Below are positions 1 through 64,000 of a stretch of 64,000 nt of DNA, one piece after another. The notes under the pieces were generated by a model. That model saw only the letters and a program-made list of their open reading frames with translations. It did not search any database and was not told where the DNA came from. The DNA lies in contig NZ_VFNV01000001.1 of the NCBI RefSeq assembly GCF_006715765.1, positions 1,736,001-1,800,000 of the forward strand, given 5' to 3'. Position numbers and translations under genes: made by a program. Position 1 is the first letter of the stretch. Each line of letters starts with the position of its first letter. The DNA comes from Rarobacter incanus. GTDB taxonomy: Bacteria; Actinomycetota; Actinomycetes; Actinomycetales; Cellulomonadaceae.

Positions 1-1
1 G

Positions 2-340
2 TTGTCGGGATTCTTGGGGAAGCTGGGGTTGTTGCAGGCGGGCGTCGCGGCCGGGACGCCGATTGCGATGGTGCTGGTGGTGGGGTCCGTCGTGACCTCA
101 CTGCTCACGCTGTATGCGCTTGTCAAGGCCTGGAATAAGGCATTTTGGCAGGCCCCCACCATCGAACTGCCCACGGAACGGGTCCCGCGCACCATGGTCG
201 TCCCCACGGGCCTGCTGCTGACGTTCGTGGTGGCGATCACGTTCGCGGCCGGTCCGCTCTACGACTACGCGGGCCGCACCGCGCAAGAACTCATTCACCG
301 CGATACCTACGTCGCGAGCGTTCTTACGGGAGGTGCCTGA
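2..340 (+). CDS. mnhD: Na+/H+ antiporter subunit D, C-terminal end (partial)
   Basis: This is the last 112 residues of a membrane subunit of the Mrp/Mnh cation/proton antiporter, a multisubunit complex in the cytoplasmic membrane that exchanges Na+ for H+. The window opens inside the gene, so the first in-frame TTG is not a real start. Two hydrophobic segments are visible (about residues 18-44 and 66-88 of the fragment), and the fragment opens with the SGFLGKL-LLQAG pattern seen in subunit D proteins near the penultimate helices. The identity rests mainly on the directly overlapping mnhE, mnhF and mnhG genes downstream. Its stop overlaps the next ATG by one base (TGATG), which suggests translational coupling. 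Subunits A/C are expected upstream, outside the window. Confidence 0.85.
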   Translation: MSGFLGKLGLLQAGVAAGTPIAMVLVVGSVVTSLLTLYALVKAWNKAFWQAPTIELPTERVPRTMVVPTGLLLTFVVAITFAAGPLYDYAGRTAQELIHRDTYVASVLTGGA

Positions 341-894
341 TGCATGTGACCCCGCGCAGGCGAGGTGCGCGCGCCTCGATTGCCTCCGTTATCACGATCA
401 TCGTTCTGTGGACGCTGCTGTGGGGGGACCCGAGCGTCGGTAACCTCCTGGGCGGTGCGTTGATCGCCGCCGCGGTCCTGTTCGCGCTCCCCATGACCCG
501 CATTCGGTTTTCCGGAACCCTGCGTCCATGGCCCGCGCTGCAGCTCATAGCGCGATTCCACGTCGACCTGGTGCTCGCCTCCTGGCACGTTTCGGTGCTG
601 GCGTTTCGCTGGCGGCACACGCCCAAGGGGGCGATCATCGGCGTCAAGTTGCGCTGCGCCAACGACCTGGTGCTGACCTCGGTCGCGCAGATTTGCGCGT
701 TGGTTCCGGGCACGTTGGTCGTGGACGCGCACCGCCTCACGGGCACGCTCTATCTCCACGTTTTGGACCTGGCCGGGTCGGGCGGAGCGGAAAAGGTCCG
801 CGCGGACACCTTGGAGTTGGAGGGACGAGTTCTGCGCGCGATCGGATCCCGCGCCGACTTGGAGCGAGCTGGATTGGTGGGTGAATCGCGATGA
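340..894 (+). CDS. mnhE: Na+/H+ antiporter subunit E
   Basis: MnhE/MrpE family (PF01899) small membrane subunit of the Mnh antiporter, 184 residues. I chose the ATG that shares its A with the mnhD stop (TGATG); the open frame extends further upstream but only through mnhD. Two hydrophobic helices lie near residues 12-50, followed by an amphipathic part. The family's conserved 'ANDLVLTS...ALVPGTLVVD' region is present around residues 107-128. The gene ends in a four-base ATGA overlap with mnhF. Subunit E is needed for full antiport activity and complex assembly in studied systems. The four genes shown form one tightly packed operon. Confidence 0.92.
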   Translation: MHVTPRRRGARASIASVITIIVLWTLLWGDPSVGNLLGGALIAAAVLFALPMTRIRFSGTLRPWPALQLIARFHVDLVLASWHVSVLAFRWRHTPKGAIIGVKLRCANDLVLTSVAQICALVPGTLVVDAHRLTGTLYLHVLDLAGSGGAEKVRADTLELEGRVLRAIGSRADLERAGLVGESR

Positions 895-1274
895 CGGCCG
901 TGTACATTGTGTGCGCCATTTCGCTGTTTGTGACGGCCATTTTGGCGATTGTGCGGGCGGAGCGGGGGCCCTCCATGCTCGATCGAACCGTTGCGCTGGA
1001 CCTGTTCGCGACGGTGCTTGTGGGCGGGATCGCCGTTGAGGCCGCGTGGTCGCGGCGCGTCGATACCCTGCCGATCCTGGTGGCGCTGTCCGTCGTCGGG
1101 TTCGTTTCGTCCGTTGTGGTGGCCCGATTCGCGGCGGCCGAGCCGCCGGAATCCAAGAGGATTAAGACCGCCGCCGAGGTCGAACTGGAGCTTGCGCGCC
1201 AGCGCGCCGAGGAAGAAGCCGCCGATGAGCGCGAACGCCTGGAACGGCAGCGCCGGTTGGAGGGGGACCAGTGA
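891..1274 (+). CDS. mnhF: Na+/H+ antiporter subunit F
   Basis: MnhF/MrpF family (PF04066), 127 residues with three predicted helices in the first 85 residues. The family's 'RAERGPSMLDRTVALD' motif is at about residues 22-37, and the acidic residue in it is part of the conserved core. The family is usually near 90 residues. Here about 40 extra C-terminal residues are very rich in Glu, Arg and Ala and look like a soluble cytoplasmic coiled coil. It starts inside an ATGA overlap with mnhE and ends overlapping the GTG start of mnhG. Identity is secure; the function of the tail is unknown. Confidence 0.92.
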   Translation: MTAVYIVCAISLFVTAILAIVRAERGPSMLDRTVALDLFATVLVGGIAVEAAWSRRVDTLPILVALSVVGFVSSVVVARFAAAEPPESKRIKTAAEVELELARQRAEEEAADERERLERQRRLEGDQ

Positions 1275-1654
1275 CTTTCGCAAGCTTTGCCGACGGGCTG
1301 GCCGCAGCTCTGCTGCTGGCAGGGTGCGTGCTGACGCTGGCCGCCGGGGTCGGTATCACGCGCTTTCCCGACCTGCTGGCGCGGATCCACGCGGCGGCGA
1401 AGCCGCAGGTGCTGGGGCTGCTTCTCGTGCTGAGTGCCGAGGCGCTGCGCGTGCGCTCGTGGCCGGTCTTGGGGATGCTGGTCGTGGTCGTCATTTTCCA
1501 GTTCTTGACCATTCCCGTCGCGGCCCACATGGTGGCGCGCGGCGGGTACCGCACGGAGCAATTAGATCGTTCCTTGTTGGTCGTCGATGATTTGCGGACG
1601 GATATGGAGGCCGCCGCGGCGGCCGAGAAGGCTCCAACCAACTACGACGATTAG
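1271..1654 (+). CDS. mnhG: Na+/H+ antiporter subunit G
   Basis: MnhG/MrpG family (PF03334), 127 residues, three helices. The start is GTG in a four-base GTGA overlap with mnhF. The signature 'GITRFPDLLARIHAAAKP' around residues 28-45 matches the family pattern G-x-x-R-x-PD-x-x-x-R-x-HA. The last 35 residues are hydrophilic and acidic. As the last gene of the operon it is followed by a GC-rich hairpin. Subunit G completes the A-G complex that exports Na+ and imports protons, and so helps pH and salt homeostasis. Confidence 0.92.
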   Translation: MTFASFADGLAAALLLAGCVLTLAAGVGITRFPDLLARIHAAAKPQVLGLLLVLSAEALRVRSWPVLGMLVVVVIFQFLTIPVAAHMVARGGYRTEQLDRSLLVVDDLRTDMEAAAAAEKAPTNYDD

Positions 1655-1672
1655 GGACGAGCGCCCGCGGCG

Positions 1673-1700
1673 CCGCCCCGCCCGGCGCACCGCGGGGCGG
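1673..1700 (+). terminator. Hairpin after the mnh operon
   Basis: A nine-base GC stem (1673-1681 with 1692-1700) and a ten-base loop lie 18 bases after the mnhG stop. There is no T tract, which is common for actinobacterial terminators, so the assignment is moderate. Confidence 0.45.
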
Positions 1701-1841
1701 GCGGGCCAGAACCAGGGATGCGTCAGGGTCATCCCCGATAGGCCCTGGCCGCGAACTGCTGACAGACTAGCTGTGGAAATCGAGAGTCAATTCTGCGTCG
1801 CCTGATCGCATACGGCGGTGCGCTCTATGAGGGAGAAACTA

Positions 1842-2762
1842 ATGGCAGTATCGCACCAACGACCCGCGCACGTGGCCGGTTCGGCGGGTCCCGCGCACGC
1901 GGGCGGTTCGGCGGGGCCCGCGCCTGCGGATTCGATTGCCACGGCGACGGGGCTACGCAAGGTTTACGGCAGTGGCGACACCGAGGTCGTGGCGCTCGAC
2001 AACGTGGATGTTTCGATCCAGCGGGGAACATTCACCGCCATCATGGGTCCGTCGGGTTCCGGCAAGTCGACTCTGATGCACTGCATGGCCGGACTGGATC
2101 GTCCCACTGCCGGGACGGTCGTTGTCGACGGCGAGACGATCTCGTCCCTCAACGAGCGGCAACTGACCAAGCTGCGGCGCACTCGCCTGGGCTTCGTCTT
2201 TCAGGCCTTCAACCTCATCCCTACCCTGACGGCCAAGGAGAACATCACGCTGCCCGTTGATCTGGCGCGCGGGCACGTGAACCAGGGATGGTTCGAACGC
2301 GTGGTCGACGCCGTCGGGTTGCGGGACCACTTGGGGCACCGGCCCGCGGAGCTTTCTGGCGGGCAGCAGCAGCGCGTAGCCTGCGCCAGGGCTCTGATCA
2401 CCCAGCCCTCCGTCGTATTCGCGGACGAGCCCACCGGGAACCTCGACTCCGTCTCCTCGCGGGAAGTGCTGACGTTCCTGCGCCAATCGGTCGACGAGTT
2501 GGGGCAGAGCGTCGTGGTCGTAACCCACGACCCGGGAACGGCGGCGTTTGCTGACCGGGTCCTCTTCTTGGCGGACGGTGCGATCGTGGGCGACCTGCCG
2601 TCACCGAGCGTCGACTCGGTCATCGAGGCACTGCGCACCTTCTCGGAGCGCTCCAGGGCGCGCGCAAGTGCGGGCGGCGCGTCCGGCGGCGCGTCCGGCG
2701 GTGCGGGCGGCGCGTCCGGCGCGGCTTCCGCCGCCGCCCGGGGTGCGGGTGATGCCCGGTGA
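1842..2762 (+). CDS. ABC exporter ATPase, MacB/LolD type
   Basis: ATP-binding subunit, 306 residues, of an exporter of the MacB/LolD class that works with the FtsX-type permease directly downstream. Walker A (GPSGSGKST, about 69-77), the Q-loop, the signature LSGGQQQR and Walker B with FADEPTGNLD are all present, followed by a switch His in VVTHD. I prefer the ATG at 1842 because GAGGGAGA sits six bases before it; in-frame GTG and ATG codons at 1818 and 1827 lie upstream or inside that ribosome site. The N-terminus has an AGSAGPAH-like repeat, and the C-terminus ends in about 30 residues of Gly/Ala/Ser repeat, both probably disordered. The stop overlaps the permease start by one base. Confidence 0.9.
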   Translation: MAVSHQRPAHVAGSAGPAHAGGSAGPAPADSIATATGLRKVYGSGDTEVVALDNVDVSIQRGTFTAIMGPSGSGKSTLMHCMAGLDRPTAGTVVVDGETISSLNERQLTKLRRTRLGFVFQAFNLIPTLTAKENITLPVDLARGHVNQGWFERVVDAVGLRDHLGHRPAELSGGQQQRVACARALITQPSVVFADEPTGNLDSVSSREVLTFLRQSVDELGQSVVVVTHDPGTAAFADRVLFLADGAIVGDLPSPSVDSVIEALRTFSERSRARASAGGASGGASGGAGGASGAASAAARGAGDAR

Positions 2763-5332
2763 TGGGCAAGATCGCCTGGCGCTCGGTGCGCGACCACCCG
2801 GTACGGTTCGGCATGTCGGTGTTGGTCGTTGTGCTGGGCGTGGCATTCGTGAGCGGGACGTTCCTGCTGCGGTCAATGATGTCCACGACGTTCGACAACA
2901 TCGTCGACTCGGCCTACATAGCCCAGGCCTACGTGCGCGGCGAGGCGGCCGACAACGCGCAGGCAACCCAATCGGGCAACTCGCAGCAGGGGACGGGGGC
3001 CTCGTCCTCGCGTGCATCGATCAAGGCCGACCTGGCTGAAAACCTGACACAGCTGCCCGGCGTCCGCGCCGCAATTCCCAACATCGCCGGCACGCTGGTG
3101 CTCGTCAAGGCGGATGGGACCGCGGCGGCGCGCGGGGGTTCGCCGACGATCGCTTACGGCGTGGATCCCGCGGATCCCTCCATGACGGCCGAGGCGGGTC
3201 GTTTGCCGACCGCGCCGGGAGAAATCATGCTCGAGTCGACCACCATGGCTGCTGCCTCACTGGCCGTCGGCGACAGCACGACGATCATTCTTGGCGGGAC
3301 GATCACCAAGGTCGAGGTCGTCGGCGAATGGAAGTTTCCGGCGGCGGTTGCCGGTGCGAACATCGTTGGACTGGACCTGAAGACCGCGACCGCCGCGTTC
3401 GCCCCGGACGGCCTAGTGGCCGATATCGCGGTCTACGGCGCGGCCGGTGCGAGTGAGCAGAGCGTGCGCGACGAGGTGGCGGATGCCCTAGCGGGCGATG
3501 GCGTGCAGGTGGTAACGGGCCAAGAGCTGCGCGATGAGACGAGCGCCCAGATCGAATCCGCCCTGGGGTTCATCTCGACCTTCCTCATCGTCTTCGCGGC
3601 AGTGGCGCTGGTCGTTGGCGGCTTCATCATTGCGAATACGTTCACCATGGTTGTGCGCCAGCGGTTGCGGGAAATCGCGGTGCTGCGGGCGGTCGGGGCC
3701 TCCCCGCGGCAGGTCTTCGGGTCGGTCGTGGGGCAGGCGGCAATCATCGGCGCGATCGGCTCGGCTTTCGGCATCGGTGGCGGAGTGGGAATCGTGTATG
3801 GGCTGCGCGCGGTCATGGCCACCATGGGCATGGAGATGTCGTCTCGGGTCCCGTTGGACACCACGACGGTTGCGGTCTCCGTGGCAACGGGGGTGTTGGT
3901 CTGCGTTGTCTCGGCGGCCATCCCCGCGCGCCAGGCTGCCCGCGTTGCGCCCGTCGACGCGATGCGCGAGGTGGTTTCCATCAAGGAATCGGGTCTTATC
4001 TTGCGCGGTGTCGTAGGTGCGGTTCTGGTGGCGGGCGGCGTGGGTGGCGTCGCCTACGCGACGACCCGCTCCAGTGGCGGTGGTCCGTGGCTAGGATTTG
4101 GTGGCGCGGCTATCTTGGTTGGAATGCTGGTTATGGCACCGGCAGTGACCAGGCCCATAGTCGCCGTTCTGTCGTTTCCCTGGCGCAGGATGCTGCGGCC
4201 CGTCGGGGGGTTGGCCGCGGATAACGTTGCGCGCAATCCGCGGCGATCGGCCGCGACCTCCGGGGCGCTGATGATTGGGATGGCTCTGGTGGGGGCCGCC
4301 TCGGTGTTGGCGGCGTCCGTCCAAGCCTCGGTGGGCTCTCTTATCGATGATTCGCTGCGGGCTAACTTTGTCGTGACTAGTGCTGACTACACCACGGGGG
4401 TTCCCAGCGCCGTGGTCCCGGAACTGCGCGAGCTGCCGGATGTCGGGGCCGTTGACGCCGTTTGGTACATCACGGGGACCATCGCGGGCAAAGAAGGCGG
4501 AATCGTCGCCATCGATCGCGATGTCATACCCAACAGCGTGGACGCTGACGTCGTTTCGGGATCCCTGGCGGGATTTGCGGGCGAGAACATTGTGGCCAAC
4601 AAGGCGGCAGCGGAACTCAACGGTTGGGAGCCGGGGTCGGTCATTTCCGTCGGGTTGGCGGCCGCGGACGGCACCGTGGAAACGTACCGGTTGACGGTCG
4701 CCGCGGTCGTAGATCTGCGGGTCGTGAATGCGGCGATCATCGTTCCCGAACAGTGGTATCAGGAGCACGTGCCTACCGGGTCTAGGTACATCGATTCGTT
4801 GTTTGTGCGGACGGTCGACGGCGCGGGGCAGGACGAGGCGCGAGCGCAGATTGCCGGGGTGCTCAAACCCTACGTCGTGCTGTCGGTGATGGACAAGGAC
4901 GAATACAGCACGTCGCTGGCCAATCAAGTACAACAGATGCTAACGGTTTTGTACGCACTGTTGGCGTTGTCGATCATCATTGCGATCCTGGGGATCGTGA
5001 ACACGCTGGCGTTGTCGATCATGGAGCGTACGCGGGAAATCGGGTTGCTGCGAGCCGTTGGAATGGGGCGGCTGCAACTGTCGGGGGTCGTGGTCCTGGA
5101 ATCGGTCCTGATTGCGGTTTTCGGGGCCGTCGGCGGTTTGGCCGTCGGGGTCGGAGTGGCGGCCGCCATGCCGAGTGTCTTCGAGTCATCCGGCTTCACG
5201 GATTTGTCGATCCCGTGGCTCAACCTGGCGTGGATGATCCTATTCGCCGCGCTGGTTGGTTTGGTCGCGGCCGTGTGGCCGGCGATCCGGGCCGCGCGAA
5301 TGCCGGTGTTGCGGGCGTTGGCGACCGAGTAG
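2762..5332 (+). CDS. ABC exporter permease with two FtsX domains
   Basis: Membrane subunit of the exporter, 856 residues. It has an N-terminal helix (about residues 17-40), an extracytoplasmic MacB-like domain, a first FtsX core of three helices (about 265-390) ending in the basic 'ARQAARVAPVDAMRE' coupling segment, and two middle helices. A second extracytoplasmic domain then precedes a second FtsX core at the C-terminus (about 725-845) with 'REIGLLRAVGMGR'. This duplicated layout is typical of actinobacterial lipoprotein or antimicrobial-peptide exporters and of enzymes that work mechanically without moving a solute. The substrate cannot be read from the sequence. The ATG overlaps the ATPase stop (TGATG); a GTG one codon earlier is also possible. 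A strong hairpin follows. Confidence 0.9.
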   Translation: MGKIAWRSVRDHPVRFGMSVLVVVLGVAFVSGTFLLRSMMSTTFDNIVDSAYIAQAYVRGEAADNAQATQSGNSQQGTGASSSRASIKADLAENLTQLPGVRAAIPNIAGTLVLVKADGTAAARGGSPTIAYGVDPADPSMTAEAGRLPTAPGEIMLESTTMAAASLAVGDSTTIILGGTITKVEVVGEWKFPAAVAGANIVGLDLKTATAAFAPDGLVADIAVYGAAGASEQSVRDEVADALAGDGVQVVTGQELRDETSAQIESALGFISTFLIVFAAVALVVGGFIIANTFTMVVRQRLREIAVLRAVGASPRQVFGSVVGQAAIIGAIGSAFGIGGGVGIVYGLRAVMATMGMEMSSRVPLDTTTVAVSVATGVLVCVVSAAIPARQAARVAPVDAMREVVSIKESGLILRGVVGAVLVAGGVGGVAYATTRSSGGGPWLGFGGAAILVGMLVMAPAVTRPIVAVLSFPWRRMLRPVGGLAADNVARNPRRSAATSGALMIGMALVGAASVLAASVQASVGSLIDDSLRANFVVTSADYTTGVPSAVVPELRELPDVGAVDAVWYITGTIAGKEGGIVAIDRDVIPNSVDADVVSGSLAGFAGENIVANKAAAELNGWEPGSVISVGLAAADGTVETYRLTVAAVVDLRVVNAAIIVPEQWYQEHVPTGSRYIDSLFVRTVDGAGQDEARAQIAGVLKPYVVLSVMDKDEYSTSLANQVQQMLTVLYALLALSIIIAILGIVNTLALSIMERTREIGLLRAVGMGRLQLSGVVVLESVLIAVFGAVGGLAVGVGVAAAMPSVFESSGFTDLSIPWLNLAWMILFAALVGLVAAVWPAIRAARMPVLRALATE

Positions 5333-5341
5333 GGTGGAGAT

Positions 5342-5393
5342 GCAGCGGCGGCAACATTCGCGTTAGCGTTGGCGTTGGTGTCGCCGCCGCTGC
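5342..5393 (+). terminator. Intrinsic terminator after the ABC exporter
   Basis: A 15-base stem (5342-5356 with 5379-5393, one G-T pair) is followed by a T-rich stretch (tcctatttctttt). It starts ten bases after the permease stop. Confidence 0.8.
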
Positions 5394-5468
5394 TCCTATT
5401 TCTTTTGCTTGCTTGTTATGCGCACGGTTGTGTGATCCGGATCCATCGACCACGACTATGGAGGGACC

Positions 5469-5813
5469 TTGGCGAAGTTCGACCAGATCGAGACAGGCCT
5501 GGAGCCCCTTGCAGCCCGGGATGCGATTCACGACTACCTGTGGGGGCAGGGTTGGACGGTGACCCAGAACGGCCCGTGGGAGGCCGATGTGGAGCGCGGG
5601 TCGCTGGGAGCGACGGCGTTGTTGGGGCCGTTCGCGGGTGCTGGTAAGCACCACGTGAAGTTCCGGATGCAGGTGTTTGCGACGCCGGGTGGCGTCGCCG
5701 CCGTGCGTTTCCAGCGTTTCACGGGCGGGGACATCGGGAATAAGGGCGCTGGCCGGGCGGCCGAGATTTTCGCGGAAACTGTAACGGAGATAGCGAAACA
5801 GTTCGGGGCGTGA
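5469..5813 (+). CDS. Small soluble protein of unknown function
   Basis: A 114-residue cytoplasmic protein that I do not recognise. The TTG start at 5469 has GGAGGG four bases upstream, and no better in-frame start exists. The sequence is mixed alpha/beta without a signal peptide or membrane helix; the middle 'HHVKFRMQVFATPGGVAAVRFQRF' reads as a beta hairpin and the last 25 residues as an amphipathic helix. It stands alone between the exporter terminator and the secreted nuclease-like gene. The coding pattern (third-position GC) and a real ribosome site make it likely to be expressed. No function is proposed. Confidence 0.6.
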   Translation: MAKFDQIETGLEPLAARDAIHDYLWGQGWTVTQNGPWEADVERGSLGATALLGPFAGAGKHHVKFRMQVFATPGGVAAVRFQRFTGGDIGNKGAGRAAEIFAETVTEIAKQFGA

Positions 5814-5911
5814 CGACGGTGCTTCGTGCGCTGTTGGGGACCGCGCCGGCGCGGAGGAACTGTTTGCCTAGCGCGCCGTGCAGCGGCGGGCTCCTTACGG
5901 GACATTGAACC

Positions 5912-5972
5912 GGGGTCCCGGGTGTGGTGTCCGGTGGCGGCGCGGGGTTCCGGGTGTGGTGTCCGGTGGCGG
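5912..5972 (+). repeat. 29-bp direct repeat, two copies
   Basis: Two copies of a 29-base sequence (5912-5940 and 5944-5972, one mismatch, period 32) lie 65-125 bases before the secreted phosphodiesterase-fold gene. The unit is rich in GGTGT and GTCCGG. Its place fits an upstream regulatory or replication-slippage repeat; no function is shown. Confidence 0.85.
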
Positions 5973-6036
5973 AACGCCCATCCAGTATTCGATCGACGCC
6001 CTATACCCCGAGCGAACTTGTCTATATGATCCCTCT

Positions 6037-7527
6037 ATGTCTTTGTCTTTCTCGGATTCTCCCGCTTTGCGTAGCTTTGCGCCGGTGCGTTTGTTGGTGG
6101 CACTTGTCGCGGTATCAGTAATAGTGACCGGCGCGGGCGTGGCCGCGGTGAGCCAGCCGTCCGCCGCCGCGGCCGCGAGCTGGAAGACGGAAGCGAAGAA
6201 GGTCAAGAAATCGCAGTGGCCCGCGCGGATAACCACACTGAAGGCGAAACCGGGAAAGAAGCCGGGGACCGTCACCTTCACCTGGAAAACTTCCAGCCAG
6301 ACGACGTCGTATTTCCAACTCGAACTGGCGAGCACTAGCTTCTCGCCGAACGTTAAGACCCTCCCCAAGAAGGGCCGCAACTACAAGCTGGTGAAGATCG
6401 CGCGGAGTGCTCGATCGTTCACTGTGTCCGCCAAGCTTGCCGCGCGGGTCGGCGCGCCCCTGGGCAGCGGAAATCACATCTACTACCGTTTTTCCGCTGT
6501 CAACTCCGCCGGCAAGAAGAAGATCACGCGCGTATACCCCGGCCTGCACACGGTGTCAGTGGCGCCGGCGACGGCCAAGTCTGGTACGCAACTGATAGTC
6601 GCGTCGTACAACATAGCCTCCGTGAAGGCGCGTTCGAAGAACAAGGCTGTGGGTAAGTGGACGACTCGCCGGAGCAAACTCGCTGCGACGATCATCGCGT
6701 CGAAGGCCGGCATCATTGCTCTGCAGGAACTAGGACCAGGCAATATTGTCGACGGGGGCGCGGTGAAAGCCACCGGTATTCCGAGGCAGACGGACGACTT
6801 GCTGAGCACTGTGCGGGGGAAGGCGGGGGGCTCGTCCTACGCTCTTGTGCAGACGACCCCGTATGTGCGCGCTGGAACCTCGCACGGAACCCAGGGCACC
6901 CGGATCATGTACGACACGGCGAAGTATCGCCTGCTGTCCCACTGCCCCTCGGAGACCGATGGGAGTTCGTTCAGTTCTCGCTGTGCTTTCGATCTGCCGA
7001 CTCTTGGCAGCGACTCCGCCGCGGATCGTCGATCGGCTGCCTTCGCGCTGTTCCAGGACATTTCGAGCGGCAAGAAGTTCTGGGTCGTGTCGGTGCACCT
7101 AGATTCGCGGGCGAGCACTAGCAAGAAGACGAGCGCCAAATATTCCGCCCTGCGGGTGAAGCAAGCAAAGTACGTTATGGCGAAAATGGATGCGCTCAAC
7201 GAGGGCGGATATCCGATCATCGTGGCCGGTGACTTCAACGCTTGGCAGAACGACCAAGTGTCTGGCGCCGCACCTCACCGGGCGTTCGTTGCAGCGGGAT
7301 ACTACGACGCATCAGCGACCAAGAACCGCGTGCGCCCGACGTGGCCGACGACTTCCCAGTGGGCAACGAAGGTCAGCGTCCCAGCCAGTGGCTTCGGGGC
7401 ACGATTGGACTACATCCTGGGCAAGGGGATTGCCGGATCGGTCAAATACGTCAACACGATGGTGCCCAACGATGCGAAACGCGCATCCGATCACGCGTTG
7501 ATCTGGGCGTCCCTGCGACTCGCGTAG
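6037..7527 (+). CDS. Secreted endonuclease/exonuclease/phosphatase-fold protein
   Basis: A 496-residue exported enzyme. The ATG at 6037 gives a clear signal peptide (hydrophobic stretch about 17-38, Ala-rich cleavage region). It is followed by a lysine-rich beta-sandwich region resembling a fibronectin-type fold (about 45-180), then an EEP catalytic domain (PF03372). Catalytic motifs are visible in order: Glu in IALQELGPG, His in VVSVHLDSR, Asp/Asn in VAGDFNAWQ, Asp in RLDYILG and the final ASDHALIW. This fold includes extracellular nucleases, sphingomyelinases and phosphatases, so the substrate is open; the lack of a Mg-nuclease-specific motif beyond the core prevents a finer call. Longer in-frame starts only add a low-complexity upstream region. 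It converges with the next gene. Confidence 0.85.
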   Translation: MSLSFSDSPALRSFAPVRLLVALVAVSVIVTGAGVAAVSQPSAAAAASWKTEAKKVKKSQWPARITTLKAKPGKKPGTVTFTWKTSSQTTSYFQLELASTSFSPNVKTLPKKGRNYKLVKIARSARSFTVSAKLAARVGAPLGSGNHIYYRFSAVNSAGKKKITRVYPGLHTVSVAPATAKSGTQLIVASYNIASVKARSKNKAVGKWTTRRSKLAATIIASKAGIIALQELGPGNIVDGGAVKATGIPRQTDDLLSTVRGKAGGSSYALVQTTPYVRAGTSHGTQGTRIMYDTAKYRLLSHCPSETDGSSFSSRCAFDLPTLGSDSAADRRSAAFALFQDISSGKKFWVVSVHLDSRASTSKKTSAKYSALRVKQAKYVMAKMDALNEGGYPIIVAGDFNAWQNDQVSGAAPHRAFVAAGYYDASATKNRVRPTWPTTSQWATKVSVPASGFGARLDYILGKGIAGSVKYVNTMVPNDAKRASDHALIWASLRLA

Positions 7528-7693
7528 CGGTTACGGACGGTACCGTTTTCTGGCAGTTTGCACTCGCGGCCCCGGGCTGGGGCGGCGTTCCTGGGCTGGG
7601 TCGGTTGGCTGGGTGGCTGGGCTGGGCTGGATCGGTTGGCTGGCGGAAGCTCGGTCCGTGGTGGTGGTTGTGGTTGTGGGGCGTGCGCGCCTC
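7528..7693. other. G-rich gap between convergent genes
   Basis: 166 bases between two convergent stops. The centre is a run of GGCTGGG/GGTTGG words on the plus strand with at least five GGG tracts, so a G-quadruplex is possible. No clean hairpin terminator or gene is visible. Confidence 0.4.
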
Positions 7694-8956
7694 CTAGTTT
7701 TGTGGCAAGTTGTCCACCGCCTTTTCAATCCACTTCGCGACCGTATCGATGTACTCAGTGCGAATAGGTTCGGGCGACAGCGCCAAGTCGTGGGCCCCCG
7801 CGAAACGAACCAGATCGACGCGCGGGCCAAGCTTGAGCGATGCGGCCGCGATGCGGTCGGCATCCAAGACGCTATCGCTGGTCAGGAGTCGTTCGTGGTT
7901 TCCCGACCGGGGCCCATTCTCGGTAGAGCACGCCACCAACACGGGTACGGGGAGTGCAAGGCCTCGCTGAACGGCGCGGTGCCCACGGCGGATGGCAGCG
8001 AGCCAGGCGGCCCGAGCGGGAAAGCCCTTCTCGGGACGCATCGATAGATCGAAGGCCCATTCACCTCCCGTTGTGAGGTGCAGCGCGCGCCGGTAGCTCA
8101 CATCCATCGAGCTGAGTGGCAGGCGCGGCGCGATAGGAGAAAGTAGACGCGACGCCACGGCGCCAAGGGCTCGCCACCAAGCAGGGCCCTGCATAGCGAT
8201 CCAAGGGCTATTGAGGACGAGGGCCGCGATCGGCCCCGCCGGTGGTGTGGTTTGCGTGTGGTGGTTGGTTTCCGTGGGTGTGGTTTGCGTGTGGTGGTTG
8301 GTTTCCGTGGGTGTGGTGGTGCTTTTGATGGGCGCAGTTTGCCTCTTGGCAGAGGCGGATCGCTTGCCGCCTTCGCGCGGCGTTCGGGCGTGCGCTCGAG
8401 CGGAGATCCACAGTGGCGCGATCAACCCGCCTGTCGAATGGCCCATGACGACGACCTTCGAGTACCCCAACTCGGTCGTGATGATGCGGATGGCGGCATC
8501 GAGCTCTTCGAAATACTCGCTGAGGTCATCCGTGTAGTTCGCGGTCTGCCCCGAACGCAGCGATCGGCCGTACCTGCGTAGGTCGATAGCGAAGAAACCG
8601 TATCCCGCTGCAGTGATGCGCTTGCCAAGGTGCGCTTGGAAGAAGTAATCAGCGAACCCGTGGATGTAGAGCACAGCCGTAGCGCATCCGCGTGAACGCT
8701 CCGGTTTTGAACCGCTATTGTTGCGCGCCAAATCACCAGAAACCTCGTCATAAACGCGGCCGCTCGACTCTGGTCGGGGAGCGCGGTCGTCGATTAGCGA
8801 CTGATTGGCCTGATCAGGACTGCCTCCTGGCGAATAGGCGACGAGGGTCGCAACCGGGGGGTCTGGGCACAAGTTTGATCCCTTGGCACTGGTGAGCTCT
8901 ATTGTTGTCCGGGCCCATCCGGATCCGAGTTGATCTGGGTGCCATCGTGTCGGCAT
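7694..8956 (-). CDS. Alpha/beta hydrolase (lysophospholipase/S33-like)
   Basis: A 420-residue alpha/beta hydrolase. The oxyanion region 'LYIHGFADYF', the nucleophile elbow GHSTGG and a C-terminal His in 'AGAHDLALSPEP' are visible; an acid residue is likely in the segment shortly before it (LDADR). The family includes monoacylglycerol lipases and serine aminopeptidases, so the substrate is unknown. I start at the ATG at 8956, five bases after the end of the DUF222-HNH gene and probably co-transcribed; a longer frame runs back through that gene and is not credible. There is no signal peptide. A hydrophilic insertion after the nucleophile contains a tandem 11-residue repeat (Thr/His/Gln-rich) that looks like a recent expansion. 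Confidence 0.8.
   Translation of the reverse strand: MPTRWHPDQLGSGWARTTIELTSAKGSNLCPDPPVATLVAYSPGGSPDQANQSLIDDRAPRPESSGRVYDEVSGDLARNNSGSKPERSRGCATAVLYIHGFADYFFQAHLGKRITAAGYGFFAIDLRRYGRSLRSGQTANYTDDLSEYFEELDAAIRIITTELGYSKVVVMGHSTGGLIAPLWISARAHARTPREGGKRSASAKRQTAPIKSTTTPTETNHHTQTTPTETNHHTQTTPPAGPIAALVLNSPWIAMQGPAWWRALGAVASRLLSPIAPRLPLSSMDVSYRRALHLTTGGEWAFDLSMRPEKGFPARAAWLAAIRRGHRAVQRGLALPVPVLVACSTENGPRSGNHERLLTSDSVLDADRIAAASLKLGPRVDLVRFAGAHDLALSPEPIRTEYIDTVAKWIEKAVDNLPQN
8245..8310. repeat. 33-bp in-frame tandem repeat inside the hydrolase
   Basis: Two exact 33-base copies (8245-8277, 8278-8310) with a partial third. The length is a multiple of three, so the frame is kept and 11 residues (TETNHHTQTTP type) are duplicated in a surface loop. 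Confidence 0.9.
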
Positions 8957-8961
8957 GCGGA

Positions 8962-10722
8962 TCACTCTATCGGCTGCCACTGTGCGGTGGGGCTGTAGCT
9001 CCCCGGCGGACCGAAGTGCCATGCTCCGTTGATGCGCCGCATGGCTATGTTGTTGCGGTCGCAGTGGTTGTGATGCCAGTAGCACAGGAGCGCTCCGGTG
9101 AGCGTTGAGGTGTGGCCGCCGTCTGCCCAATGAACGGTGGCATGGTGTACTTCGCATAGTTGCGGTGGCGCGTCGCAGGTCGGCCACACGCAGGTGCGGT
9201 CACGCGCGATGATGGCTCGGCGTCTGTTGCCGGTCAGGACGCGAGCGGATCTGCCGAGGTTGAGGATTTGGCTGTCGGGACCAAAGATGACTCGGTTGAT
9301 GGTGCCGGTGGTAGCTATCCAGCGCAGGACGCTGTGCGGTATCGGCCCGGTTCCGTCGGCCCAATGTGCGGGTGGGCGCGAGATCAGTGTGTGGAGGTCC
9401 TGGGGGAGGGGACGTGATTGGCCGCCCGCGCTGCCCGGGAGTGGCGGCCCGTTGTGGTCGAACAAGGTCTGGGCCCGTTGGTCTGCTATGGGTGGCGAAG
9501 CGCCGTGCCTGGAGACTTTCCCCGTGCTCTCTGCGGCCATGAGGTCTTCGTAGCCTCGCATCACGTGACAGAGTTCGGTGTAGGACACGGTCACTGTCAA
9601 GTGCGTTTGTACTCGTCGGTCGGCACTAGACGATGTGTCTTGACCGCTCGGCATGTCCGTGCCGACTGCTGCGGGTGTAGGGGTTTTGTTCTCAAGGATG
9701 GGACGCCCTGCGGCGAGATGCGCCATCGCCGTTAGGGCGATTGCGTTGCGTTGCCCGGCGGTGAAGAGGGGCTTCGTCCCGAGCGGGTCGGGTTCCTCAG
9801 CGCCCAAGACCGAAGCCGTCTGTCGGCCATTGTTGGCATTCGAGACGGCAACGGGGCTTGATTCGCTGCTGCTGCTATCGGCAAGGCCGCCGCTGTCTGC
9901 GGTACTGCTCGGGGTGGTGGCAATCAGGGTGTTATTGATCGCGGTCAGGGTTGCTTTGATCAGTTGCCCGTTGGCGTGGGTGAGGAATCCGGTGAGGTGA
10001 TATCCATCGAGGGTGTGGGAGATCTCGAGATACTCGCGTCGGGTGCGCTCGCGGTATGCGCGGTCGGCTTGGTCTGGGTCGGCTACCAAAGCGAAGTGCT
10101 CAGTAATCCGGCGCATCACTTGCGGCTCGAAGAGGGAGGCCATGGCGATGAGTTGTTCCTCGCATGTCGACGGCGGATCAGCCACGCTGGTGGTCGCAGC
10201 CTGGTCAGTGTCGCTCGTGGGGTCTGCGAGCGGTTCGGGGGCTGGGAGAGTCGAATCTGCGCCTTCGGAGGTTGCGTGGAGTGCGGCGACCCGCGCGCTT
10301 GTGTTTGCCGTGTTCGCGATCAAGTACGCGTTTGTCAGGGGAATGGTCCCTGCGCGGGCGGCGTCAGCAGTAGCGGGCAAAACGGATCGCAAGGTGCGTG
10401 CCGTGTTGACCTGACGGCGAGCGTCACGGTAGGTGATGTGGTCTTGGCGTGCGAGCCAGGCGGCCGCAGATCGCGACCCGTCGCCGGCCCAACCGTTTTG
10501 CGCGTCAATGATCCCTAACCAGTCCAAATTCAAAGCCGATAGACGTTCGGTCACCCGACTACAACTGGCGCGAGCCCGGAGCGCGAATTCCATGTCGTCA
10601 TCACGCGCCGATCTGGCCGCCAGCGCAGCGCACGCTGCACCCAGGAGATCGACAAGATCCGCACGCGAAAGATCGCTGAGATCACCGACGGGGGACTGTG
10701 TGTCCCACGAGTTTGAGCCCAT
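8962..10722 (-). CDS. DUF222 domain-containing HNH endonuclease-like protein
   Basis: A 586-residue member of the actinobacterial DUF222-HNH family (related to the 13E12 repeat family), which is often present in many copies per genome. The N-terminal helical DUF222 region covers roughly residues 20-330. The C-terminal HNH motif includes 'RDRTCVWPTC', 'EVHHATVHW' and 'LLCYWHHNHCDRN', with paired cysteines that can bind zinc. The ATG at 10722 has AAAGGA seven bases upstream; an ATG 13 codons earlier lacks such a site. The role of the family is not settled; nuclease activity is inferred from the HNH core only. Two internal Ser/Thr/Ala-rich stretches separate the parts. The hydrolase gene follows after five bases. 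Confidence 0.88.
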   Translation of the reverse strand: MGSNSWDTQSPVGDLSDLSRADLVDLLGAACAALAARSARDDDMEFALRARASCSRVTERLSALNLDWLGIIDAQNGWAGDGSRSAAAWLARQDHITYRDARRQVNTARTLRSVLPATADAARAGTIPLTNAYLIANTANTSARVAALHATSEGADSTLPAPEPLADPTSDTDQAATTSVADPPSTCEEQLIAMASLFEPQVMRRITEHFALVADPDQADRAYRERTRREYLEISHTLDGYHLTGFLTHANGQLIKATLTAINNTLIATTPSSTADSGGLADSSSSESSPVAVSNANNGRQTASVLGAEEPDPLGTKPLFTAGQRNAIALTAMAHLAAGRPILENKTPTPAAVGTDMPSGQDTSSSADRRVQTHLTVTVSYTELCHVMRGYEDLMAAESTGKVSRHGASPPIADQRAQTLFDHNGPPLPGSAGGQSRPLPQDLHTLISRPPAHWADGTGPIPHSVLRWIATTGTINRVIFGPDSQILNLGRSARVLTGNRRRAIIARDRTCVWPTCDAPPQLCEVHHATVHWADGGHTSTLTGALLCYWHHNHCDRNNIAMRRINGAWHFGPPGSYSPTAQWQPIE

Positions 10723-11198
10723 CGAATTGTCCTTTCCGCGAATCGTCGATACCTGTAGCACCGCCAGTGCCTGTGCTGTGCCTGTTCCGCTGCCAGTGCC
10801 TGTGCCTGCTTCGTGTCGAACAACGACATCTGCCGGGCCGTCGCCGCAGAAACAGTTCGCCGTAGATTTGATGCGGTCGTATCCGCGTCGGAAAACCTGT
10901 ATCTGCTATGACGCCAGTAGGGCGTGCACATGTGTTTTCTAGCTACCTGTCAACCGCCGACGCCGTGATCGCAACATCGCCCTGATGGGCGGGCGCGCAC
11001 GACGCGCATGGCGGGAATCACGGCGTATAAGGCAAAGAATCAATCCGTCTGACCGATTCATGCCAACCGGGCAATGCCCTTGCCGCTTCCGCTCCGTACG
11101 AACAAGCATATCACACATCGTACGCATGTACTACGGGCTGGAGTGTGCGCCATGGGAATTGAATGCGCTGGAGCGCGAGAGCGGGTTTTGTGCCGACG

Positions 11199-11262
11199 CG
11201 CGTGCTGCGCACTGTCCGGTTGGAGGGCGGTCTCCACACGCGTGCTGCGCACTGTCCGGTTG
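11199..11262. repeat. Tandem 40-bp repeat upstream of clpB
   Basis: Two exact 24-base copies (11199-11222 and 11239-11262) sit at a 40-base period within the 715-base gap between the HNH gene and clpB. The rest of each 40-base unit is only partly alike. No gene is supported in 10723-11437; the HAIR site below is the other identifiable element. Confidence 0.8.
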
Positions 11263-11332
11263 ACGTGTGGTCTCGACCCACGAAGCTGCGCGCAACGCGA
11301 CCGGCAAAACCCCGCCCCACTTCCCAATTCAC

Positions 11333-11353
11333 CTTGAGCGGAATAGACTCAAC
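11333..11353. promoter_or_regulatory. HAIR operator (HspR binding site)
   Basis: The inverted repeat CTTGAGC-N7-ACTCAAC differs from the HspR consensus CTTGAGT-N7-ACTCAAG only at the outer or inner arm ends. It lies 84 bases before the clpB ATG. HspR represses dnaK and clpB operons in actinobacteria, so heat-shock derepression of clpB is expected. Confidence 0.85.
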
Positions 11354-11437
11354 TTTGGTGGCGTTGTGACTCATAGAAAATACACATCCCGATCTCTACG
11401 AGCCGCAACCCGGTGAGAAACGGGGCCAGGAGGATTC

Positions 11438-14029
11438 ATGGAAACGAAATTCACAACACTCTCGCAAGAGGCAATCGGCGACGCACTGCAGGCTGCCACG
11501 GCGGCATCAAATCCCTACGCCGAACCCGTCCACCTGCTCAGCGCGCTGATCGAGCACGGCGGCATGGCCAGCGCCCTGCTCGAAGCGGCGAACGTCGACC
11601 CGCAGGTCGTGGGCCGCAACGCGCGCGCCGCACTCATGCAATTGCCGCAGGTCAGCGGTTCGTCGGTCGCTGAGGCGCGGCCGTCGGGCGCGCTGGGACG
11701 GGCGATCGAGGCGGCAAAGAAGGCGGCGGAAGAACAAGGGGACGAGTTCATCTCCGCCGAAATGCTCGTTCTCGGAATAGCGGCAGGCACCGATGCGGGC
11801 GCCAAGGCGCTGCACTCTGCGGGAGCAACCGCCGAAGCGCTGCGCAAGGCGCTGCCGTTGGTGCGCACGAGCGGGCCGGTGACATCGGCAAACCCGGAAG
11901 GCACCTACAAGTCGCTCGAACAGTACGGCGTGGACCTGACCGCGGCGGCGCGCGAAGGCAAACTCGACCCCGTCATCGGGCGCGATGCGGAAATACGCCG
12001 CGTCGTGCAGGTGCTTTCGCGCCGCACCAAGAACAACCCGGTGCTGATCGGCGAACCCGGGGTCGGAAAGACCGCCGTTGTGGAGGGACTTGCCCAGCGC
12101 ATCGTCGCGGGCGACGTGCCCGACTCGCTGAAGAACCGCAAACTGGTCTCGCTCGACCTGGCAGCGATGGTGGCCGGTGCCAAATACCGCGGCGAATTCG
12201 AGGAACGCCTGAAGGCCGTCCTGGAGGAAATCAAGAAGTCCGAAGGCGAAGTCATCACCTTCATCGACGAGATTCACACGGTCGTCGGTGCGGGCGCAGG
12301 CGGCGAGGGCGCTATGGACGCGGGCAACATGCTCAAGCCCATGCTGGCGCGCGGCGAGTTGCGCCTGGTGGGCGCGACGACTCTTGACGAATACCGCGAA
12401 CACATCGAGAAGGACCCCGCCTTGGAGCGGCGGTTCCAGCAGGTATTTGTCGGCGAGCCGTCCGTCGAGGACACCGTCGCGATTCTGCGCGGGCTCAAGG
12501 GCCGCTACGAGGCGCACCACGGGGTCACTATCGATGACTCCGCGTTGGTTGCCGCCGCCACCTTGTCGAACCGGTACATTTCCGGGCGCCAGTTGCCGGA
12601 TAAGGCGATCGACCTGGTCGATGAGGCAGCGAGCCGGCTGCGAATGGAGATGGATTCCTCGCCCGTCGAGATCGACGAGTTGCAGCGCCAGGTCACGCGC
12701 CTGGAGATGGAGGCGACCGTCCTGGCCAAATCCGAGGATGAGGGATCGCGTGAACGCCTGGATCACCTCAACGCGGAACTGGCCGACAAGAAGGAGCAGC
12801 TCGGCGCGCTCAATGCGCGGTGGGAGAAGGAGAAGAGCGGGCTCAACGTCGTCGGTGACCTGAAAAAGAAGCTGGACGAGCTCAACACGGCCGCGGAACG
12901 CGCGGAGCGGGAAGGCGATCTGGAGGCCGCGGGACGCATCAGGTATGGCGAAATCCCGGAAATCAACAGGCAGATTGCCGATGCCGAGGCCCGCGAGGCC
13001 GCCGGCGAGAAGACCGAGTCGCCGCTGGTCGGCGACCACGTCGGCGCCGACGAAATTGCCGAGGTCGTTTCCGCCTGGACCGGGATACCTGCAGGCCGGA
13101 TGCTCCAGGGTGAATCCGAAAAGCTGCTGCACATGGAGGACTTCATCGGCAAGCGGCTGATCGGACAGGCGGCCGCCGTGCACTCGGTGGCGGACGCCGT
13201 GCGCCGCACGCGCGCCGGCATTGCCGACCCGAACCGACCTACCGGATCGTTCCTGTTCCTGGGACCGACCGGCGTCGGCAAGACCGAGCTGGCGAAGGCT
13301 CTGGCCGAATTCCTCTTCGACGATGAGCGCGCCATGGTCCGCATCGACATGTCGGAATACGGCGAGAAGCACTCCGTGGCGCGCCTGGTCGGCGCCCCCC
13401 CGGGGTACGTCGGCTACGAGGAGGGCGGCCAGCTGACGGAGGCCGTGCGGCGGCGCCCATATTCGGTGGTGCTGCTCGACGAGGTGGAAAAGGCGCACCC
13501 CGACGTCTTCGACATCCTGTTGCAGGTACTGGACGACGGGCGCCTGACCGACGGACAGGGGCGGACCGTTGATTTCCGCAACGTGATCTTGATCCTGACG
13601 TCGAACCTCGGGTCGCAATTCTTGGTCGATCCCACCCTCGATGAAGCCACGAAGCGAGAGTCGGTAATGACGGCGGTGCGCTCGTCCTTCAAGCCTGAGT
13701 TCTTGAACCGGCTCGATGACGTGATCGTATTCGATCCGCTGACGCTCGACCAGCTGGGCGGAATCGTGGACATTCAGGTCGCGGGGTTGGCGAAGCGACT
13801 GGTCGACCGCCGATTGTCGCTGGATGTGACGCCCGCCGCGCGCGAGTGGCTGGCGATGGAGGGCTTCGATCCGGCTTATGGTGCCCGGCCGCTGCGGCGA
13901 CTGGTGCAGCGTGAGATAGGCGACAAGTTGGCGCGTGAAATCCTGTCCGGGGCTGTTACCGACGGCGACACGGTTGTGGTGGACCGCTCAGATGAATCCG
14001 CGGACGGGCTGAGCGTGACCAAGGCGTAG
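11438..14029 (+). CDS. clpB: Chaperone ATPase ClpB
   Basis: ClpB disaggregase, 863 residues, the family's normal length. It works with DnaK to pull proteins out of aggregates in the cytoplasm. An N-terminal Clp_N repeat pair covers about residues 1-145. The first AAA domain has Walker A GEPGVGKT (about 205) and Walker B FIDEIHT. The coiled-coil M-domain that distinguishes ClpB from ClpA/ClpC covers about 410-530 (charged, '[20 protein letters not shown]'). The second AAA has GPTGVGKT (about 605) and [10 protein letters not shown], and a C-terminal small domain follows. AGGAGG lies five bases before the ATG. A HAIR operator lies upstream and a bidirectional terminator downstream, so it is a single-gene unit. 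Confidence 0.98.
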
Positions 14030-14070
14030 CGGAGCGAAGTGAGCGTTTCCGGGGCGTAGCGGCGGGCTTT

Positions 14071-14108
14071 GGGCGATAAGGGACGAGGCCACCTCCCCCT
14101 TATCGCCC
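14071..14108. terminator. Bidirectional terminator after clpB
   Basis: A perfect 12-base stem (GGGCGATAAGGG at 14071-14082 with its complement at 14097-14108) and a 14-base loop lie between clpB and the convergent small membrane gene. It can serve both strands. Confidence 0.8.
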
Positions 14109-14150
14109 GCCGCCGGTCAGCGCCCGCCCGCCGGTTGAGGCCGTGGCGAA

Positions 14151-14474
14151 TTAGCGTTTCCTGGGCCGCGGCCAGGTGAGAGGCTCACGGCTCCTGCGGC
14201 GCAGGGTCAGTCCGATGCACAGTGGAACGACGATCACGATCACATAGGAAAGCCACACCGGCCCGGGTAGCGGCAGTCGCCAGAGCGATCCGAGTGCGAA
14301 CGCCGTGATGACTGTGGCCGTTCTCCGTGCGTCGCGGAGTGTCGGCCCGTCGCGCTCGGTCGAGCGGTGCGGCTTTGGCAGCGGTCTCGCCCAGAGGAAC
14401 GCTGCGCACCCACTGCCCGCCGCGAACAGAATGCTGAGTGCCGTCAAAGCACACGTCGACAGCACTATACTCAT
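14151..14474 (-). CDS. Small membrane protein paired with a secreted protein
   Basis: A 107-residue protein with three hydrophobic helices (about residues 5-28, 53-68 and 72-91) and a very basic C-terminus (RRRSREPLTWPRPRKR). I do not recognise a family. Its ATG overlaps the stop of the upstream secreted-protein gene by four bases (ATGA), so the two are translated together. Pairing of an exported protein having a hydrophobic C-terminal domain with a small membrane protein resembles bacteriocin/immunity arrangements, but nothing in the sequence proves that. It could equally be a membrane partner or anchor. Confidence 0.6.
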   Translation of the reverse strand: MSIVLSTCALTALSILFAAGSGCAAFLWARPLPKPHRSTERDGPTLRDARRTATVITAFALGSLWRLPLPGPVWLSYVIVIVVPLCIGLTLRRRSREPLTWPRPRKR

Positions 14475-15625
14475 CGGGCGACTTCAAGAACGATCGCGAC
14501 ACAACTCCCAATTCCAAGTATTTCGCCGAGCAACTTGCCGCCCCCACCGATGAGGTCCCCAACCGCGTCGATCTGGTCTTTGGTGAGGTTCTTTCGTGAC
14601 TTTACGTACTTCTTGATCTTGTCGATTACTGTTTCCCACCGCGCACCCAATTTGTTGTACGCGCGAATGAGTCTAGTGGATCCCTTAATGACTTTGTCCG
14701 CCTTAGCAAACGCGCGCACCACTTTCGCCCCCACGACCGTGAATGAAGCGAGTTGGCCGATGCATGCAGCCGTAGTTGCGGTCCACCACCACCAACTCGG
14801 GTCAGCCACGATGGGATACTCGGCCTCGGCGGAAGGCTCGATGATTTGAGTGAGGGTGCCGTCGTTGAGTTCGTAGCGGGTGGGGACGGGATTGCCGTTT
14901 GCATCTGTAGCCCAAGGGGCAGCGATTTCGGCGACTTTCTCGGTCTTGGTCACAGTGGTGGTTTCGGCTTCTGGGATGGCTGCGAGTTGGTCGATTTGTT
15001 TGTCGGTGAGTTTGTCGAGAGAGTCGAGGGACAGCGAGTTTTCGCCGAGGATACTGGTCACGGCGGCGTTGATCCGAGCATCTTCGCCGGGTAGCGGAAC
15101 TTCAGTCTCAGTTCGTGCGAAGACCGAAATTGATTCGTCCGTGTTCTCCGCGAGGGTGGCGCCATCTGGCAAATCGATTTTGTAGTCAAAGGCTGTGGGA
15201 GATTCGCTGCTTTCGATGACTGTAAGGACGCGCACGCCACCCGCAAGCGGTTGAACCGCGACGGTGGTGTCTTGCGCGGTCGGGTAAGTGATAGTGCCGT
15301 CATCGCTTCGCTTGGCAGTCTGGGCCCCAGTAAGTTCTGGTAACGATAGTTGAATGGTTTCCTGCGTCCCTGGGGTTTGGAATTCCACCGCATCATTGGG
15401 GTCGTTAGGTACTTCGACAACGCCACCAGGATCCTGCGCAACGTACCCATCGCCGACAGATAATACTTCGGTGACCGGGATGGAATCGGGGGCGGCCGCA
15501 GCAATAATTCCAGCGGTGACAGTCGCCTCGCTTATGGGGTCCGCCGCTTGGGCTGTGCCAGCCGCAGCCGTTAGGAGACTGGTGGCAGTGAGCATCGTAA
15601 TCACGATACGAGCAGGGGTCTTCAT
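14471..15625 (-). CDS. Secreted protein with DPSWW motif and hydrophobic C-terminal domain
   Basis: A 384-residue exported protein. The ATG at 15625 follows a GAGAGAG purine run and gives a clean signal peptide (Lys-Thr-Pro-Ala-Arg start, hydrophobic core, AQA cleavage). Residues 30-250 are acidic and beta-rich. The segment 'EYPIVADPSWWWW' at about 285-297 is a motif seen in many actinobacterial exported proteins of unknown role, usually before a variable C-terminal domain. Here that domain (about 300-384) is helical, Lys-rich in the middle, and ends in a glycine-rich hydrophobic stretch (GGGGKLLGEILGIG), which could insert in membranes. It is coupled to a downstream membrane gene. Function is unknown; a toxin-like or surface role are both possible. 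Confidence 0.75.
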   Translation of the reverse strand: MKTPARIVITMLTATSLLTAAAGTAQAADPISEATVTAGIIAAAAPDSIPVTEVLSVGDGYVAQDPGGVVEVPNDPNDAVEFQTPGTQETIQLSLPELTGAQTAKRSDDGTITYPTAQDTTVAVQPLAGGVRVLTVIESSESPTAFDYKIDLPDGATLAENTDESISVFARTETEVPLPGEDARINAAVTSILGENSLSLDSLDKLTDKQIDQLAAIPEAETTTVTKTEKVAEIAAPWATDANGNPVPTRYELNDGTLTQIIEPSAEAEYPIVADPSWWWWTATTAACIGQLASFTVVGAKVVRAFAKADKVIKGSTRLIRAYNKLGARWETVIDKIKKYVKSRKNLTKDQIDAVGDLIGGGGKLLGEILGIGSCVAIVLEVAR

Positions 15626-15818
15626 CTCTCTCTCTCTCGCTTGTGGGGCGTGGATGCGTGCCCGCGACACCGACGGTACCCGGGCCCTGAGGTTGGCGAT
15701 AAGACGTTAGGCCTATAGGTGAAAATGGTCGAGTATCGCCACCACCGCTGGGCTCGCGGCGCAGCGTCCGCCCCGGCACCGCGAGGGCGATCCGCCAGGG
15801 CAGGCGCGGCTCATTGCC

Positions 15819-16343
15819 CTAGCCTGGGAACGACAGGGTGATGCGGCGGGTCTTCTTCTTGCCATACACGTAGATCGTTCCGGCGTCGTCGCCATGCACG
15901 ATGGTGGCTCCTGCTGTGGTGCGGGACGTGGACTTGATCGTGCGGACCTTCTTGACCAGCCGGGTGCCATCAGCTTTGCCCGTGAGCTTGACGCGGTCCC
16001 CGCGTTTAGCCGTCCACAGCCGCTTGCCGGCCTTGCTCGACTTCTTTGTGAGGATGTCGGGTGCCCCCGGGTAATCGATCAAGAGCACGCCGTTCTTGGG
16101 GTCTAGCTTGGCGCCCACGGAGGCGGAGGAAGTGTAATACTTGATCACCTTCACGTTGATCGTCTTGCGCTTCTCGCTCTTTGCCGCCATGGTCGGGGCC
16201 GCCAACCACGCGGTGTTGCCGGCCGCCGCGTAGCCATGAGTGTCGCGGGAGATATCGGCGAGTGGTGGCGCTGCGTGCGCGGTGGGCGCCAGGAGCGCGC
16301 AGGCGGCGACGCACGCCGGGAGCAGAGTCTTGAATGCCTTCAT
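15819..16343 (-). CDS. Small secreted basic protein
   Basis: A 174-residue exported protein with a signal peptide (MKAFKTLLPACVAACALL, AHA cleavage). The mature part is rich in Lys and beta-strand-like segments: 'TINVKVIKYYTSSASVG', 'GVLLIDYPG', 'DRVKLTGKADGTRLVKKVRTIKS', 'GTIYVYGKKKTRRITLSF'. I do not recognise a family. The composition is like the basic terminal modules of the neighbouring secreted enzymes, so it may be a free-standing wall-associated module (inference). It lies downstream of the terminator of the beta-lactamase-fold gene and has its own upstream gap. Confidence 0.7.
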   Translation of the reverse strand: MKAFKTLLPACVAACALLAPTAHAAPPLADISRDTHGYAAAGNTAWLAAPTMAAKSEKRKTINVKVIKYYTSSASVGAKLDPKNGVLLIDYPGAPDILTKKSSKAGKRLWTAKRGDRVKLTGKADGTRLVKKVRTIKSTSRTTAGATIVHGDDAGTIYVYGKKKTRRITLSFPG

Positions 16344-16422
16344 TGAGCAGCTTTTGGACGAGAACGACTAGAACAGCGTACTCAAAATCTTATATGTGCG
16401 GATGTGGCCGGGTAGGCGGCAC

Positions 16423-16465
16423 GGAAGCGGCCCCGCCCGGAAATTCTCCGGACGGGGCCGCTTCC
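16423..16465 (-). terminator. Strong hairpin after the beta-lactamase-fold gene
   Basis: A 19-base GC-rich stem (16423-16441 with 16447-16465, one G-T pair) and a five-base loop. No T tract follows on either strand. It lies 60 bases after the stop of the minus-strand gene ending at 16525. Confidence 0.75.
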
Positions 16466-16524
16466 CATCAACCAGTTAGTGTGCGCCCCTCGGGTGGTCC
16501 CTCCGTGCAGGCGCGGGTCGGGCC

Positions 16525-19065
16525 TTACTTGCGCTTGACCTTCACCTTGGCCGACTTCTTCGCCTTCACGCTCGCGGAATCCTGCGGCGTGAACTTGACG
16601 CTGATCTTTGCCTTCTTCGAGTAGCTCTTCGTCAATGTGACGGTGACTTTGCCCGCGTTCTTCTTGCGGAGCTTGACCGTCTTGACGGTCTTCTTCCCGA
16701 CCTTGATCGCGACTTTACCCGTGGCAACCGAACCGTTGGTCAACTTGCCAACGACGACCTTGACCTTGGTCTTCTTGCCCTTCTTCGTCTTCGTTGCCTT
16801 GACCTCGATGGACGATACGGCGGCCTTTGTCACCTTGAGGGTCGTCACCCCGAACGACTGGGTGTAGTTGTCGGACCCGGTGAAGGTAGCCGACAGAACG
16901 TGGCTGCCCACGCTCAGCCCAATCGCGGAAATCTGTGCCTTGCCGCCTGTCAGATCGACGGTTCCGGCCGGCTGGCCGTCGATCGTGAAGTCAACGGAGC
17001 CGGTGGCAGCGGGCGAGACCGCCGCCACAACAGTTGCCGAATTGCCGTACACGGTGGTCGGAGCGCTGAGCGAGGTGACGGTCCCGGCCTTGGTGATCGC
17101 AACCGCGCTGAGGCCCTGCGCCGCTTCGTAGAAATCCGAACCCGAGTACGAGGCCTGGACCGGGTATGCACCGACCCCAAGATCAGCAAGGACGAGTTCC
17201 GCCTTCCCCCCGGCGACCGGGACGTTCTTGAACTCATCGCCGTTGACCAGGAAATCGACCGTGCCCGTTGCGTCATCCGCCAGCGAAACTACGGCCGTCG
17301 GGGAAGACCCAAACTCCGCACCCGTCACGGTGAGAGCGAATTTGGGGTCGCCCTTGGCGACCTCGAGGCTCTGGGCTGACGAAGAGGACGTGAACGTCGA
17401 TGAATCGCCCTCGTACTTGGCAACGAGTGTGCTGGTTCCCGGCTTGGGTTCGTAGGTGAAAGTCACCTTGCCCTCCGCGTCGGTGGTGCCGGACTTTACC
17501 AGCGTGTCGCCGTCGTACAGGTCAACGGTTGCACCGCTCGCAGCGCCATCCACTGTCGCGGTAGCCGTCACGGTTTGCGGGTAGGTTATCGAATCGGCCG
17601 AAAGGGCGAGCGCCGTCTTGGTGGTTGCCTTCGCGGGCTCTGTTCCGCGGGCCTTGATGGCCGCATCAATCTTCCCGGCCATGATTGGCAGCTTCTCCGT
17701 GTAGCAGAAGCTCGATTCGTTGCTGAGGCAGGCGTTGCCGGTCGCTGCGAGCGCCGCGTCACCGTATCGGTAGCCGATGTTTGTCATCACGGAGATGATG
17801 TAGTGGCGGTACGGCTTGCCCGGAAGCGCCTTCACGATTCCCGCGTCCGCCCCGGCGTTGTAGGTCAGGCCGTACTTGTTGTAGTAGGTGACCTCGGCCT
17901 TCTCGTTGCACGGGCGCACGTCGATTGATGCGAATGGCGAGCCTGCCCAAGCGATCTTCGAGGTGCCGTTCGCGTTCAGCGTGGATTCCGGGACCACGGC
18001 GGGGATACCGGTAGAGGGGTACTGGCTTTCGCCCGTGTAGGGCGTGGTCCAGTTGCAGAAGTTTCCGGTGTCGAGCATCCAGTGGTACGCAGTGCCGGAC
18101 CAGATGTCCAGGAGCCACTGGCGGCCCTCGTCGCTCAAAATGCTAGAAGTCACGTCCAGCCCATCGGGGGTGGTCCACAGAACCCCGGTGCCGCCGCCAT
18201 CGAGCAGCAGGTCAAGTCGCGCGGTGTCGAACGAAGTCATGGTGACCCCGCCGTTCGACCAGCCACCGCCGGTGCTGGCGCTGGTGCCCTTGAGTTGCAG
18301 GGTCGACAGGCCAAGCTTTGCCAACTCGCTGTTCAGGAAGTCGATGCCGCTTTGGTCGTTGTATTGGACCTCGTGCAGCATCTTGATCATCGCGGATGCG
18401 GAGGTGTTGTTCGAGTACTGAATCATTTCCGAGGTCCACTGCGTGATCGACTTCGTGACGCCGTTGTAGGTGTAGGTGTCGGAGAAGTTGATGACATCGT
18501 GGTCCGCGAGGAATACCATGCCGAACGCGACCATCGACTTCAAAAGCGATGCCGGGTAGCTGGACATGTAACGCAGCGGGGCGTCCTCGCGTCCTTCGAC
18601 GATCGAGGTGCCGGTGCCGTAGTTGGTGCCATCGAACTTGGATTGATCCCACTTAATCCAGTTCACGGAGCTAGACGACATGGTCGAATCGATGGGGGCA
18701 ACGACACCGTTCGGGTAATCGCGCGAGACGATGATGTTGGCGCGGTCGCGGATCTTGCCCTGTTCGTCAAGTTCGATCACAGCAACGTCCACCTGCGGGG
18801 TGTACTTGGAGATCGTCTCGGTGTCGAAGTCGTAGGTCGAGCTGAAGTCGGCCTCCTCGACGGCCTTGAGGATGTCCGATTCGAGCGGAGTGTCGGTGCC
18901 GTCGGTTGCGGGGAACGTGACATCGGCGGGTGCGGCCTGGGCGGCCGCAGGGACCGTCAGTCCGACCCCGGCGATCGCTGTCGCGCAGCCGATCGCTAGG
19001 AGGCGTTGCCAACGCGGGAGCGTCGGTAGGCCGGTGCGGGTGGTTCGTGACACGGGTGTGCTCAC
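16525..19065 (-). CDS. Secreted beta-lactamase-fold serine hydrolase with Ig-like repeats
   Basis: An 846-residue exported protein. After the signal peptide (about 1-45) comes a domain of the class A beta-lactamase/DD-peptidase fold (about 60-470). The candidate active-site SxxK is in 'YPASLLKSM', and an SxN-like triad is in 'QYSNNTSASAM'; I did not find a clear KTG equivalent. Three Ig-like repeats of the Big_5 type (about 475-750) follow, each ending in a 'YEGD/YSGSDFY/FTGSDNY' strand. The last 90 residues are a lysine-rich basic beta module. There is no LPXTG signal. It may act on peptidoglycan or another surface peptide; antibiotic hydrolysis is less likely given the architecture. A divergent upstream gap holds the repeat array at 19.3 kb. 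Confidence 0.8.
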   Translation of the reverse strand: MSTPVSRTTRTGLPTLPRWQRLLAIGCATAIAGVGLTVPAAAQAAPADVTFPATDGTDTPLESDILKAVEEADFSSTYDFDTETISKYTPQVDVAVIELDEQGKIRDRANIIVSRDYPNGVVAPIDSTMSSSSVNWIKWDQSKFDGTNYGTGTSIVEGREDAPLRYMSSYPASLLKSMVAFGMVFLADHDVINFSDTYTYNGVTKSITQWTSEMIQYSNNTSASAMIKMLHEVQYNDQSGIDFLNSELAKLGLSTLQLKGTSASTGGGWSNGGVTMTSFDTARLDLLLDGGGTGVLWTTPDGLDVTSSILSDEGRQWLLDIWSGTAYHWMLDTGNFCNWTTPYTGESQYPSTGIPAVVPESTLNANGTSKIAWAGSPFASIDVRPCNEKAEVTYYNKYGLTYNAGADAGIVKALPGKPYRHYIISVMTNIGYRYGDAALAATGNACLSNESSFCYTEKLPIMAGKIDAAIKARGTEPAKATTKTALALSADSITYPQTVTATATVDGAASGATVDLYDGDTLVKSGTTDAEGKVTFTYEPKPGTSTLVAKYEGDSSTFTSSSSAQSLEVAKGDPKFALTVTGAEFGSSPTAVVSLADDATGTVDFLVNGDEFKNVPVAGGKAELVLADLGVGAYPVQASYSGSDFYEAAQGLSAVAITKAGTVTSLSAPTTVYGNSATVVAAVSPAATGSVDFTIDGQPAGTVDLTGGKAQISAIGLSVGSHVLSATFTGSDNYTQSFGVTTLKVTKAAVSSIEVKATKTKKGKKTKVKVVVGKLTNGSVATGKVAIKVGKKTVKTVKLRKKNAGKVTVTLTKSYSKKAKISVKFTPQDSASVKAKKSAKVKVKRK

Positions 19066-19234
19066 TTTCGCTGATACACAAGGGCGGTGAATATACGCGG
19101 CGAATTGGGCAAATGGAGACCTAATGTCTGATTAGAGGCCCTTTTGAGGATCGCCAAGTAGACCCTACGGCCGTGAAGTGGGGTGTTTGACGGCGGAAAA
19201 AGTTCCTTTACCGGCTGTTTACAGGCCCGCAATA

Positions 19235-19249
19235 AAACATCCTATGTTT
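19235..19249. promoter_or_regulatory. Palindrome AAACAT-N3-ATGTTT
   Basis: A perfect 6+3+6 inverted repeat with centre CCT. The same palindrome with the complementary centre (AGG) is at 50506-50520. It lies 170 bases upstream of the beta-lactamase-fold gene and about 70 bases from modular repeat array A. Dimeric repressor operators look like this, but no regulator is identified. Confidence 0.45.
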
Positions 19250-19319
19250 GCTCAGGATGTGGATATTCATCTCGAATCGGTCACGTTTGGGAGGGTGAGC
19301 GCCGTGCCCCGCCGGTCGG

Positions 19320-19513
19320 GTGCGCGCTCGGCGCGTGCGGGGTGCGTGTGACTGGAAGGGGCGCGGTCGGCGCTTGCGAGGGTGCCTGGGGTCGTCGAGT
19401 GCGGGGTTTTGGTTCGAGTGCGCCGGTTTGTGCAGGGGTTGTGACTGAAAGGGGCGCGGTCGGCGCGTGTGGGGGTGCCCGGGGACGCCGAGTACGGGCG
19501 TCCGGGATGCTCG
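19320..19513. repeat. Modular repeat array A
   Basis: About two units of a GC-rich modular repeat also found at 35475-36480 and 50033-50470. Recognisable parts are TCGAGTGCGGGGTTTTGG, TTCGAGTGCG, GTTTGTGCAGGGGTTGTGAC, TGAAAGGGGCGCGGTCGGCG and GGGGGTGC. It fills most of the gap between divergent genes (19066-19581), where no gene is supported. Confidence 0.85.
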
Positions 19514-19581
19514 GCCGGCGAAGTGAGGCGCGGTGACATACTGTGATCCCGACTATTCGGACACTGAAAGTGAGCGCCACC

Positions 19582-21993
19582 ATGGTTCCGCCCCCCGCCA
19601 ACGCCAACGCCAGCGCCCACCCGGCACAGGGCCTTGCTGCCGAAACGGATGCAGCGGACCTGCACGATCACATTCGGGTCGTGGGCGCGCGCGAAAACAA
19701 CCTACGAAACGTTGCCGTCAGTATCCCGAAGCGTCGGTTGACGGTCTTCACGGGCGTGTCCGGGTCGGGCAAGAGCTCGCTCGTTTTCGATACGATCGCG
19801 GCGGAATCGCAGCGACTCATCAACGAAACATACTCGGCCTTCTTGCAGGGGTTCATGGGGGCATCCGCGCGCCCAGACGTCGACGTCCTGGAGGGCCTGA
19901 CAACCGCCATAGTCGTGGACCAAGAACGCATGGGAGCCAACGCCCGTTCGACCGTCGGCACCGCAACCGACGCCGGGGCCCTGCTTCGCATCGTGTTTTC
20001 GCGCCTGGGCACACCCCACATCGGGCCGCCCAATGCGTTCTCCTTCAATGTCGCGTCCGTATCAGGGCAAGGCGCGGTAACTGTCGAAAAGGGCACCAAG
20101 GCCACAAAGGAAGTGCGCCGGTTCCAGATCCTGGGCGGAATGTGCCCGCGGTGTGAGGGTATGGGGACGGTCAACGACATCGACTTGACCCAGATTTTCG
20201 ACGAAAACAAGTCGCTTTCGCAGGGGGCGATCACGGTTCCCAATTACACCCAAGACGGCTGGTACGTGCGCCAATACATGGAGTCTGGCCTGCTCGACCC
20301 CGACAAGGCGATCAAGGACTATTCGCCGAAGGAGTTGGACAACTTCTTGTATCACGCCCCGACAAAGCTACGCATCGGCGGCATGAACCTCACCTACGAA
20401 GGGCTGATCCCCAAGATCACGAAGTCCTATCTGTCGAAAGATCTAGATGCCGTCCAGCCGCACATTCGCGCCTTTGTCGAGCGCGCGGTCGTGTTCAAGC
20501 AATGCCCCGACTGCGGCGGCAGCCGGCTGAGTGAAGCGGCGCGCTCGGTCAAGGTTGCCGGGCTGAACATCGCGCAGGTGTGCGCAATGCCCATCACCGA
20601 TGTTGCCGACTGGCTGCGGACCGTCCAGGACCGGGCCGCCGCACCACTGATCGATGCTCTCCAGGCGTTGCTTGACTCGTTTGTGCGTATCGGTCTTGGC
20701 TACCTGAGCCTAGATCGCGCCAGCGGGACCCTGTCGGGCGGGGAGGCGCAGCGAACCAAGGTAGTGCGTCACTTGGGTTCGGCGCTCACCGACATCACCT
20801 ACGTTTTCGACGAGCCAACCGTCGGGCTCCACCCGCACGACATCGAGAGGATGAACGAGGTGCTGCTTCAACTGCGCGACAAGGGCAACACCGTGTTGGT
20901 CGTCGAGCACAAACCCGAAACGATTGCGATTGCGGATCACATTGTTGACATCGGCCCCGGCGCCGGCACCGCTGGCGGACAGATCTGCTTCGAGGGTACG
21001 GTCGCGGAACTTCGTGCATCCGACACCCTAACGGGGCGCCATTTTGGTGACAGGGCAAGCATTAAGGAGGAGTTCCGCGTCCCCGCCGGCAACATCGCCG
21101 TCCGCGGCGCTGATTTGCATAACCTCCGCGGTGTCGACGTTGACATCCCGCTCGGTGTGCTGACTGTTATTACGGGGGTTGCGGGTTCGGGGAAAAGCTC
21201 ATTGATCGAGGGATACGTCGCCGGACGCGACGGCGTGGAGTGGGTTGACCAGAGCGCGATCAAGGGTTCGCGGCGCTCGAACCCAGCCACCTATACGGGC
21301 TTGTTGGAACCGGTTCGCAAGGCATTCGCGAAGGCGAATGCGGTCAAGCCTGCTCTCTTTAGCGCCAATTCGAGCGGGGCCTGCCCCGCGTGCAAGGGAG
21401 CGGGGGTCATCTTCCAGGACCTGGGGATCGTCGCGACTACAGCAACGGTGTGTGAGGCCTGCGAGGGCCGCAGGTTCGATCCGTCCGTCCTGGAGTACAA
21501 ATTCGGTGGGAAGGATATCGCGCAGGTTCTGGAGATGCCGGTCGCGCAAGCGGTCGAATTCTTTGGCGGCGAAGGCAAACTAGCCGCGGCGCACGCCATC
21601 GCTTCGCGGCTAGAGCGGGTCGGTTTGGGGTACGTTTCTTTGGGGCAACCGCTCACCACGCTGTCGGGAGGCGAGCGCCAACGATTGAAGCTCGCGACGC
21701 ACCTGGGCGCCAAGGGCGGAACCCTGATACTCGACGAGCCGACGACCGGGTTGCACCTGGCCGACGTCGACGCGCTGCTGGCGCTGTTGGATGGTTTGAT
21801 CGGCGAGGGCAAGTCGTTGATCGTGATCGAACACCACCAGGCGGTCATGGCGCATGCGGATTGGATCATCGATCTGGGCCCCGGGGCGGGCGCCGACGGC
21901 GGGAGCGTCGTGTTCAGCGGGACCCCGCGCGACATGGTGCGCGAACGCGCGACCTTGACGGCTAAACACCTCGCCGACTACGTCGGGGCGTGA
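19582..21993 (+). CDS. UvrA2-like excinuclease ATPase
   Basis: An 803-residue double ABC ATPase of the UvrA family, shorter than housekeeping UvrA (about 940-1,000) and thus like the UvrA2/DrrC group that lacks the UvrB-contact region. Walker A sites are GVSGSGKSS near the N-terminus and GVAGSGKSS in the second half. Signatures are LSGGEAQRTK and LSGGERQRLK, with Walker B segments FDEPTVGLHPHD and LDEPTTGLH. Zinc-finger cysteines are retained (CPRCEGMG, CPDCGG, CPACKGAG, CEACEGRRF). Proteins of this group have been linked to DNA damage tolerance or resistance to DNA-binding drugs. I use the ATG at 19582; a GTG at 19543 is possible. It meets a pyrimidine-dimer glycosylase gene tail to tail without any gap. 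Confidence 0.9.
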   Translation: MVPPPANANASAHPAQGLAAETDAADLHDHIRVVGARENNLRNVAVSIPKRRLTVFTGVSGSGKSSLVFDTIAAESQRLINETYSAFLQGFMGASARPDVDVLEGLTTAIVVDQERMGANARSTVGTATDAGALLRIVFSRLGTPHIGPPNAFSFNVASVSGQGAVTVEKGTKATKEVRRFQILGGMCPRCEGMGTVNDIDLTQIFDENKSLSQGAITVPNYTQDGWYVRQYMESGLLDPDKAIKDYSPKELDNFLYHAPTKLRIGGMNLTYEGLIPKITKSYLSKDLDAVQPHIRAFVERAVVFKQCPDCGGSRLSEAARSVKVAGLNIAQVCAMPITDVADWLRTVQDRAAAPLIDALQALLDSFVRIGLGYLSLDRASGTLSGGEAQRTKVVRHLGSALTDITYVFDEPTVGLHPHDIERMNEVLLQLRDKGNTVLVVEHKPETIAIADHIVDIGPGAGTAGGQICFEGTVAELRASDTLTGRHFGDRASIKEEFRVPAGNIAVRGADLHNLRGVDVDIPLGVLTVITGVAGSGKSSLIEGYVAGRDGVEWVDQSAIKGSRRSNPATYTGLLEPVRKAFAKANAVKPALFSANSSGACPACKGAGVIFQDLGIVATTATVCEACEGRRFDPSVLEYKFGGKDIAQVLEMPVAQAVEFFGGEGKLAAAHAIASRLERVGLGYVSLGQPLTTLSGGERQRLKLATHLGAKGGTLILDEPTTGLHLADVDALLALLDGLIGEGKSLIVIEHHQAVMAHADWIIDLGPGAGADGGSVVFSGTPRDMVRERATLTAKHLADYVGA

Positions 21994-22437
21994 TCACGAA
22001 GAGTGCGTGATCTCCCACGCCGCGACCGGCCCCGGTACGACGCGGAACAGCGGATGCGGTGCGGGGTGAGCGAGGCAGCGGGCGCGCAGCGACTCCAGCC
22101 ATTGCGGTGAACGCAGCGTCAGTTTGCGCTGCAAGTGGTCCCATTCGAAGTCGAGCTGCCCTTGGGATACGGTCATGGTTGGGGAGACGGGGTGCTCGTC
22201 GATCCTCGAACGGTTGAACGAATACCCGCGCGAATCGGCCTCGGTTGCGACGGCGCCGAGGTAGGTGGCGATCGCCGCAGCGGGGTCGGGCTGCTCGCGG
22301 AAGCGGAGCAACTGCGGGTGGCGCGTGTATCCGCGCGTGCGGCCTGTCAGGACCGCCTGCGCCAGCAACGCTTCGCGCCAGCAAGCGAGCAAGCCCTGCC
22401 GGTCAAGCAGTGCAGGATCGAGACTCCAGACTCGCAA
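21994..22437 (-). CDS. Pyrimidine dimer DNA glycosylase
   Basis: A 147-residue protein of the Pyr_excise family (PF03013), relatives of phage T4 endonuclease V. The family start is plain: 'MRVWSLDPALLDRQGLLACW' followed by 'REALLAQAVLTGRTRGYTRHPQLLRF'. The conserved N-terminal pattern (M-R-x-W-x-x-x-P-x-x-LD-x-x-x-L), with Arg and His in the next block, matches base-excision enzymes that cut at UV dimers. Its stop abuts the stop of the UvrA2-like gene, so the pair forms a convergent DNA-repair locus. The upstream 266 bases (22438-22703) show no gene or clear signal. Confidence 0.85.
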   Translation of the reverse strand: MRVWSLDPALLDRQGLLACWREALLAQAVLTGRTRGYTRHPQLLRFREQPDPAAAIATYLGAVATEADSRGYSFNRSRIDEHPVSPTMTVSQGQLDFEWDHLQRKLTLRSPQWLESLRARCLAHPAPHPLFRVVPGPVAAWEITHSS

Positions 22438-22703
22438 GTGGGGGCTCCTTCATTCCAGGCGCACGGGAAGCGGGCGCCCGCGAGAGAGAACTTACAGCAT
22501 GGCAGCCCTTCCGGGCGTGAGCGAGCTGCCTGGCCCTTTCGCGCGTGAGCGCCAGGGCGAACGGGAACCTCGCGAACCCGGTGCATCCCGCAACCGATTG
22601 GGATTGCTCGAGCAACGGCGCTAGGGTACGAGGGCTTCATCGATGAGGGCACCGGGAATTCCTCGGGCGGCTCGATAGGAACCAGGCGGGGACGAACGGA
22701 ACC

Positions 22704-22967
22704 ATGTACGCAATCGCATTCGTTGCAAGTTTGGTCGCCGCGGCATGGCTTGGCTTCGAAGTGCGAGCGTGGAACTCCGACCGCTCCAAGCGGCCGGTGC
22801 GGATGGTTGCCGCCGCCATCGCGCTCTTCGTTGCTTCGAGCGTCGCGGGTGCAGACAACGCAGGGGTGTCGCTCGCCATGCGGGCACTTGGCCTGGGGGC
22901 CATGTTCGCGGCGGTCGCCGGGGGCTGGGTGGTGCGCGGACTGATCGCGGGCCGTTCAGATTCATGA
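22704..22967 (+). CDS. Small membrane protein, three helices
   Basis: An 87-residue protein with three hydrophobic segments (about 2-18, 33-50 and 58-80) separated by short basic or polar loops, with no recognised domain. It starts at ATG with only a weak purine-rich upstream sequence (GGCGGGGACGAACGGAACC). Third-position GC bias and good spacing support it, but a short membrane ORF in GC-rich DNA can arise by chance. It stands alone between the glycosylase gene and the thiamine-binding-like gene. Confidence 0.5.
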   Translation: MYAIAFVASLVAAAWLGFEVRAWNSDRSKRPVRMVAAAIALFVASSVAGADNAGVSLAMRALGLGAMFAAVAGGWVVRGLIAGRSDS

Positions 22968-23208
22968 TCATTTATCGACGAGGCCATCCCTTCCCGGCGC
23001 ACCTTGCCGTAAAGGCGCACGCCAAAAATGAAGCTGTGACGATGGGTGGGTAACTCATAGCCCGACGCTAACCGCATGCTCTGACATCGCGCGGCAGTGG
23101 GGGATCCACGTCCCGATATGGCCAGGTGAGATGCCAAGCGTGTGGGGCTGGGGGGAGTGGCCGGGTGTGTGGGGCCCGGCAGATCTGGGGTAGTGAAACA
23201 ATGGGCGC

Positions 23209-23511
23209 ATGATTGTGGCATTTTCAGTCGCGCCCATGGGCGCGGGGGATTCCGTCGCCGAAGCGGTGGCCGCGGCCGTGCGCGTCGTGCGGGAATCGGG
23301 CCTTGCGAATCGCACGTCCTCGATGTTCACCGAGATAGAGGGCGAATGGGACGAAGTGATGGACGTTGTCAAGCGAGCGACTGCGGCGGTCGGCGCCTAT
23401 GGTCCGCGGGTATCGCTTGTTTTGAAGGCCGACATTCGCCCCGGTCACGTGGGCGAAATCCAGGGCAAGGTGGAACGTGTGGAGCGTGCGCTCGCGGCGG
23501 CCGCCGACTAG
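23209..23511 (+). CDS. Thiamine-binding-like protein (DUF77/MTH1187 family)
   Basis: A 100-residue protein of the MTH1187/YkoF-like family (DUF77, PF01910). These are ferredoxin-fold proteins that assemble as tetramers and have been reported to bind thiamine or related small molecules. The family start 'VAFSVAPMGAGDSVAEAVAAAV' and the segment 'SSMFTEIEGEWDEVMDVVKRA' are clear, as is 'RVSLVLKADIRPG'. Length is normal for the family. The ATG follows a weak upstream site. No thiamine gene or riboswitch is visible nearby, so the context gives no extra clue. Confidence 0.85.
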   Translation: MIVAFSVAPMGAGDSVAEAVAAAVRVVRESGLANRTSSMFTEIEGEWDEVMDVVKRATAAVGAYGPRVSLVLKADIRPGHVGEIQGKVERVERALAAAAD

Positions 23512-23695
23512 CTTTCTGCGCCACCCGCGGCGGCCGCGTAAGGACAATTGCGGGCTTGCCGATGCCCGGCCGGGTAACGCGGATCGCGGGCTCGCCGGGG
23601 TCTGGCCTTTAACTCACATCCCGCATATATTCTTAGGTAGAGAAACCGAACTTTGTCTGCGAACGGTCACAAGGTCGTGTCTGTTCGATCCGTTT

Positions 23696-24600
23696 ATGAC
23701 CGTAGGAGACGAAAAGCTGGGAGTGAGAGGGTTTCGTGTGTTGTCGCGCCCGACCATCCGCAATGCCCTGGCCGTCTTGGCGACTTTGTCGCTCGTGATA
23801 GTTGCAGGAGTCGGCGGGCCCGCGCCGGTGGCAAGCGCCGCCGCTGCCTCATCGGTGGATACCGCAGCATCGCCACCCTAACCGCAGTCACGGCGCAGGG
23901 CACGACCGCGATCGCCACTCAGAGTGTTGCAGATGTCCGCACGGCGGATTCAGACACGTTGAAGACCTGGTGGCACGAAAACGGCGTGAAGAACGCTTTC
24001 GACAAAACCCTGGTCAACGACACAACGATTCGAATCAAGGTTCCGTTCGCGGAAACGGGCTACCGATTCTCCGTCGAATTCTCACCGGAGGTATACGGCG
24101 TCACGCAGAAATCACTGTGGCTCAGTGACCAGGACTTGCAGGCCGACGGCGTCGCAGAGAGTGCCGAACCACAAGACTCATGATGATCTTCGCGGAGCCA
24201 CTCATCACGCGCGACAGCGACGAAGGCGAGTACAACAGGCTTGTGCCCGGCGCCAACTCCGGCTCCATCAAGTATGTCACCCCGGGAAACATTGAAGACC
24301 TCGACTCCATCGGCGACGCCGATGTCCTCGACTTTGGCTCGGGAACGTATGACATGGGTGCCAAGCATCGCGCGCTCCTCAATAAAAGGGTCAGCTGGGT
24401 CTACTTGGCCCCGGCGCCTACGTCAAGGAGCTGCGGTTCGCCTCCGCCGGGGGAACCCAGCAGTTCCTGGAGCTCGATGGCGTGACGGTTGCGAACCCGT
24501 CGTATCACTCGTTCGTCGTCTACGGCGACAGCGGTGTCGCCGGTGAACAGGGTCTGCTGTTGGACCCGTCGGCGGCACTCATCGAGTCCCTCCGGGGCCA
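23696..24600 (+). pseudogene. Decayed GH49-like dextranase gene
   Basis: Pieces of a secreted GH49-family-like protein occur in order in three frames. First comes a signal peptide frame (23696-23881, ends at a stop). A second frame has 'TWWHENGVKNAF' joined to 'LVNDTTIRIKVPF' and 'YRFSVEFSPEVYG' (to 24183). A third frame has 'MMIFAEPLITRDS' and 'RVSWVYLAPAP' (24180-24420), followed by 'VANPSYHSFVVYGD' in another frame (from about 24480). Each matches the intact paralogue at 25436-28324 (for example TWWHANGEKN, YRFSVEFSPELTQ, RVRWVYLAPGAY, PSYHSFVVYGDY). At least three frameshifts, an internal deletion of roughly 100 codons and loss of the whole catalytic second half are evident. The right border is approximate. 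Confidence 0.85.
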
Positions 24601-24784
24601 AGCGCACCACATGGAACGGATTCATGACCGTGACCGCGGTGGGCAGTTCCTCAGCTGCGGCGGTCTTGAACCCGGCAAAGCCGTCCACCCCGACGACCTC
24701 GACACCTACCGATTCACCGACAGGCCACAGCGCCAACACCCACCCCTGCACCCTCAACCGGGAAGAGCTCGATTAGGAGAAAAA

Positions 24785-25177
24785 ATGAAGTCCCACGAGA
24801 TTGCACTCAGTTCGGTTGCACTCGGCAGGCTGCTGGTCACGGTCGCTGGATGTGGGACCGAACCGGAGGGATCGAATGCCAGCGCAGGATTCCCGCATAC
24901 TGGTTCACTCGCAGAGGATTATCCGTTCGCTTCACTCGACGGCAAGTTGAGCATTGAAGCAAGCGAAAGTGGTTACTACCCCCGGCTCGTGTCTGAGCAC
25001 AGGATCAGCTACCTCCTCGTCCTGCCACCAAATGCCGAAGTCGGTGCAAATACGGTCAAAATTGGTGATAGGACTTTGACCGTCGGTGATATCTCAGTCG
25101 GTGGTGGGGAGATGGCCACGGATGTTGATGGTGCCGGGTGCAGCTCACAGTCCCCGGCGTGGCTCGTCGCGCCATAG
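24785..25177 (+). CDS. Putative small lipoprotein
   Basis: A 130-residue ORF with a good ribosome site (TAGGAG, six bases before ATG). The N-terminus 'KSHEIALSSVALGRLLVTVAGC' can be read as a lipoprotein signal with Cys-23 as the lipid site (VAGC lipobox), although the hydrophobic core is interrupted by Arg. The mature part is acidic and polar with a likely beta region ('ISYLLVLPPNAEVGANTVKIGDRTLTVGDISVGG'). It has no recognised domain. It directly follows a gene remnant and may itself be a fragment of a larger lost protein. Treat as tentative. Confidence 0.45.
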   Translation: MKSHEIALSSVALGRLLVTVAGCGTEPEGSNASAGFPHTGSLAEDYPFASLDGKLSIEASESGYYPRLVSEHRISYLLVLPPNAEVGANTVKIGDRTLTVGDISVGGGEMATDVDGAGCSSQSPAWLVAP

Positions 25178-25435
25178 CCTAGATCTGACCAGTACCGCCG
25201 ATGGCACCCCCTTGTGTGGGCGGCATCGGTCTTTGTTCGGTCCATCTAGTGGTCCAACCCCCAACGAAACCCGCCTGGACGCGAGGTCGCACGAAGAGCT
25301 CGGCCGCGGGACTGTCGGCCAGCACCTCGACGTGGATCGTGTCGTGATCGGGTGCCGCTTCGTTGATGACGATCCATGGTGCCGCAAGTGCGGTGCCGGG
25401 GGCACGGGACACTGTGACCCACCGCAGGTGCGCAG
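25178..25435. other. Gap with a possible gene remnant
   Basis: 258 bases between convergent stops. On the minus strand an open stretch reads 'APWIVINEAAPDHDTIHVEVLADSPAAE', which looks protein-like but has no start, no ribosome site and no full domain. It may be a leftover of the same degraded locus. No terminator hairpin stands out. Confidence 0.3.
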
Positions 25436-28324
25436 CTAGCTAATCCGGGCGCGCTTGCTCGCCGCCTTCAGCAAATACCGCTTTGCCTTACCGGACGGCT
25501 TGAAGGTGGCCTGCACCCGCATGCCCTTGGTGACGGACCCGGGAAGCTTCACCGTGATCTTGCCGCGTTGCTTTGCTCTGACCTTCACGCGCACGACCGT
25601 GCGGCCCACGCGCACCACCAAGCGGCCGGTTGGCTTGCCGGTGGCGGCGGTCGTGACTGCGACCCGTAACCGTATTTTGCCGCCGGTCCTCTTCGCCTTC
25701 TTGCGAACGACCACCTTCACCTTGGCCTTCGCCGCTGTCTTTTTCACCGACGAGGCCCGCGCCAACGCAAACCCGCTCTTGCGCGCGGTGACCTTCACCC
25801 AGATCTGCTTTCCGACGTCGGCCGTGCGGATCTTGTAGCGCGCACCGGTAGCGCCGCTGGCGGCGGCGTTGCCCACATACCACTGGTATGTCGCTGTCAC
25901 GCCCGACTGCGACCAGGCGCCGGAGGTCGCCGATACGTTCGCTCCGACTCTAAAGGTGCCCTGGAGCCGTGGGGCGGAGGTGGCGACCATGACGCGCGAA
26001 GAGCCGTCGCCGGGGTTGGCTGTGCCGCCACCATCGCCGGGGTTGGCTGTGCCGCCACCATCGCCGGGGTTGGTTGTGCCGCCGTCGCCACCATCGCCAC
26101 CATCGCCGGGGTTGGTTGTGCCGCCGTCGCCACCATCGCCACCATCGCCGGGGTTGGTTGTGCCGCCGTCGCCACCATCGCCACCATCGCCGGGCGCGGG
26201 GCACTCCAATCCGTCCTTGTTCGCCCCGGCTTCCTCGCAGGGAAAGTCCACGCCCCCAACCGCACTCGACGCGAAGGGCTGATCCGGCGCCGAAGCCGAT
26301 CTGACGATCTCCCACGTGCCCCACGGGAACCACCCGGACACCCGCCCCAGCTTCGAGTCGTGCCAGTTGTCCGCGGCGAAGCTCACGTAGGTATTGCCGA
26401 CGGTGAAGTCCTGGATGCTAACCCCGATCGAATTCTGCCCGATTGCCACCTGCGCGCCGCCGCTGTCGGCGTCGTAGTCGGCGTACAGCTGGTTGTCCAG
26501 GTTGGTTGCGCTATCGGCGGGAACCGCCCACCCGTCCACATGCAGGCCTTTGACAACGAAGTTGTAGGTATTCGCAAGTGCGTAGATCCGGAAGGCGCAA
26601 CCGGTGGCGCCCTCGACGTAGGTGTCTTCGATGCGGATATCGCGAATGGTCGCACCGGTCGAAGCTCGATCGTTGCGGCCGTCAAAATCCCAGTGGCGCG
26701 ATGAATTCAGCACACAGGTATTAATCGTGTCCCACTGCAACTGGTTGTGTATCACGTATGTGCGCGAGATCTCGACATTCGAGACGTTCCGCGGGACCCA
26801 TCCCCACTGGATTACGGGCCCGTTGGGCCCCTTCCACACCACCGTGTTATCGATCGTGACGTTCGAATGATAGATCTTGAGGGCATCGTCGTTCGCTTGC
26901 AGGAACGAATTCTTCATCGTTGATCCCGCATACAGTTCCAGGCCGTCCGTCTGCCAGTACCACGCGCCGACCTGGTGATAGTTGCGAACCCGCATGGTGA
27001 AGGAATCGTAGTCCCCATAGACGACAAATGAATGGTACGAGGGCTCCGCGATGGTCACGCCCTGCAAATCCAGGGTCTGCGCAACTCCCTGCGCCGAGTC
27101 GAAGCGCAGCGGTTTGACGCAGTCCGCATGGCAGTTGTCGTACTTCGCCGGGTCCCGGCGCGTGTAGCCATCGTTGCGGGTATCCGCTTCGTAGACGTAT
27201 TGCTCCCCGGAAAGCACCCCGAACCCGGTCACCTTGTAGTTCGTGATGGATGCATTCGCGGAAAAATCGAAGGCGCCTTTGACGTATGCCCCCGGCGCCA
27301 GGTAGACCCAGCGCACGCGCGGGTTCAATTGGGCACGATAGGCGGCACCCATCGAATAGGTGCCCGGTTCGAAGTAGATGATGTCGGCGTCGACGGTATC
27401 TAAATTGGTCACGGAACCCTGGGCAGGACGGTAGATCGTGCCATCCGCGTCAGTTGGTACGGTTCCGGAATCCTGCTGCGCATCCGGTTCGGCAAACACC
27501 ATCATCGCGTTCCTCGGTTCGACCATGGCCGCCACGGATGCATCGATGGCGGTGGAGGCGGCCTCGTTCATATAATCGCGGTTGGGCCCGGAAACCTGCG
27601 TCAGCTCGGGTGAGAACTCGACGGAGAATCTGTACCCGTCGGGGGAATACGGGATCTTGATGCGAACGGTGTGATCGTTCACCAGGAAGCGGGTGAACCC
27701 GAGCTGGCGCGGCTTGATCTGCACCTGATCAATCGAGCTAACGGTGGCGCCCGTATCCAACGCGACGTCTATCCACACGTCGCGCGAAAACTCGAACGTG
27801 GTCCAGCTCATCGTTTGGTGACCGTCTTCTACGCCTTGTTCGGCGGCGATCGCCTCGGCATCCTCCCACGCGTTTTCGGCACCGTCGTTCTGGTAGCCGT
27901 CCGTCGCGGTGCCGTACCCGGGCTTGCCCTTGCCGGAACGCGGGATCGTCAAGTACGTGAACGAATCGAACCACTCGTCCTGCGCATCGTCCGTGGCGAC
28001 CTGCACCGTGTAGAACGGTGACTGGCGCACTGCACCGTCGGCGACGGGCGTATCGGAATTCTTCTCGCCGTTGGCGTGCCACCAGGTGACCAGCCCCTCC
28101 GATTGGGAAGTGGCGGGGGTCGATTCCCGGGCCGCGGTCGATGCTTGGAGATTGCGGTTCGTCGCCGCCGATTGCGTGGTCGTAGCCGATGCGGCCGGGC
28201 CGGCAGAGGTCGCCGCGCTCGGGGTTGGCGCGGCGAGCGGTGGCACCAATGCAAGTGGGATGGCCAGGACTAGGGCCGCGGCGAAAGGCAGGCCCTTGCG
28301 GAGGATTGTGCTGCGAAGGTGCAT
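25436..28324 (-). CDS. Secreted GH49-like dextranase/isopullulanase-family protein
   Basis: A 962-residue exported protein. The ATG at 28324 gives a signal peptide (basic start, long Ala/Leu/Pro core); in-frame starts further upstream add unlikely sequence. Family markers of GH49 are the N-terminal beta module beginning 'TWWHANGEKN' with 'TPVADGAVRQS', then 'YRFSVEFSPEL', 'DIIYFEPGTYSMGA', 'WVYLAPGAYVKGAF'. The right-handed beta-helix has Asp-containing motifs 'WQTDGLELY' and 'NDDALKIYHS'. Known members cut alpha-1,6 or pullulan linkages. The catalytic part ends near residue 725. It is followed by a GDGG/TTNPGDGG linker, an Ig-like module (about 790-860) and a basic Arg/Lys-rich beta module to the end. 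There is no LPXTG. A decayed paralogue lies just downstream. Confidence 0.85.
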   Translation of the reverse strand: MHLRSTILRKGLPFAAALVLAIPLALVPPLAAPTPSAATSAGPAASATTTQSAATNRNLQASTAARESTPATSQSEGLVTWWHANGEKNSDTPVADGAVRQSPFYTVQVATDDAQDEWFDSFTYLTIPRSGKGKPGYGTATDGYQNDGAENAWEDAEAIAAEQGVEDGHQTMSWTTFEFSRDVWIDVALDTGATVSSIDQVQIKPRQLGFTRFLVNDHTVRIKIPYSPDGYRFSVEFSPELTQVSGPNRDYMNEAASTAIDASVAAMVEPRNAMMVFAEPDAQQDSGTVPTDADGTIYRPAQGSVTNLDTVDADIIYFEPGTYSMGAAYRAQLNPRVRWVYLAPGAYVKGAFDFSANASITNYKVTGFGVLSGEQYVYEADTRNDGYTRRDPAKYDNCHADCVKPLRFDSAQGVAQTLDLQGVTIAEPSYHSFVVYGDYDSFTMRVRNYHQVGAWYWQTDGLELYAGSTMKNSFLQANDDALKIYHSNVTIDNTVVWKGPNGPVIQWGWVPRNVSNVEISRTYVIHNQLQWDTINTCVLNSSRHWDFDGRNDRASTGATIRDIRIEDTYVEGATGCAFRIYALANTYNFVVKGLHVDGWAVPADSATNLDNQLYADYDADSGGAQVAIGQNSIGVSIQDFTVGNTYVSFAADNWHDSKLGRVSGWFPWGTWEIVRSASAPDQPFASSAVGGVDFPCEEAGANKDGLECPAPGDGGDGGDGGTTNPGDGGDGGDGGTTNPGDGGDGGDGGTTNPGDGGGTANPGDGGGTANPGDGSSRVMVATSAPRLQGTFRVGANVSATSGAWSQSGVTATYQWYVGNAAASGATGARYKIRTADVGKQIWVKVTARKSGFALARASSVKKTAAKAKVKVVVRKKAKRTGGKIRLRVAVTTAATGKPTGRLVVRVGRTVVRVKVRAKQRGKITVKLPGSVTKGMRVQATFKPSGKAKRYLLKAASKRARIS
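26015..26194. repeat. Linker-encoding tandem repeats (27 bp x2, 42 bp x3)
   Basis: Two 27-base units (26015, 26042) are followed by three 42-base units (26069, 26111, 26153). Both lengths keep the frame and encode GDGG and TTNPGDGG peptides between the catalytic and wall-facing parts of the GH49-like protein. The near identity of the copies points to recent slippage or gene conversion. Confidence 0.95.
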
Positions 28325-28506
28325 CCGGGCGTCATCCTTGACTAATTGAGGCGGTGAGGGTCGTAATCGTCTTCGATTCACGAGCGTATGTGACATTCTA
28401 GCGGCTAAATGGCCCGGCTGTCTGGGGATTTGTGACCGTAGGGGCCGTTGTTTTGTGCGGCGGAAAATAATTCGCTTCAGCGCGCCGCGGTTCCTACACT
28501 GATCGA

Positions 28507-29451
28507 GTGAATTCAATCAGCACCGTCCGCCCCGCGGTAATCCGCGCCGAGGGCCTGGTCAAGACCTACGGCGACAAGCGCGCGGTCGACGGCCTATCGT
28601 TCGTGGTCCCGGCCGGCGAATGCTTCGGGCTGCTAGGCCCCAATGGTGCGGGTAAATCGACGACCATGCGCATGATCGGCGCGGTGAGCTCCAGAACGGC
28701 CGGCGAACTGGAGATCGTCGGGTTGGACCCCAACAAATACGGGCCCGAAATCCGTTCGCAATTGGGCGTGGTTCCCCAGGCCGATAACCTCGACACCGAA
28801 CTGCGCGTGCGCGACAACCTTATGGTCTACGGCCGCTACTTCGGCCTGGACCGCAAACTCGTCGCCCGCCGCGCGGACGAACTGCTGCAATTCGCGCAAC
28901 TATCCGATCGCCAAACCGCGCGGATAGACGACCTATCGGGCGGGATGAAGCGGCGCCTGACGATCGCCCGGGCCCTGATCAATGACCCGCAGATGTTACT
29001 GCTTGACGAGCCAACCACCGGCTTGGACCCCCAGGCTCGCCACATCCTGTGGGACCGCCTATTCCAGCTCAAGGAGCAAGGCATCACCCTCATCTTGACC
29101 ACCCATTACATGGATGAAGCCGAGCAGCTTTGCGATCGCCTCATCGTTGTCGACCACGGCAGGATCATGGCCGAAGGCACCCCCGCGGACCTGATCCGCG
29201 CCCACTCGTCCAGGGAAGTCGTCGAACTGCGCTTCGGTACCGACCGCAACCGCCTGGCAGCGCAACAGCTTTCGGACGTGGGGGACAGGCAGGAACTGTT
29301 GCCCGATCGGGTCCTGATATACGCTGCGGACGGCGAAGCCGCGCTGCGGCAGGTCACCGCGCGCGGGCTGGAGCCGATCACCTCGCTGGTGCGCCGCAGT
29401 TCCCTAGAAGACGTCTTCTTGCGCCTCACCGGGCGGAGCCTGATCGAATGA
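28507..29451 (+). CDS. ABC-2 exporter ATPase, DrrA/NodI type
   Basis: A 314-residue ATPase of the DrrA/NodI subfamily that powers ABC-2 exporters of drugs, lipids or polysaccharide parts. Walker A GPNGAGKST, the signature LSGGMKRRL, Walker B LLLDEPTTGLDP and the switch 'LTTHYMDEAE' are intact, and a C-terminal extension of about 90 residues ends in the typical 'LEDVFLRLTGRSL'. The start is GTG, divergent from the GH49-like gene with a 182-base shared upstream region. The stop overlaps the first permease gene (ATGA). Confidence 0.93.
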   Translation: MNSISTVRPAVIRAEGLVKTYGDKRAVDGLSFVVPAGECFGLLGPNGAGKSTTMRMIGAVSSRTAGELEIVGLDPNKYGPEIRSQLGVVPQADNLDTELRVRDNLMVYGRYFGLDRKLVARRADELLQFAQLSDRQTARIDDLSGGMKRRLTIARALINDPQMLLLDEPTTGLDPQARHILWDRLFQLKEQGITLILTTHYMDEAEQLCDRLIVVDHGRIMAEGTPADLIRAHSSREVVELRFGTDRNRLAAQQLSDVGDRQELLPDRVLIYAADGEAALRQVTARGLEPITSLVRRSSLEDVFLRLTGRSLIE

Positions 29452-30323
29452 GGGCGGACGTTGGGGGAGGGGCGGCCTCGTCGATCAATAAGGCATTGAC
29501 CGCGGACCAGATGCGCGCACGCGCCCTGGCGGGGGCCCGCAAACCCCGCGCATACGGCACTTGGTACGTTGCCTGCGGCCGGTTCGCGAACATGCGGGCG
29601 TACCTCCAGACCATCGTGTGGACGGCTATCGGGACGCCGGTTCTTTACCTCTTCGCCATGGGTATCGGGCTGGGATCGCTGGTCTCCCGCGGGACCGGCA
29701 CCATCGACGGCGTCCGCTACGTGCAGTTCGTCGCGCCCGCACTCATCGTCGCGGCGGCGGTGCAGGTGGCGAGCGAGGAAATGACGTACCCGGTGATGCT
29801 CGGATTCAAGTGGAATCCGACCTTCTTCGCGACCAACGCCGCCCCCATACAACCCGCGCAGATCATCAACGGGCTGATCGTCTCGGTGATCGGGCGGCTG
29901 GCGTTCGCCTCCGCCATCTATTACGCGTGCGCGGTGGCGTTCGGCGCCCACGGCTCCGGATGGGGATGGCTGGCGATACCGATTGCGGTATTGGCAGCGT
30001 TAGCGTTCACGACTCCGGTCATGGCCTACGTCGCAACCCTGGAGCAAGACAGCGGCCAGATCGCGATGATAATGCGATTCGTGGTCATGCCGCTGACTCT
30101 CTTCTCGGGCACCTTCTTTGACCTTGCATCGATGCCGATCTACCTGCAACCGATCGGCTGGCTCTCCCCGATCTGGCACGGTGCGCAACTGGCCCGGGCC
30201 GCCTCGTACGGGCTGGGGGAACCGGCCTGGGTCACCGCCATCCGCGTTGCCTACCTCATCGCGTTGACCGCGGGCGGCTGGATCGCGGGGCAACGGATCG
30301 CGGCTAGGAGGCTGAACCGATGA
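29448..30323 (+). CDS. ABC-2 exporter permease, first
   Basis: A 291-residue membrane subunit with six helices in the ABC-2 arrangement. The ATG at 29448 sits in an ATGA overlap with the ATPase gene; the longer open frame upstream is only the ATPase shadow. An N-terminal cytoplasmic segment of about 40 residues precedes the first helix ('LQTIVWTAIGTPVLYLFAMGIG'). The family's 'PLTLFSGTFFDLASMP' loop before the last helices is clear. It probably forms a heterodimer with the next gene product. Confidence 0.9.
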   Translation: MRADVGGGAASSINKALTADQMRARALAGARKPRAYGTWYVACGRFANMRAYLQTIVWTAIGTPVLYLFAMGIGLGSLVSRGTGTIDGVRYVQFVAPALIVAAAVQVASEEMTYPVMLGFKWNPTFFATNAAPIQPAQIINGLIVSVIGRLAFASAIYYACAVAFGAHGSGWGWLAIPIAVLAALAFTTPVMAYVATLEQDSGQIAMIMRFVVMPLTLFSGTFFDLASMPIYLQPIGWLSPIWHGAQLARAASYGLGEPAWVTAIRVAYLIALTAGGWIAGQRIAARRLNR

Positions 30324-31150
30324 CGATGACGCAGGTGGCAGTGGCAACGCATCGGCGCCGGTTTGGCATCGATGGGGCGCTGTACTCCGCAAACGCGCGT
30401 GCGGTCCTGTGGCGCGGGTGGCGAGCCGCATCGCATGCGAACCTTGCGGTGATGATCTCAGGTTTCTTCGAGCCGGTGTTCTACCTACTTTCGTTCGGGG
30501 TCGGGTTGGGTGGGTTGATCGGCTCGGTGGCGGGTGATGACGGACGAGTTCTCCCCTACGCCGCATACATCGCCCCCGCCCTGCTCGCCACATCCGCGAT
30601 GAATGGCGCCATCTACGATTCGACCTGGAACGTGTTCTTCAAGCTCAATCAGTCGAAGCTGTACGACGGGATGCTGGCGACCCGTCTCGGTCCGCTAGAT
30701 GTTGCCCTGGGGGAGATTGGGGTGGCCCTGATCCGCGGCGCTGTTTACGCTGCGGGCTTCATGGTTGTGATGACCGCGCTGGGCCTGACGCTTTCGTGGT
30801 GGGCGCTCGCGGCGCTGCCCGCCACGGTGCTGATTGCGTTCGGGTTCGCCTCGTTGGGCATGGCGGTCACCAGTTACATGAAGACGTTCCAGCAGATGGA
30901 CTGGATCAACTTCGTGCTCCTGCCGATGTTCCTCCTGTCGGCGACGTTCTACCCGCTGAGCGTCTACCCGTCCGCGGTGCAGGTATTCATTCAGGCCATG
31001 CCGCTGTGGCATGCGGTGGAACTGGTGCGATCGCTCACAACGGGGAACGTCGGCTGGTCGCTGCTGTGGCACGTCGCATACTTCGCGGTGATGTCGGTGG
31101 TGGGGATTCGTTTCACGACGGTGCGCCTGCGCGCGCTATTCCTGCGCTAG
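30320..31150 (+). CDS. ABC-2 exporter permease, second
   Basis: A 276-residue ABC-2 permease, paralogous to the previous one. It starts in an ATGA overlap. Six helices are evident, with 'NGAIYDSTWNVFFKL' and 'LPMFLLSATFYPLSVYP' as family landmarks (the latter resembles the DrrB 'FLSGTFFPL' segment). Together with the ATPase and the first permease it makes a complete three-gene exporter. The cargo is unknown. A hairpin at 31173-31202 ends the unit. Confidence 0.9.
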   Translation: MTMTQVAVATHRRRFGIDGALYSANARAVLWRGWRAASHANLAVMISGFFEPVFYLLSFGVGLGGLIGSVAGDDGRVLPYAAYIAPALLATSAMNGAIYDSTWNVFFKLNQSKLYDGMLATRLGPLDVALGEIGVALIRGAVYAAGFMVVMTALGLTLSWWALAALPATVLIAFGFASLGMAVTSYMKTFQQMDWINFVLLPMFLLSATFYPLSVYPSAVQVFIQAMPLWHAVELVRSLTTGNVGWSLLWHVAYFAVMSVVGIRFTTVRLRALFLR

Positions 31151-31172
31151 CTTGTTTCTGCTTGTTCCTGCG

Positions 31173-31202
31173 GTAGGTGCGCCCGCCGCGGGCGGCACCT
31201 AC
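31173..31202. terminator. Bidirectional hairpin between convergent units
   Basis: A 14-base stem with one bulge (31173-31186 with 31188-31202) overlaps the stop codon of the minus-strand MFS gene. It can end both the exporter operon and the MFS gene. Confidence 0.65.
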
Positions 31203-32455
31203 TTGAAGGCGCGGATCCGGTAAACCGTAAGTCCAACCAGCAGGCATGCCGCGGAACCGAGCAGGAACCACAGGGTGTATCCGCCGATCCCCATGGCGGT
31301 TCCCGCCGCCAGAATTCCCGGCCCGAAGGCGGGCGCTAGGATCTGCGGCAGGACGGCGGCGACGTTGAGGACGCCAAGGTCCTTGGCGGATTCCTCCGGA
31401 TTAGGCAGCACCTGGCTGCCCAATGCTAGATCCACGGCGAAGTAGATGCCGACGCCCAGCCCGAGCGTGCCCTGGGCGACAACGACCACGGCGACGCTCG
31501 GTGCTGCCGCCATGCCCGCCAATCCCGCCGCCATGATGACCCCGGCGAGCAGTAGGAACGGTCGCCTCTTGCCGAACCGGTCCGACAGGGCACCCGCTAT
31601 TGGGCTTGCGATGATCATCGCGATGGCCGCCGCGATATTGGATATGAGCATCGTGCGAGCGACACCCGATTCGTCCAAGTGCAGCGAGTTTTCCAGAAAA
31701 TACGGGACATAGGCGGCGATGCCGTAATACCCGAACATTGCGAGGAAGCGCGTTGCCCACATCCACGCGAAGTCGGGCGACTTGCGGGGGTTGAACACGA
31801 AGCTGCCGGCAAAGTCCTTGATGCTGAATGTCCCCGCAGGCGCGGTCCGTCGCGGCCGATCGTTGAGGCGAGTGGCGAACCAGCCCGTGAGTCCAACCGC
31901 GACGATGCCGGGGACGATGAAGCGCCACGGGTCCGCGGCGATGAGGTTGACAATGAGCGTCCCGCCAAGAATGGCGAGCGGGCTGGTCATGCCGACCATC
32001 CCCGTCACCTTGCCGCGGCTGGCACCGGGAACCTGGTCGGCAAGAGTCGCATTCGTGGCTGCCAGGCCCGCGTTGACGGCGAATTGGGTGCATCCCCACG
32101 CCACCGCAAGCACTACGGGCGACGTGGTCGTACCGCATACCGCGAGGGCGGCGAGTGCCGCAATCGCGCCGCCAAGGATCCAAGGCCGTCGGCGGCCGTA
32201 GTGCGACATGGTTCGGTCCGAGAGGCGCCCCACCAGCGGGCTGGCGACCAGGGCGGCGAAGGCTCCCACCGAGAGGATGGCCGAGAGCGTGGACGTTGCC
32301 TGGTCGGCGGGCACGATGTGCTTGACCTTGAAGGACAACGCCACCATTGATGGCGTGAATACCGCGAGATACAGCCCGAAACTCGATGCGAAGTAGCCGC
32401 GCGCGTAGCGCCCCAGTGAAAGCGGCGTGAGGGACTGGGGGGCCTCGTCGATCAT
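31199..32455 (-). CDS. MFS transporter, sugar-type
   Basis: A 418-residue carrier with twelve helices. The loop 2-3 motif 'GRLSDRTMSHYGRRRPWIL' and its repeat in the second half, 'GALSDRFGKRRPFLLL', are typical of the glycoside/sucrose-type MFS carriers (SLC45-like or GPH-like). The large loop between helices 6 and 7 is short. It may take up oligosaccharides released by the secreted glycosidases encoded nearby, but this is only context. The ATG at 32455 lies after a GGAAC-like weak site. A hairpin lies between this gene's upstream region and the NlpC/P60 gene. Confidence 0.85.
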   Translation of the reverse strand: MIDEAPQSLTPLSLGRYARGYFASSFGLYLAVFTPSMVALSFKVKHIVPADQATSTLSAILSVGAFAALVASPLVGRLSDRTMSHYGRRRPWILGGAIAALAALAVCGTTTSPVVLAVAWGCTQFAVNAGLAATNATLADQVPGASRGKVTGMVGMTSPLAILGGTLIVNLIAADPWRFIVPGIVAVGLTGWFATRLNDRPRRTAPAGTFSIKDFAGSFVFNPRKSPDFAWMWATRFLAMFGYYGIAAYVPYFLENSLHLDESGVARTMLISNIAAAIAMIIASPIAGALSDRFGKRRPFLLLAGVIMAAGLAGMAAAPSVAVVVVAQGTLGLGVGIYFAVDLALGSQVLPNPEESAKDLGVLNVAAVLPQILAPAFGPGILAAGTAMGIGGYTLWFLLGSAACLLVGLTVYRIRAFK

Positions 32456-32492
32456 TGCGGTTCCTTACGATGGGCGTTTATCAAAGACTAAA

Positions 32493-32528
32493 GCCGCCCC
32501 AGGGCCACAAAGTGGGCCCAAGGGCGGC
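32493..32528 (-). terminator. Hairpin after the NlpC/P60 gene
   Basis: A 14-base GC stem with two mismatches (32493-32506 with 32515-32528) lies 24 bases downstream of the minus-strand NlpC/P60 stop. Confidence 0.55.
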
Positions 32529-32551
32529 CGCCGGTCACAATCCGCGAAGGA

Positions 32552-33370
32552 TTAGATGACGCGGATGAATGTCGGGTTCTTCTGATACATGGTGCGCACG
32601 TGAATCGACTTGCCCGGACGCGGCGAATCGATGATCTTGTTTCCGCCCAGGTAGATTGCGACGTGGCCGGGAGTCCAAATGATGTCGCCCGCCTTCGCCT
32701 TGGCGCGGCTGATTTTCTTACCCGCGGTGCGCTGCGCCGACGACGTGCGCGGCAGGGAGACCTTGACTGAATGGCTGAAGACGTACTTCGTGAAGCCCGC
32801 GCAATCGAAGCCCTTGGGCGTCGTGCCGCCGTAGCGGTAGGGCGTGCCGATGTGCTTCTTGGCCGCGGCGACGATCGCCTGGCGTTCGGTGAGCACCTTC
32901 ACCGTGACGCGCTTCTTGGCGGAACGGTAGCCGTTTGCCGCACCGCGCGCGTTGGGGGTGACCCGAACGGTGAGCTTGGTCTTTCCCGAGCGCAGGTTCT
33001 TTGGGAGGCGCACGCGAGTGCGCGTTGACTTCACCTTGGCCCGGGCAATGGTCTTGCCCCGAGCGATCACGGCGATGGTGAAGCCGCGGGCAGCTTTGCG
33101 GGTCTTGACGGTGAGAACGATCCTGTCGGACTTGCGTGCGCCATTGATCTGGGTCTTTGCGGACTTCTTGACGGTGAAGGGGATCGCCTTGGTGGCCTTT
33201 GCGGTCGGGGCCGCGGGCGTTGCGGTCGGGGTCGCGGTCGCCGCTTGCGCGGCAGTCGTGGCCACAATGGGAGTTGCTAGTGCCGTAGCGAATGCAACGG
33301 CGAGAGCCAGGCGGCGCGGCGCGCGGCTGTTGCGGCGCGCTTGGGCGCGCCCGTGGACGGATGTCGTCAC
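32552..33370 (-). CDS. Secreted NlpC/P60 peptidoglycan endopeptidase
   Basis: A 272-residue exported cell-wall hydrolase that should cut the peptide stems of peptidoglycan. The GTG at 33370 has GAGAGG seven bases before it; an ATG 16 codons upstream falls inside the riboswitch and is rejected. A signal peptide (basic, then Ala-rich) is followed by a Thr/Pro/Ala linker, then a lysine-rich beta module (about 65-160). The NlpC/P60 domain (about 165-272) has catalytic Cys in 'FDCAGFTKYVF', His in 'GHVAIYLGG' and a third polar site at 'KIIDSP'. Expression is likely controlled by the c-di-AMP riboswitch directly upstream and possibly by a CRP-type regulator. Confidence 0.93.
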   Translation of the reverse strand: MTTSVHGRAQARRNSRAPRRLALAVAFATALATPIVATTAAQAATATPTATPAAPTAKATKAIPFTVKKSAKTQINGARKSDRIVLTVKTRKAARGFTIAVIARGKTIARAKVKSTRTRVRLPKNLRSGKTKLTVRVTPNARGAANGYRSAKKRVTVKVLTERQAIVAAAKKHIGTPYRYGGTTPKGFDCAGFTKYVFSHSVKVSLPRTSSAQRTAGKKISRAKAKAGDIIWTPGHVAIYLGGNKIIDSPRPGKSIHVRTMYQKNPTFIRVI

Positions 33371-33375
33371 AGGTA

Positions 33376-33546
33376 ACCTCTCGTCGCCTACGAAGTTAGC
33401 TGTCGGGTTCGGGCTCAAGGTCTGCCCGGCCGATTTCTCGGCTTCACCCCTGACGCGGCACGTGCCGCGTCGTTGGGTCCCCCGTCGCCGCCATGGGTTC
33501 TATGGACTCGTTGCCGGTGGCGGCGCTAGGCGCTGGCAGCGAGGTC
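33376..33546 (-). promoter_or_regulatory. ydaO/yuaA-type riboswitch (c-di-AMP)
   Basis: Read on the minus strand, the leader contains the diagnostic words of the ydaO motif in order: GGGGGACCCA, a palindromic stem (GACGCGGCAC-GTGCCGCGTC), GGGGTGAAG, AACCCGACAGCTAAC and GTAGGCGA. The closing helix can form between CTCGCTGCC at the 5' edge and GGCGACGAG at the 3' edge. In actinobacteria this riboswitch class typically precedes rpf and NlpC/P60 genes and turns them off when c-di-AMP is high. Borders are approximate. Confidence 0.92.
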
Positions 33547-33680
33547 TGGAACAAGTCCAGAGCAAACCCCATTACGGTAGGTGTTCGCACTTGGAATGAC
33601 CAGAATTTGGGTCGAATCGGCGTAAATTCGGGTTACGCCCGACGCAAAGAACTGTTCAAACATGCAGGTCAAGGCGCTAA

Positions 33681-33696
33681 TGTGACGCCTGTCACA
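33681..33696. promoter_or_regulatory. CRP/GlxR-type operator
   Basis: TGTGA-CGCCTG-TCACA is a perfect match to the CRP-family half-sites. It lies about 135 bases upstream of the riboswitch start and 348 bases upstream of the binding-protein gene on the other strand. In mycobacteria and corynebacteria CRP/GlxR controls rpf-type wall hydrolases, so control of the NlpC/P60 gene is the better guess. Confidence 0.7.
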
Positions 33697-34043
33697 GTGG
33701 CGGTGGGGTGTCTGGAATGTGCGCATCCGCTTCGCGGCGGCCCGCGGCCTGGCGGCACTTCCGCACCGGCGAGAACCCCACTGTGTCGCGCGCGTAACGT
33801 GGGCGACAGAAATGAGACGACTCTTTCACCGATCTGAAACGAAGAGCAACGGAACCTGAAATCCGCGACCAATAGCGTGCTAGGTGTCGATAACAAGACG
33901 AAGTGCGACCGCTGGGCCCCGTCGGGACCAGCGCGGGCGCAGCGTCCACACTTCGCCTTGTTGTTGATACTTCGTTCGAACGCCGCATGGGTGTTTGAGC
34001 CGCCCGATCCTCGGGCAACTTCATTCGAAGCCTCGGAGGAATA

Positions 34044-35339
34044 ATGAGTACTAGCAAACTAAAGCTCTCGACCGGAATCGCGGTCGTCACGGCTGCGGCA
34101 CTGATCATGGCCGGATGCGGGTCTTCCGGTAGCTCTTCATCGACGTCCGCCTCCACACAGACGTCCGCCGCCGCCAGCGGCGACCCGCTCGTTGTCGGCA
34201 CGTTGCTTCCCGTCACCGGAACGCTTGCGTTCCTGGGCCCGCCTGAGGTCGCGGGCGTCGGCCTTGCCGTCGACGACATCAACGCGGCCGGCGGTGTCAA
34301 CGGCCAGGACGCGTCCGTCGTGGCAGCCGACTCAGGCGACTCGACGGACCTCAACGTCTCGACCCAGGGCGCGACGGAGCTCATCAGCAAGAAGGCGAAC
34401 GTGGTCATTGGCGCGGCGTCCTCGTCCGTGTCTTTGAACGTTGTCAACCAGATCACAGAGGCCGGAATCATGATGATTTCACCGGCCAACACCTCGACCA
34501 CCTTGTCCGGCTACTCGCCGCTCTACTCGCGCACGGCGCCGCCGGACACCGTCCAGGGTGCCGCCCTCGGGTCCGCGGTCCTTGACGCCGGGCACACCAA
34601 GGTTGCCATGCTGGTCCAGAACGAGGACTACGGAACCGGTCTGCGCGACAACGTGCAGAAGGCCGTCGAGGCTGGCGGCGGCGAGGTTGTCTACGGCGGA
34701 ACAGGCGACGGGCAGGAATTCCCTCCCGGCGAGTCGAACTTCGCGTCCTACGTGACCGAGCTGCTGGCGACCAAGCCCGACACCATCGTCATCATCGCAT
34801 TCGAAGAGACGGTCGCGATCGTGCAGGCCCTGCTTGCGGCCGGTTGGGACACCTCGAACCTGTTCATGTGCGACGGTAACACCGCCGACTACTCCTCCAA
34901 CTTCGACAAGGGCACCCTGAAGGGTGCGCTCGGTACCATCCCCGGCGCTCAGGCGTCCGACGACTTCCGCACGAAGCTGTCCGAGTGGTACAAGGCGAAG
35001 GAAGGTTCCGAGCTGACCGACTTCTCATACGGTCCCGAGTCGTACGACGCGACCGTGCTGGCGGCACTGGCCGCAGTGCGCGGCAAGGCGAACGATGGCA
35101 AGACCATCGCCGACAACCTGCGCGCCGTATCTGGCTCCGAAGAAGGATCGGTTGAGGTCACATCATTCGCGGATGGCGTCAAGGCGCTGGCCGAGGGCAA
35201 GGAAATCCACTACAAGGGCGTTTCGGGCATCGGCCCGCTGAACGACAAGATGGACCCGTCCTCCGCATACATCGGCGTCTACAAGTTCGACGAGGACAAC
35301 AAGCCCGTATTCGACCACGCGGTCGAGGGCAAGATCTGA
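34044..35339 (+). CDS. livK: Branched-chain amino acid ABC transporter binding lipoprotein
   Basis: A 431-residue solute-binding lipoprotein of the Leu/Ile/Val (periplasmic-binding type 1) family. The lipobox is IMAGC with Cys at residue 24, then a Ser/Thr linker. Two alpha/beta lobes follow, beginning 'PLVVGTLLPVTGTLAFLGPPE' and 'KVAMLVQNEDYGTGL'. The ligand-contact segment 'GAASSSVSLNVV' corresponds to the LivK 'GxxxS' region. The ATG at 34044 follows GGAGGAATA. It is a single-gene unit with its own intrinsic terminator, while the matching permease and ATPase genes lie 1.7 kb away on the opposite strand. The upstream 500 bases hold the CRP site and the divergent riboswitch leader. Confidence 0.9.
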   Translation: MSTSKLKLSTGIAVVTAAALIMAGCGSSGSSSSTSASTQTSAAASGDPLVVGTLLPVTGTLAFLGPPEVAGVGLAVDDINAAGGVNGQDASVVAADSGDSTDLNVSTQGATELISKKANVVIGAASSSVSLNVVNQITEAGIMMISPANTSTTLSGYSPLYSRTAPPDTVQGAALGSAVLDAGHTKVAMLVQNEDYGTGLRDNVQKAVEAGGGEVVYGGTGDGQEFPPGESNFASYVTELLATKPDTIVIIAFEETVAIVQALLAAGWDTSNLFMCDGNTADYSSNFDKGTLKGALGTIPGAQASDDFRTKLSEWYKAKEGSELTDFSYGPESYDATVLAALAAVRGKANDGKTIADNLRAVSGSEEGSVEVTSFADGVKALAEGKEIHYKGVSGIGPLNDKMDPSSAYIGVYKFDEDNKPVFDHAVEGKI

Positions 35340-35374
35340 TAGACCAGGAGCCATAGTCTCCTACGGTTGGATCG

Positions 35375-35412
35375 GCGGGGGCCGCTGCTTTCGGGCAGCG
35401 GCCCCCGCTTTT
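35375..35412 (+). terminator. Intrinsic terminator after livK
   Basis: A perfect 14-base GC stem (35375-35388 with 35395-35408) and a six-base loop, followed by TTTT at 35409-35412. Confidence 0.92.
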
Positions 35413-35474
35413 GCGTTGTTCGGTGCTAGCGCCGCCGCCCGGCTTTCGTTCGGTCTTCGCCCGGCTTCCGCCCG

Positions 35475-36480
35475 TCGAGTGCGGTGTTTTGACTAAAACG
35501 GGCGCGCTCGGCGCGTGTGGGGGTGCATGTACTCGTCGAGTGCGGGGTTTTGGTCCGAGTGCGGTGGTTTGTGCAGGGGTTGTGACTGAAAGGGGCGCGG
35601 TCGGCGTCTGCGGGGGTGCGCGAACTCGCCGAGCGCGGGGTTTCGGTTCGAGCGCACCCGTTTAGTTCGAGTGCGCGGGGTTTCCCGCGGGGGCGAGTGG
35701 CTGAAAGGGGCGCGGTCGGCGTTTGCGGGAGTGCGCGGGGACGCCGAGCGCTGGGCTTTGGTCCGAGTGCGCCCGTTTAGTTCGAGTGCGCGGGGTTTCC
35801 CGCGGGGGCGAGTGGCTGAAAGGGGCGCGGTCGGCGCGCGCGGGGGCGCGCGGGGACGCCGAGTGCGGGGCTTTGGTTCGAGTGCGGTGGTTTGTGCAGG
35901 GGTTTTGACTGGAAGGGGCGCGGTCGGCGCTTGCGGGGGTGCGCGGGGTCGTCGAGTGCGGGGTTTTGGTTCGAGTGCGGTGGTTTGTGCAGGGGTTTTG
36001 ACTGGAAGGGGCGCGCTCGGCGCTTGCGGGGGTGCGCGGGGACGTCGAGTGCGGGGTTTTGGTTCGAGTGCGCGGGCGGCTCGACCCGCGAAGGTTGCTG
36101 TTCTTGGCCGGCCCTGACTGAAAGGGGCGCGGTCGGCGCGCGCGGGGGCGCGCGGGGACGTCGAGTGCGGGGTTTTGGTTCGAGTGCGGTGGTTTGTGCA
36201 GGGGTTTTGACTGGAAGGGGCGCGGTCGGCGCGCGCGGGGGTGCGCGGGGTCGTCGAGTGCGGGGTTTTGGTTCGAGTGCGCGGGGTTTCCCGCGGGGGC
36301 GAGTGACTGAAAGGGGCGTGGTCGGCGCGCGCGGGGGTGCGCATACTCGTCGAGTGCGGGGTTTTGGTTCGAGTGCGCGGGGTTTCCCGCGGGGGCGAGT
36401 GACTGAAAGGGGCGCGGTCGGCGCGCGCGGGGGTGCGCGGGGTCGTCGAGTGCGGGGTTTTGGTCCGCGTGCGGTGCGGG
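35475..36480. repeat. Modular repeat array B (about 10 units)
   Basis: About 1 kb of head-to-tail units. Each unit has a fixed leader (GTCGAGTGCGGGGTTTTGG, then TTCGAGTGCG). One of three inner modules follows: GTGGTTTGTGCAGGGGTTTTG; CGGGGTTTCCCGCGGGGGCG; or a longer one with CGGCTCGACCCGCGAAGG and TTCTTGGCCGGCC. A fixed trailer (TGACTGGAAGGGGCGCGGTC, then GGCGCGCGCGGGGGTGC) ends the unit. Units with the first module are 93 bases long. The inner modules occur in mixed order. Long open frames cross the array on both strands but have no ribosome sites. No gene is supported here. Confidence 0.93.
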
Positions 36481-36975
36481 CTAGCTCAACGGCCGGTACA
36501 TCACGTGCAGCGGGACAAGCCCGGCCGCCGGGTGCTCGAACGCGCGCGGAATCGTTGCGACAATGACGAAGCCCAAGGAGCGCCACAGCGCCAGCGCACG
36601 GTGGTTCGTAGAAACCACGGCATTGAACTGCATTCCGGTATACCCGTCCGCGCGGCACTGCCGCAGCACCGCCAGCCCCAGAGTGCGCCCAATGCCGCGC
36701 CCCGAAAACATCGGTGAAACCGCGAAGCCGGCGTTCGCCACCATGGAACCTTGCGCGAACTGGTTGGGGTGGAACTCGGCCGTACCGAGCACGGTTTCGT
36801 CCTCATCGACAGCGACAAGCACTCGGCCGCCGGCCTTATCCAACCACCAATCAAGAACCTCGGTGCGCGACGCGTCGCGCGGGAAGCAATAGGTTTCGCC
36901 GGCGCGGATGGCGGGCTCCAGGGCACCCCAGATTCCCGATTCATCGGCCACGATCGCTTCGCGAATGAATACCAA
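36481..36975 (-). CDS. GNAT-family N-acetyltransferase
   Basis: A 164-residue acyl-CoA-dependent acetyltransferase. The TTG start at 36975 has AAGGAG six bases upstream, which decides it. The acetyl-CoA binding motif A is 'VSPMFSGRGIGRTLG' (pattern R/Q-x-x-G-x-G/A), followed by 'FNAVVSTNHRALALWRSLGF', the usual Asn...LY/LW motif B. The closest functional groups are phosphinothricin/amino-acid or protein N-acetyltransferases, but the acceptor is unknown. It lies 68 bases after livF on the same strand and its stop borders repeat array B. Confidence 0.88.
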   Translation of the reverse strand: MVFIREAIVADESGIWGALEPAIRAGETYCFPRDASRTEVLDWWLDKAGGRVLVAVDEDETVLGTAEFHPNQFAQGSMVANAGFAVSPMFSGRGIGRTLGLAVLRQCRADGYTGMQFNAVVSTNHRALALWRSLGFVIVATIPRAFEHPAAGLVPLHVMYRPLS

Positions 36976-37036
36976 CGCTGTCTCCTTAGTGCGCGGCCCG
37001 CCAGCGGCACCGCCGAATCTGCCCCAGGCGGTCGCC

Positions 37037-37059
37037 GCGCCGCCTACTTCAGGCGGCGT
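37037..37059 (-). terminator. Hairpin at the end of the liv operon
   Basis: A nine-base stem (37037-37045 with 37051-37059) overlaps the livF stop codon. No T tract. It may limit read-through into the GNAT gene. Confidence 0.45.
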
Positions 37060-37889
37060 CGCGACTTGCTTTCGTTTTCGACATCGGTTGCCAGGGTGCC
37101 CAGATACAAGCCGATGACCTTCGGATCGTTCAACAGCTCGCGCCCCGGCCCGACGTGTGCGTCTTTGCCCTGGTCAAGGACGTATCCGCGGTCGCAGATT
37201 TGCAGGCATCGCCGGGCATTCTGTTCGACCATGATGATCGAAACTCCGGTCTTGTTGATCATGCGGGTACGGATGAAGGCCTCGTCCTGCAGGGCGGGCG
37301 ACAGCCCCGCGGACGGCTCGTCCAAGAGCAACACGGAAGGGCGCATCATGAGCGCGCGCCCCATCGCCACCATCTGCCGCTCGCCGCCGGACAATTGCCC
37401 GGCGCGCTGATTGCGCCTGTCCGCCAGCTTCGGGAAAACATCGACCACGTATTCCCACCGCTCTTCGAACAGCTGGGGCTTGAGGAAAACGCCCATGCGC
37501 ATGTTTTCCTCGATGGTGAGCGAGGGGAACACGTTGTTGTTTTGCGGCACAAATCCCACACCGCGCGCCACCAGGTGGTTCGCCTTCATGTTCGTGATGT
37601 CCTCGCCGCCGAGGGTGACCGTCCCGGATCGCACATTGACCAGGCCGAACAGCGATTTCAGCAGCGTGGATTTGCCGGCACCGTTGGGGCCAATAATTCC
37701 GACGAGTTCCCCCTCTCCCACGGTCAGGTTGCACCCATTGAGGATGTTGACCCCGGGCAGGTACCCGGCGACCAGGTAATCGGCCACCAGGATCGGGTTC
37801 GCGGGTCCTGCGGGCGGTTCTGGCGCTGTCGCGACAGGTGCGGCGCTCGCTCGCGCCAACTCGTTGGCGTCCTTGATTTGCTCACTCAT
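37044..37889 (-). CDS. livF: Branched-chain amino acid transporter ATPase LivF
   Basis: A 281-residue ATPase of the LivF type. Walker A is GPNGAGKST, the signature LSGGERQMV and Walker B LLLDEPSAGLSP, then 'IIMVEQNARRCL', the LivF-type switch segment. An extra 30-residue Ala/Pro-rich N-terminus precedes the domain, and a basic tail (SKSRRRLK) follows. It is the last gene of the livHMGF operon, nine bases after livG. With LivG it energises import through LivH/LivM; the binding protein is encoded at 34044. Confidence 0.93.
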   Translation of the reverse strand: MSEQIKDANELARASAAPVATAPEPPAGPANPILVADYLVAGYLPGVNILNGCNLTVGEGELVGIIGPNGAGKSTLLKSLFGLVNVRSGTVTLGGEDITNMKANHLVARGVGFVPQNNNVFPSLTIEENMRMGVFLKPQLFEERWEYVVDVFPKLADRRNQRAGQLSGGERQMVAMGRALMMRPSVLLLDEPSAGLSPALQDEAFIRTRMINKTGVSIIMVEQNARRCLQICDRGYVLDQGKDAHVGPGRELLNDPKVIGLYLGTLATDVENESKSRRRLK

Positions 37890-37898
37890 CGTCGTCTC

Positions 37899-38861
37899 CT
37901 ACTGCTCCTGCGCTGCGAGGTCCTGCTGGCGGATCGCCACGAGCTTGGCCAATTGTGCGGGGTCGATCAAGGAATCGTCGCCCAGGTCCACGTCATGGCG
38001 AGCCCCGAGATAGGCGTCGACCACCGCCTGGTTTTCCATGATCGATGCTGCTGGCCCCTCGGCCACGACGCGGCCTTCGGCCATAACGACGACCCACTCA
38101 GAGATGTGTCGGACAGCATGCATGTCGTGCTCGACGAAAATTATTGTCATTCCCTCGTCGCGGAGCGCCTCGATGTGGCCCAGCAACGATTGGACGAGAG
38201 CCGGGTTCACGCCCGCCATCGGCTCGTCGAGCATGATGATCTTGGGGTTTGTCATGAGCGCGCGCGCCATTTCGAGCAGCTTTCGCTGCCCTCCCGACAG
38301 CGATCCCGCGAAGTCCGCGGCCTTCGCGTCGAGCTTGAAGCGGGACAGGATTTCCATGGCCCGCTCGGTGTTCGCCTTTTCTTGACCTCGCCACAGCGGT
38401 TTGAGGAGTGAGGGGACGAACCGTTCGCCGAGCTGATCGGTGGCGGCCAGGAGCATGTTGTCCAGAACCGTCAGACGCGAGAGGGCCTTGGTGAGCTGGA
38501 ACGTGCGGACCATCCCGTGCCTGGCCACCCAGGCGGCGCTCTTGTTGGCCATGTCCGTGTTTTCGAACGTCCAGGTCCCCGAGTCAGCCTTGTCGAACCC
38601 CGTCAGCAGGTTGAAGAACGTGGTCTTGCCGGCTCCGTTGGGCCCGATCAGGGCAGTTATCGCGCCGCGCTGGAACTCGACGTAGTCGACGTCCACCGCC
38701 TTGATTCCGCCGAAGCTTCGGGTGACATCGCGCACGGTCAGGATCGAGTCGGGTTTGGCGACTCCCACCTCAGGCTTGACGAAAGAAAGGTCATGGGCGG
38801 TCTCGTCATCCGGAATTTCAATCGAGAGGGTCCGGTCGACCTCAACTCCCTCAGTGTCCAT
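37899..38861 (-). CDS. livG: Branched-chain amino acid transporter ATPase LivG
   Basis: A 320-residue LivG-type ATPase. Walker A GPNGAGKTT, 'LLTGFDKADSGTWTF', the signature LSGGQRKLL, Walker B IMLDEPMAGVNP and 'IIFVEHDMHAVR' are intact. An N-terminal extension of about 35 acidic residues precedes the nucleotide-binding fold and is longer than usual for the family. Its start overlaps the livM end by 11 bases, so translation is coupled. Confidence 0.93.
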   Translation of the reverse strand: MDTEGVEVDRTLSIEIPDDETAHDLSFVKPEVGVAKPDSILTVRDVTRSFGGIKAVDVDYVEFQRGAITALIGPNGAGKTTFFNLLTGFDKADSGTWTFENTDMANKSAAWVARHGMVRTFQLTKALSRLTVLDNMLLAATDQLGERFVPSLLKPLWRGQEKANTERAMEILSRFKLDAKAADFAGSLSGGQRKLLEMARALMTNPKIIMLDEPMAGVNPALVQSLLGHIEALRDEGMTIIFVEHDMHAVRHISEWVVVMAEGRVVAEGPAASIMENQAVVDAYLGARHDVDLGDDSLIDPAQLAKLVAIRQQDLAAQEQ

Positions 38862-39837
38862 CGAACGCCAACTCCTTCTTATTCCCGAAAATTCCTTGCG
38901 GTCTAAAGATCACCAACGCCATCAAGACAATGCCGACGAGCATCCCGCCGAACTGCTCCACCTGTGTAGAGGACATGGCCGCTTCGGGAATCGCGGCGCG
39001 CATTCCCGAACGGACCAGCATGTACAGGGCGAAGAAGATCATCGATCCAGCAACGGGGCCGAACACCGTTGCGGCCCCGCCGAGTAGCAGTACCGTCCAC
39101 ACCCAGAACGTCATGGTGCGGCCCATGGAGTCGGGCTGGACGGCCCGGGGTAGGACGTAGAGCACGCCCGCCAGCGCCCCGAAGACGCCGCCGGTGACCA
39201 GGGCCTGCATCTTGTAGCCGAACACGTTCTTGCCGAGGGCCCGCACGGCGTCCTCGTCTTCGCGGATGCCTTTGAGGACGCGGCCCCACGGGCTGCGCGT
39301 CAGGAGCCACACGAACAACACCGCAAGCAACACGACGGACCACGACACCACGCGCAACCACCACGAATCGGAGCCGTTATTCACGTACGTCCACGGCCCG
39401 ATAGTGGTCGAGCCCTCCGGCAGGAACGACAACGATTGGAAGCCGTCCTTGAACGAGTTCCCGGTCAGGCCGGACGAACCGCCGGTGTAGTCATCGAAAA
39501 TTGTTGAGCGGCCCAGCATGCGAATGATCTCTGCCGCCGAAATGGTGACGATCGCCAGGTAGTCTCCGCGCAGTTTCAGCGTGGGAATTCCCAGCACGAG
39601 CGCGAATGCAGCCCCGCACAACGCGGCGATGAGGAGGGCGAGCCAGAACGACGCCCCTTGGATGGTCGCGATCGCGAACCCGTAGGCGCCGAGCAGCATG
39701 AAGCCGGCCTGGCCCATGTTCAGCAGACCCGTGAAGCCGAAGTGAACATTCAGCCCGATTGCCGCGAGCGCGTAGGCCGCCGTGGTGGGAGCTATGAGCT
39801 CCCCCGCCGCCTGCGATAAGACTCGTGTCCAGTCCAT
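38851..39837 (-). CDS. livM: Branched-chain amino acid transporter permease LivM
   Basis: A 328-residue membrane subunit with about nine helices. LivM landmarks are 'YALAAIGLNVHFGFTGLLNMGQAGFMLLGAYG' near the N-terminus, 'LRGDYLAIVTISAAEIIRM' in the middle and 'KGIREDEDAVRALGKN', the cytoplasmic coupling loop that contacts the ATPases. It pairs with LivH. The gene ends overlapping livG and starts 16 bases after livH. Confidence 0.92.
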   Translation of the reverse strand: MDWTRVLSQAAGELIAPTTAAYALAAIGLNVHFGFTGLLNMGQAGFMLLGAYGFAIATIQGASFWLALLIAALCGAAFALVLGIPTLKLRGDYLAIVTISAAEIIRMLGRSTIFDDYTGGSSGLTGNSFKDGFQSLSFLPEGSTTIGPWTYVNNGSDSWWLRVVSWSVVLLAVLFVWLLTRSPWGRVLKGIREDEDAVRALGKNVFGYKMQALVTGGVFGALAGVLYVLPRAVQPDSMGRTMTFWVWTVLLLGGAATVFGPVAGSMIFFALYMLVRSGMRAAIPEAAMSSTQVEQFGGMLVGIVLMALVIFRPQGIFGNKKELAFDGH

Positions 39838-39853
39838 TGTCGATACCTACCTT

Positions 39854-41272
39854 TCAGCCGATTCGATCGCGCAGACCGAGGATGCCTTGCGGTCGAACTA
39901 GCAGGGCGAGGATAAGAATGAAGAGCGCGGTTGCGTACCGCAGGTCGGAGGGTAGGAACAGGCTGGAAAGCTCAACCGCGAACCCGATGACCAAGGATCC
40001 GACCAGGGCGCCGTTCGCGGTTCCCAGGCCGCCCAGGGTGATCGCTGCGAACATCAGCAGCAGCATCTGCATGCCCATGTTCCAGTTGGCGGCGCCGAAC
40101 ATCAGCGCGAACAACAGCCCCGAAAGGCCCGCCAGCCCGGCCGAGAGCGTCCACACCAACCGGATAACGCCGTTCGTGTTGATGCCCGTTGCGGACGCGA
40201 GCGCGGGATTGTCCGAGACCGCACGCGTTGCGCGCCCAAGTCGGGTCCGGGTCAGAAACCATGCGACCGCAACCAGCGCGACGATCGAGATCAACATTGC
40301 TATGAACGAGATCTTCGTCATGGTGATCGGCCCGACCGTCCAGGTGGTCGGGTTGCCGCTGACAACCTGGAATGTCCCGGTGCCGACCATGAACTGGATC
40401 AGGAACTGGAGCGCTATGGACAGCCCGATCGTGACGATCATGACCTGCGTGATCGGGGTGCCGCGTTTGCGAAGCGGCTTCCAAATCCCAACGTCTTGGA
40501 GCCATCCGGTTGCGGCGGAGATGGCGACGGACAGGATCGCCGCCAGCCACAGCGGGGCGCCGATACTCACGAAGAGGTAGGCGATAACTGCACCGAGCGT
40601 TACCTGCTCGCCGTGGGCGAAGTTCGACAGCTTGGTTGTCCCGTAGATCAGGTTGGCGCCTAGCGAGGCGAGAGCCAGCATCAGCCCGAACCTGAGGCCG
40701 GAAGCAAGCTGTTGCCAGACACGGTCAGCGCTAAGTCCGGTGCCGGCGCTGTCGGTGCTGGTGGCCGCCTTGGTCGTGTTGGAGCCCGCGGTGGGGGTAG
40801 AACCGCTGGTGGCCGCCGGGGCGGTCGCGGCGGGGGCGGTGAGGTCGAAGGTGGCCCGCGCCGTGGCGCCGAACTGGACCGTCACCGTGACGTCCGCGGG
40901 GGCGGCGTCGGCGAACTCGTCGGGAAGTGACGCGGGGTCCAAGGACACCGAATACGCGTCGGCGGTGGTCGCCTCGAAGGACGTTGCGCCCTTGTCCGTC
41001 GAAGTGGCCGTCGCGGACGCGCCGTCGGGTGCCTTCAGGGTGATCTTCACGCCACCGACTGGTTCGCGGTCTTTGCCGAAGACGTTGACCATGACGCAGC
41101 CGGTTGTGGCGTCCTTGGTGCATTTTTCAGATGCCGTGACATCCGCGTTCGCGACGCTGGGAAGCATCATCCAGACTGCGCCGATGAGTGCGAACAGCAT
41201 CGCTATCGCGCGCAGCCGGTGGGGCCGAAACGGCCGGTACGTACGTTCCGGCATAGTTCTCAAAATCGCCAT
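39854..41272 (-). CDS. livH: LivH permease with fused extracytoplasmic beta domain
   Basis: A 472-residue protein, far longer than ordinary LivH (about 290-310). Residues 1-45 act as a signal or first helix. Residues 45-150 form an exported beta-sandwich resembling a carboxypeptidase-regulatory or Ig-like fold (motif 'VFGKDREPVGGVKITLKAP'), and 150-185 are a Thr/Ala/Ser linker. The rest is a standard LivH permease beginning 'GLRFGLMLALASLGANLIYGTT' and containing 'NFAHGEQVTLGA' and the coupling loop 'RAVSDNPALASATGIN'. The start ATG has AAAGGA seven bases upstream. The extra domain faces outward and may contact the binding lipoprotein or wall (inference). Confidence 0.92.
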   Translation of the reverse strand: MAILRTMPERTYRPFRPHRLRAIAMLFALIGAVWMMLPSVANADVTASEKCTKDATTGCVMVNVFGKDREPVGGVKITLKAPDGASATATSTDKGATSFEATTADAYSVSLDPASLPDEFADAAPADVTVTVQFGATARATFDLTAPAATAPAATSGSTPTAGSNTTKAATSTDSAGTGLSADRVWQQLASGLRFGLMLALASLGANLIYGTTKLSNFAHGEQVTLGAVIAYLFVSIGAPLWLAAILSVAISAATGWLQDVGIWKPLRKRGTPITQVMIVTIGLSIALQFLIQFMVGTGTFQVVSGNPTTWTVGPITMTKISFIAMLISIVALVAVAWFLTRTRLGRATRAVSDNPALASATGINTNGVIRLVWTLSAGLAGLSGLLFALMFGAANWNMGMQMLLLMFAAITLGGLGTANGALVGSLVIGFAVELSSLFLPSDLRYATALFILILALLVRPQGILGLRDRIG

Positions 41273-41494
41273 GAGCCGTCCTTTTGTCAGTGCGACGCTC
41301 GGATAAATGCGCGGCGCCCTGGATGCTAGGTGTGCGCTCGCAGGCCGCTGCGCTCGTTGTCAATGCGACGTTAGGCGGCGAATGTATCGGTGCGGTTTCG
41401 AATCAGTCACAGGCGCGTGCCGACCCGCAGATCGAGTGGCGTCCGCGCCGATCGAGTGCGCCTCCCCCCGCAGATCGAGTGCGGTGTCCGCGCT

Positions 41495-42530
41495 GATCGA
41501 GTGCGCCGTAGGCGTGTATCGAGATCAAGAACTGGGTGGTCTCGATATGCCCGCTGCGCGGGCTACTCGACCAGCGGGGTGTGCTTCGTTGATCGAGGGG
41601 GTGTGCTTCGTTGATCGAGTGCGCCGTAGGCGTGTATCGAGATCAAGAACTGGGTGGTCTCGATATGCCCGCTGTGCGGGCTGCTCGACCGGCGGGGTGT
41701 GCTTCGTTGATCGAGGGGGTGTGCTTCGTTGATCGAGTGCGCCGTAGGCGTGTATCGAGATCAAGAACTGGGTGGTCTCGATATGCCCGCTGCGCGGGCA
41801 ACTCGACCGGCGGGGTGTGCTTCGTTGATCGAGGGGGGTGTGCTTCGTTGATCGAGTGCGCCGTAGGCGTGTATCGAGATCAAGAACTGGGCGGTCTCGA
41901 TATGCCCGCTGTGCGGGCTACTCGACCAGCGGGGTGTGCTTCGTTGATCGAGGGGGGTGTGCTTCGTTGATCGAGTGCGCCGTAGGCGTGTATCGAGATC
42001 AAGAACTGGGCGGTCTCGATATGCCCGCTGTGCGGGCTACTCGACCAGCGGGGTGTGCTTCGTTGATCGAGGGGGTGTGCTTCGTTGATCGAGTGCGCCG
42101 TAGGCGTGTATCGAGATCAAGAACTGGGCGGTCTCGATATGCCCGCTGTGCGGGCTACTCGACCAGCGGGGTGTGCTTCGTTGATCGAGCGGGGTGTGCT
42201 TCGTTGATCGAGTGCGCCGTAGGCGTGTATCGAGATCAAGAACTGGGCGGTCTCGATATGCCCGCTGTGCGGGCTACTCGACCAGCGGGGTGTGCTTCGT
42301 TGATCGAGCGGGGTGTGCTTCGTTGATCGAGTGCGCCGTAGGCGTGTATCGAGATCAAGAACTGGGCGGTCTCGATATGCCCGCTGTGCGGGCTACTCGA
42401 CCAGCGGGGTGTGCTTCGTTGATCGAGCGGGGTGTGCTTCGTTGATCGAGTGCGCCGTAGGCGTGTATCGAGATCAAGAACTGGGCGGTCTCGATATGCC
42501 CGCTGTGCGGGCTACTCGACCGGCGGGGTG
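41495..42530. repeat. Tandem array D, nine units of 118-119 bp
   Basis: Units start at 41495, 41613, 41731, 41850, 41969, 42087, 42206, 42325 and 42444. Each carries GATCGAGTGCGCCGTAGGCG, then a TCGAGA...TCTCGA inverted pair around ATCAAGAACTGGGC, then the palindrome GCCCGC-TGT-GCGGGC flanked by TCGATAT and TACTCGACC. A twice-repeated GGTGTGCTTCGTTGATCGAG closes the unit. The last six copies are almost identical; the first three carry more differences (GGGTGG, CTGCGCGGG). The array fills the gap between livH and the septum-formation gene; 41273-41494 shows only degenerate TCGAGTG words. Confidence 0.97.
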
Positions 42531-42548
42531 TGCGGGCGACCGGGCCGG

Positions 42549-43088
42549 CTAGTTGCCGGGAACAACGGATGACGTGAGCGTCGCCGCTTGGGCCAAGCAC
42601 AGCGCGCGGCGGTCCCCGGCCGCCCACCCGGCTTCGGTTGGCAACCACAGGACGAACTGCGCGGATCGTGGGCGGGGAGAGAGCGTGCTCGAGGTGCAGC
42701 GCTCTTGGGCGGCCGCTTGAAGTTCATTGAGGGCCGGGCGCACCGCGCTACTGGAGACGCCCGCCATGTCCCAGGCGCCCACCACCTGCGCCTTATGCGG
42801 CGTGTTGCACGGGACCGCCACCACCGTGTCAACTTGCCCGTCGACCGGCAGCGCCTTGAGGCAGTGGCCCACCTGGAGTTGATCGACCCGCGCGTGCGAG
42901 GCCGACGTGACAGTCAGCGCAAGACCCGGGGACCTGGAGATGAAACCGCCAATGGCGAGCACGACCGCAACGCCCACCAAGATGAGCGCAATCAGCACGA
43001 AGACGAGCGTCATGACGGACGTCTGGTCGGCGGCGAAACGCTCTATGAGCGAGCGCCTGCGAGGTTCTGGGTGGGGTAGGTGCGTCAT
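42549..43088 (-). CDS. Septum-formation-family membrane protein
   Basis: A 179-residue protein with a cytoplasmic basic N-terminus, one helix (about 25-50) and an exported domain of the Septum_form type (PF13845): 'VGHCLKALPVDGQVDTVVAVPC' followed by 'PHKAQVVGAW', with four cysteines likely in disulphides. The family is tied to septum formation in actinobacteria by name and weak evidence. It is the last gene of the moxR operon, overlapping the transglutaminase gene by four bases (ATGA). Downstream lies tandem array D. Confidence 0.8.
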   Translation of the reverse strand: MTHLPHPEPRRRSLIERFAADQTSVMTLVFVLIALILVGVAVVLAIGGFISRSPGLALTVTSASHARVDQLQVGHCLKALPVDGQVDTVVAVPCNTPHKAQVVGAWDMAGVSSSAVRPALNELQAAAQERCTSSTLSPRPRSAQFVLWLPTEAGWAAGDRRALCLAQAATLTSSVVPGN

Positions 43089-45409
43089 CGGTGTTCGCGT
43101 CTGGTGGTTCGTCGATTGGCGCGGATGTCGGTGAGTGCGGCCAGTATGGTCGCGAGATTGCGGGCACGCCTATCGTAATGCGGATCCCCACTGGTCTCGC
43201 GGATTCGCGAGGTTTGGTCGGCGTAGCGGGTCAACTCCAGTTCGGCCAAGAGTTGGCTCAGAGCGCTATCCAAGTCGTCCTGTTCAATCCCGCCCGCGGT
43301 CGTTTCGCGTTCGCGGTGTGCGGCGCTGATGCTTGCCGCAAGTTGCCGGGGGGTCGTGTGCGGCAGCGAAGTGAAGCCCGCGCGCCGCGCGCGTCGGGTG
43401 ACTCTTGCCCACTGCTTTTCGATGTCGTGGCGCAGAGCGGCTGCCCGCGCCCTGCGCCAGGCCAACATCCCCCACGCGACAAGCGCCAGCACCAGGGCCG
43501 CTCCCACGGCCGTCAGCAGGGCGGGCAGGCCTCGCAGGCCGCCGCGGCCGCCCATCGATCCGGTCGGCACGGCCGGTGATGCGCTCGAGGTAGGTGTCGG
43601 CGCCGAAGGGCTTGGCGAAGTGGAGGCGGTCGGCGTGGGAGTCGTGGGAGTTGCGCTAGGCGTCGGGGTCGCGGATTGATCGGTCACAGTCCACGACGGT
43701 GCCTGGTTGGTTTGCGTGCTGGGGGTCGGTTCAAAGCGGACCCATCCGATCCCATCGAAGTACGCTTCGGGCCACGCGTGCGCGCGCTTCCCGGTCACCT
43801 CGATGTTGCCTTGCGCGTTCGTGGTTCCGGGCAGGAATCCCTGCGCGAACCGGACCGGGATCCCGAGGCCGCGAGCCATTACCGTCATCGCGGTCGCGAA
43901 CTGCACGCAGTAGCCCTTGCCGGACTCCAGGAAACTCCACACGGGGTCGGCGTCTTGAATCGGGTCCAGCTTCGTTGAGTACGTGAAATTCCCCGGGGAC
44001 CGAAAATACTCTTGGAGGGCGACGAGTTTGTCGTATGAGGTCCGTGCGCCAGCGGTGATGCTCTGGGCGAGGGCATTGATCTGCGCCAGGTGGGGAAGCG
44101 ACGGAACCGTGAGGTAGGCCGAATCGACGGCTCCGCGCGAACGCGAATCCGAGGCGGCCCGCAGCGATTTGGCGGTTGCGTCCGATACGTAGGCGATGAC
44201 CGAGTAGGTGGTGACATTCGGATCGCTGAGGGAAACCGCGCCCGATCCTTCATCCTGCGTGCCTGCCTGTCCCACCAGCGAAACCGGCCCCGTGGGAAGC
44301 GGGATCGCATCGGGGACAAGGTTCACGAGTGTGATGCTGCGCTCGATTAGCGCGGTGAGGTCGGCGGGGTCCTCGTCCGTGCCAATAACATTGGGGCCGA
44401 GCGCCGCGGTGTCGGCGGACGACGCGGTCCACCGCAATCCATCGAATGTGCTGGCCGTGAACAGGCGCATCGGCGAGTTGGCGATGTCTTTGGCGGCCGC
44501 CGCTTGGGCGTCGGTCTGCGTGCGCGGCAACTTGCTGGTGTCGCGGTAGGTGTAGGCGACCGCATCGCTGCGTTCGGTCAGGCTCGTGCCGATATCGACC
44601 GTCGATGCGAGCGAGAATTTACCTTCGCCGCCGCCGCTGCCGGTGCCCGGGATGTACCGCGGATCCTTGCCGCTGGTGAGCGCGATCGCGCCCCCGCCGC
44701 CGGCGCCCATGAGGAGGCAGGACACCACGGCGGCGACCACGAGCCGTCGCGGCCCGGTTTGGGGGGCGCCCGTCCCGGTTGCGAGCAGGAACACCAGGGA
44801 TGCTCCGCCGACCACCCACGCGATCGGGGGGAGGTTTGTGATGAATGACAGCGGCGCTGCCCACAGCGCGGCCAGCACGACGGCGGTCGCCCAGCTGTAC
44901 CCGGCGCCGATCACCAGAGGTTCCACGATCAGATAGAGCAGCACGACGCCGACCACAAGCGCCGCGGCCAGCGCCTCGGTCACCTCCATGGGGCGCGTGC
45001 TGGCGGCGATCTGCGTGCCGACCGGGGTGATGATGTCGATCGTCGCCGTCACCCGGTCGGTTAGGGGCGATGCGATTGCGCGCAGCAGCGTGACAAGACC
45101 GGGGGACGAGTTCCGGGCCTGCGGCCCGGATGCCGCACCGAACAGCGTCAGCGGGAGCGCGATAACGCTGACGGCAAGCACGCCCAGCGGGGTTACGGCG
45201 GCTGCGACGCGGTGGGAAGCGGCGCGTGGCACCAGGAAAATCAGGCGCGTGGCGAGCGCCGGGGTGGCCGCTATGGCGAGCGCGATCATGGTGGATCGCT
45301 GCCACTCGCCGGGTACCAGCACGGCGGTCAGGCCCGCCAGGCCGGCCGCGAAGGCGGCCCACAGCGCGAGCGTGCGCGCGACGAGCATGAGCGCGGTGCG
45401 GCCGGTCAC
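43085..45409 (-). CDS. Membrane transglutaminase-like protein (TgpA type)
   Basis: A 774-residue membrane protein. Six or more helices fill residues 1-225; an exported transglutaminase-like domain follows. The catalytic Cys is in 'GKGYCVQFATAM', His in 'RAHAWPEAYF' and the acid in the next strand ('GWVRFEPTPS'). After a Thr/Pro/Ser linker comes one more helix and a cytoplasmic DUF4129-like tail. The GTG start overlaps the DUF58 stop (GTGA); the longer open frame upstream is a shadow of the DUF58 gene. Proteins of this kind are always found with moxR and DUF58 genes and are thought to act on cell-envelope proteins. Confidence 0.9.
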   Translation of the reverse strand: MTGRTALMLVARTLALWAAFAAGLAGLTAVLVPGEWQRSTMIALAIAATPALATRLIFLVPRAASHRVAAAVTPLGVLAVSVIALPLTLFGAASGPQARNSSPGLVTLLRAIASPLTDRVTATIDIITPVGTQIAASTRPMEVTEALAAALVVGVVLLYLIVEPLVIGAGYSWATAVVLAALWAAPLSFITNLPPIAWVVGGASLVFLLATGTGAPQTGPRRLVVAAVVSCLLMGAGGGGAIALTSGKDPRYIPGTGSGGGEGKFSLASTVDIGTSLTERSDAVAYTYRDTSKLPRTQTDAQAAAAKDIANSPMRLFTASTFDGLRWTASSADTAALGPNVIGTDEDPADLTALIERSITLVNLVPDAIPLPTGPVSLVGQAGTQDEGSGAVSLSDPNVTTYSVIAYVSDATAKSLRAASDSRSRGAVDSAYLTVPSLPHLAQINALAQSITAGARTSYDKLVALQEYFRSPGNFTYSTKLDPIQDADPVWSFLESGKGYCVQFATAMTVMARGLGIPVRFAQGFLPGTTNAQGNIEVTGKRAHAWPEAYFDGIGWVRFEPTPSTQTNQAPSWTVTDQSATPTPSATPTTPTPTASTSPSPSAPTPTSSASPAVPTGSMGGRGGLRGLPALLTAVGAALVLALVAWGMLAWRRARAAALRHDIEKQWARVTRRARRAGFTSLPHTTPRQLAASISAAHRERETTAGGIEQDDLDSALSQLLAELELTRYADQTSRIRETSGDPHYDRRARNLATILAALTDIRANRRTTRREHR

Positions 45410-46680
45410 GATCGCACCGCGCTTGTAACCAGTGCGGTGATGTCGCTGGAGCCGACTTCGGACGGGTGAACCACCCAGCCGCACTCGACCAGCTGCGCGA
45501 TCGCCTCTGCGGGTGCGGGGCCGCAGATGATCGCCTCGCGGCGCGCCCCGCGGGCGTCGTTCGCCGCCAGGCGCAGCGCCTGGAGCAGTTCCGCATCGGG
45601 TGCGGGTATCACCACGAAGACCTGGTCGCCGTGCACCGAGCCGAGGGCCTGCTCCAGTTGCGCGCGCCAGGCAAAAGACGTTAGGTCCGGCAAATCCGCA
45701 AGGGCTGCGCCGACGTTCGTCGTTTCCAGCGGCTGCGGCGGAAGCGGTTGGGAGCACACTATCGTGGACACCTCCCGGCCGTGCCCGCGCAGCGCGTTGT
45801 CCAGGGTCGCCACCAGATCGGTGGGCCAGTGCGCGCGGGCGCGCCACTGCGCGGACGCCGGGGCCGCGCCCCGGCGGCGCACGGGGGGAGTCGTTGTTCC
45901 CAGCAACTCTCCGGCCACGCATACGGTTGCCCGGACAATCGGAGCGCTTTCTTCCGTGCGTACCATGAGCGTGCGGCGGCGGGCGGAACTGGGCCAGTGG
46001 ACCCTTCTGACATCGTCGCCCGGCGCGTATTCACGCAGCAGGGAATCGTCCATTTCCGCGCCGCGCGCTCCGCGTGTGCGGCCGGCGGCCAGCAGCGCGG
46101 CCGGGCTCGCTGGGGGCGTGCCCTGAGCCGGCCCTGCGAGTATCCGCGGGACGACGATCAGGTGCGTGTCGTCCGCGAAGTCGGCGCTGACCGCGATGAG
46201 CCCGAGCGGATCCTCGAACCGAAGCCTTAGATTCCCCAATGGCCACGTGCCCAACTCGGTGGGGGCGACGTGGTAGGTCGTTTGCCACCCTCCCGCGCGG
46301 GCGGGGACGCTGACGGTCCCGCGATACCCGGCAAGGTGCGCGTGGACTTCTTCGTGGGCGGTCGCGTTCGTGAGTAGGCGCAGTGGTCGCGGAAGCGAGC
46401 GGCCATCGATTGCCACAGTGATCGCCACGGTGGTACCCCATGCGGGCTGGGACGGCTGCGCCCGGTGCGCCGCCCGCAGCGCCCCGTGCGCGACTGCGTG
46501 CCGCATCGACAACGCGACTGTCCACGCCACCAGGGTCCCTGCGGCAAGCATGAGCCCGATCGCCAGCGGCGCGACCAGGTGCGTGAGCGCGCCCAGCGCG
46601 ATTGAGGCGGCGGCCAAAACGATGACAATTGCACCCCGGACCGTCATGCGAAGGCGGGCCCTGTAGGTGGCGGATCCCAT
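45406..46680 (-). CDS. DUF58 domain-containing protein
   Basis: A 424-residue protein with two N-terminal helices (about 12-55) and a cytoplasmic part carrying the DUF58 signature 'LREYAPGDDVRRVHWPSSAR' (about residues 217-236). The remainder resembles a von Willebrand A-like fold. It sits between moxR and the transglutaminase gene in the conserved order and spacing (three bases after moxR, overlap with the next gene). The likely role is as a MoxR client in the assembly of envelope complexes. The ATG at 46680 is used; an ATG eleven codons later is possible. Confidence 0.9.
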   Translation of the reverse strand: MGSATYRARLRMTVRGAIVIVLAAASIALGALTHLVAPLAIGLMLAAGTLVAWTVALSMRHAVAHGALRAAHRAQPSQPAWGTTVAITVAIDGRSLPRPLRLLTNATAHEEVHAHLAGYRGTVSVPARAGGWQTTYHVAPTELGTWPLGNLRLRFEDPLGLIAVSADFADDTHLIVVPRILAGPAQGTPPASPAALLAAGRTRGARGAEMDDSLLREYAPGDDVRRVHWPSSARRRTLMVRTEESAPIVRATVCVAGELLGTTTPPVRRRGAAPASAQWRARAHWPTDLVATLDNALRGHGREVSTIVCSQPLPPQPLETTNVGAALADLPDLTSFAWRAQLEQALGSVHGDQVFVVIPAPDAELLQALRLAANDARGARREAIICGPAPAEAIAQLVECGWVVHPSEVGSSDITALVTSAVRS

Positions 46681-46683
46681 GTC

Positions 46684-47712
46684 TCAGGCGGGGCGGGGGA
46701 CGGGGATTGAAGTGACGACTTGCCGCACTATTTCGGCAGGATCGACGCCTTCCGCGCGCGCCTGCGGGGCGAGCACCAGCCTGTGCGCAAGCACCGGGCC
46801 GACCATTTCTTGCACGTCGTCGGGGATAACGAAGTTTCGCGTATGCAGCACGGCGAGGGCCCGGCAGGCCGCCGCAAGCTGCAACGTCGCGCGCGGGGAG
46901 GCGCCGACCCGCACCGCGGGGTGCGCGCGCGTTCCTGCAACGATAGCGACCAGGTATTCCTTGATCACGGGCGAAATGTAGACGGTGTGGACGAACCGGG
47001 TCAGGGCGGCGATCTCGGTCGCCTGCACGACGGGACGCAGCGCGTCCAACGGGTCCTCGCCGTCGCGCTGATCGAGCATGAGCAACTCCGCCTGGGCGCT
47101 GGGGTACCCGACTTCGAGTTTGGCCATGAACCGGTCCCGCTGGGCTTCGGGGAGCGGGTACGTGCCCTCCATCTCGATCGGGTTTTGTGTTGCGACGACA
47201 AGGAAAGGGTCGGGTAGCCGGTATGTTCGCCCGCCGACGGTGACCTGACGCTCCGCCATGCATTCCAGCAGCGCCGATTGCGCTTTGGGGGATGCGCGGT
47301 TGATTTCATCTGCGATAACGATGTTGGCGAACACGGGGCCAGGGCGAAAGGACGAGCGCCCCTCGACATCGTGCAACAGCGTCACGCCCGTGACGTCGCT
47401 GGGGAGCAGGTCGGGGGTGAACTGGATGCGCCCGGTTCGGGTATCGATCAGGGCTGCCAGCGCCTTCGCAAGGGTAGTTTTACCGACCCCCGGCACGTCC
47501 TCAATAAGGATGTGCCCGCGCGCGAGCAGGACCGCGATCGTGGTCCGGATGAGGGCATCGTGGCCCGTTATGACGCTGGCCATGCCGGCGTGCAGGTCGG
47601 CGATGATCGATTGCGCGCGCATGAGTTCGGTGCCGGTGGATGCCGACTCCGTGTGGTTACCTGGTTGATTCAACGAAACCCCCACGATTCGGCCGCCCGG
47701 GCCTGACGTCAT
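46684..47712 (-). CDS. moxR: MoxR-family AAA ATPase
   Basis: A 342-residue AAA+ ATPase of the MoxR type, a chaperone for envelope or cofactor complexes. Walker A is 'EDVPGVGKTTLAKAL', Walker B 'VIADEINRASPKAQSALLE', sensor 1 'VVATQNPIEMEGTYPLPEAQ' and the arginine finger region 'QRDRFM'. The first 30 residues are not conserved and no strong ribosome site precedes the ATG at 47712, so the true start may be slightly downstream. It heads a four-gene operon: moxR, DUF58, transglutaminase, septum-formation protein. Confidence 0.92.
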   Translation of the reverse strand: MTSGPGGRIVGVSLNQPGNHTESASTGTELMRAQSIIADLHAGMASVITGHDALIRTTIAVLLARGHILIEDVPGVGKTTLAKALAALIDTRTGRIQFTPDLLPSDVTGVTLLHDVEGRSSFRPGPVFANIVIADEINRASPKAQSALLECMAERQVTVGGRTYRLPDPFLVVATQNPIEMEGTYPLPEAQRDRFMAKLEVGYPSAQAELLMLDQRDGEDPLDALRPVVQATEIAALTRFVHTVYISPVIKEYLVAIVAGTRAHPAVRVGASPRATLQLAAACRALAVLHTRNFVIPDDVQEMVGPVLAHRLVLAPQARAEGVDPAEIVRQVVTSIPVPRPA

Positions 47713-47777
47713 TGCTGACGCTACCGTAACAGGTCATGGTGTTCGGTGGCACCGGGCGGCGCGAAGGCGACGACGCC

Positions 47778-49064
47778 TTAGATGGTCTGGCGGGCGCGCC
47801 CGATGGCGGTCATTGCGTGGTAAATGACGATGGTGGCAATCGTCGCCATCGCTATGCCGCCGAGGCTGAAGCTGCCGACCGTCCAGGTGAGGTCAGCGAT
47901 CGCCACGACCAGGCCCACCGCTGCGCTCATCAGGTTGGGGGAGTGCGCGAAGCTGACCTTGTTGTCGACCCAGATCCGCACGCCCATCATCCCGATCATT
48001 CCGTAGAGCACCACGCCCGCCCCACCCAGTACGCCTGTTGGGATCGCCTGAATGACGGCTCCCACCTTCGGCGAGAAAGCGAGGAGGACAGCGGTGGCAC
48101 CCGCAACCCAGTACGCGGCGGTCGAATACACGCGAGTGGAGGCCATCACGCCGATGTTCTCGCCGTAGGTCGTGGTGGCGGAACCGCCCGCGCTTCCGGC
48201 GATCATGGTGGAAAGGCCGTCCGCCATCAGGGCGCGGCCGGTCATCGGGTCCAAGTTCTTCCCCGTCATCTGCGCCACCGTCTTGACGTGCCCGACGTTC
48301 TCCGCGATCAGCACCAGGACGACCGGCAAGAACAGTCCCAGGGTGGCTGCGTGGAACTGCGGCGAGTGGAACGTGGGAAGGCCGATCCAGGCAAAGTCGC
48401 CGAAGCGCTTGCCGTCACCGAGCAGGTCGTAGTTGATCGATCCGCGCAGCGCGCCGACGACATAACCGACCACGACACCGAGCATGACTGACAGTCGGCC
48501 CAAGATCCCTCGGAACAGCACGCCGGTCAGGACTATGACGACGACTGTGACGGTGGCCTCGACGGGGCCGACGCCGAAGCTACTGCCGGCGGTTGGTGCG
48601 AGGTTGAGGCCGATCAGGGCGACGATCGCACCTGTGACGGCGGGAGGCATCAGGACCTCGATCCAGCGGGTACCGGCCTTTTGGACGACAACGCCGACCA
48701 GGAACAGGACGAATCCGGCGGCAATGACGCCGCCCAGCGCGCCCGCCATCCCGAACTGCTGCTGGGTCGCCGTGATGGGCGCAATGAACGCGAAGCTGGA
48801 ACCGAGGTAGCTGGGAACTCGTCCGCGCGTCAAGAACAGGAAAAGGAACGTTCCGATTCCCGAAAACAGAAGCGTCGTGCTGGGTGGGAAGCCCGTCAGT
48901 GCGGGGACCAGCAGCGTGGCGCCGGCCATCGCCAGGACGTGCTGAATGCCGATGCCGATAGTGCGCGGCCAGGTGAGGCGCTCGGTGGGGGAGACGACCG
49001 CGCCCGGCGCGATCGATTTGCCGTCGCCGTGCAGGGTCCATGAAAAAGCTGAGGGGAGTTTCAT
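47778..49064 (-). CDS. Uracil/xanthine permease, NCS2 family
   Basis: A 428-residue nucleobase/proton symporter of the NCS2 family, probably for uracil (UraA type). About fourteen helices are seen. Family landmarks are 'QHVLAMAGATLLVPALTGFPPSTTLLFSGIGT', 'LGSSFAFIAPI', 'VLIAENVGHVKTVAQMTGKN' with its Glu, and 'AGSAGGSATTTYGENIGVMA', whose NxG/E motif binds the pyrimidine. The gene stands alone on the minus strand. Uracil uptake would connect with pyrE further along, but the two are not linked in one operon. Confidence 0.92.
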   Translation of the reverse strand: MKLPSAFSWTLHGDGKSIAPGAVVSPTERLTWPRTIGIGIQHVLAMAGATLLVPALTGFPPSTTLLFSGIGTFLFLFLTRGRVPSYLGSSFAFIAPITATQQQFGMAGALGGVIAAGFVLFLVGVVVQKAGTRWIEVLMPPAVTGAIVALIGLNLAPTAGSSFGVGPVEATVTVVVIVLTGVLFRGILGRLSVMLGVVVGYVVGALRGSINYDLLGDGKRFGDFAWIGLPTFHSPQFHAATLGLFLPVVLVLIAENVGHVKTVAQMTGKNLDPMTGRALMADGLSTMIAGSAGGSATTTYGENIGVMASTRVYSTAAYWVAGATAVLLAFSPKVGAVIQAIPTGVLGGAGVVLYGMIGMMGVRIWVDNKVSFAHSPNLMSAAVGLVVAIADLTWTVGSFSLGGIAMATIATIVIYHAMTAIGRARQTI

Positions 49065-49127
49065 GGCTCCCAGTATCGCCCACCGGTGGGGTTCGCCGCA
49101 GTGAGGTATGTCCTAGTTGGTGAAATC

Positions 49128-49919
49128 TCAGTCTTGAATGTCGAGAATGACGGGGACGTGGTCGGAGGCGCCCTTTCCCTTTCGCTCGTCGCGCAGGATC
49201 GTGACGCCCGCGGTTTGCTGGGCGAGTGCGGGGGAAACGTAGGCGAAATCGATGCGCATACCCGAGTTCTTCGGGAAGCTCAGGCGCTGGTAGTCCCAGT
49301 ATGTGTAGGTGTGTTCCGCCGGGAGGAAGCGGCGGGTGATTTCCTGGTAGCCGCCGCGCTCGATCGCGGCGAAGGCGTCGCGTTCGGGTGCGGTCAGGTG
49401 CGTCTTGCCGGTGAAGAAGCTGGGGTCCCAGACATCAGTGTCGAGTGGGGCGACGTTCCAGTCGCCCATCAGCGCGATCCGGGCCGACGGGTCGGCGGCG
49501 AGCCACCCGGCGGATGCCGCCTGCAACTGGCTGAGCCACTCCAGTTTGTATGCGTAGTGCGGGTCGGTGACCTCGCGGCCGTTGGGAACGTAAAGGCTCC
49601 ACACGCGGATCCCTGCGCATGTCGCGCCGAGCGCGCGCGCCTCGATAGCCGCGGGGTCGCCGAAGGGCGGCTGCCCCGCGAAGTGCGTTTCCACGTCGGC
49701 AATCCCCACGCGGGAGATTACCGCGACTCCGTTCCACTGGCTGTGACCGGTGTGCGCGACCTGGTAGCCGGCCTCCAGGAAGGGCGCGGTCGGGAACGCG
49801 GCGTCCTTCACTTTGGTTTCCTGCAACGCCAGGACGTCCAGGTCTTCCCTCTCCAGCAGCGCCAGCGCGCGATCGATGCGGGAGCGGACGGAGTTGATGT
49901 TCCAGGTGGCGATGCGCAT
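49128..49919 (-). CDS. xthA: Exodeoxyribonuclease III
   Basis: A 263-residue AP endonuclease/3'-exonuclease of the ExoIII family. The ATG at 49919 gives the family start 'MRIATWNINSVRSRI'; the open frame before it is array C sequence. Catalytic motifs: Glu in 'LALQETKV', Tyr in 'RVWSLYVPNGR', Asp/Asn in 'LMGDWNVAPLD', and 'ASDHVPVILD' at the end, with 'MRIDFAYVS' before it. It should repair abasic sites in the cytoplasm. The upstream region is repeat array C. Confidence 0.94.
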   Translation of the reverse strand: MRIATWNINSVRSRIDRALALLEREDLDVLALQETKVKDAAFPTAPFLEAGYQVAHTGHSQWNGVAVISRVGIADVETHFAGQPPFGDPAAIEARALGATCAGIRVWSLYVPNGREVTDPHYAYKLEWLSQLQAASAGWLAADPSARIALMGDWNVAPLDTDVWDPSFFTGKTHLTAPERDAFAAIERGGYQEITRRFLPAEHTYTYWDYQRLSFPKNSGMRIDFAYVSPALAQQTAGVTILRDERKGKGASDHVPVILDIQD

Positions 49920-50032
49920 GGAAACCAGCCTATCGAACGAGGCCGCCCCTCCCGCTGGCCGAGTGCGGTGAAGGTGCATATCGAGACCGCCCGGCTTCGC
50001 CCGGCTTCGCCTTGGCGCGCGGGGGGCCCGGG

Positions 50033-50470
50033 AACGTCGAGTGCGGGGTTTTGGTTCGAGTGCGGTGGTTTGTGCAGGGGTTTTGACTGGAAGGGGCGCA
50101 CTCGGCGCGCGCGGGGGTAGCCGGGGTCGTCGAGTGCGGGGTTTTGGTTCGAGTGCGGTGGTTTGTGCAGGGGTTTTGACTGGAAGGGGCGCACTCGGCG
50201 CGCGCGGGGGTGCCCGTACTCATCGAGTGCGGTGGTTTGGTTCGAGTGCGCGGGCGGCTCGACCCGCGAAGGTCGTCGTTCTTGGCCGGCCCTGACTGGA
50301 AGGGGCGCACTCGGCGCGCGCGGGGGTAGCCGGGGTCGTCGAGTGCGGGGTTTTGGTTCGAGTGCGGTGGTTTGTGCAGGGGTTTTGACTGGAAGGGGCG
50401 CACTCGGCGCGCGCGGGGGTGCCCGTACTCGTCGAGTGCGGGGTTTTCTGGGGGGCGCGTGACTGGAAAG
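50033..50470. repeat. Modular repeat array C (about 4 units)
   Basis: The same modular family as arrays A and B, with the first inner module (GTGGTTTGTGCAGGGG) three times and the long CGGCTCGACCCGCGAAGG module once. The trailer here reads GGCGCACTCGGCGCGCGCGG. At its left edge (49976-49992) is GCATATCGAGACCGCCC, which is the reverse complement of part of the array D unit. The array and flanks fill the divergent gap 49920-50651, where no gene is supported. Confidence 0.92.
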
Positions 50471-50505
50471 CGAACCCCAGGGAAACCCGACGCGTCTCAC
50501 ATCGT

Positions 50506-50520
50506 AAACATAGGATGTTT
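50506..50520. promoter_or_regulatory. Palindrome AAACAT-N3-ATGTTT
   Basis: The second copy of the palindrome seen at 19235, with centre AGG. It lies 36 bases after array C and 131 bases before the MHS transporter ATG. A TTGACA box (50543-50548) follows it, so it could be an operator upstream of that promoter; a matching -10 box is not clear. Confidence 0.5.
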
Positions 50521-50651
50521 GCATTGTGGAATCGCGTTACGGTTGACATGACAGTTCATCAATCATGTGAAAAACTTCGCGGCGCAGCCGCGGCGGAGCG
50601 CCTGCGTTCCACCCGCGCGCCGGCCGCCGCGCACCAGTAAGAGGTTCTTCA

Positions 50652-52031
50652 ATGACGGCATCCTCGGCTGCGCCGACCGCCACGACAGCTCAAGTTCTCA
50701 ACTCGCCAGCGCGGGTGATTACCGCGAGCCTAGTCGGCACGACGATCGAGTTTTACGACTTCTACGTGTATGCGACCGCGGCCGTCTTGGTGTTCCCATC
50801 GCTGTTCTTTCCTTCGAACAACCCGACCACGGCGCTGCTTGCCTCGTTCGCGGTGTTCGGCGCGGCAATGGTTGCTCGTCCCATCGGCGCGATCGTGTTC
50901 GGGCACTTGGGCGACAAGAAGGGCCGCAAGACGACCCTCGTGATCTCGCTGCTCACCATGGGGATCGCGACGTTCCTGATCGGATTCTTGCCCACCTATC
51001 ACTCGATAGGAGTGCTGGCTCCCACGCTGCTGCTCATCTTGCGCCTCACCCAGGGTTTCGCGTTGGGCGGCGAATGGTCGGGCGCCGCACTGGTCGCGAC
51101 GGAGAATGCCCCCGCAGGCAAGCGCGCCTGGTACGGGACGTTTCCGCAGCTCGGAGCGCCGATCGGATTCATCATCGCCAACGGCCTGTTCCTCATCATC
51201 AACTGGGCCCTGCCACACCCCACCGACACGTTGCTCAAATCCGAGGCCTTCCTGGGCTGGGGGTGGCGCATACCGTTCCTGTTCTCCGCGGTGATGGTGA
51301 TTGTCGGCCTGTGGGTTCGACTCAAGCTCGTTGAGTCCGAGGCCTTCAAGACCGCAGAAAAGCAAGGCGCAATCCGCAAGGTCCCCCTGGGCGAAACATT
51401 GCGGTTCCACTGGAAGGCGCTAATCCAGGGAACGTTCATCATGCTCGCGACATACGTTCTGTTCTATCTCATGACGAGCTTCACGCTCACCTACGGCACA
51501 GCGGCATCCGACGCCGCGGTTCCGGGCCTCGGCATCCGTTACGTCGACTTCGTGCTCATGCAGATCCTCGCGGTCGTGTTCTTTGGGATCTTGACAGCGG
51601 TTTCGGGCCCGCTCGCCGACAAACACGGACGCAGGTTCGTGCTGATCATCGTGACGACCGCGATCATCGTCTTCGGGCTCACCTTCGGGTTCTTCCTCGC
51701 GCCGCACGGCGACCTAACAACCGCAGTGACCATCGCGTTCCTGATCGTGGGATTTTCGCTCATGGGCCTGACGTTCGGCCCGATGGGGGCTTACCTGCCG
51801 GAGCTGTTCCCGACCAACGTCCGGTACACCGGATCGGCCATTGCCTACAACGTGTCGTCGATCCTGGGAGCCGCCCTCGCACCTATCATTGCGGTGGCGC
51901 TGTGGACCGCGGCGAACGGCTCGACCTGGCTGGTGGGCATCTACCTGGCGGGGGCCAGCGTGCTGACCCTCATCGCGCTGATCGTGACGCCGGAAACCAA
52001 AGAGACGGACTACGACGCGGCCTCGCGCTGA
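50652..52031 (+). CDS. MFS transporter, MHS family
   Basis: A 459-residue proton symporter of the metabolite:H+ symporter (MHS) group, relatives of ProP and ShiA. Twelve helices. Landmarks are 'GTTIEFYDFYVYATAA' in helix 1, 'GHLGDKKGRKTTLVISLLTMG' after helix 2, 'RLTQGFALGGEWSGAAL' and 'ADKHGRRFVL' in the second half. Members carry osmolytes, dicarboxylates or aromatic acids, so the substrate is unresolved. AAGAGG lies about eight bases before the ATG. It is a single-gene unit, possibly controlled through the upstream palindrome. Confidence 0.9.
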   Translation: MTASSAAPTATTAQVLNSPARVITASLVGTTIEFYDFYVYATAAVLVFPSLFFPSNNPTTALLASFAVFGAAMVARPIGAIVFGHLGDKKGRKTTLVISLLTMGIATFLIGFLPTYHSIGVLAPTLLLILRLTQGFALGGEWSGAALVATENAPAGKRAWYGTFPQLGAPIGFIIANGLFLIINWALPHPTDTLLKSEAFLGWGWRIPFLFSAVMVIVGLWVRLKLVESEAFKTAEKQGAIRKVPLGETLRFHWKALIQGTFIMLATYVLFYLMTSFTLTYGTAASDAAVPGLGIRYVDFVLMQILAVVFFGILTAVSGPLADKHGRRFVLIIVTTAIIVFGLTFGFFLAPHGDLTTAVTIAFLIVGFSLMGLTFGPMGAYLPELFPTNVRYTGSAIAYNVSSILGAALAPIIAVALWTAANGSTWLVGIYLAGASVLTLIALIVTPETKETDYDAASR

Positions 52032-52156
52032 CGGCATGATCCGAGCTGCGGCGCGGCCTCTCGCCGCCGTCGCGCTCCCGGCGCGTCCACATTGCCAACC
52101 CGGCGCCGGCGGGCAGCCGCCGACGGGCGGGCGGGCCGGCGGGGTGGGGGCACTCG

Positions 52157-52773
52157 TCAGCCAAATTGAGCGCTGATCCCGTGCACCGCCAGCTCCACGC
52201 CGATCGCGAGGATCAAGAACCCCATCACGCGAACTAGCGCGCCCACCCCCGTCGGCCCGAGTCGGCGAATCCACGCGGTGGCGAACCGCAGGCTGAGGGC
52301 GATGATGAGCCCCATCAGGGCGCTGGCTGCGATGACGCCGATGCGGGCCTGGGCCCGGGGTGTCGCGCGGAGATGGCAATCACGACGCCGATAGCGCCCG
52401 GACCCGCGATCAGCGGCAGTGCCATCGGCGAGAAGGAGATGTCGGCCTTGGTGCGGGCGTGTTCGCGCTCGGCGGGGGTGGCGCGGTCCCTCGGCGTCAT
52501 CAATTGGAACCCGGAGTGCATCACGACAATCCCGCCGGCGATCTGCAGGGCCCCCGGGGAAATGCCAAAGGCAGATAGGACGAGCGACCCCGCCGCACCG
52601 AAAACCATCAGAATCCCGGCGACCCACATGCCCGTTCGCCACGCCTGACGGTGGACGTCCGCGGTGGGCATCGACGCGCTCAGGCCGGCGTGGGCGGCGA
52701 CAGCGCCGATTGGATTCGTTATCGGTACCAATGCCGCGAGCGTTGCGACAAAGGCCGTTGTGAGTGCCTCCAT
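52157..52773 (-). pseudogene. MarC-family membrane protein gene with frameshift
   Basis: A MarC-type (UPF0056) integral membrane protein of about 205 residues split between two frames. The first part runs from the ATG at 52773 ('MEALTTAFVATLAALVPITNP') through 'LPLIAGPGAIGVVIAIS'. The second part continues in the other frame with 'RIGVIAASALMGLIIALSLR' to the natural end. The break is in a GGGCCCGGGG run at 52351-52360 and is explained by one missing base. Everything else is family-like, so this may be a fresh mutation or an assembly error. MarC proteins are multi-helix membrane proteins of unknown function. Confidence 0.85.
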
Positions 52774-52920
52774 GCGGACCACCCTAGCGAAGCCGCGTCC
52801 CACGGGCTGGGCCGGGGGCCACGCGGGTGGGGACTTGCGGCCGCCGCCCGGCGAGCGGCCGCCGGGCGCCAACCGGTGCGTTTGCGGCGCACACACAGAA
52901 CGTCACCGTAGGCTTAGGGC

Positions 52921-53727
52921 ATGGGTACGGCACTTATCACGGGAGCAAGTTCGGGCCTGGGCGCGGAATTTGCGTGGCAATTGGCAACGGCCAAACACGA
53001 CTTGGTGCTGGTGGCACGCAACCAGGAGCGCCTGGACGTGCTGGCGGAACACTTGCGCCAGGTAGCTGGCGTGGGCGTCGAGGTGCTGCCCGCGGACCTT
53101 TCCAAGGCGGGGGGCCGCGCCGCAGTGGTCGAACGGCTGCAAGTGGGGGCGTTGCGCGACGGCGAGGTGCCGGTGCGTCCCGCGCCGGGCGAACCGGCAC
53201 CCATCGGCCTGCTGGTCAACAACGCAGGCTACGCCCTGCATCATTCATTCGTCGCCGATCCCGTCGATGACGAAGTCGACGCGCTCAACGTCATGGTCAC
53301 GGCGGTCCTGGAGCTGTCTCACGCCGCTGCCACCCAAATGATTTCGCGCGGGCGCGGGTCGATCTTGAACGTGTCGTCGGTCGCCTCCTACATGGCGGCT
53401 TCGACGTATTCGGCGCATAAGGCCTGGGTGCGGGTATTCACCGAGGGTCTGGCCGTCGAACTGCGGGACACCGGGGTGTCTGCGACCGCCCTCTTGCCGG
53501 GGCTGACCCGCACGGAATTCCATGAGCGGGCCGGCATAGACGATGATTTCCCGGGCATCGCTTGGCTGCGCGCCGACACGGTCGTCGCCAGCGCGCTTGA
53601 CGCCGCCCGCCGCGGCCAGACGCTGGTGACCCCGTCGCTGCGCTACGGCGCGGCGTCCGGCCTGCTGCGGCTTGCTCCGCGTTGGTTGGTGCGCGCGTTC
53701 GGGCACACCGGCGCGCGCGGCGACTGA
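52921..53727 (+). CDS. Short-chain dehydrogenase/reductase
   Basis: A 268-residue NAD(P)-dependent oxidoreductase of the classical SDR family. The cofactor motif is TGASSGLG, NNAG is in 'LLVNNAGYALH', the catalytic Ser is in 'ILNVSSVASYM' and the YxxxK pair is in 'TYSAHKAWV' (Tyr, then Lys four residues on). An extra loop of about 20 residues before NNAG ('VPVRPAPGEPAPIG') is unusual. The substrate cannot be inferred. It is close to pyrE (56 bases) and on the same strand, so the two may be transcribed together. Confidence 0.9.
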   Translation: MGTALITGASSGLGAEFAWQLATAKHDLVLVARNQERLDVLAEHLRQVAGVGVEVLPADLSKAGGRAAVVERLQVGALRDGEVPVRPAPGEPAPIGLLVNNAGYALHHSFVADPVDDEVDALNVMVTAVLELSHAAATQMISRGRGSILNVSSVASYMAASTYSAHKAWVRVFTEGLAVELRDTGVSATALLPGLTRTEFHERAGIDDDFPGIAWLRADTVVASALDAARRGQTLVTPSLRYGAASGLLRLAPRWLVRAFGHTGARGD

Positions 53728-53783
53728 CAAAGGCGGCGGGAGCGCGAACGCAGGGCGGGGCGGCGACCCGATACGCTAGAGCA

Positions 53784-54359
53784 ATGAGCAACGAGACTTT
53801 TTCGCCCACCCCGCGCGAGCAACTGCGCGACCTGATCCGCGAACTAGCAGTCGTCCACGGCAAGGTCACGCTGGCTTCGGGTAAGGAAGCCGACTACTAC
53901 GTCGATTTGCGACGAGTCACCCTCCACCACCTCGCCGCCCCCCTGGTGGGGCACGTCCTGTTGGACCACCTAGAGGAGTCGGGGTATTCCACGGACGACG
54001 TGGATGCGGTGGGCGGCCTGACGATGGGGGCAGACCCTGTAGCTCTAGCCCTGCTGCACGCCGCCGCGTCCCGCGGCCAGGATCTGGACGCCTTCGTGGT
54101 CCGCAAGGAGGGCAAGGCGCACGGCCTGCAAAAGCGGATCGAGGGCCCCGACGTTGCGGGCAAGCGCGTCATCGCGGTCGAGGACACATCCACGACCGGA
54201 GGATCGGTCCTCACCGCCGTCGAAGCCCTGCGGGAGGCGGGCGCGAACGTGGTCGCCGTGGCCGTGATCGTCGATCGCGACACCGGTGCGCGCGAGAAGA
54301 TTGAGGCCGAAGGGCTGGAATACCTGTACCTATACGGGCTGGACGACCTGGGTCTTTGA
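53784..54359 (+). CDS. pyrE: Orotate phosphoribosyltransferase
   Basis: A 191-residue enzyme that joins orotate to PRPP to give OMP in pyrimidine synthesis. The PRPP-binding motif is 'VIAVEDTSTTGGSVLTAVE', preceded by 'RKEGKAHGLQKRIEG', the flexible catalytic loop. The N-terminal 'VTLASGKEADYYVDLRRVTL' is the orotate-side signature. The ATG at 53784 is chosen; the longer frame back into the SDR gene would add an unlikely 34-residue basic segment. This is typical actinobacterial length. Confidence 0.95.
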   Translation: MSNETFSPTPREQLRDLIRELAVVHGKVTLASGKEADYYVDLRRVTLHHLAAPLVGHVLLDHLEESGYSTDDVDAVGGLTMGADPVALALLHAAASRGQDLDAFVVRKEGKAHGLQKRIEGPDVAGKRVIAVEDTSTTGGSVLTAVEALREAGANVVAVAVIVDRDTGAREKIEAEGLEYLYLYGLDDLGL

Positions 54360-54648
54360 CCCGCGGCGGGAACCGACGTGGACGCCATGTTCATTGGCGT
54401 GAGATGGATGCGGCAAGAATCGCCGTGAGCCAGCACGGGACGTTGGCGGGAGCGTGTTATTGCGACAGGCATGGTCGAATCGGCCACCCTCGCTGGCCTT
54501 GGTATGCTGTGTCCGATCTTAGGGCAATGTAAGAGACTACAGCGTCCAAAGATTCGGAGAAGCCTTGGCATTGGCGTCACGCTCTCGGGACCACGCTCCT
54601 GGTGGCGGCGCCTGCGATGCCGGCGTCGGACTCGTTCTAGGGGGACGT

Positions 54649-55371
54649 GTGGATAAGGCCATTTGCGCGCTTTGCGATGTGAGAGTCCGGCTCGGAGGCT
54701 TCGAGTTTGGGCCGATCACCCACACGTTGTCGCGAGGGGTGACCTCACTCCTGGGCGCTAACGGTGCCGGCAAGACGACCCTGATGCAAACCATCGTCGG
54801 GTCGCGTAAACCCAGCGGCGGTTCCATCAGCGTGGGTGGGGACACGAAGGCCACCGTAGGTTTTTTGCCGCAGGACTTTGCGGCACCCGGGCACGTTCGC
54901 GTCACCGACTACCTGCGCTTCATCGCGTGGGCGCGATCTAGCCGAAAGTCGGCGATATCTGCGAACCGCGTAGCGGAAGCACTGGAACGGGTCAACCTCG
55001 CCGACAAGGCACACGAACGCATCGCGCACCTATCGGGCGGTATGGTGCGCCGCGTGGGCATCGCGCAGGCGCTGCTGACCAATAGCGACGTGGTGATCCT
55101 GGACGAACCGACGGTCGGCTTGGACCCGATCAATCGCGCCGAAGTGCGCGCCCTGATCCACGAGATTGGCGCAGACTCCGCCGTCCTGGTGTCCACGCAC
55201 CTGTCCGAGGACATTGCTGACTTCAATGCGGGCGTCCTGGTCCTTGACGAAGGGCGCGTGCTCTTCGACGGCACCGTCGCCGGGCTGGTGGCTACGTCAG
55301 GAGCGCAGGCCGTCTCAGGGCCAGGCGTTGAACACGCATTCGTGGAACTCGTCCAAGGCCAACGCAAGTAG
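54649..55371 (+). CDS. ABC transporter ATPase
   Basis: A 240-residue ATPase of the ABC-2/antibiotic-exporter class. Walker A is GANGAGKTT, the Q-loop region 'VGFLPQDF', the signature LSGGMVRRVG, Walker B VVILDEPTVGLDP and the switch 'STHLSED'. I start at GTG 54649, four bases after AGGGGG; a TTG 28 codons earlier is possible. The 289-base gap upstream has only a small hairpin (ACGCCA-TGGCGT, 54382-54400) and no gene. It leads a three-gene unit with two membrane proteins. Confidence 0.88.
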   Translation: MDKAICALCDVRVRLGGFEFGPITHTLSRGVTSLLGANGAGKTTLMQTIVGSRKPSGGSISVGGDTKATVGFLPQDFAAPGHVRVTDYLRFIAWARSSRKSAISANRVAEALERVNLADKAHERIAHLSGGMVRRVGIAQALLTNSDVVILDEPTVGLDPINRAEVRALIHEIGADSAVLVSTHLSEDIADFNAGVLVLDEGRVLFDGTVAGLVATSGAQAVSGPGVEHAFVELVQGQRK

Positions 55372-55441
55372 GGCTCACCACCCAGTGGTCGCCCCGCCGC
55401 GGCCACGCGGCGGAACAACTGTGGAAGCGAGCAGAATCTTC

Positions 55442-56716
55442 ATGAATTACCGCCAATTGGTGGCCTACTTTGTGCGCTACGGATTGATCCTCTGGTTGAT
55501 CCCCATTCAACTGGGTGTCTCCCTCATCGTGGCCCTGCAACGCGGAGCGCAATGGCGCGGAGACGTCATCTGGACACTCGACTGGCTGGGTGTGGCGCTC
55601 ACTGTCATCGCGCCCTTGGTCGCGGGGTTTGCCGCGGTCGATGCGGCGCGACTCCTGGGCAAAGTGTCCTACCTGGAAGATAACCGGATCAGCCGAACTC
55701 CGCACATCGCGCTGGTGTGGGCATACGGGATTGCCGTCACGGCGGTACAGGTGCTGACGCTGGTCATCGCTCTTATCGTGTCCCAGCCAAGTTCTGTGCC
55801 GGCCAGTGCCCTGCTCGTCGCACTGAACCAATCACTTGTCCTTATCGTGATGGTCGGTCTGGGATCCCTGGCCGGTCGCCTGGGCGGGAGCGTCTTCGGT
55901 GGGATCCTTGCCGTTCTTGCCGGTGCGGTGGTCATGTTTGCGTTCGGCTATTCGGATACCTACCTGTCGCCATTCGACTACGGTGGCGCGACCGTGCCCC
56001 GCATCGGCTATATCTACAACACGACCGCCCTCCTAGCGCAAACAGCCATGCTCGCCTTGTTGACGGTCGCTTTGTCCATGACAAGGCTCACGAACCGTGG
56101 CCCCCGGCGCGCGCTTCGGCTCGCGGACGCCGGCGGCATTGCGGGCATCCTGGTGGCCGTGATGGTGATTGTTCTTGTGGCCCCGGCCCAACGCCTGAGC
56201 CCGTCTGACGAGCGCCCGACCACCTGCGGGGCGGCTGCCACCATACCCACCTGCTTCTACCCGGAGCATCGCCGGGTGGCGAGCGCCTATACCGAACAAT
56301 TCTGGGTGCTGGCGACAGCGGCAATGGACAAGGGGTATCCCGCGTTCTTGCCCACGCAGGTCGTTGAAGCGAGTCAGACATACCACCCGCGCACGCAGGA
56401 CCCGAGCGTCGGGGAGTTCATCGTGTCGTCAGCAGGGCTGGCTGGCGAAACCCCAACGTTGTGGGAGATTGCGCTGGGTATTCTGGAACCGGGCCATTGC
56501 GCGCAACTGCAAACCGATATTGCGCCGTCACAGCGTTACGCGGATGACCTCAACTCGTTGATCGGAACCTGGCTCCACCTGGTCGATCCGTCCGCGGCGG
56601 AGATGGCAGGGCTTGTGGGTATAAAACTCCTCAGCCCCGAGGAGGTCGCCGACCTGGTCGAGGCGTTCCGCACTTGCAACTACCCCTACTTCACGGTTGA
56701 GCCGGCTGGGCAATGA
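55442..56716 (+). CDS. Membrane component with cysteine-containing outer domain
   Basis: A 424-residue protein with seven hydrophobic helices in residues 10-255, followed by a hydrophilic domain of about 165 residues. That domain has cysteines in 'PTTCGAAATIPTCFYPEHRR', 'PGHCAQL' and 'FRTCNYPYF' and probably lies outside the membrane. Related actinobacterial ABC-2-like permeases carry a similar Cys-x-x-Pro outer segment, but I know no function for it. The ATG at 55442 is used; a GTG seven codons earlier is possible. It follows the ATPase gene by 70 bases and overlaps the next gene (ATGA). It may be a dedicated exporter or an immunity-type pump. Confidence 0.75.
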   Translation: MNYRQLVAYFVRYGLILWLIPIQLGVSLIVALQRGAQWRGDVIWTLDWLGVALTVIAPLVAGFAAVDAARLLGKVSYLEDNRISRTPHIALVWAYGIAVTAVQVLTLVIALIVSQPSSVPASALLVALNQSLVLIVMVGLGSLAGRLGGSVFGGILAVLAGAVVMFAFGYSDTYLSPFDYGGATVPRIGYIYNTTALLAQTAMLALLTVALSMTRLTNRGPRRALRLADAGGIAGILVAVMVIVLVAPAQRLSPSDERPTTCGAAATIPTCFYPEHRRVASAYTEQFWVLATAAMDKGYPAFLPTQVVEASQTYHPRTQDPSVGEFIVSSAGLAGETPTLWEIALGILEPGHCAQLQTDIAPSQRYADDLNSLIGTWLHLVDPSAAEMAGLVGIKLLSPEEVADLVEAFRTCNYPYFTVEPAGQ

Positions 56717-57318
56717 CGTTCCGAACCATCCTCGCGGCGACGGGATTCCGGCGAACGCTGCCCCTCTTCATCGCGGCCGCGGCGGTCGGGATAGCAGCGC
56801 CCGACGGCACGATTGACCGGCTCGGCCCGATCGTGCTCCAACCCGCCGTGCCCGTCGTTACGTTCGTGCCGGTGCTCGTGGGGTTCGCGTTCGGCATCCT
56901 GAACGATGCGTGGCCGGTGGCGGTCATCGCTCGCAATCGTCGGCTTATTGCGAGCCGGGCGGTCTCACTGGCTATGGCGACCCTGCTCGCCATTCTTGTC
57001 GTCGTCGTGATCGCATCCGTCTCGAATGTGGCGACTGCCGCGACCTTGATCCGCAACGTTCTGTGGGTTGCCGGTCTGGCGCTTGCCGTGGGATCTCTGT
57101 GGGGTGCTACGTATGCGTGGCTTCCCGGCGTCGTGTTTTACCTCGCCGCGATCGTGTGGGGCCCAAGCGACAGCGCGCTGTCGCCGTACGCGTTGCTCCT
57201 CGCGCCCGTCGATCAGGCGACCGATATCGTGGTGCCTGCCTGCGTGGCCGCGGCAGCCCTCGTCATCGGCGTGACGAACCCGCGCAATCTGGGTTGGCTG
57301 CCGAGGGTCTCGCCGTAG
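56713..57318 (+). CDS. Membrane protein of the same ABC unit
   Basis: A 201-residue protein with about six helices and short loops, starting in an ATGA overlap with the previous gene. It has no recognised domain. Topology (pairs of helices, no large outer domain) suits the second half of an ABC-2 permease, so the complex could be one ATPase dimer with two unlike membrane proteins (inference). The C-terminus 'VTNPRNLGWLPRVSP' is cytoplasmic by the positive-inside rule. It converges with the HAD phosphatase gene. Confidence 0.7.
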   Translation: MTFRTILAATGFRRTLPLFIAAAAVGIAAPDGTIDRLGPIVLQPAVPVVTFVPVLVGFAFGILNDAWPVAVIARNRRLIASRAVSLAMATLLAILVVVVIASVSNVATAATLIRNVLWVAGLALAVGSLWGATYAWLPGVVFYLAAIVWGPSDSALSPYALLLAPVDQATDIVVPACVAAAALVIGVTNPRNLGWLPRVSP

Positions 57319-57331
57319 CCCGGCGCCCGGC

Positions 57332-58105
57332 TCAGATCAGCTCGATGAGCGATTCGATTGAGGGATAGACCTGGCTCGGCCGGAATGGGTATTTTTCGAT
57401 GTCCGATTCCTTGGTCGAACCGCTGAGCACCAAGAAAGTCCGCAGGCCCGCCTCGATTCCGGCGACGACGTCGGTGTCCATGCGGTCGCCGACCATGGCT
57501 GTGACCTCGGAGTGGGCGTCGATTCGGTTGAGTGCGGAGCGGAACATCATGGGGTTTGGCTTGCCGACAAAATAGGGCTTTCGCCCGGTCGCCGCCGTGA
57601 TCATCGCGGCGACCGCGCCCGTCGCGGGCAGCGGCCCCTGCGGGCTGGGACCGGTCGTGTCGGGGTTGGTGGCGATGAAGCGCGCACCTCCCAGGATCGC
57701 CTGCACGGCCTTTGCAATGGCCTCGAAGGAATAGGTGCGCGTCTCGCCCAGCACCACGAAGTCCGGCTTCGTTTCGGTCATGATGTAGCCGGCCTCGTAC
57801 AGGGCGGTGGTGAGTCCCGCCTCCCCGATGACATAGGCGCTTCCCCCGGGCGCCTGGGTCGCAAGGAACTTGGCGGTGGCCAGCGCCGACGTCCAAATCG
57901 AGGCCTCGGGGACCTCAATGCCGGAGGCCGACAGGCGCGCCGCCAGGTCGCGTGGGGTGAAGATCGAATTGTTGGTGAGGACGAGGAAGGGGCGTTCCTT
58001 TTCCCGTAACCGGCCGATGAAATCGGCGGCGCCGGGCAGCGCCTTGTTTTCGTGGACCAGGACACCGTCCATGTCGGTCAGCCAGGATTCGATCGAATGT
58101 GTCAT
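57332..58105 (-). CDS. HAD-IIA family phosphatase (NagD-like)
   Basis: A 257-residue hydrolase of the HAD superfamily, subclass IIA. Motif I is 'LTDMDGVLVHENK' (nucleophile Asp and acid Asp), motif II 'LVLTNNS', motif III Lys in 'GKPNPMMF' and motif IV 'MVGDRMDTDVVAGIEAG'. The large cap inserted between II and III is the NagD/PGP type, and the family removes phosphate from nucleotides or sugar phosphates. The ATG at 58105 follows AAGAAGGACTT. It is a single gene between convergent neighbours. Confidence 0.92.
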   Translation of the reverse strand: MTHSIESWLTDMDGVLVHENKALPGAADFIGRLREKERPFLVLTNNSIFTPRDLAARLSASGIEVPEASIWTSALATAKFLATQAPGGSAYVIGEAGLTTALYEAGYIMTETKPDFVVLGETRTYSFEAIAKAVQAILGGARFIATNPDTTGPSPQGPLPATGAVAAMITAATGRKPYFVGKPNPMMFRSALNRIDAHSEVTAMVGDRMDTDVVAGIEAGLRTFLVLSGSTKESDIEKYPFRPSQVYPSIESLIELI

Positions 58106-58201
58106 AAGTCCTTCTTGCGGCGAAACGGTTTGCTGCGATCAGCGTAGAGCGCACGGAACAATTCTAGGTGGCGAACCGGTGAACGTCGCGCGCGCATGAG
58201 T

Positions 58202-58242
58202 GGGGCGCTGGGCGGGAAACCACCATTCCCGCCCAGCGCCCC
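58202..58242 (-). terminator. Hairpin after the GH92 gene
   Basis: A perfect 16-base GC stem (58202-58217 with 58227-58242) and a nine-base loop lie 26 bases after the stop of the giant mannosidase gene. No T tract on the minus strand. Confidence 0.8.
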
Positions 58243-58267
58243 CGGAAAAAGCCTCAGGGATGCGGGG

Positions 58268-61200
58268 TTACCGCGTTGCCTTCAGCTTGATCGTCTTGGA
58301 GGTCTTTGCCTTGCTCGCACCCTTGTACTTCGGGACGAACTTGGCACGGACCTTGAGAGACGAACCCTTGGCGAACCGCGCTGGCACGGTCACGGTGTAC
58401 TTACCGTTCCGCTTGCGCAGGGCCGGAGTCTTGATCGTCTTGACGACCTTCTTGCCCACGTACACCTTGACCTTTCCGCCTGCAATGCGCCCGCTATTGA
58501 GCTTCTTGGACGCCTTGACGGTCACGCGGAATGAGCGGCCCGGGGTGTAACGCTTGCCCTGCACCTTGATCTTCTTGATCGAAGATTTCTTGACGGTGAA
58601 CGTGGAAGACGCGGTCGAAACTGCGGCGGCGGTCGTGTCGGTTTGGTCCATGCTCGCAACCACCTTGTACTTCCCGACCCACAGCTTCGTGGACAGCTTC
58701 ACCGTGGCTTTGCCGCCCACGATCGGTGCGACGCCGACGATCTTGCTTCCGGCCTTGAACGTGACCGAACCCGTCTGCGCGCCCCGAACCGTCACGGATA
58801 CCGACGCGGGCTTGGTCGACTTGTACAGTTGGCTCGACTTGGTGAACTGGGGCTTGCCCAGTGTTACCTTCGCCGCGCCATCGGGAGCCTGCGTCACTTC
58901 CACGGCTGCCGGCTGCGATGAGGCAGGGGCGTAGTACTGATCGCCGCTGTATTTCGCGGTGAACGAGTGCGCACCAGCGCTCAGCCCGGCTTGCTTGATC
59001 GTCGCCGCGCCCCCAGCGATCGCCGCGGTTCCCAGCGACCTGGTTCCATCGAAGAACTCGACGGTCCCGGTAGCGTTGTCGGCCAGCGTTGCGGTCAGAT
59101 CAAGCGAACCGGCCGTCGTGATCGCGCTCGCGGAGCTTGTGAGCGTGACGGAAGTGGTGGAGGCCACTACCGCGACGGCGACCGCGTCGGATTCGGCAGC
59201 GCCGAACCGTTCATCCCCGGCAAACTTCGCCGTGAACGAGTGGTCCCCCGCGGTCAGTGCGCCGACCGTCAAGTTCGCCGTCCCGTTCACGATGCTGGCA
59301 GTGCCCAAGCTTTCGCTTCCGTCGAAGAACTCGACGTCGCCGGTGGCACCGGCGGGCACCGTCGCCGTGAGGTGGCTTTCGGCGATTGCCGCCCGCCCCT
59401 CGACATCTGAAGCGAGCGAGAGCGTCGCTGCTACCTTGCTTACCTGCACCTCTACCGCATCCGAGGTGCTGGCCTTGTAGGTCGCGTCGCCAGCGTAGAC
59501 CGCGGTCAGCATCCGCTTCCCGGCGGCCAGCCCCGTCACGTTGAGCGCGGCGGTTGCGGTGTCCTCGTCGATTGCCTGCGAACCCAGCAATGAATCCCCG
59601 TCGAAGAATTCGACGCTGCCGGTCGCGCCATCCGTCACCGTTGCGGTGAGGACAACGGTCCCCAGCGTGTCGGTGGTGGTCGGCGCTGCGCTCAGTTCGG
59701 TCGCGGACGCTGCCTTGTCTACGGTCACCACCTTGGCCGGCGAGGTTGCACCGCGGTAGCTCTCGTTCTCCACAAACCGCGCCGAGAACGAGTGCTCCCC
59801 AACCGATAGGCCGGGTCCCGCCTCGAATGAGGCGACGCCGCTGGTGGCACTAGCCGACCCGATCTTGGTGTCTGCATCGTAGAACTCGACCGTGCCCGTG
59901 GAGGGACCGGTCAAATTCGCCGTCAGCGTCACGGTCTCAAGAACGGTGGCGTCCGTTGCGCTCGTCGTGATTTCCACGGACGAGGCCGCCAACTCCGAGA
60001 TGATAGTCACGGTGTTCGAATCGGCGCCGCCGAGCGCGGAGTCCCCGGAGTACACCGCCTTGATGACGTGTGAACCCACCGGCAGCCCGCTCAGGGGCAA
60101 GGTCGCCTTATCGTTGCTGATCTGGACCTTCCCCAGGGAGTCGCTTCCCGCGAAGAACTCCACGGTTCCGGTTGCGCCTGCCGTCAGCGTCGCCGTCAGC
60201 GTCGGCCCGGACACCGGCGTTGCCGTTGCCGCACTCGCTGTCAGGCTCACGGTCGCCGCCACCGAGGTGATGGCGATGGATACCGTGGTGGTTGCTCCCT
60301 TGTAGGTCGCGTCGCCGGAATACGTTGCCTTGTACTCCTTGGACGCGCTGGTTGCGGGCGCGGTCACCGATATCGAGGCGACGCCACCGCTGACGGTGGC
60401 CGTGCCGAGGGAGGTGGAGCCGTCGAAGAATTCGACGGTTCCCGTGGCCCCGGTGCTCACGGTTGCCTGCAGCGTGAAAGTGCTTCCAACCAGGGGCGAC
60501 CCCGGCGTGGAATTGACGACGACGGTGGCGTCCGCCTTGTCGACGGTCACCACCGCGGGTGCGGACGTGGAGCCGTTGTACTTGGCATCGCCGGCGTACT
60601 TCGCGGTGACGCTGTGCGTCCCAGCGGCGAGCGGGCCCGCGGCGAGCGTCGCCTTGCCGTTGGAAACCGTTGCCGTGCCGAGCGAGGTGGGGCCGTCGAA
60701 GAATTCGACGGTTCCCGTTGCGTCGTTCGGGACCGTTGCCGTGATGCTTGCGGTGGTGGTCGTCGTCGGGTTGGTTGCCGGCCCCGCAACTGTGACCGTG
60801 GAGTCCACCTTGGCGCTCACCGTGACTTGACGCGATGTTACGACCGTGTGCACGCCGTCGTCGATGCTCACGGTAACCGTGTAGGTTCCCGCCTTTGCGA
60901 AGACGTGGGTTCCTGCGACCTTCCCGTCGGCTACTTGCCCACCGGTGACAGGCGAATCGTCTCCCCAGTTGATCGTTGCCGAGTAGGCGTTGGAGGCAGT
61001 ATCGCCGCCCGCAAACTCCGCCAGATCAACGGTGGTCGCAGAACCCGCGTATGCCGCCGATACCGGCTCCGCCGACGGTTCAGCGGTCAAAGCCGCCGGC
61101 GCCGTCCGCGTGCCATCACTCGCTACAGCGAACAGGTGCAACTGCGCCTTCGACGTGTCAGGCTTGGCCGACATGGTCAGCCATAGCGGCGAGCCGTGGC

Positions 61201-64000
61201 CGGTATCGAGGGTGACGGTGTCCGTTGACCACACGTAGAACGTGGGGCTGGTCTCCGATGTCGAGGTTCCCTTGTAGCGACCCTCACTCGACCCGACGAC
61301 CACGTTGGACGTGTTGGCGATCTTTGAACCGGTGTCATCCCAGTTGTCGAACCCAACCACGATGTCCTGCGTGTGCCCATCACCGTAGGTCAACGTCAGC
61401 GTGCGCGTTTGATCCTTCTCATTTGCAAAGCCGATGAACGAGACCTTCGTCGCATCGTCGCCCACGTTGATCCGGACCGGGGCGCTGGTGCTGACCAGGT
61501 TGTCCGGCTTTCCGGATGCGATGTCCGGCAGATCGAACGAGACGCCCTTGCCCGGGACCTGAACCGTGGTCCCCTGGACGAACCCAGAAGCCGCCAGGCT
61601 CTCCTTCTTGTACCCGTTGGTGTTCCCGTCGCAGTCCGCCGCGACGCCGAGGACGGTGATGCAGGCGTTATTGAACTGGGCCTGCATCGTTTGATCGCGG
61701 CTGACGGTCACCGTCGCCGTTCCCGTGGCGGTTTCGCCGCCCTGGGTTACCGAAATCGGCAACGAGTACACGCCGGTCGCGGAGAACGTGTGCGCCAGGC
61801 TGACTGTCAATCCCAGCCCGCTAGAGGTAACCGTCGCCGACTGCGGCCCGTTCCCGTCGAGGAAGTCGACCGTGGCCGAGTAGTCGCCGCTGGCGGCACT
61901 GCTGCCGCCCGCGATCAGCGCGTAGCCGGCGGTCACGGCGGACCCCACCTGCGTGGTCAGGGTGGTCGGAATGACGGTGAGCTCGTCCTTTTGTACCTGA
62001 CCGGCAAGCAGTTCCACCTCGGCGATCGTCGCCGGTTCGCCGGTGCTGGTCGCCTCGATCACGATGCGGTAGCTGCTGTACGTCCCGGGGTCTTCCACCT
62101 GGAAGGGCCTGGTTTGCGTGGCCCAGCGGAATTCCTGGTCAGAACGCGAATCAAGGGTCTTCCACGTGGTTCCGTCATTGGACCCCTGGAGCTTCCACGC
62201 CTTGGGGGCCGCGCCGCTTGACGCGTTGGTCAGGGTGTAGCTCTGCACCGATGCCGCCACGGCCTTCGAGGCGAATGTGAGGGAAGCGGTCGCGGAGTTG
62301 AGCGCGATTGACGTCGTCGACGAGTTGTCGACGAGCTTGTCGGTTGCGGTTCCATCACTCGCCTGGACAGTCGCGTAGTCCGGGCCGGTCACATCGACCA
62401 GGGGCTGGGCGGACTGGGCGGTGAAGGTGCGCTCGCCCCACGTGGTCGGGGTCGCCGACATTTCGAACGACAGCGTGTGATCGCCCGCCGCGTTCAGGGC
62501 GGCTTGAGACAGCGAGGCCGTTCCAAGGGATTCGCCATCCAGCGTGGCCGAGGCGATGTACACGTTATCGCGCGAGTTTGCGTTTGCATCGATGGTCAGG
62601 TCGCCGTTTTCCCTGTGCACGACGACGTGGTCGTAGAGCGGGGAGCCGATCGTGAATTCGCCCGAGCCGAGCGAAAGCGGATAGAAGCCCAGGGAGGCGA
62701 AGATCTGCCACGATGACATTTCGCCGTTGTCCTCATCGCCCGGGTAACCCTGTCCGATTTCGGAACCGACGAAGAGGCGCTGCATGACCTCGCGTACCGC
62801 GGCCTGCGTCTTCGACGGCTTGCCCGCCGCCGCATAGATCCACGGGATGTGGTGGGATACCTGGTTGCTCATCCCGAATTCGCCCATCCGCACGTCGCGT
62901 GCTTCGAGCATCTCGTGGATGACCCCGCCGTAACCACCCGGCTTGTCGGCCTTCTCCTGGGTGGTGAAGAACGCGTCGAGCTTGTCGATCAGGCCCTGCT
63001 GGCCGCCGTACAGGGCGGCCAGCCCCTCCACGTCGAAGGGAGCGTGGAAGGCGAAGTTCCAGCCGTTGGTTTCGGTGAATACGCCGCCCCAGACCTCGGG
63101 GTCGAACGACGCGGAAGCGGTTGCGAAGGCCCCCGAGCTTGTCTTGCCCTGGAAGAAGCCCGCGGTCGAGTCGAACATGTTGACGTAGTTCTTCGCGCGT
63201 TGGCGCAGGTAGGTCGCCTCCTGCGCGATTTGCGCGCGACGTGCTTGTGGCACCGCGGTGTCGGTTGCAAGCTTCGCGGCCATGTCTGCGAGCGCATTGT
63301 CGTTGATGTAACCCTCCAGCGCCCACGAAACCGATTCCGAGGTTGCCGTCGAGGTGTAGCCGACGAACTGCGACGTATTGAGACCCTTGCGGCCGGTCTG
63401 CGACTGAGGGGACACGACGGTGGCGTTCTTGAGCCCGGCGTCGTATGCCTCGAGCGCGGTAGCGGTGTCAATGGCTCCCGACGTGTACGCCTCGGCGAAG
63501 GACGCGTCCGAAGACGTGCCGGTCATCGAATCCGCGTAGCCGGGGGAGGACCAGCGTGCCACCCAGCCGCCTTCGCGGTACTGCTGCACAAACCCGTCTA
63601 CCAATTCCTCGGCAATGTCGGGGTAAAGGAACGAGTACAGCGGCCAGACGGTGCGGTACGTGTCCCAGAACCCGTTATTGACGTAGATCTTGCCGTCCTT
63701 GATCTGCGCGTTCGTCGTTGTCGCCGTCGCCGATCCGGTCGTAGCCAGCACCGGGGAGGCGTGCTTGTATTCGGGGGTGTTTGAGCCCAGCTGCGACACG
63801 TCCTCGAATTGGGAGTTCGGGTAGAGGTTGAGGCGGTACAGGTTGGAGTAGGTCGTCACCTTCTGGGCGTCCGTGGCGTTAGAATCCGCCAGGTCAATGA
63901 CCCCAAGGCGTGCGTTCCACGCGGCGCCGGCCGCCTGCCGGATCTGGTCGAACGTCTTGCCCGTCACCTCGCGGTCCAGGTTCAACTGCGCCTGGTCCTG
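58268..64000 (-). CDS. Giant secreted GH92 alpha-mannosidase, C-terminal 1,900 residues (partial)
   Basis: The frame runs off the right edge, so the N-terminus and part of the GH92 N-domain are missing. From the visible start: a GH92 catalytic domain (about 1-510; landmarks 'GWVARWSSPGYADSMTGTSSD', 'NGWNFAFHAPFDVEGL', 'EDNGEMSSWQIFASLGFYP', 'YDHVVVHRENG'). An F5/8C-like domain follows (about 550-690), then a jelly-roll region with CITVLGVAADCDG (about 790-970) and a PKD-like domain ('INWGDDSP'). Seven Big_5 Ig-like repeats with 'TGTVEFFDG' and 'YAGDATY' motifs come next, plus one divergent repeat and a lysine-rich C-terminal module. GH92 enzymes trim alpha-mannose from mannans or N-glycans and use Ca2+. 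No LPXTG. Fungal or host mannan is the probable target. Confidence 0.93.
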   Translation of the reverse strand, partial: QDQAQLNLDREVTGKTFDQIRQAAGAAWNARLGVIDLADSNATDAQKVTTYSNLYRLNLYPNSQFEDVSQLGSNTPEYKHASPVLATTGSATATTTNAQIKDGKIYVNNGFWDTYRTVWPLYSFLYPDIAEELVDGFVQQYREGGWVARWSSPGYADSMTGTSSDASFAEAYTSGAIDTATALEAYDAGLKNATVVSPQSQTGRKGLNTSQFVGYTSTATSESVSWALEGYINDNALADMAAKLATDTAVPQARRAQIAQEATYLRQRAKNYVNMFDSTAGFFQGKTSSGAFATASASFDPEVWGGVFTETNGWNFAFHAPFDVEGLAALYGGQQGLIDKLDAFFTTQEKADKPGGYGGVIHEMLEARDVRMGEFGMSNQVSHHIPWIYAAAGKPSKTQAAVREVMQRLFVGSEIGQGYPGDEDNGEMSSWQIFASLGFYPLSLGSGEFTIGSPLYDHVVVHRENGDLTIDANANSRDNVYIASATLDGESLGTASLSQAALNAAGDHTLSFEMSATPTTWGERTFTAQSAQPLVDVTGPDYATVQASDGTATDKLVDNSSTTSIALNSATASLTFASKAVAASVQSYTLTNASSGAAPKAWKLQGSNDGTTWKTLDSRSDQEFRWATQTRPFQVEDPGTYSSYRIVIEATSTGEPATIAEVELLAGQVQKDELTVIPTTLTTQVGSAVTAGYALIAGGSSAASGDYSATVDFLDGNGPQSATVTSSGLGLTVSLAHTFSATGVYSLPISVTQGGETATGTATVTVSRDQTMQAQFNNACITVLGVAADCDGNTNGYKKESLAASGFVQGTTVQVPGKGVSFDLPDIASGKPDNLVSTSAPVRINVGDDATKVSFIGFANEKDQTRTLTLTYGDGHTQDIVVGFDNWDDTGSKIANTSNVVVGSSEGRYKGTSTSETSPTFYVWSTDTVTLDTGHGSPLWLTMSAKPDTSKAQLHLFAVASDGTRTAPAALTAEPSAEPVSAAYAGSATTVDLAEFAGGDTASNAYSATINWGDDSPVTGGQVADGKVAGTHVFAKAGTYTVTVSIDDGVHTVVTSRQVTVSAKVDSTVTVAGPATNPTTTTTASITATVPNDATGTVEFFDGPTSLGTATVSNGKATLAAGPLAAGTHSVTAKYAGDAKYNGSTSAPAVVTVDKADATVVVNSTPGSPLVGSTFTLQATVSTGATGTVEFFDGSTSLGTATVSGGVASISVTAPATSASKEYKATYSGDATYKGATTTVSIAITSVAATVSLTASAATATPVSGPTLTATLTAGATGTVEFFAGSDSLGKVQISNDKATLPLSGLPVGSHVIKAVYSGDSALGGADSNTVTIISELAASSVEITTSATDATVLETVTLTANLTGPSTGTVEFYDADTKIGSASATSGVASFEAGPGLSVGEHSFSARFVENESYRGATSPAKVVTVDKAASATELSAAPTTTDTLGTVVLTATVTDGATGSVEFFDGDSLLGSQAIDEDTATAALNVTGLAAGKRMLTAVYAGDATYKASTSDAVEVQVSKVAATLSLASDVEGRAAIAESHLTATVPAGATGDVEFFDGSESLGTASIVNGTANLTVGALTAGDHSFTAKFAGDERFGAAESDAVAVAVVASTTSVTLTSSASAITTAGSLDLTATLADNATGTVEFFDGTRSLGTAAIAGGAATIKQAGLSAGAHSFTAKYSGDQYYAPASSQPAAVEVTQAPDGAAKVTLGKPQFTKSSQLYKSTKPASVSVTVRGAQTGSVTFKAGSKIVGVAPIVGGKATVKLSTKLWVGKYKVVASMDQTDTTAAAVSTASSTFTVKKSSIKKIKVQGKRYTPGRSFRVTVKASKKLNSGRIAGGKVKVYVGKKVVKTIKTPALRKRNGKYTVTVPARFAKGSSLKVRAKFVPKYKGASKAKTSKTIKLKATR

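Follow-up and report, generated by a model that had tools for sequence, protein, structure and literature searches.

A modular repeat array between convergent genes

The window analysed here is a 64,000-nucleotide stretch of the chromosome of the actinobacterium Rarobacter incanus. At 35475-36480 (+), between convergent genes, it holds an array with ten leader copies of a unit of about 93 nt, which combines a near-constant part of 73 nt with an exchangeable middle and at least four exchangeable tails. The typical unit, of 93 nt, reads GACTG(A/G)AAGGGGCGCG(G/C)TCGGCG and continues with a variable middle (for example CGTGTGGGGGTGCCCGGGGTCG), the constant core TCGAGTGCGGGGTTTTGGTTCGAGTGCG and a tail. 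The first copy of the leader GACTGAAAGGGGCGCGGTCGGCG, a divergent one, occupies 35491-35513 (+) and the others start at 35584, 35699, 35814, 35907, 36000, 36116, 36209, 36305 and 36401; exact copies of the core lie at 35952-35979 (+) and from 36045, 36161, 36254 and 36350, as well as from 19395 and from 50037, 50130 and 50339 at two other loci of the window. The original prediction of a repeat family with a constant leader is borne out, and the family is larger than had been noted (22 loci genome-wide). The three inner modules that it described are in fact four tail types: D1 (GTGGTTTGTGCAGGGGTTTT), D2 (CGGGGTTTCCCGCGGGGGCGAGT), D3, an additional 19-nt word (TCGAGTGCG-CCCGTTTAGT) that sits before D2, and D4 (43 nt, CGGGCGGCTCGACCCGCGAAGG...CCCT). 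Along the main array the tails follow in the order D1, D3+D2, D3+D2, D1, D1, D4, D1, D2, D2 and a truncated last unit, with unit spacings of 93, 96, 115 and 116 nt. The D3 word followed by the D2 tail, with a hairpin GCGGG-GTTT-CCCGC, spans 35657-35698 (+) and recurs as a pair at 35772-35813; D2 stands at 36282-36304 (+) and again at 36378-36400; and D4, which includes the right half of a palindromic, REP-like element (GCGGGCGGCTCGACC), lies at 36073-36115 (+) and also at 50251. The window contains 40 occurrences of the 9-mer TCGAGTGCG, where 1.55 would be expected by chance.

No cellular role of the arrays is evident. The upstream gene has its own intrinsic terminator at 35374-35415 (+), 60 bp ahead of the main array, which is therefore not needed for that purpose; terminator-like sites number 7 against 3.1 by chance, one of them belonging to the upstream gene, and we reject terminator function together with promoter function (no sigma-70-like promoter). 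The covariance models of Rfam 15 find no known RNA family in the three window arrays, and the typical unit folds no better than shuffled sequence (z = -1.0; one variant reaches -2.8). G-quadruplexes are discarded as well, G4Hunter scores being barely above those of shuffles and motifs with loops up to 12 being absent. A protein-coding repeat is rejected because the frame is broken in 11 of 55 units, whose lengths 3 does not divide (spacings of 94, 96, 115 and 116 nt are mixed in); long ORFs over the main array are expected in G+C-rich DNA. Two antisense ORFs, at 35493-36344 (-) and 35777-36658 (-), span the array with 283 and 293 aa and will probably enter annotations as spurious proteins rich in proline, arginine and threonine.

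The two other loci proposed for the window are real, at 19350-19513 (+) and 50033-50447 (+), and all three arrays occupy gaps as predicted, two between divergent genes and one between convergent ones. The first is a two-unit array between genes at 16525-19065 (minus) and 19543-21993 (plus). The second, between divergent exoIII-like and MFS genes, has the tails D1, D1, D4 and D1, two identical units flanking the D4 unit, and a leader variant (GCACTCGG) specific to the locus. Elsewhere in the window, a c-di-AMP riboswitch (RF00379, 65 bits) lies at 33373-33509 (-), at the start of a gene at 32552-33418 that looks like an NlpC/P60-type wall hydrolase, and perfect, in-phase tandem repeats of 27 and 42 bp at 26007-26194 are probably inside a coding region.

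Distribution along the chromosome and in other species

BLAST and pattern searches recover 22 loci of the array family in the whole chromosome, a single contig of 2.486 Mb that is 99.98% complete. The arrays are known from this one assembled genome of one strain, in which the sequence worked on comprised the array loci and the stretches around dif. They measure about 0.1-1 kb, and by the gene calls of our own hexamer model, which leave a few array flanks approximate, all 22 are intergenic (6 divergent, 4 convergent and 12 tandem pairs). Insertions that break genes would presumably be lost, leaving arrays between genes. The arrays are denser close to dif: 12 of the 22 lie no more than 300 kb away (p = 0.002). 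One array has at its 3' end an uninterrupted G homopolymer of about 40 bases (chromosome positions ~322,447-322,490), likely a hypermutable or assembly-sensitive site.

Searched with a degenerate 27-mer, 84,980 species give no match to the 93-nt unit family, and 39 relatives give no convincing one, the best outside matches being G+C-rich stretches of about 25-54 nt with E above 1e-6. A search for a phage or plasmid origin likewise gave no match. One protein of the window has its best named relatives in Oerskovia, Cellulomonas and Microbacterium (59-66% identity). In a sister species, two of the window loci keep their neighbouring genes, but the spacers between them are short, about 275 and 217 bp, and contain nothing of the unit; the corresponding spacers here measure 1141 and 672 bp, and those of the sister species do not align with them. 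On this comparison, the arrays look like additions within this lineage; loss in the sister species is possible, but less likely than gain here because no other genome searched carries the arrays.

Unit alleles are recombined within and between loci

The 55 complete units have 31 variable sites, and all four allele combinations occur at 349 of the 465 site pairs. Mean r2 between sites of the unit falls from 0.18 at distances below 10 columns to 0.04 at 30 columns or more. Units are only slightly more similar within a locus (0.852) than between loci (0.821), a difference reached by 1 of 1000 label shuffles; the best match lies at another locus for 24 of the 55 units and within the own locus for 31, and the tail D4 is found at 1262k, 1309k, 1771k, 1786k and 1867k. 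The variant sites of the units are thus extensively recombined within and between loci, in keeping with the exchange that had been proposed. That the modules look shuffled is confirmed genome-wide by the site pairs; within the main array it is not, as three adjacent pairs of units have a common tail and shuffled order gives the same in 23% of trials. These pairs, together with runs of near-identical units at 777k and 484k, argue that ordinary tandem duplication, initially set aside, is present as well; a two-unit block is also duplicated at 50033. Two processes, local duplication and exchange between loci, are at work together.

A palindromic element joins the unit at runs of G

Many arrays contain a second element, the palindromic repeat GGTCTCGATACGC-CCGCTGCGCGGGC-AACTCGACCAGCGGGG, and module borders are located mostly at runs of four or five G. 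Where the unit resumes after the palindrome, it does so directly after a GGGG or GGGGG run at 16 of 21 scored junctions (copies of one junction repeated inside an array not being independent events). The 16 cover three of the five such runs in the unit, and a fourth, between CAGGGG and TTTTGACTGG, serves as junction at 1866k. Since the unit has five such runs per 93 nt, the placement of junctions is not random. Entry into the palindrome is likewise mostly after a G-run plus TG, at different G-runs in different loci, and D4 is the unit joined to the right half of the palindrome via GCGCGGG.

The palindrome also forms arrays by itself. One, at 41473-42533 (+) of the window between two minus-strand genes, consists of nine 119-bp copies (GGTCTCGATATGC...CTCGACCAGCGGGG) that have the half-site word TCGAGTGCG in common with the main family; the copies are near-identical (97% match) and the array is a recent expansion. 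Two others, at 430k and 436k, are both large and stand 6 kb apart in opposite orientation. The word GGTCTCGATACGC occurs 88 times here, against at most once or twice in other genomes of the same taxonomic family. Within the class, 67 of 395 genomes carry the palindrome family, with up to 217 copies in other genera, where it forms intergenic arrays with constant ends (TCGATACGC / CTACTCGACC) and exchangeable inner palindromes. These arrays are apparently an undescribed class-wide actinobacterial mosaic family, of which we infer the 93-nt unit to be an asymmetric offshoot; a literature search by sequence words, with subscription papers mostly outside its scope, found no description of either in the papers it listed.

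Array orientation follows the replichores

Two features had escaped the first reading of the window: the link to this actinobacterial TCGATACGC/CTCGACC palindrome family, and a replication-strand polarity. The G-rich strand is the leading strand at 21 of the 22 array loci (two-sided binomial p = 1.1e-5), and still at 16 of 17 when loci less than about 50 kb apart are merged (p about 3e-4). The replichores are set by dnaA at 1,592,734 and by a dif-like site (GATAATGTACGTTATGTCATT) at 374,969, which coincides with the cumulative GC-skew maximum and falls between the last plus array (346k) and the first minus array (424k). The sole exception is the array at 540.7k, which has reached at least four units. 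The polarity is not accounted for by gene direction: in the 12 tandem contexts the G-rich strand runs with transcription in 7 and against it in 5. The palindrome standing alone is unpolarised (5 of 10, Fisher p = 0.006), and the two elements differ in composition: the unit has a GC skew of 0.42 and a TA skew of 0.44, the palindrome 0.03 and -0.09. The near-symmetric palindrome within the arrays serves as an internal control.

Outside the arrays, the leading strand has an excess of G-runs that ranges from 1.5x (GGGG) to 1.8x (GGGGG). Landing at G-runs, taken as the sole cause, would give a polarity of at least 21 of 22 with a probability near 8e-4; it adds to the polarity, and so modest a bias is insufficient to yield 21:1 alone. 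The strongest leading-strand signals outside the arrays are generic 6-letter G-run words: no KOPS-like word was found, and among the words of 7 or 8 letters in the unit none shows a strong leading-strand bias there. In E. coli, several G-rich repeats are more mutable when the G-rich strand is on the lagging template, a (G4T)4 dimer behaving in the opposite way (PMC10530614). The orientation of the arrays is that of the less stable case in that study, with the lagging template carrying the G-rich strand, and this favours a mutational origin of the polarity over a stability filter.

Replication as a possible copying device

We hypothesize that tandem duplication enlarges the arrays and that template switching at short homologies, coupled to replication, disperses them, a tentative reading to which we give a probability of roughly 0.45. 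The arrays would be non-coding, non-autonomous intergenic mosaic repeats that originated within this lineage. In place, they would grow by tandem duplication and unequal exchange; between loci they would spread and be re-assorted through switches at short homologies, the runs of four or five G, most likely by template switching or repair coupled to replication, a nascent strand with a partial unit dissociating, annealing at an exposed G-run of another fork or unit and copying on. Switches between equivalent strands (lagging to lagging, leading to leading) would hold the G-rich strand leading in both replichores, which would explain the 21 polarised loci. That the switching takes place at the fork, and that the polarity arises from it rather than from later selection, is inferred. 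Several observations weigh on the other side: RecA-dependent gene conversion between existing copies predicts identical recombined alleles, a copy in the wrong orientation could instead be removed by selection, and the array at 540.7k expanded in spite of its opposite orientation. Moreover, palindrome-only arrays have expanded tandemly both ways, so that local expansion itself needs no polarity, and the G-run excess of the leading strand does not by itself produce the observed ratio.

Selection could account for the polarity without any switching: insertion would occur either way, a copy whose G- and T-rich strand forms the leading-strand template would impede the fork or upset the strand asymmetry of the chromosome and so disappear, and spread would be the work of ordinary homologous recombination. 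The near-complete polarity of a unit with so strong a G and T excess, its absence from the nearly symmetric palindrome and the enrichment of G-runs on the leading strand elsewhere are all compatible with this; yet a single non-coding array of 200-500 bp would need strong counter-selection, the main array lacks a compact G-quadruplex motif (loops up to 12), and several G-rich repeats assayed in E. coli are less, not more, stable in the orientation that the arrays have ((G4T)4 dimer opposite, PMC10530614); we regard selection as rather unlikely. Strand polarity is also the hallmark of the IS200/IS605 route (PMC6006769), and a mobile element copied via single-stranded DNA into the lagging-strand template, by an enzyme, HUH or other, that has since been lost or is of an unrecognised type, would fit 22 loci here and none in the relatives searched. 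Of the features of an IS200/IS605-type transposon, the strand bias (21/22) is present, a Y1 transposase and fixed ends are not. The genome has no Y1/RAYT transposase, array ends vary, starting and stopping at many points of the unit with no common end or target site seen, and the one reverse transcriptase found belongs to a group II intron-like ORF, all of which makes such an element improbable.

Local tandem duplication alone, with all loci seeded once from one polymorphic ancestral array and no exchange between them, would suit the 31 units that match best within their own locus, the near-identical runs at several loci and the two-unit block repeated at 50033. It is quite improbable given the 24 units that match best elsewhere, the decay of linkage over distance inside 93 nt and the entry of the palindrome at different G-runs in different loci. 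The arrays could finally have a function as a polarity signal, their orientation being kept for use by a directional machine of the chromosome (FtsK-type translocase or recombination hotspot): this orientation tracks the replichores and flips around dif, close to which they are concentrated. A conserved requirement is contradicted by their absence from the sister species and the taxonomic family, words of 7 or 8 letters from the unit show no strong preference for the leading strand elsewhere, and the loci are just 22 and clustered; we hold this to be very improbable.

Template switching during replication remains our preferred reading. Three marks in 22 young arrays, strand polarity, G-run junctions and recombined alleles, together point to the fork as the copying device, and the polarity suggests that the arrays were assembled or sorted by chromosome replication itself. 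The stronger proposition, that a transposase-free family spreads by strand switching at G-runs between forks, each new locus inheriting the polarity of its donor, is possible and more doubtful. It speaks to the question of how small bacterial repeats multiply without a transposase; if true, it would mean that replication can carry repeats to new places in bacterial genomes. It could also explain the tandem REP arrays of Pseudomonas fluorescens SBW25, which are reported to run forward at about 2 Mb and in reverse around 4 Mb (PMC3116915), as if linked to the replichores.

Relation to known repeat systems

Several identities were discarded. The arrays are not CRISPRs, as the would-be spacers (the tails) recur within and between loci. 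RAYT/REPIN elements are ruled out by the lack of any match to PF01797 (RAYT, Y1 HUH transposase) in the whole genome, the five control genomes being positive; the unit being non-palindromic and without a match in any library searched, a known REP or IS end, which would have overturned the original prediction, was not found. A diversity-generating reverse transcriptase or retron was likewise excluded, the sole reverse transcriptase found being the intron-like one at 1.383 Mb; its ORF (chromosome 1,382,732-1,383,418) lies beside an IS3-like transposase ORF. MITEs are a less clear case: inspection shows no constant termini, and the sister-species spacers, against which target duplications would be read, do not align.

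BOX elements and mycobacterial MIRU are small repeats between genes, modular or in tandem, and the arrays resemble them in this general respect, as they do the BOX and RUP elements of Streptococcus pneumoniae (PMC3049150). Neither BOX/RUP nor MIRU is known for replication polarity. The actinobacterial palindromic family, GGTCTCGATACGC-(variable palindrome)-CTACTCGACCAGCGG, recognised here by its pattern, supplies modules of the arrays, has the half-site words TCGAG and TCGAGTGCG in common with the unit and, in other genomes, combines constant ends with exchangeable inner palindromes; it is near-symmetric, unpolarised when alone here and widespread in the class, whereas the 93-nt unit is found only here.

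That no described element has this structure, as first thought, was too strong, the architecture being that of BIMEs (PMC2817692) and of the NIMEs of Neisseria (PMC3898611). The BIMEs of enterobacteria and pseudomonads (PMC2817692, PMC3116915) are also mosaic, intergenic and short; they are built of alternating palindromic REPs and associated with RAYTs, whereas the unit here is a non-palindromic direct repeat, and of the 20-40 nt palindromic unit of BIME/REP elements only the inserted palindrome is reminiscent. NIMEs (dRS3 plus RS repeats) are intergenic, a few hundred to a few thousand bp long, with short words separating exchangeable modules; they are lineage-specific and proposed drivers of local recombination (PMC3898611), and arrays of about 0.1-1 kb agree with their definition by size (200-2700 bp) and by short repeats separating variable modules. 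The dRS3 inverted repeat ATTCCC(N8)GGGAAT is not in the arrays as read, and no report of replication polarity of NIMEs is known to us. The present arrays differ from NIMEs in sequence, in being head-to-tail with one orientation per replichore, and in having their modules joined at G-runs. They thus belong among the bacterial intergenic mosaic repeats, with BIMEs and NIMEs, and are distinguished by their replication polarity and their G-run junctions.
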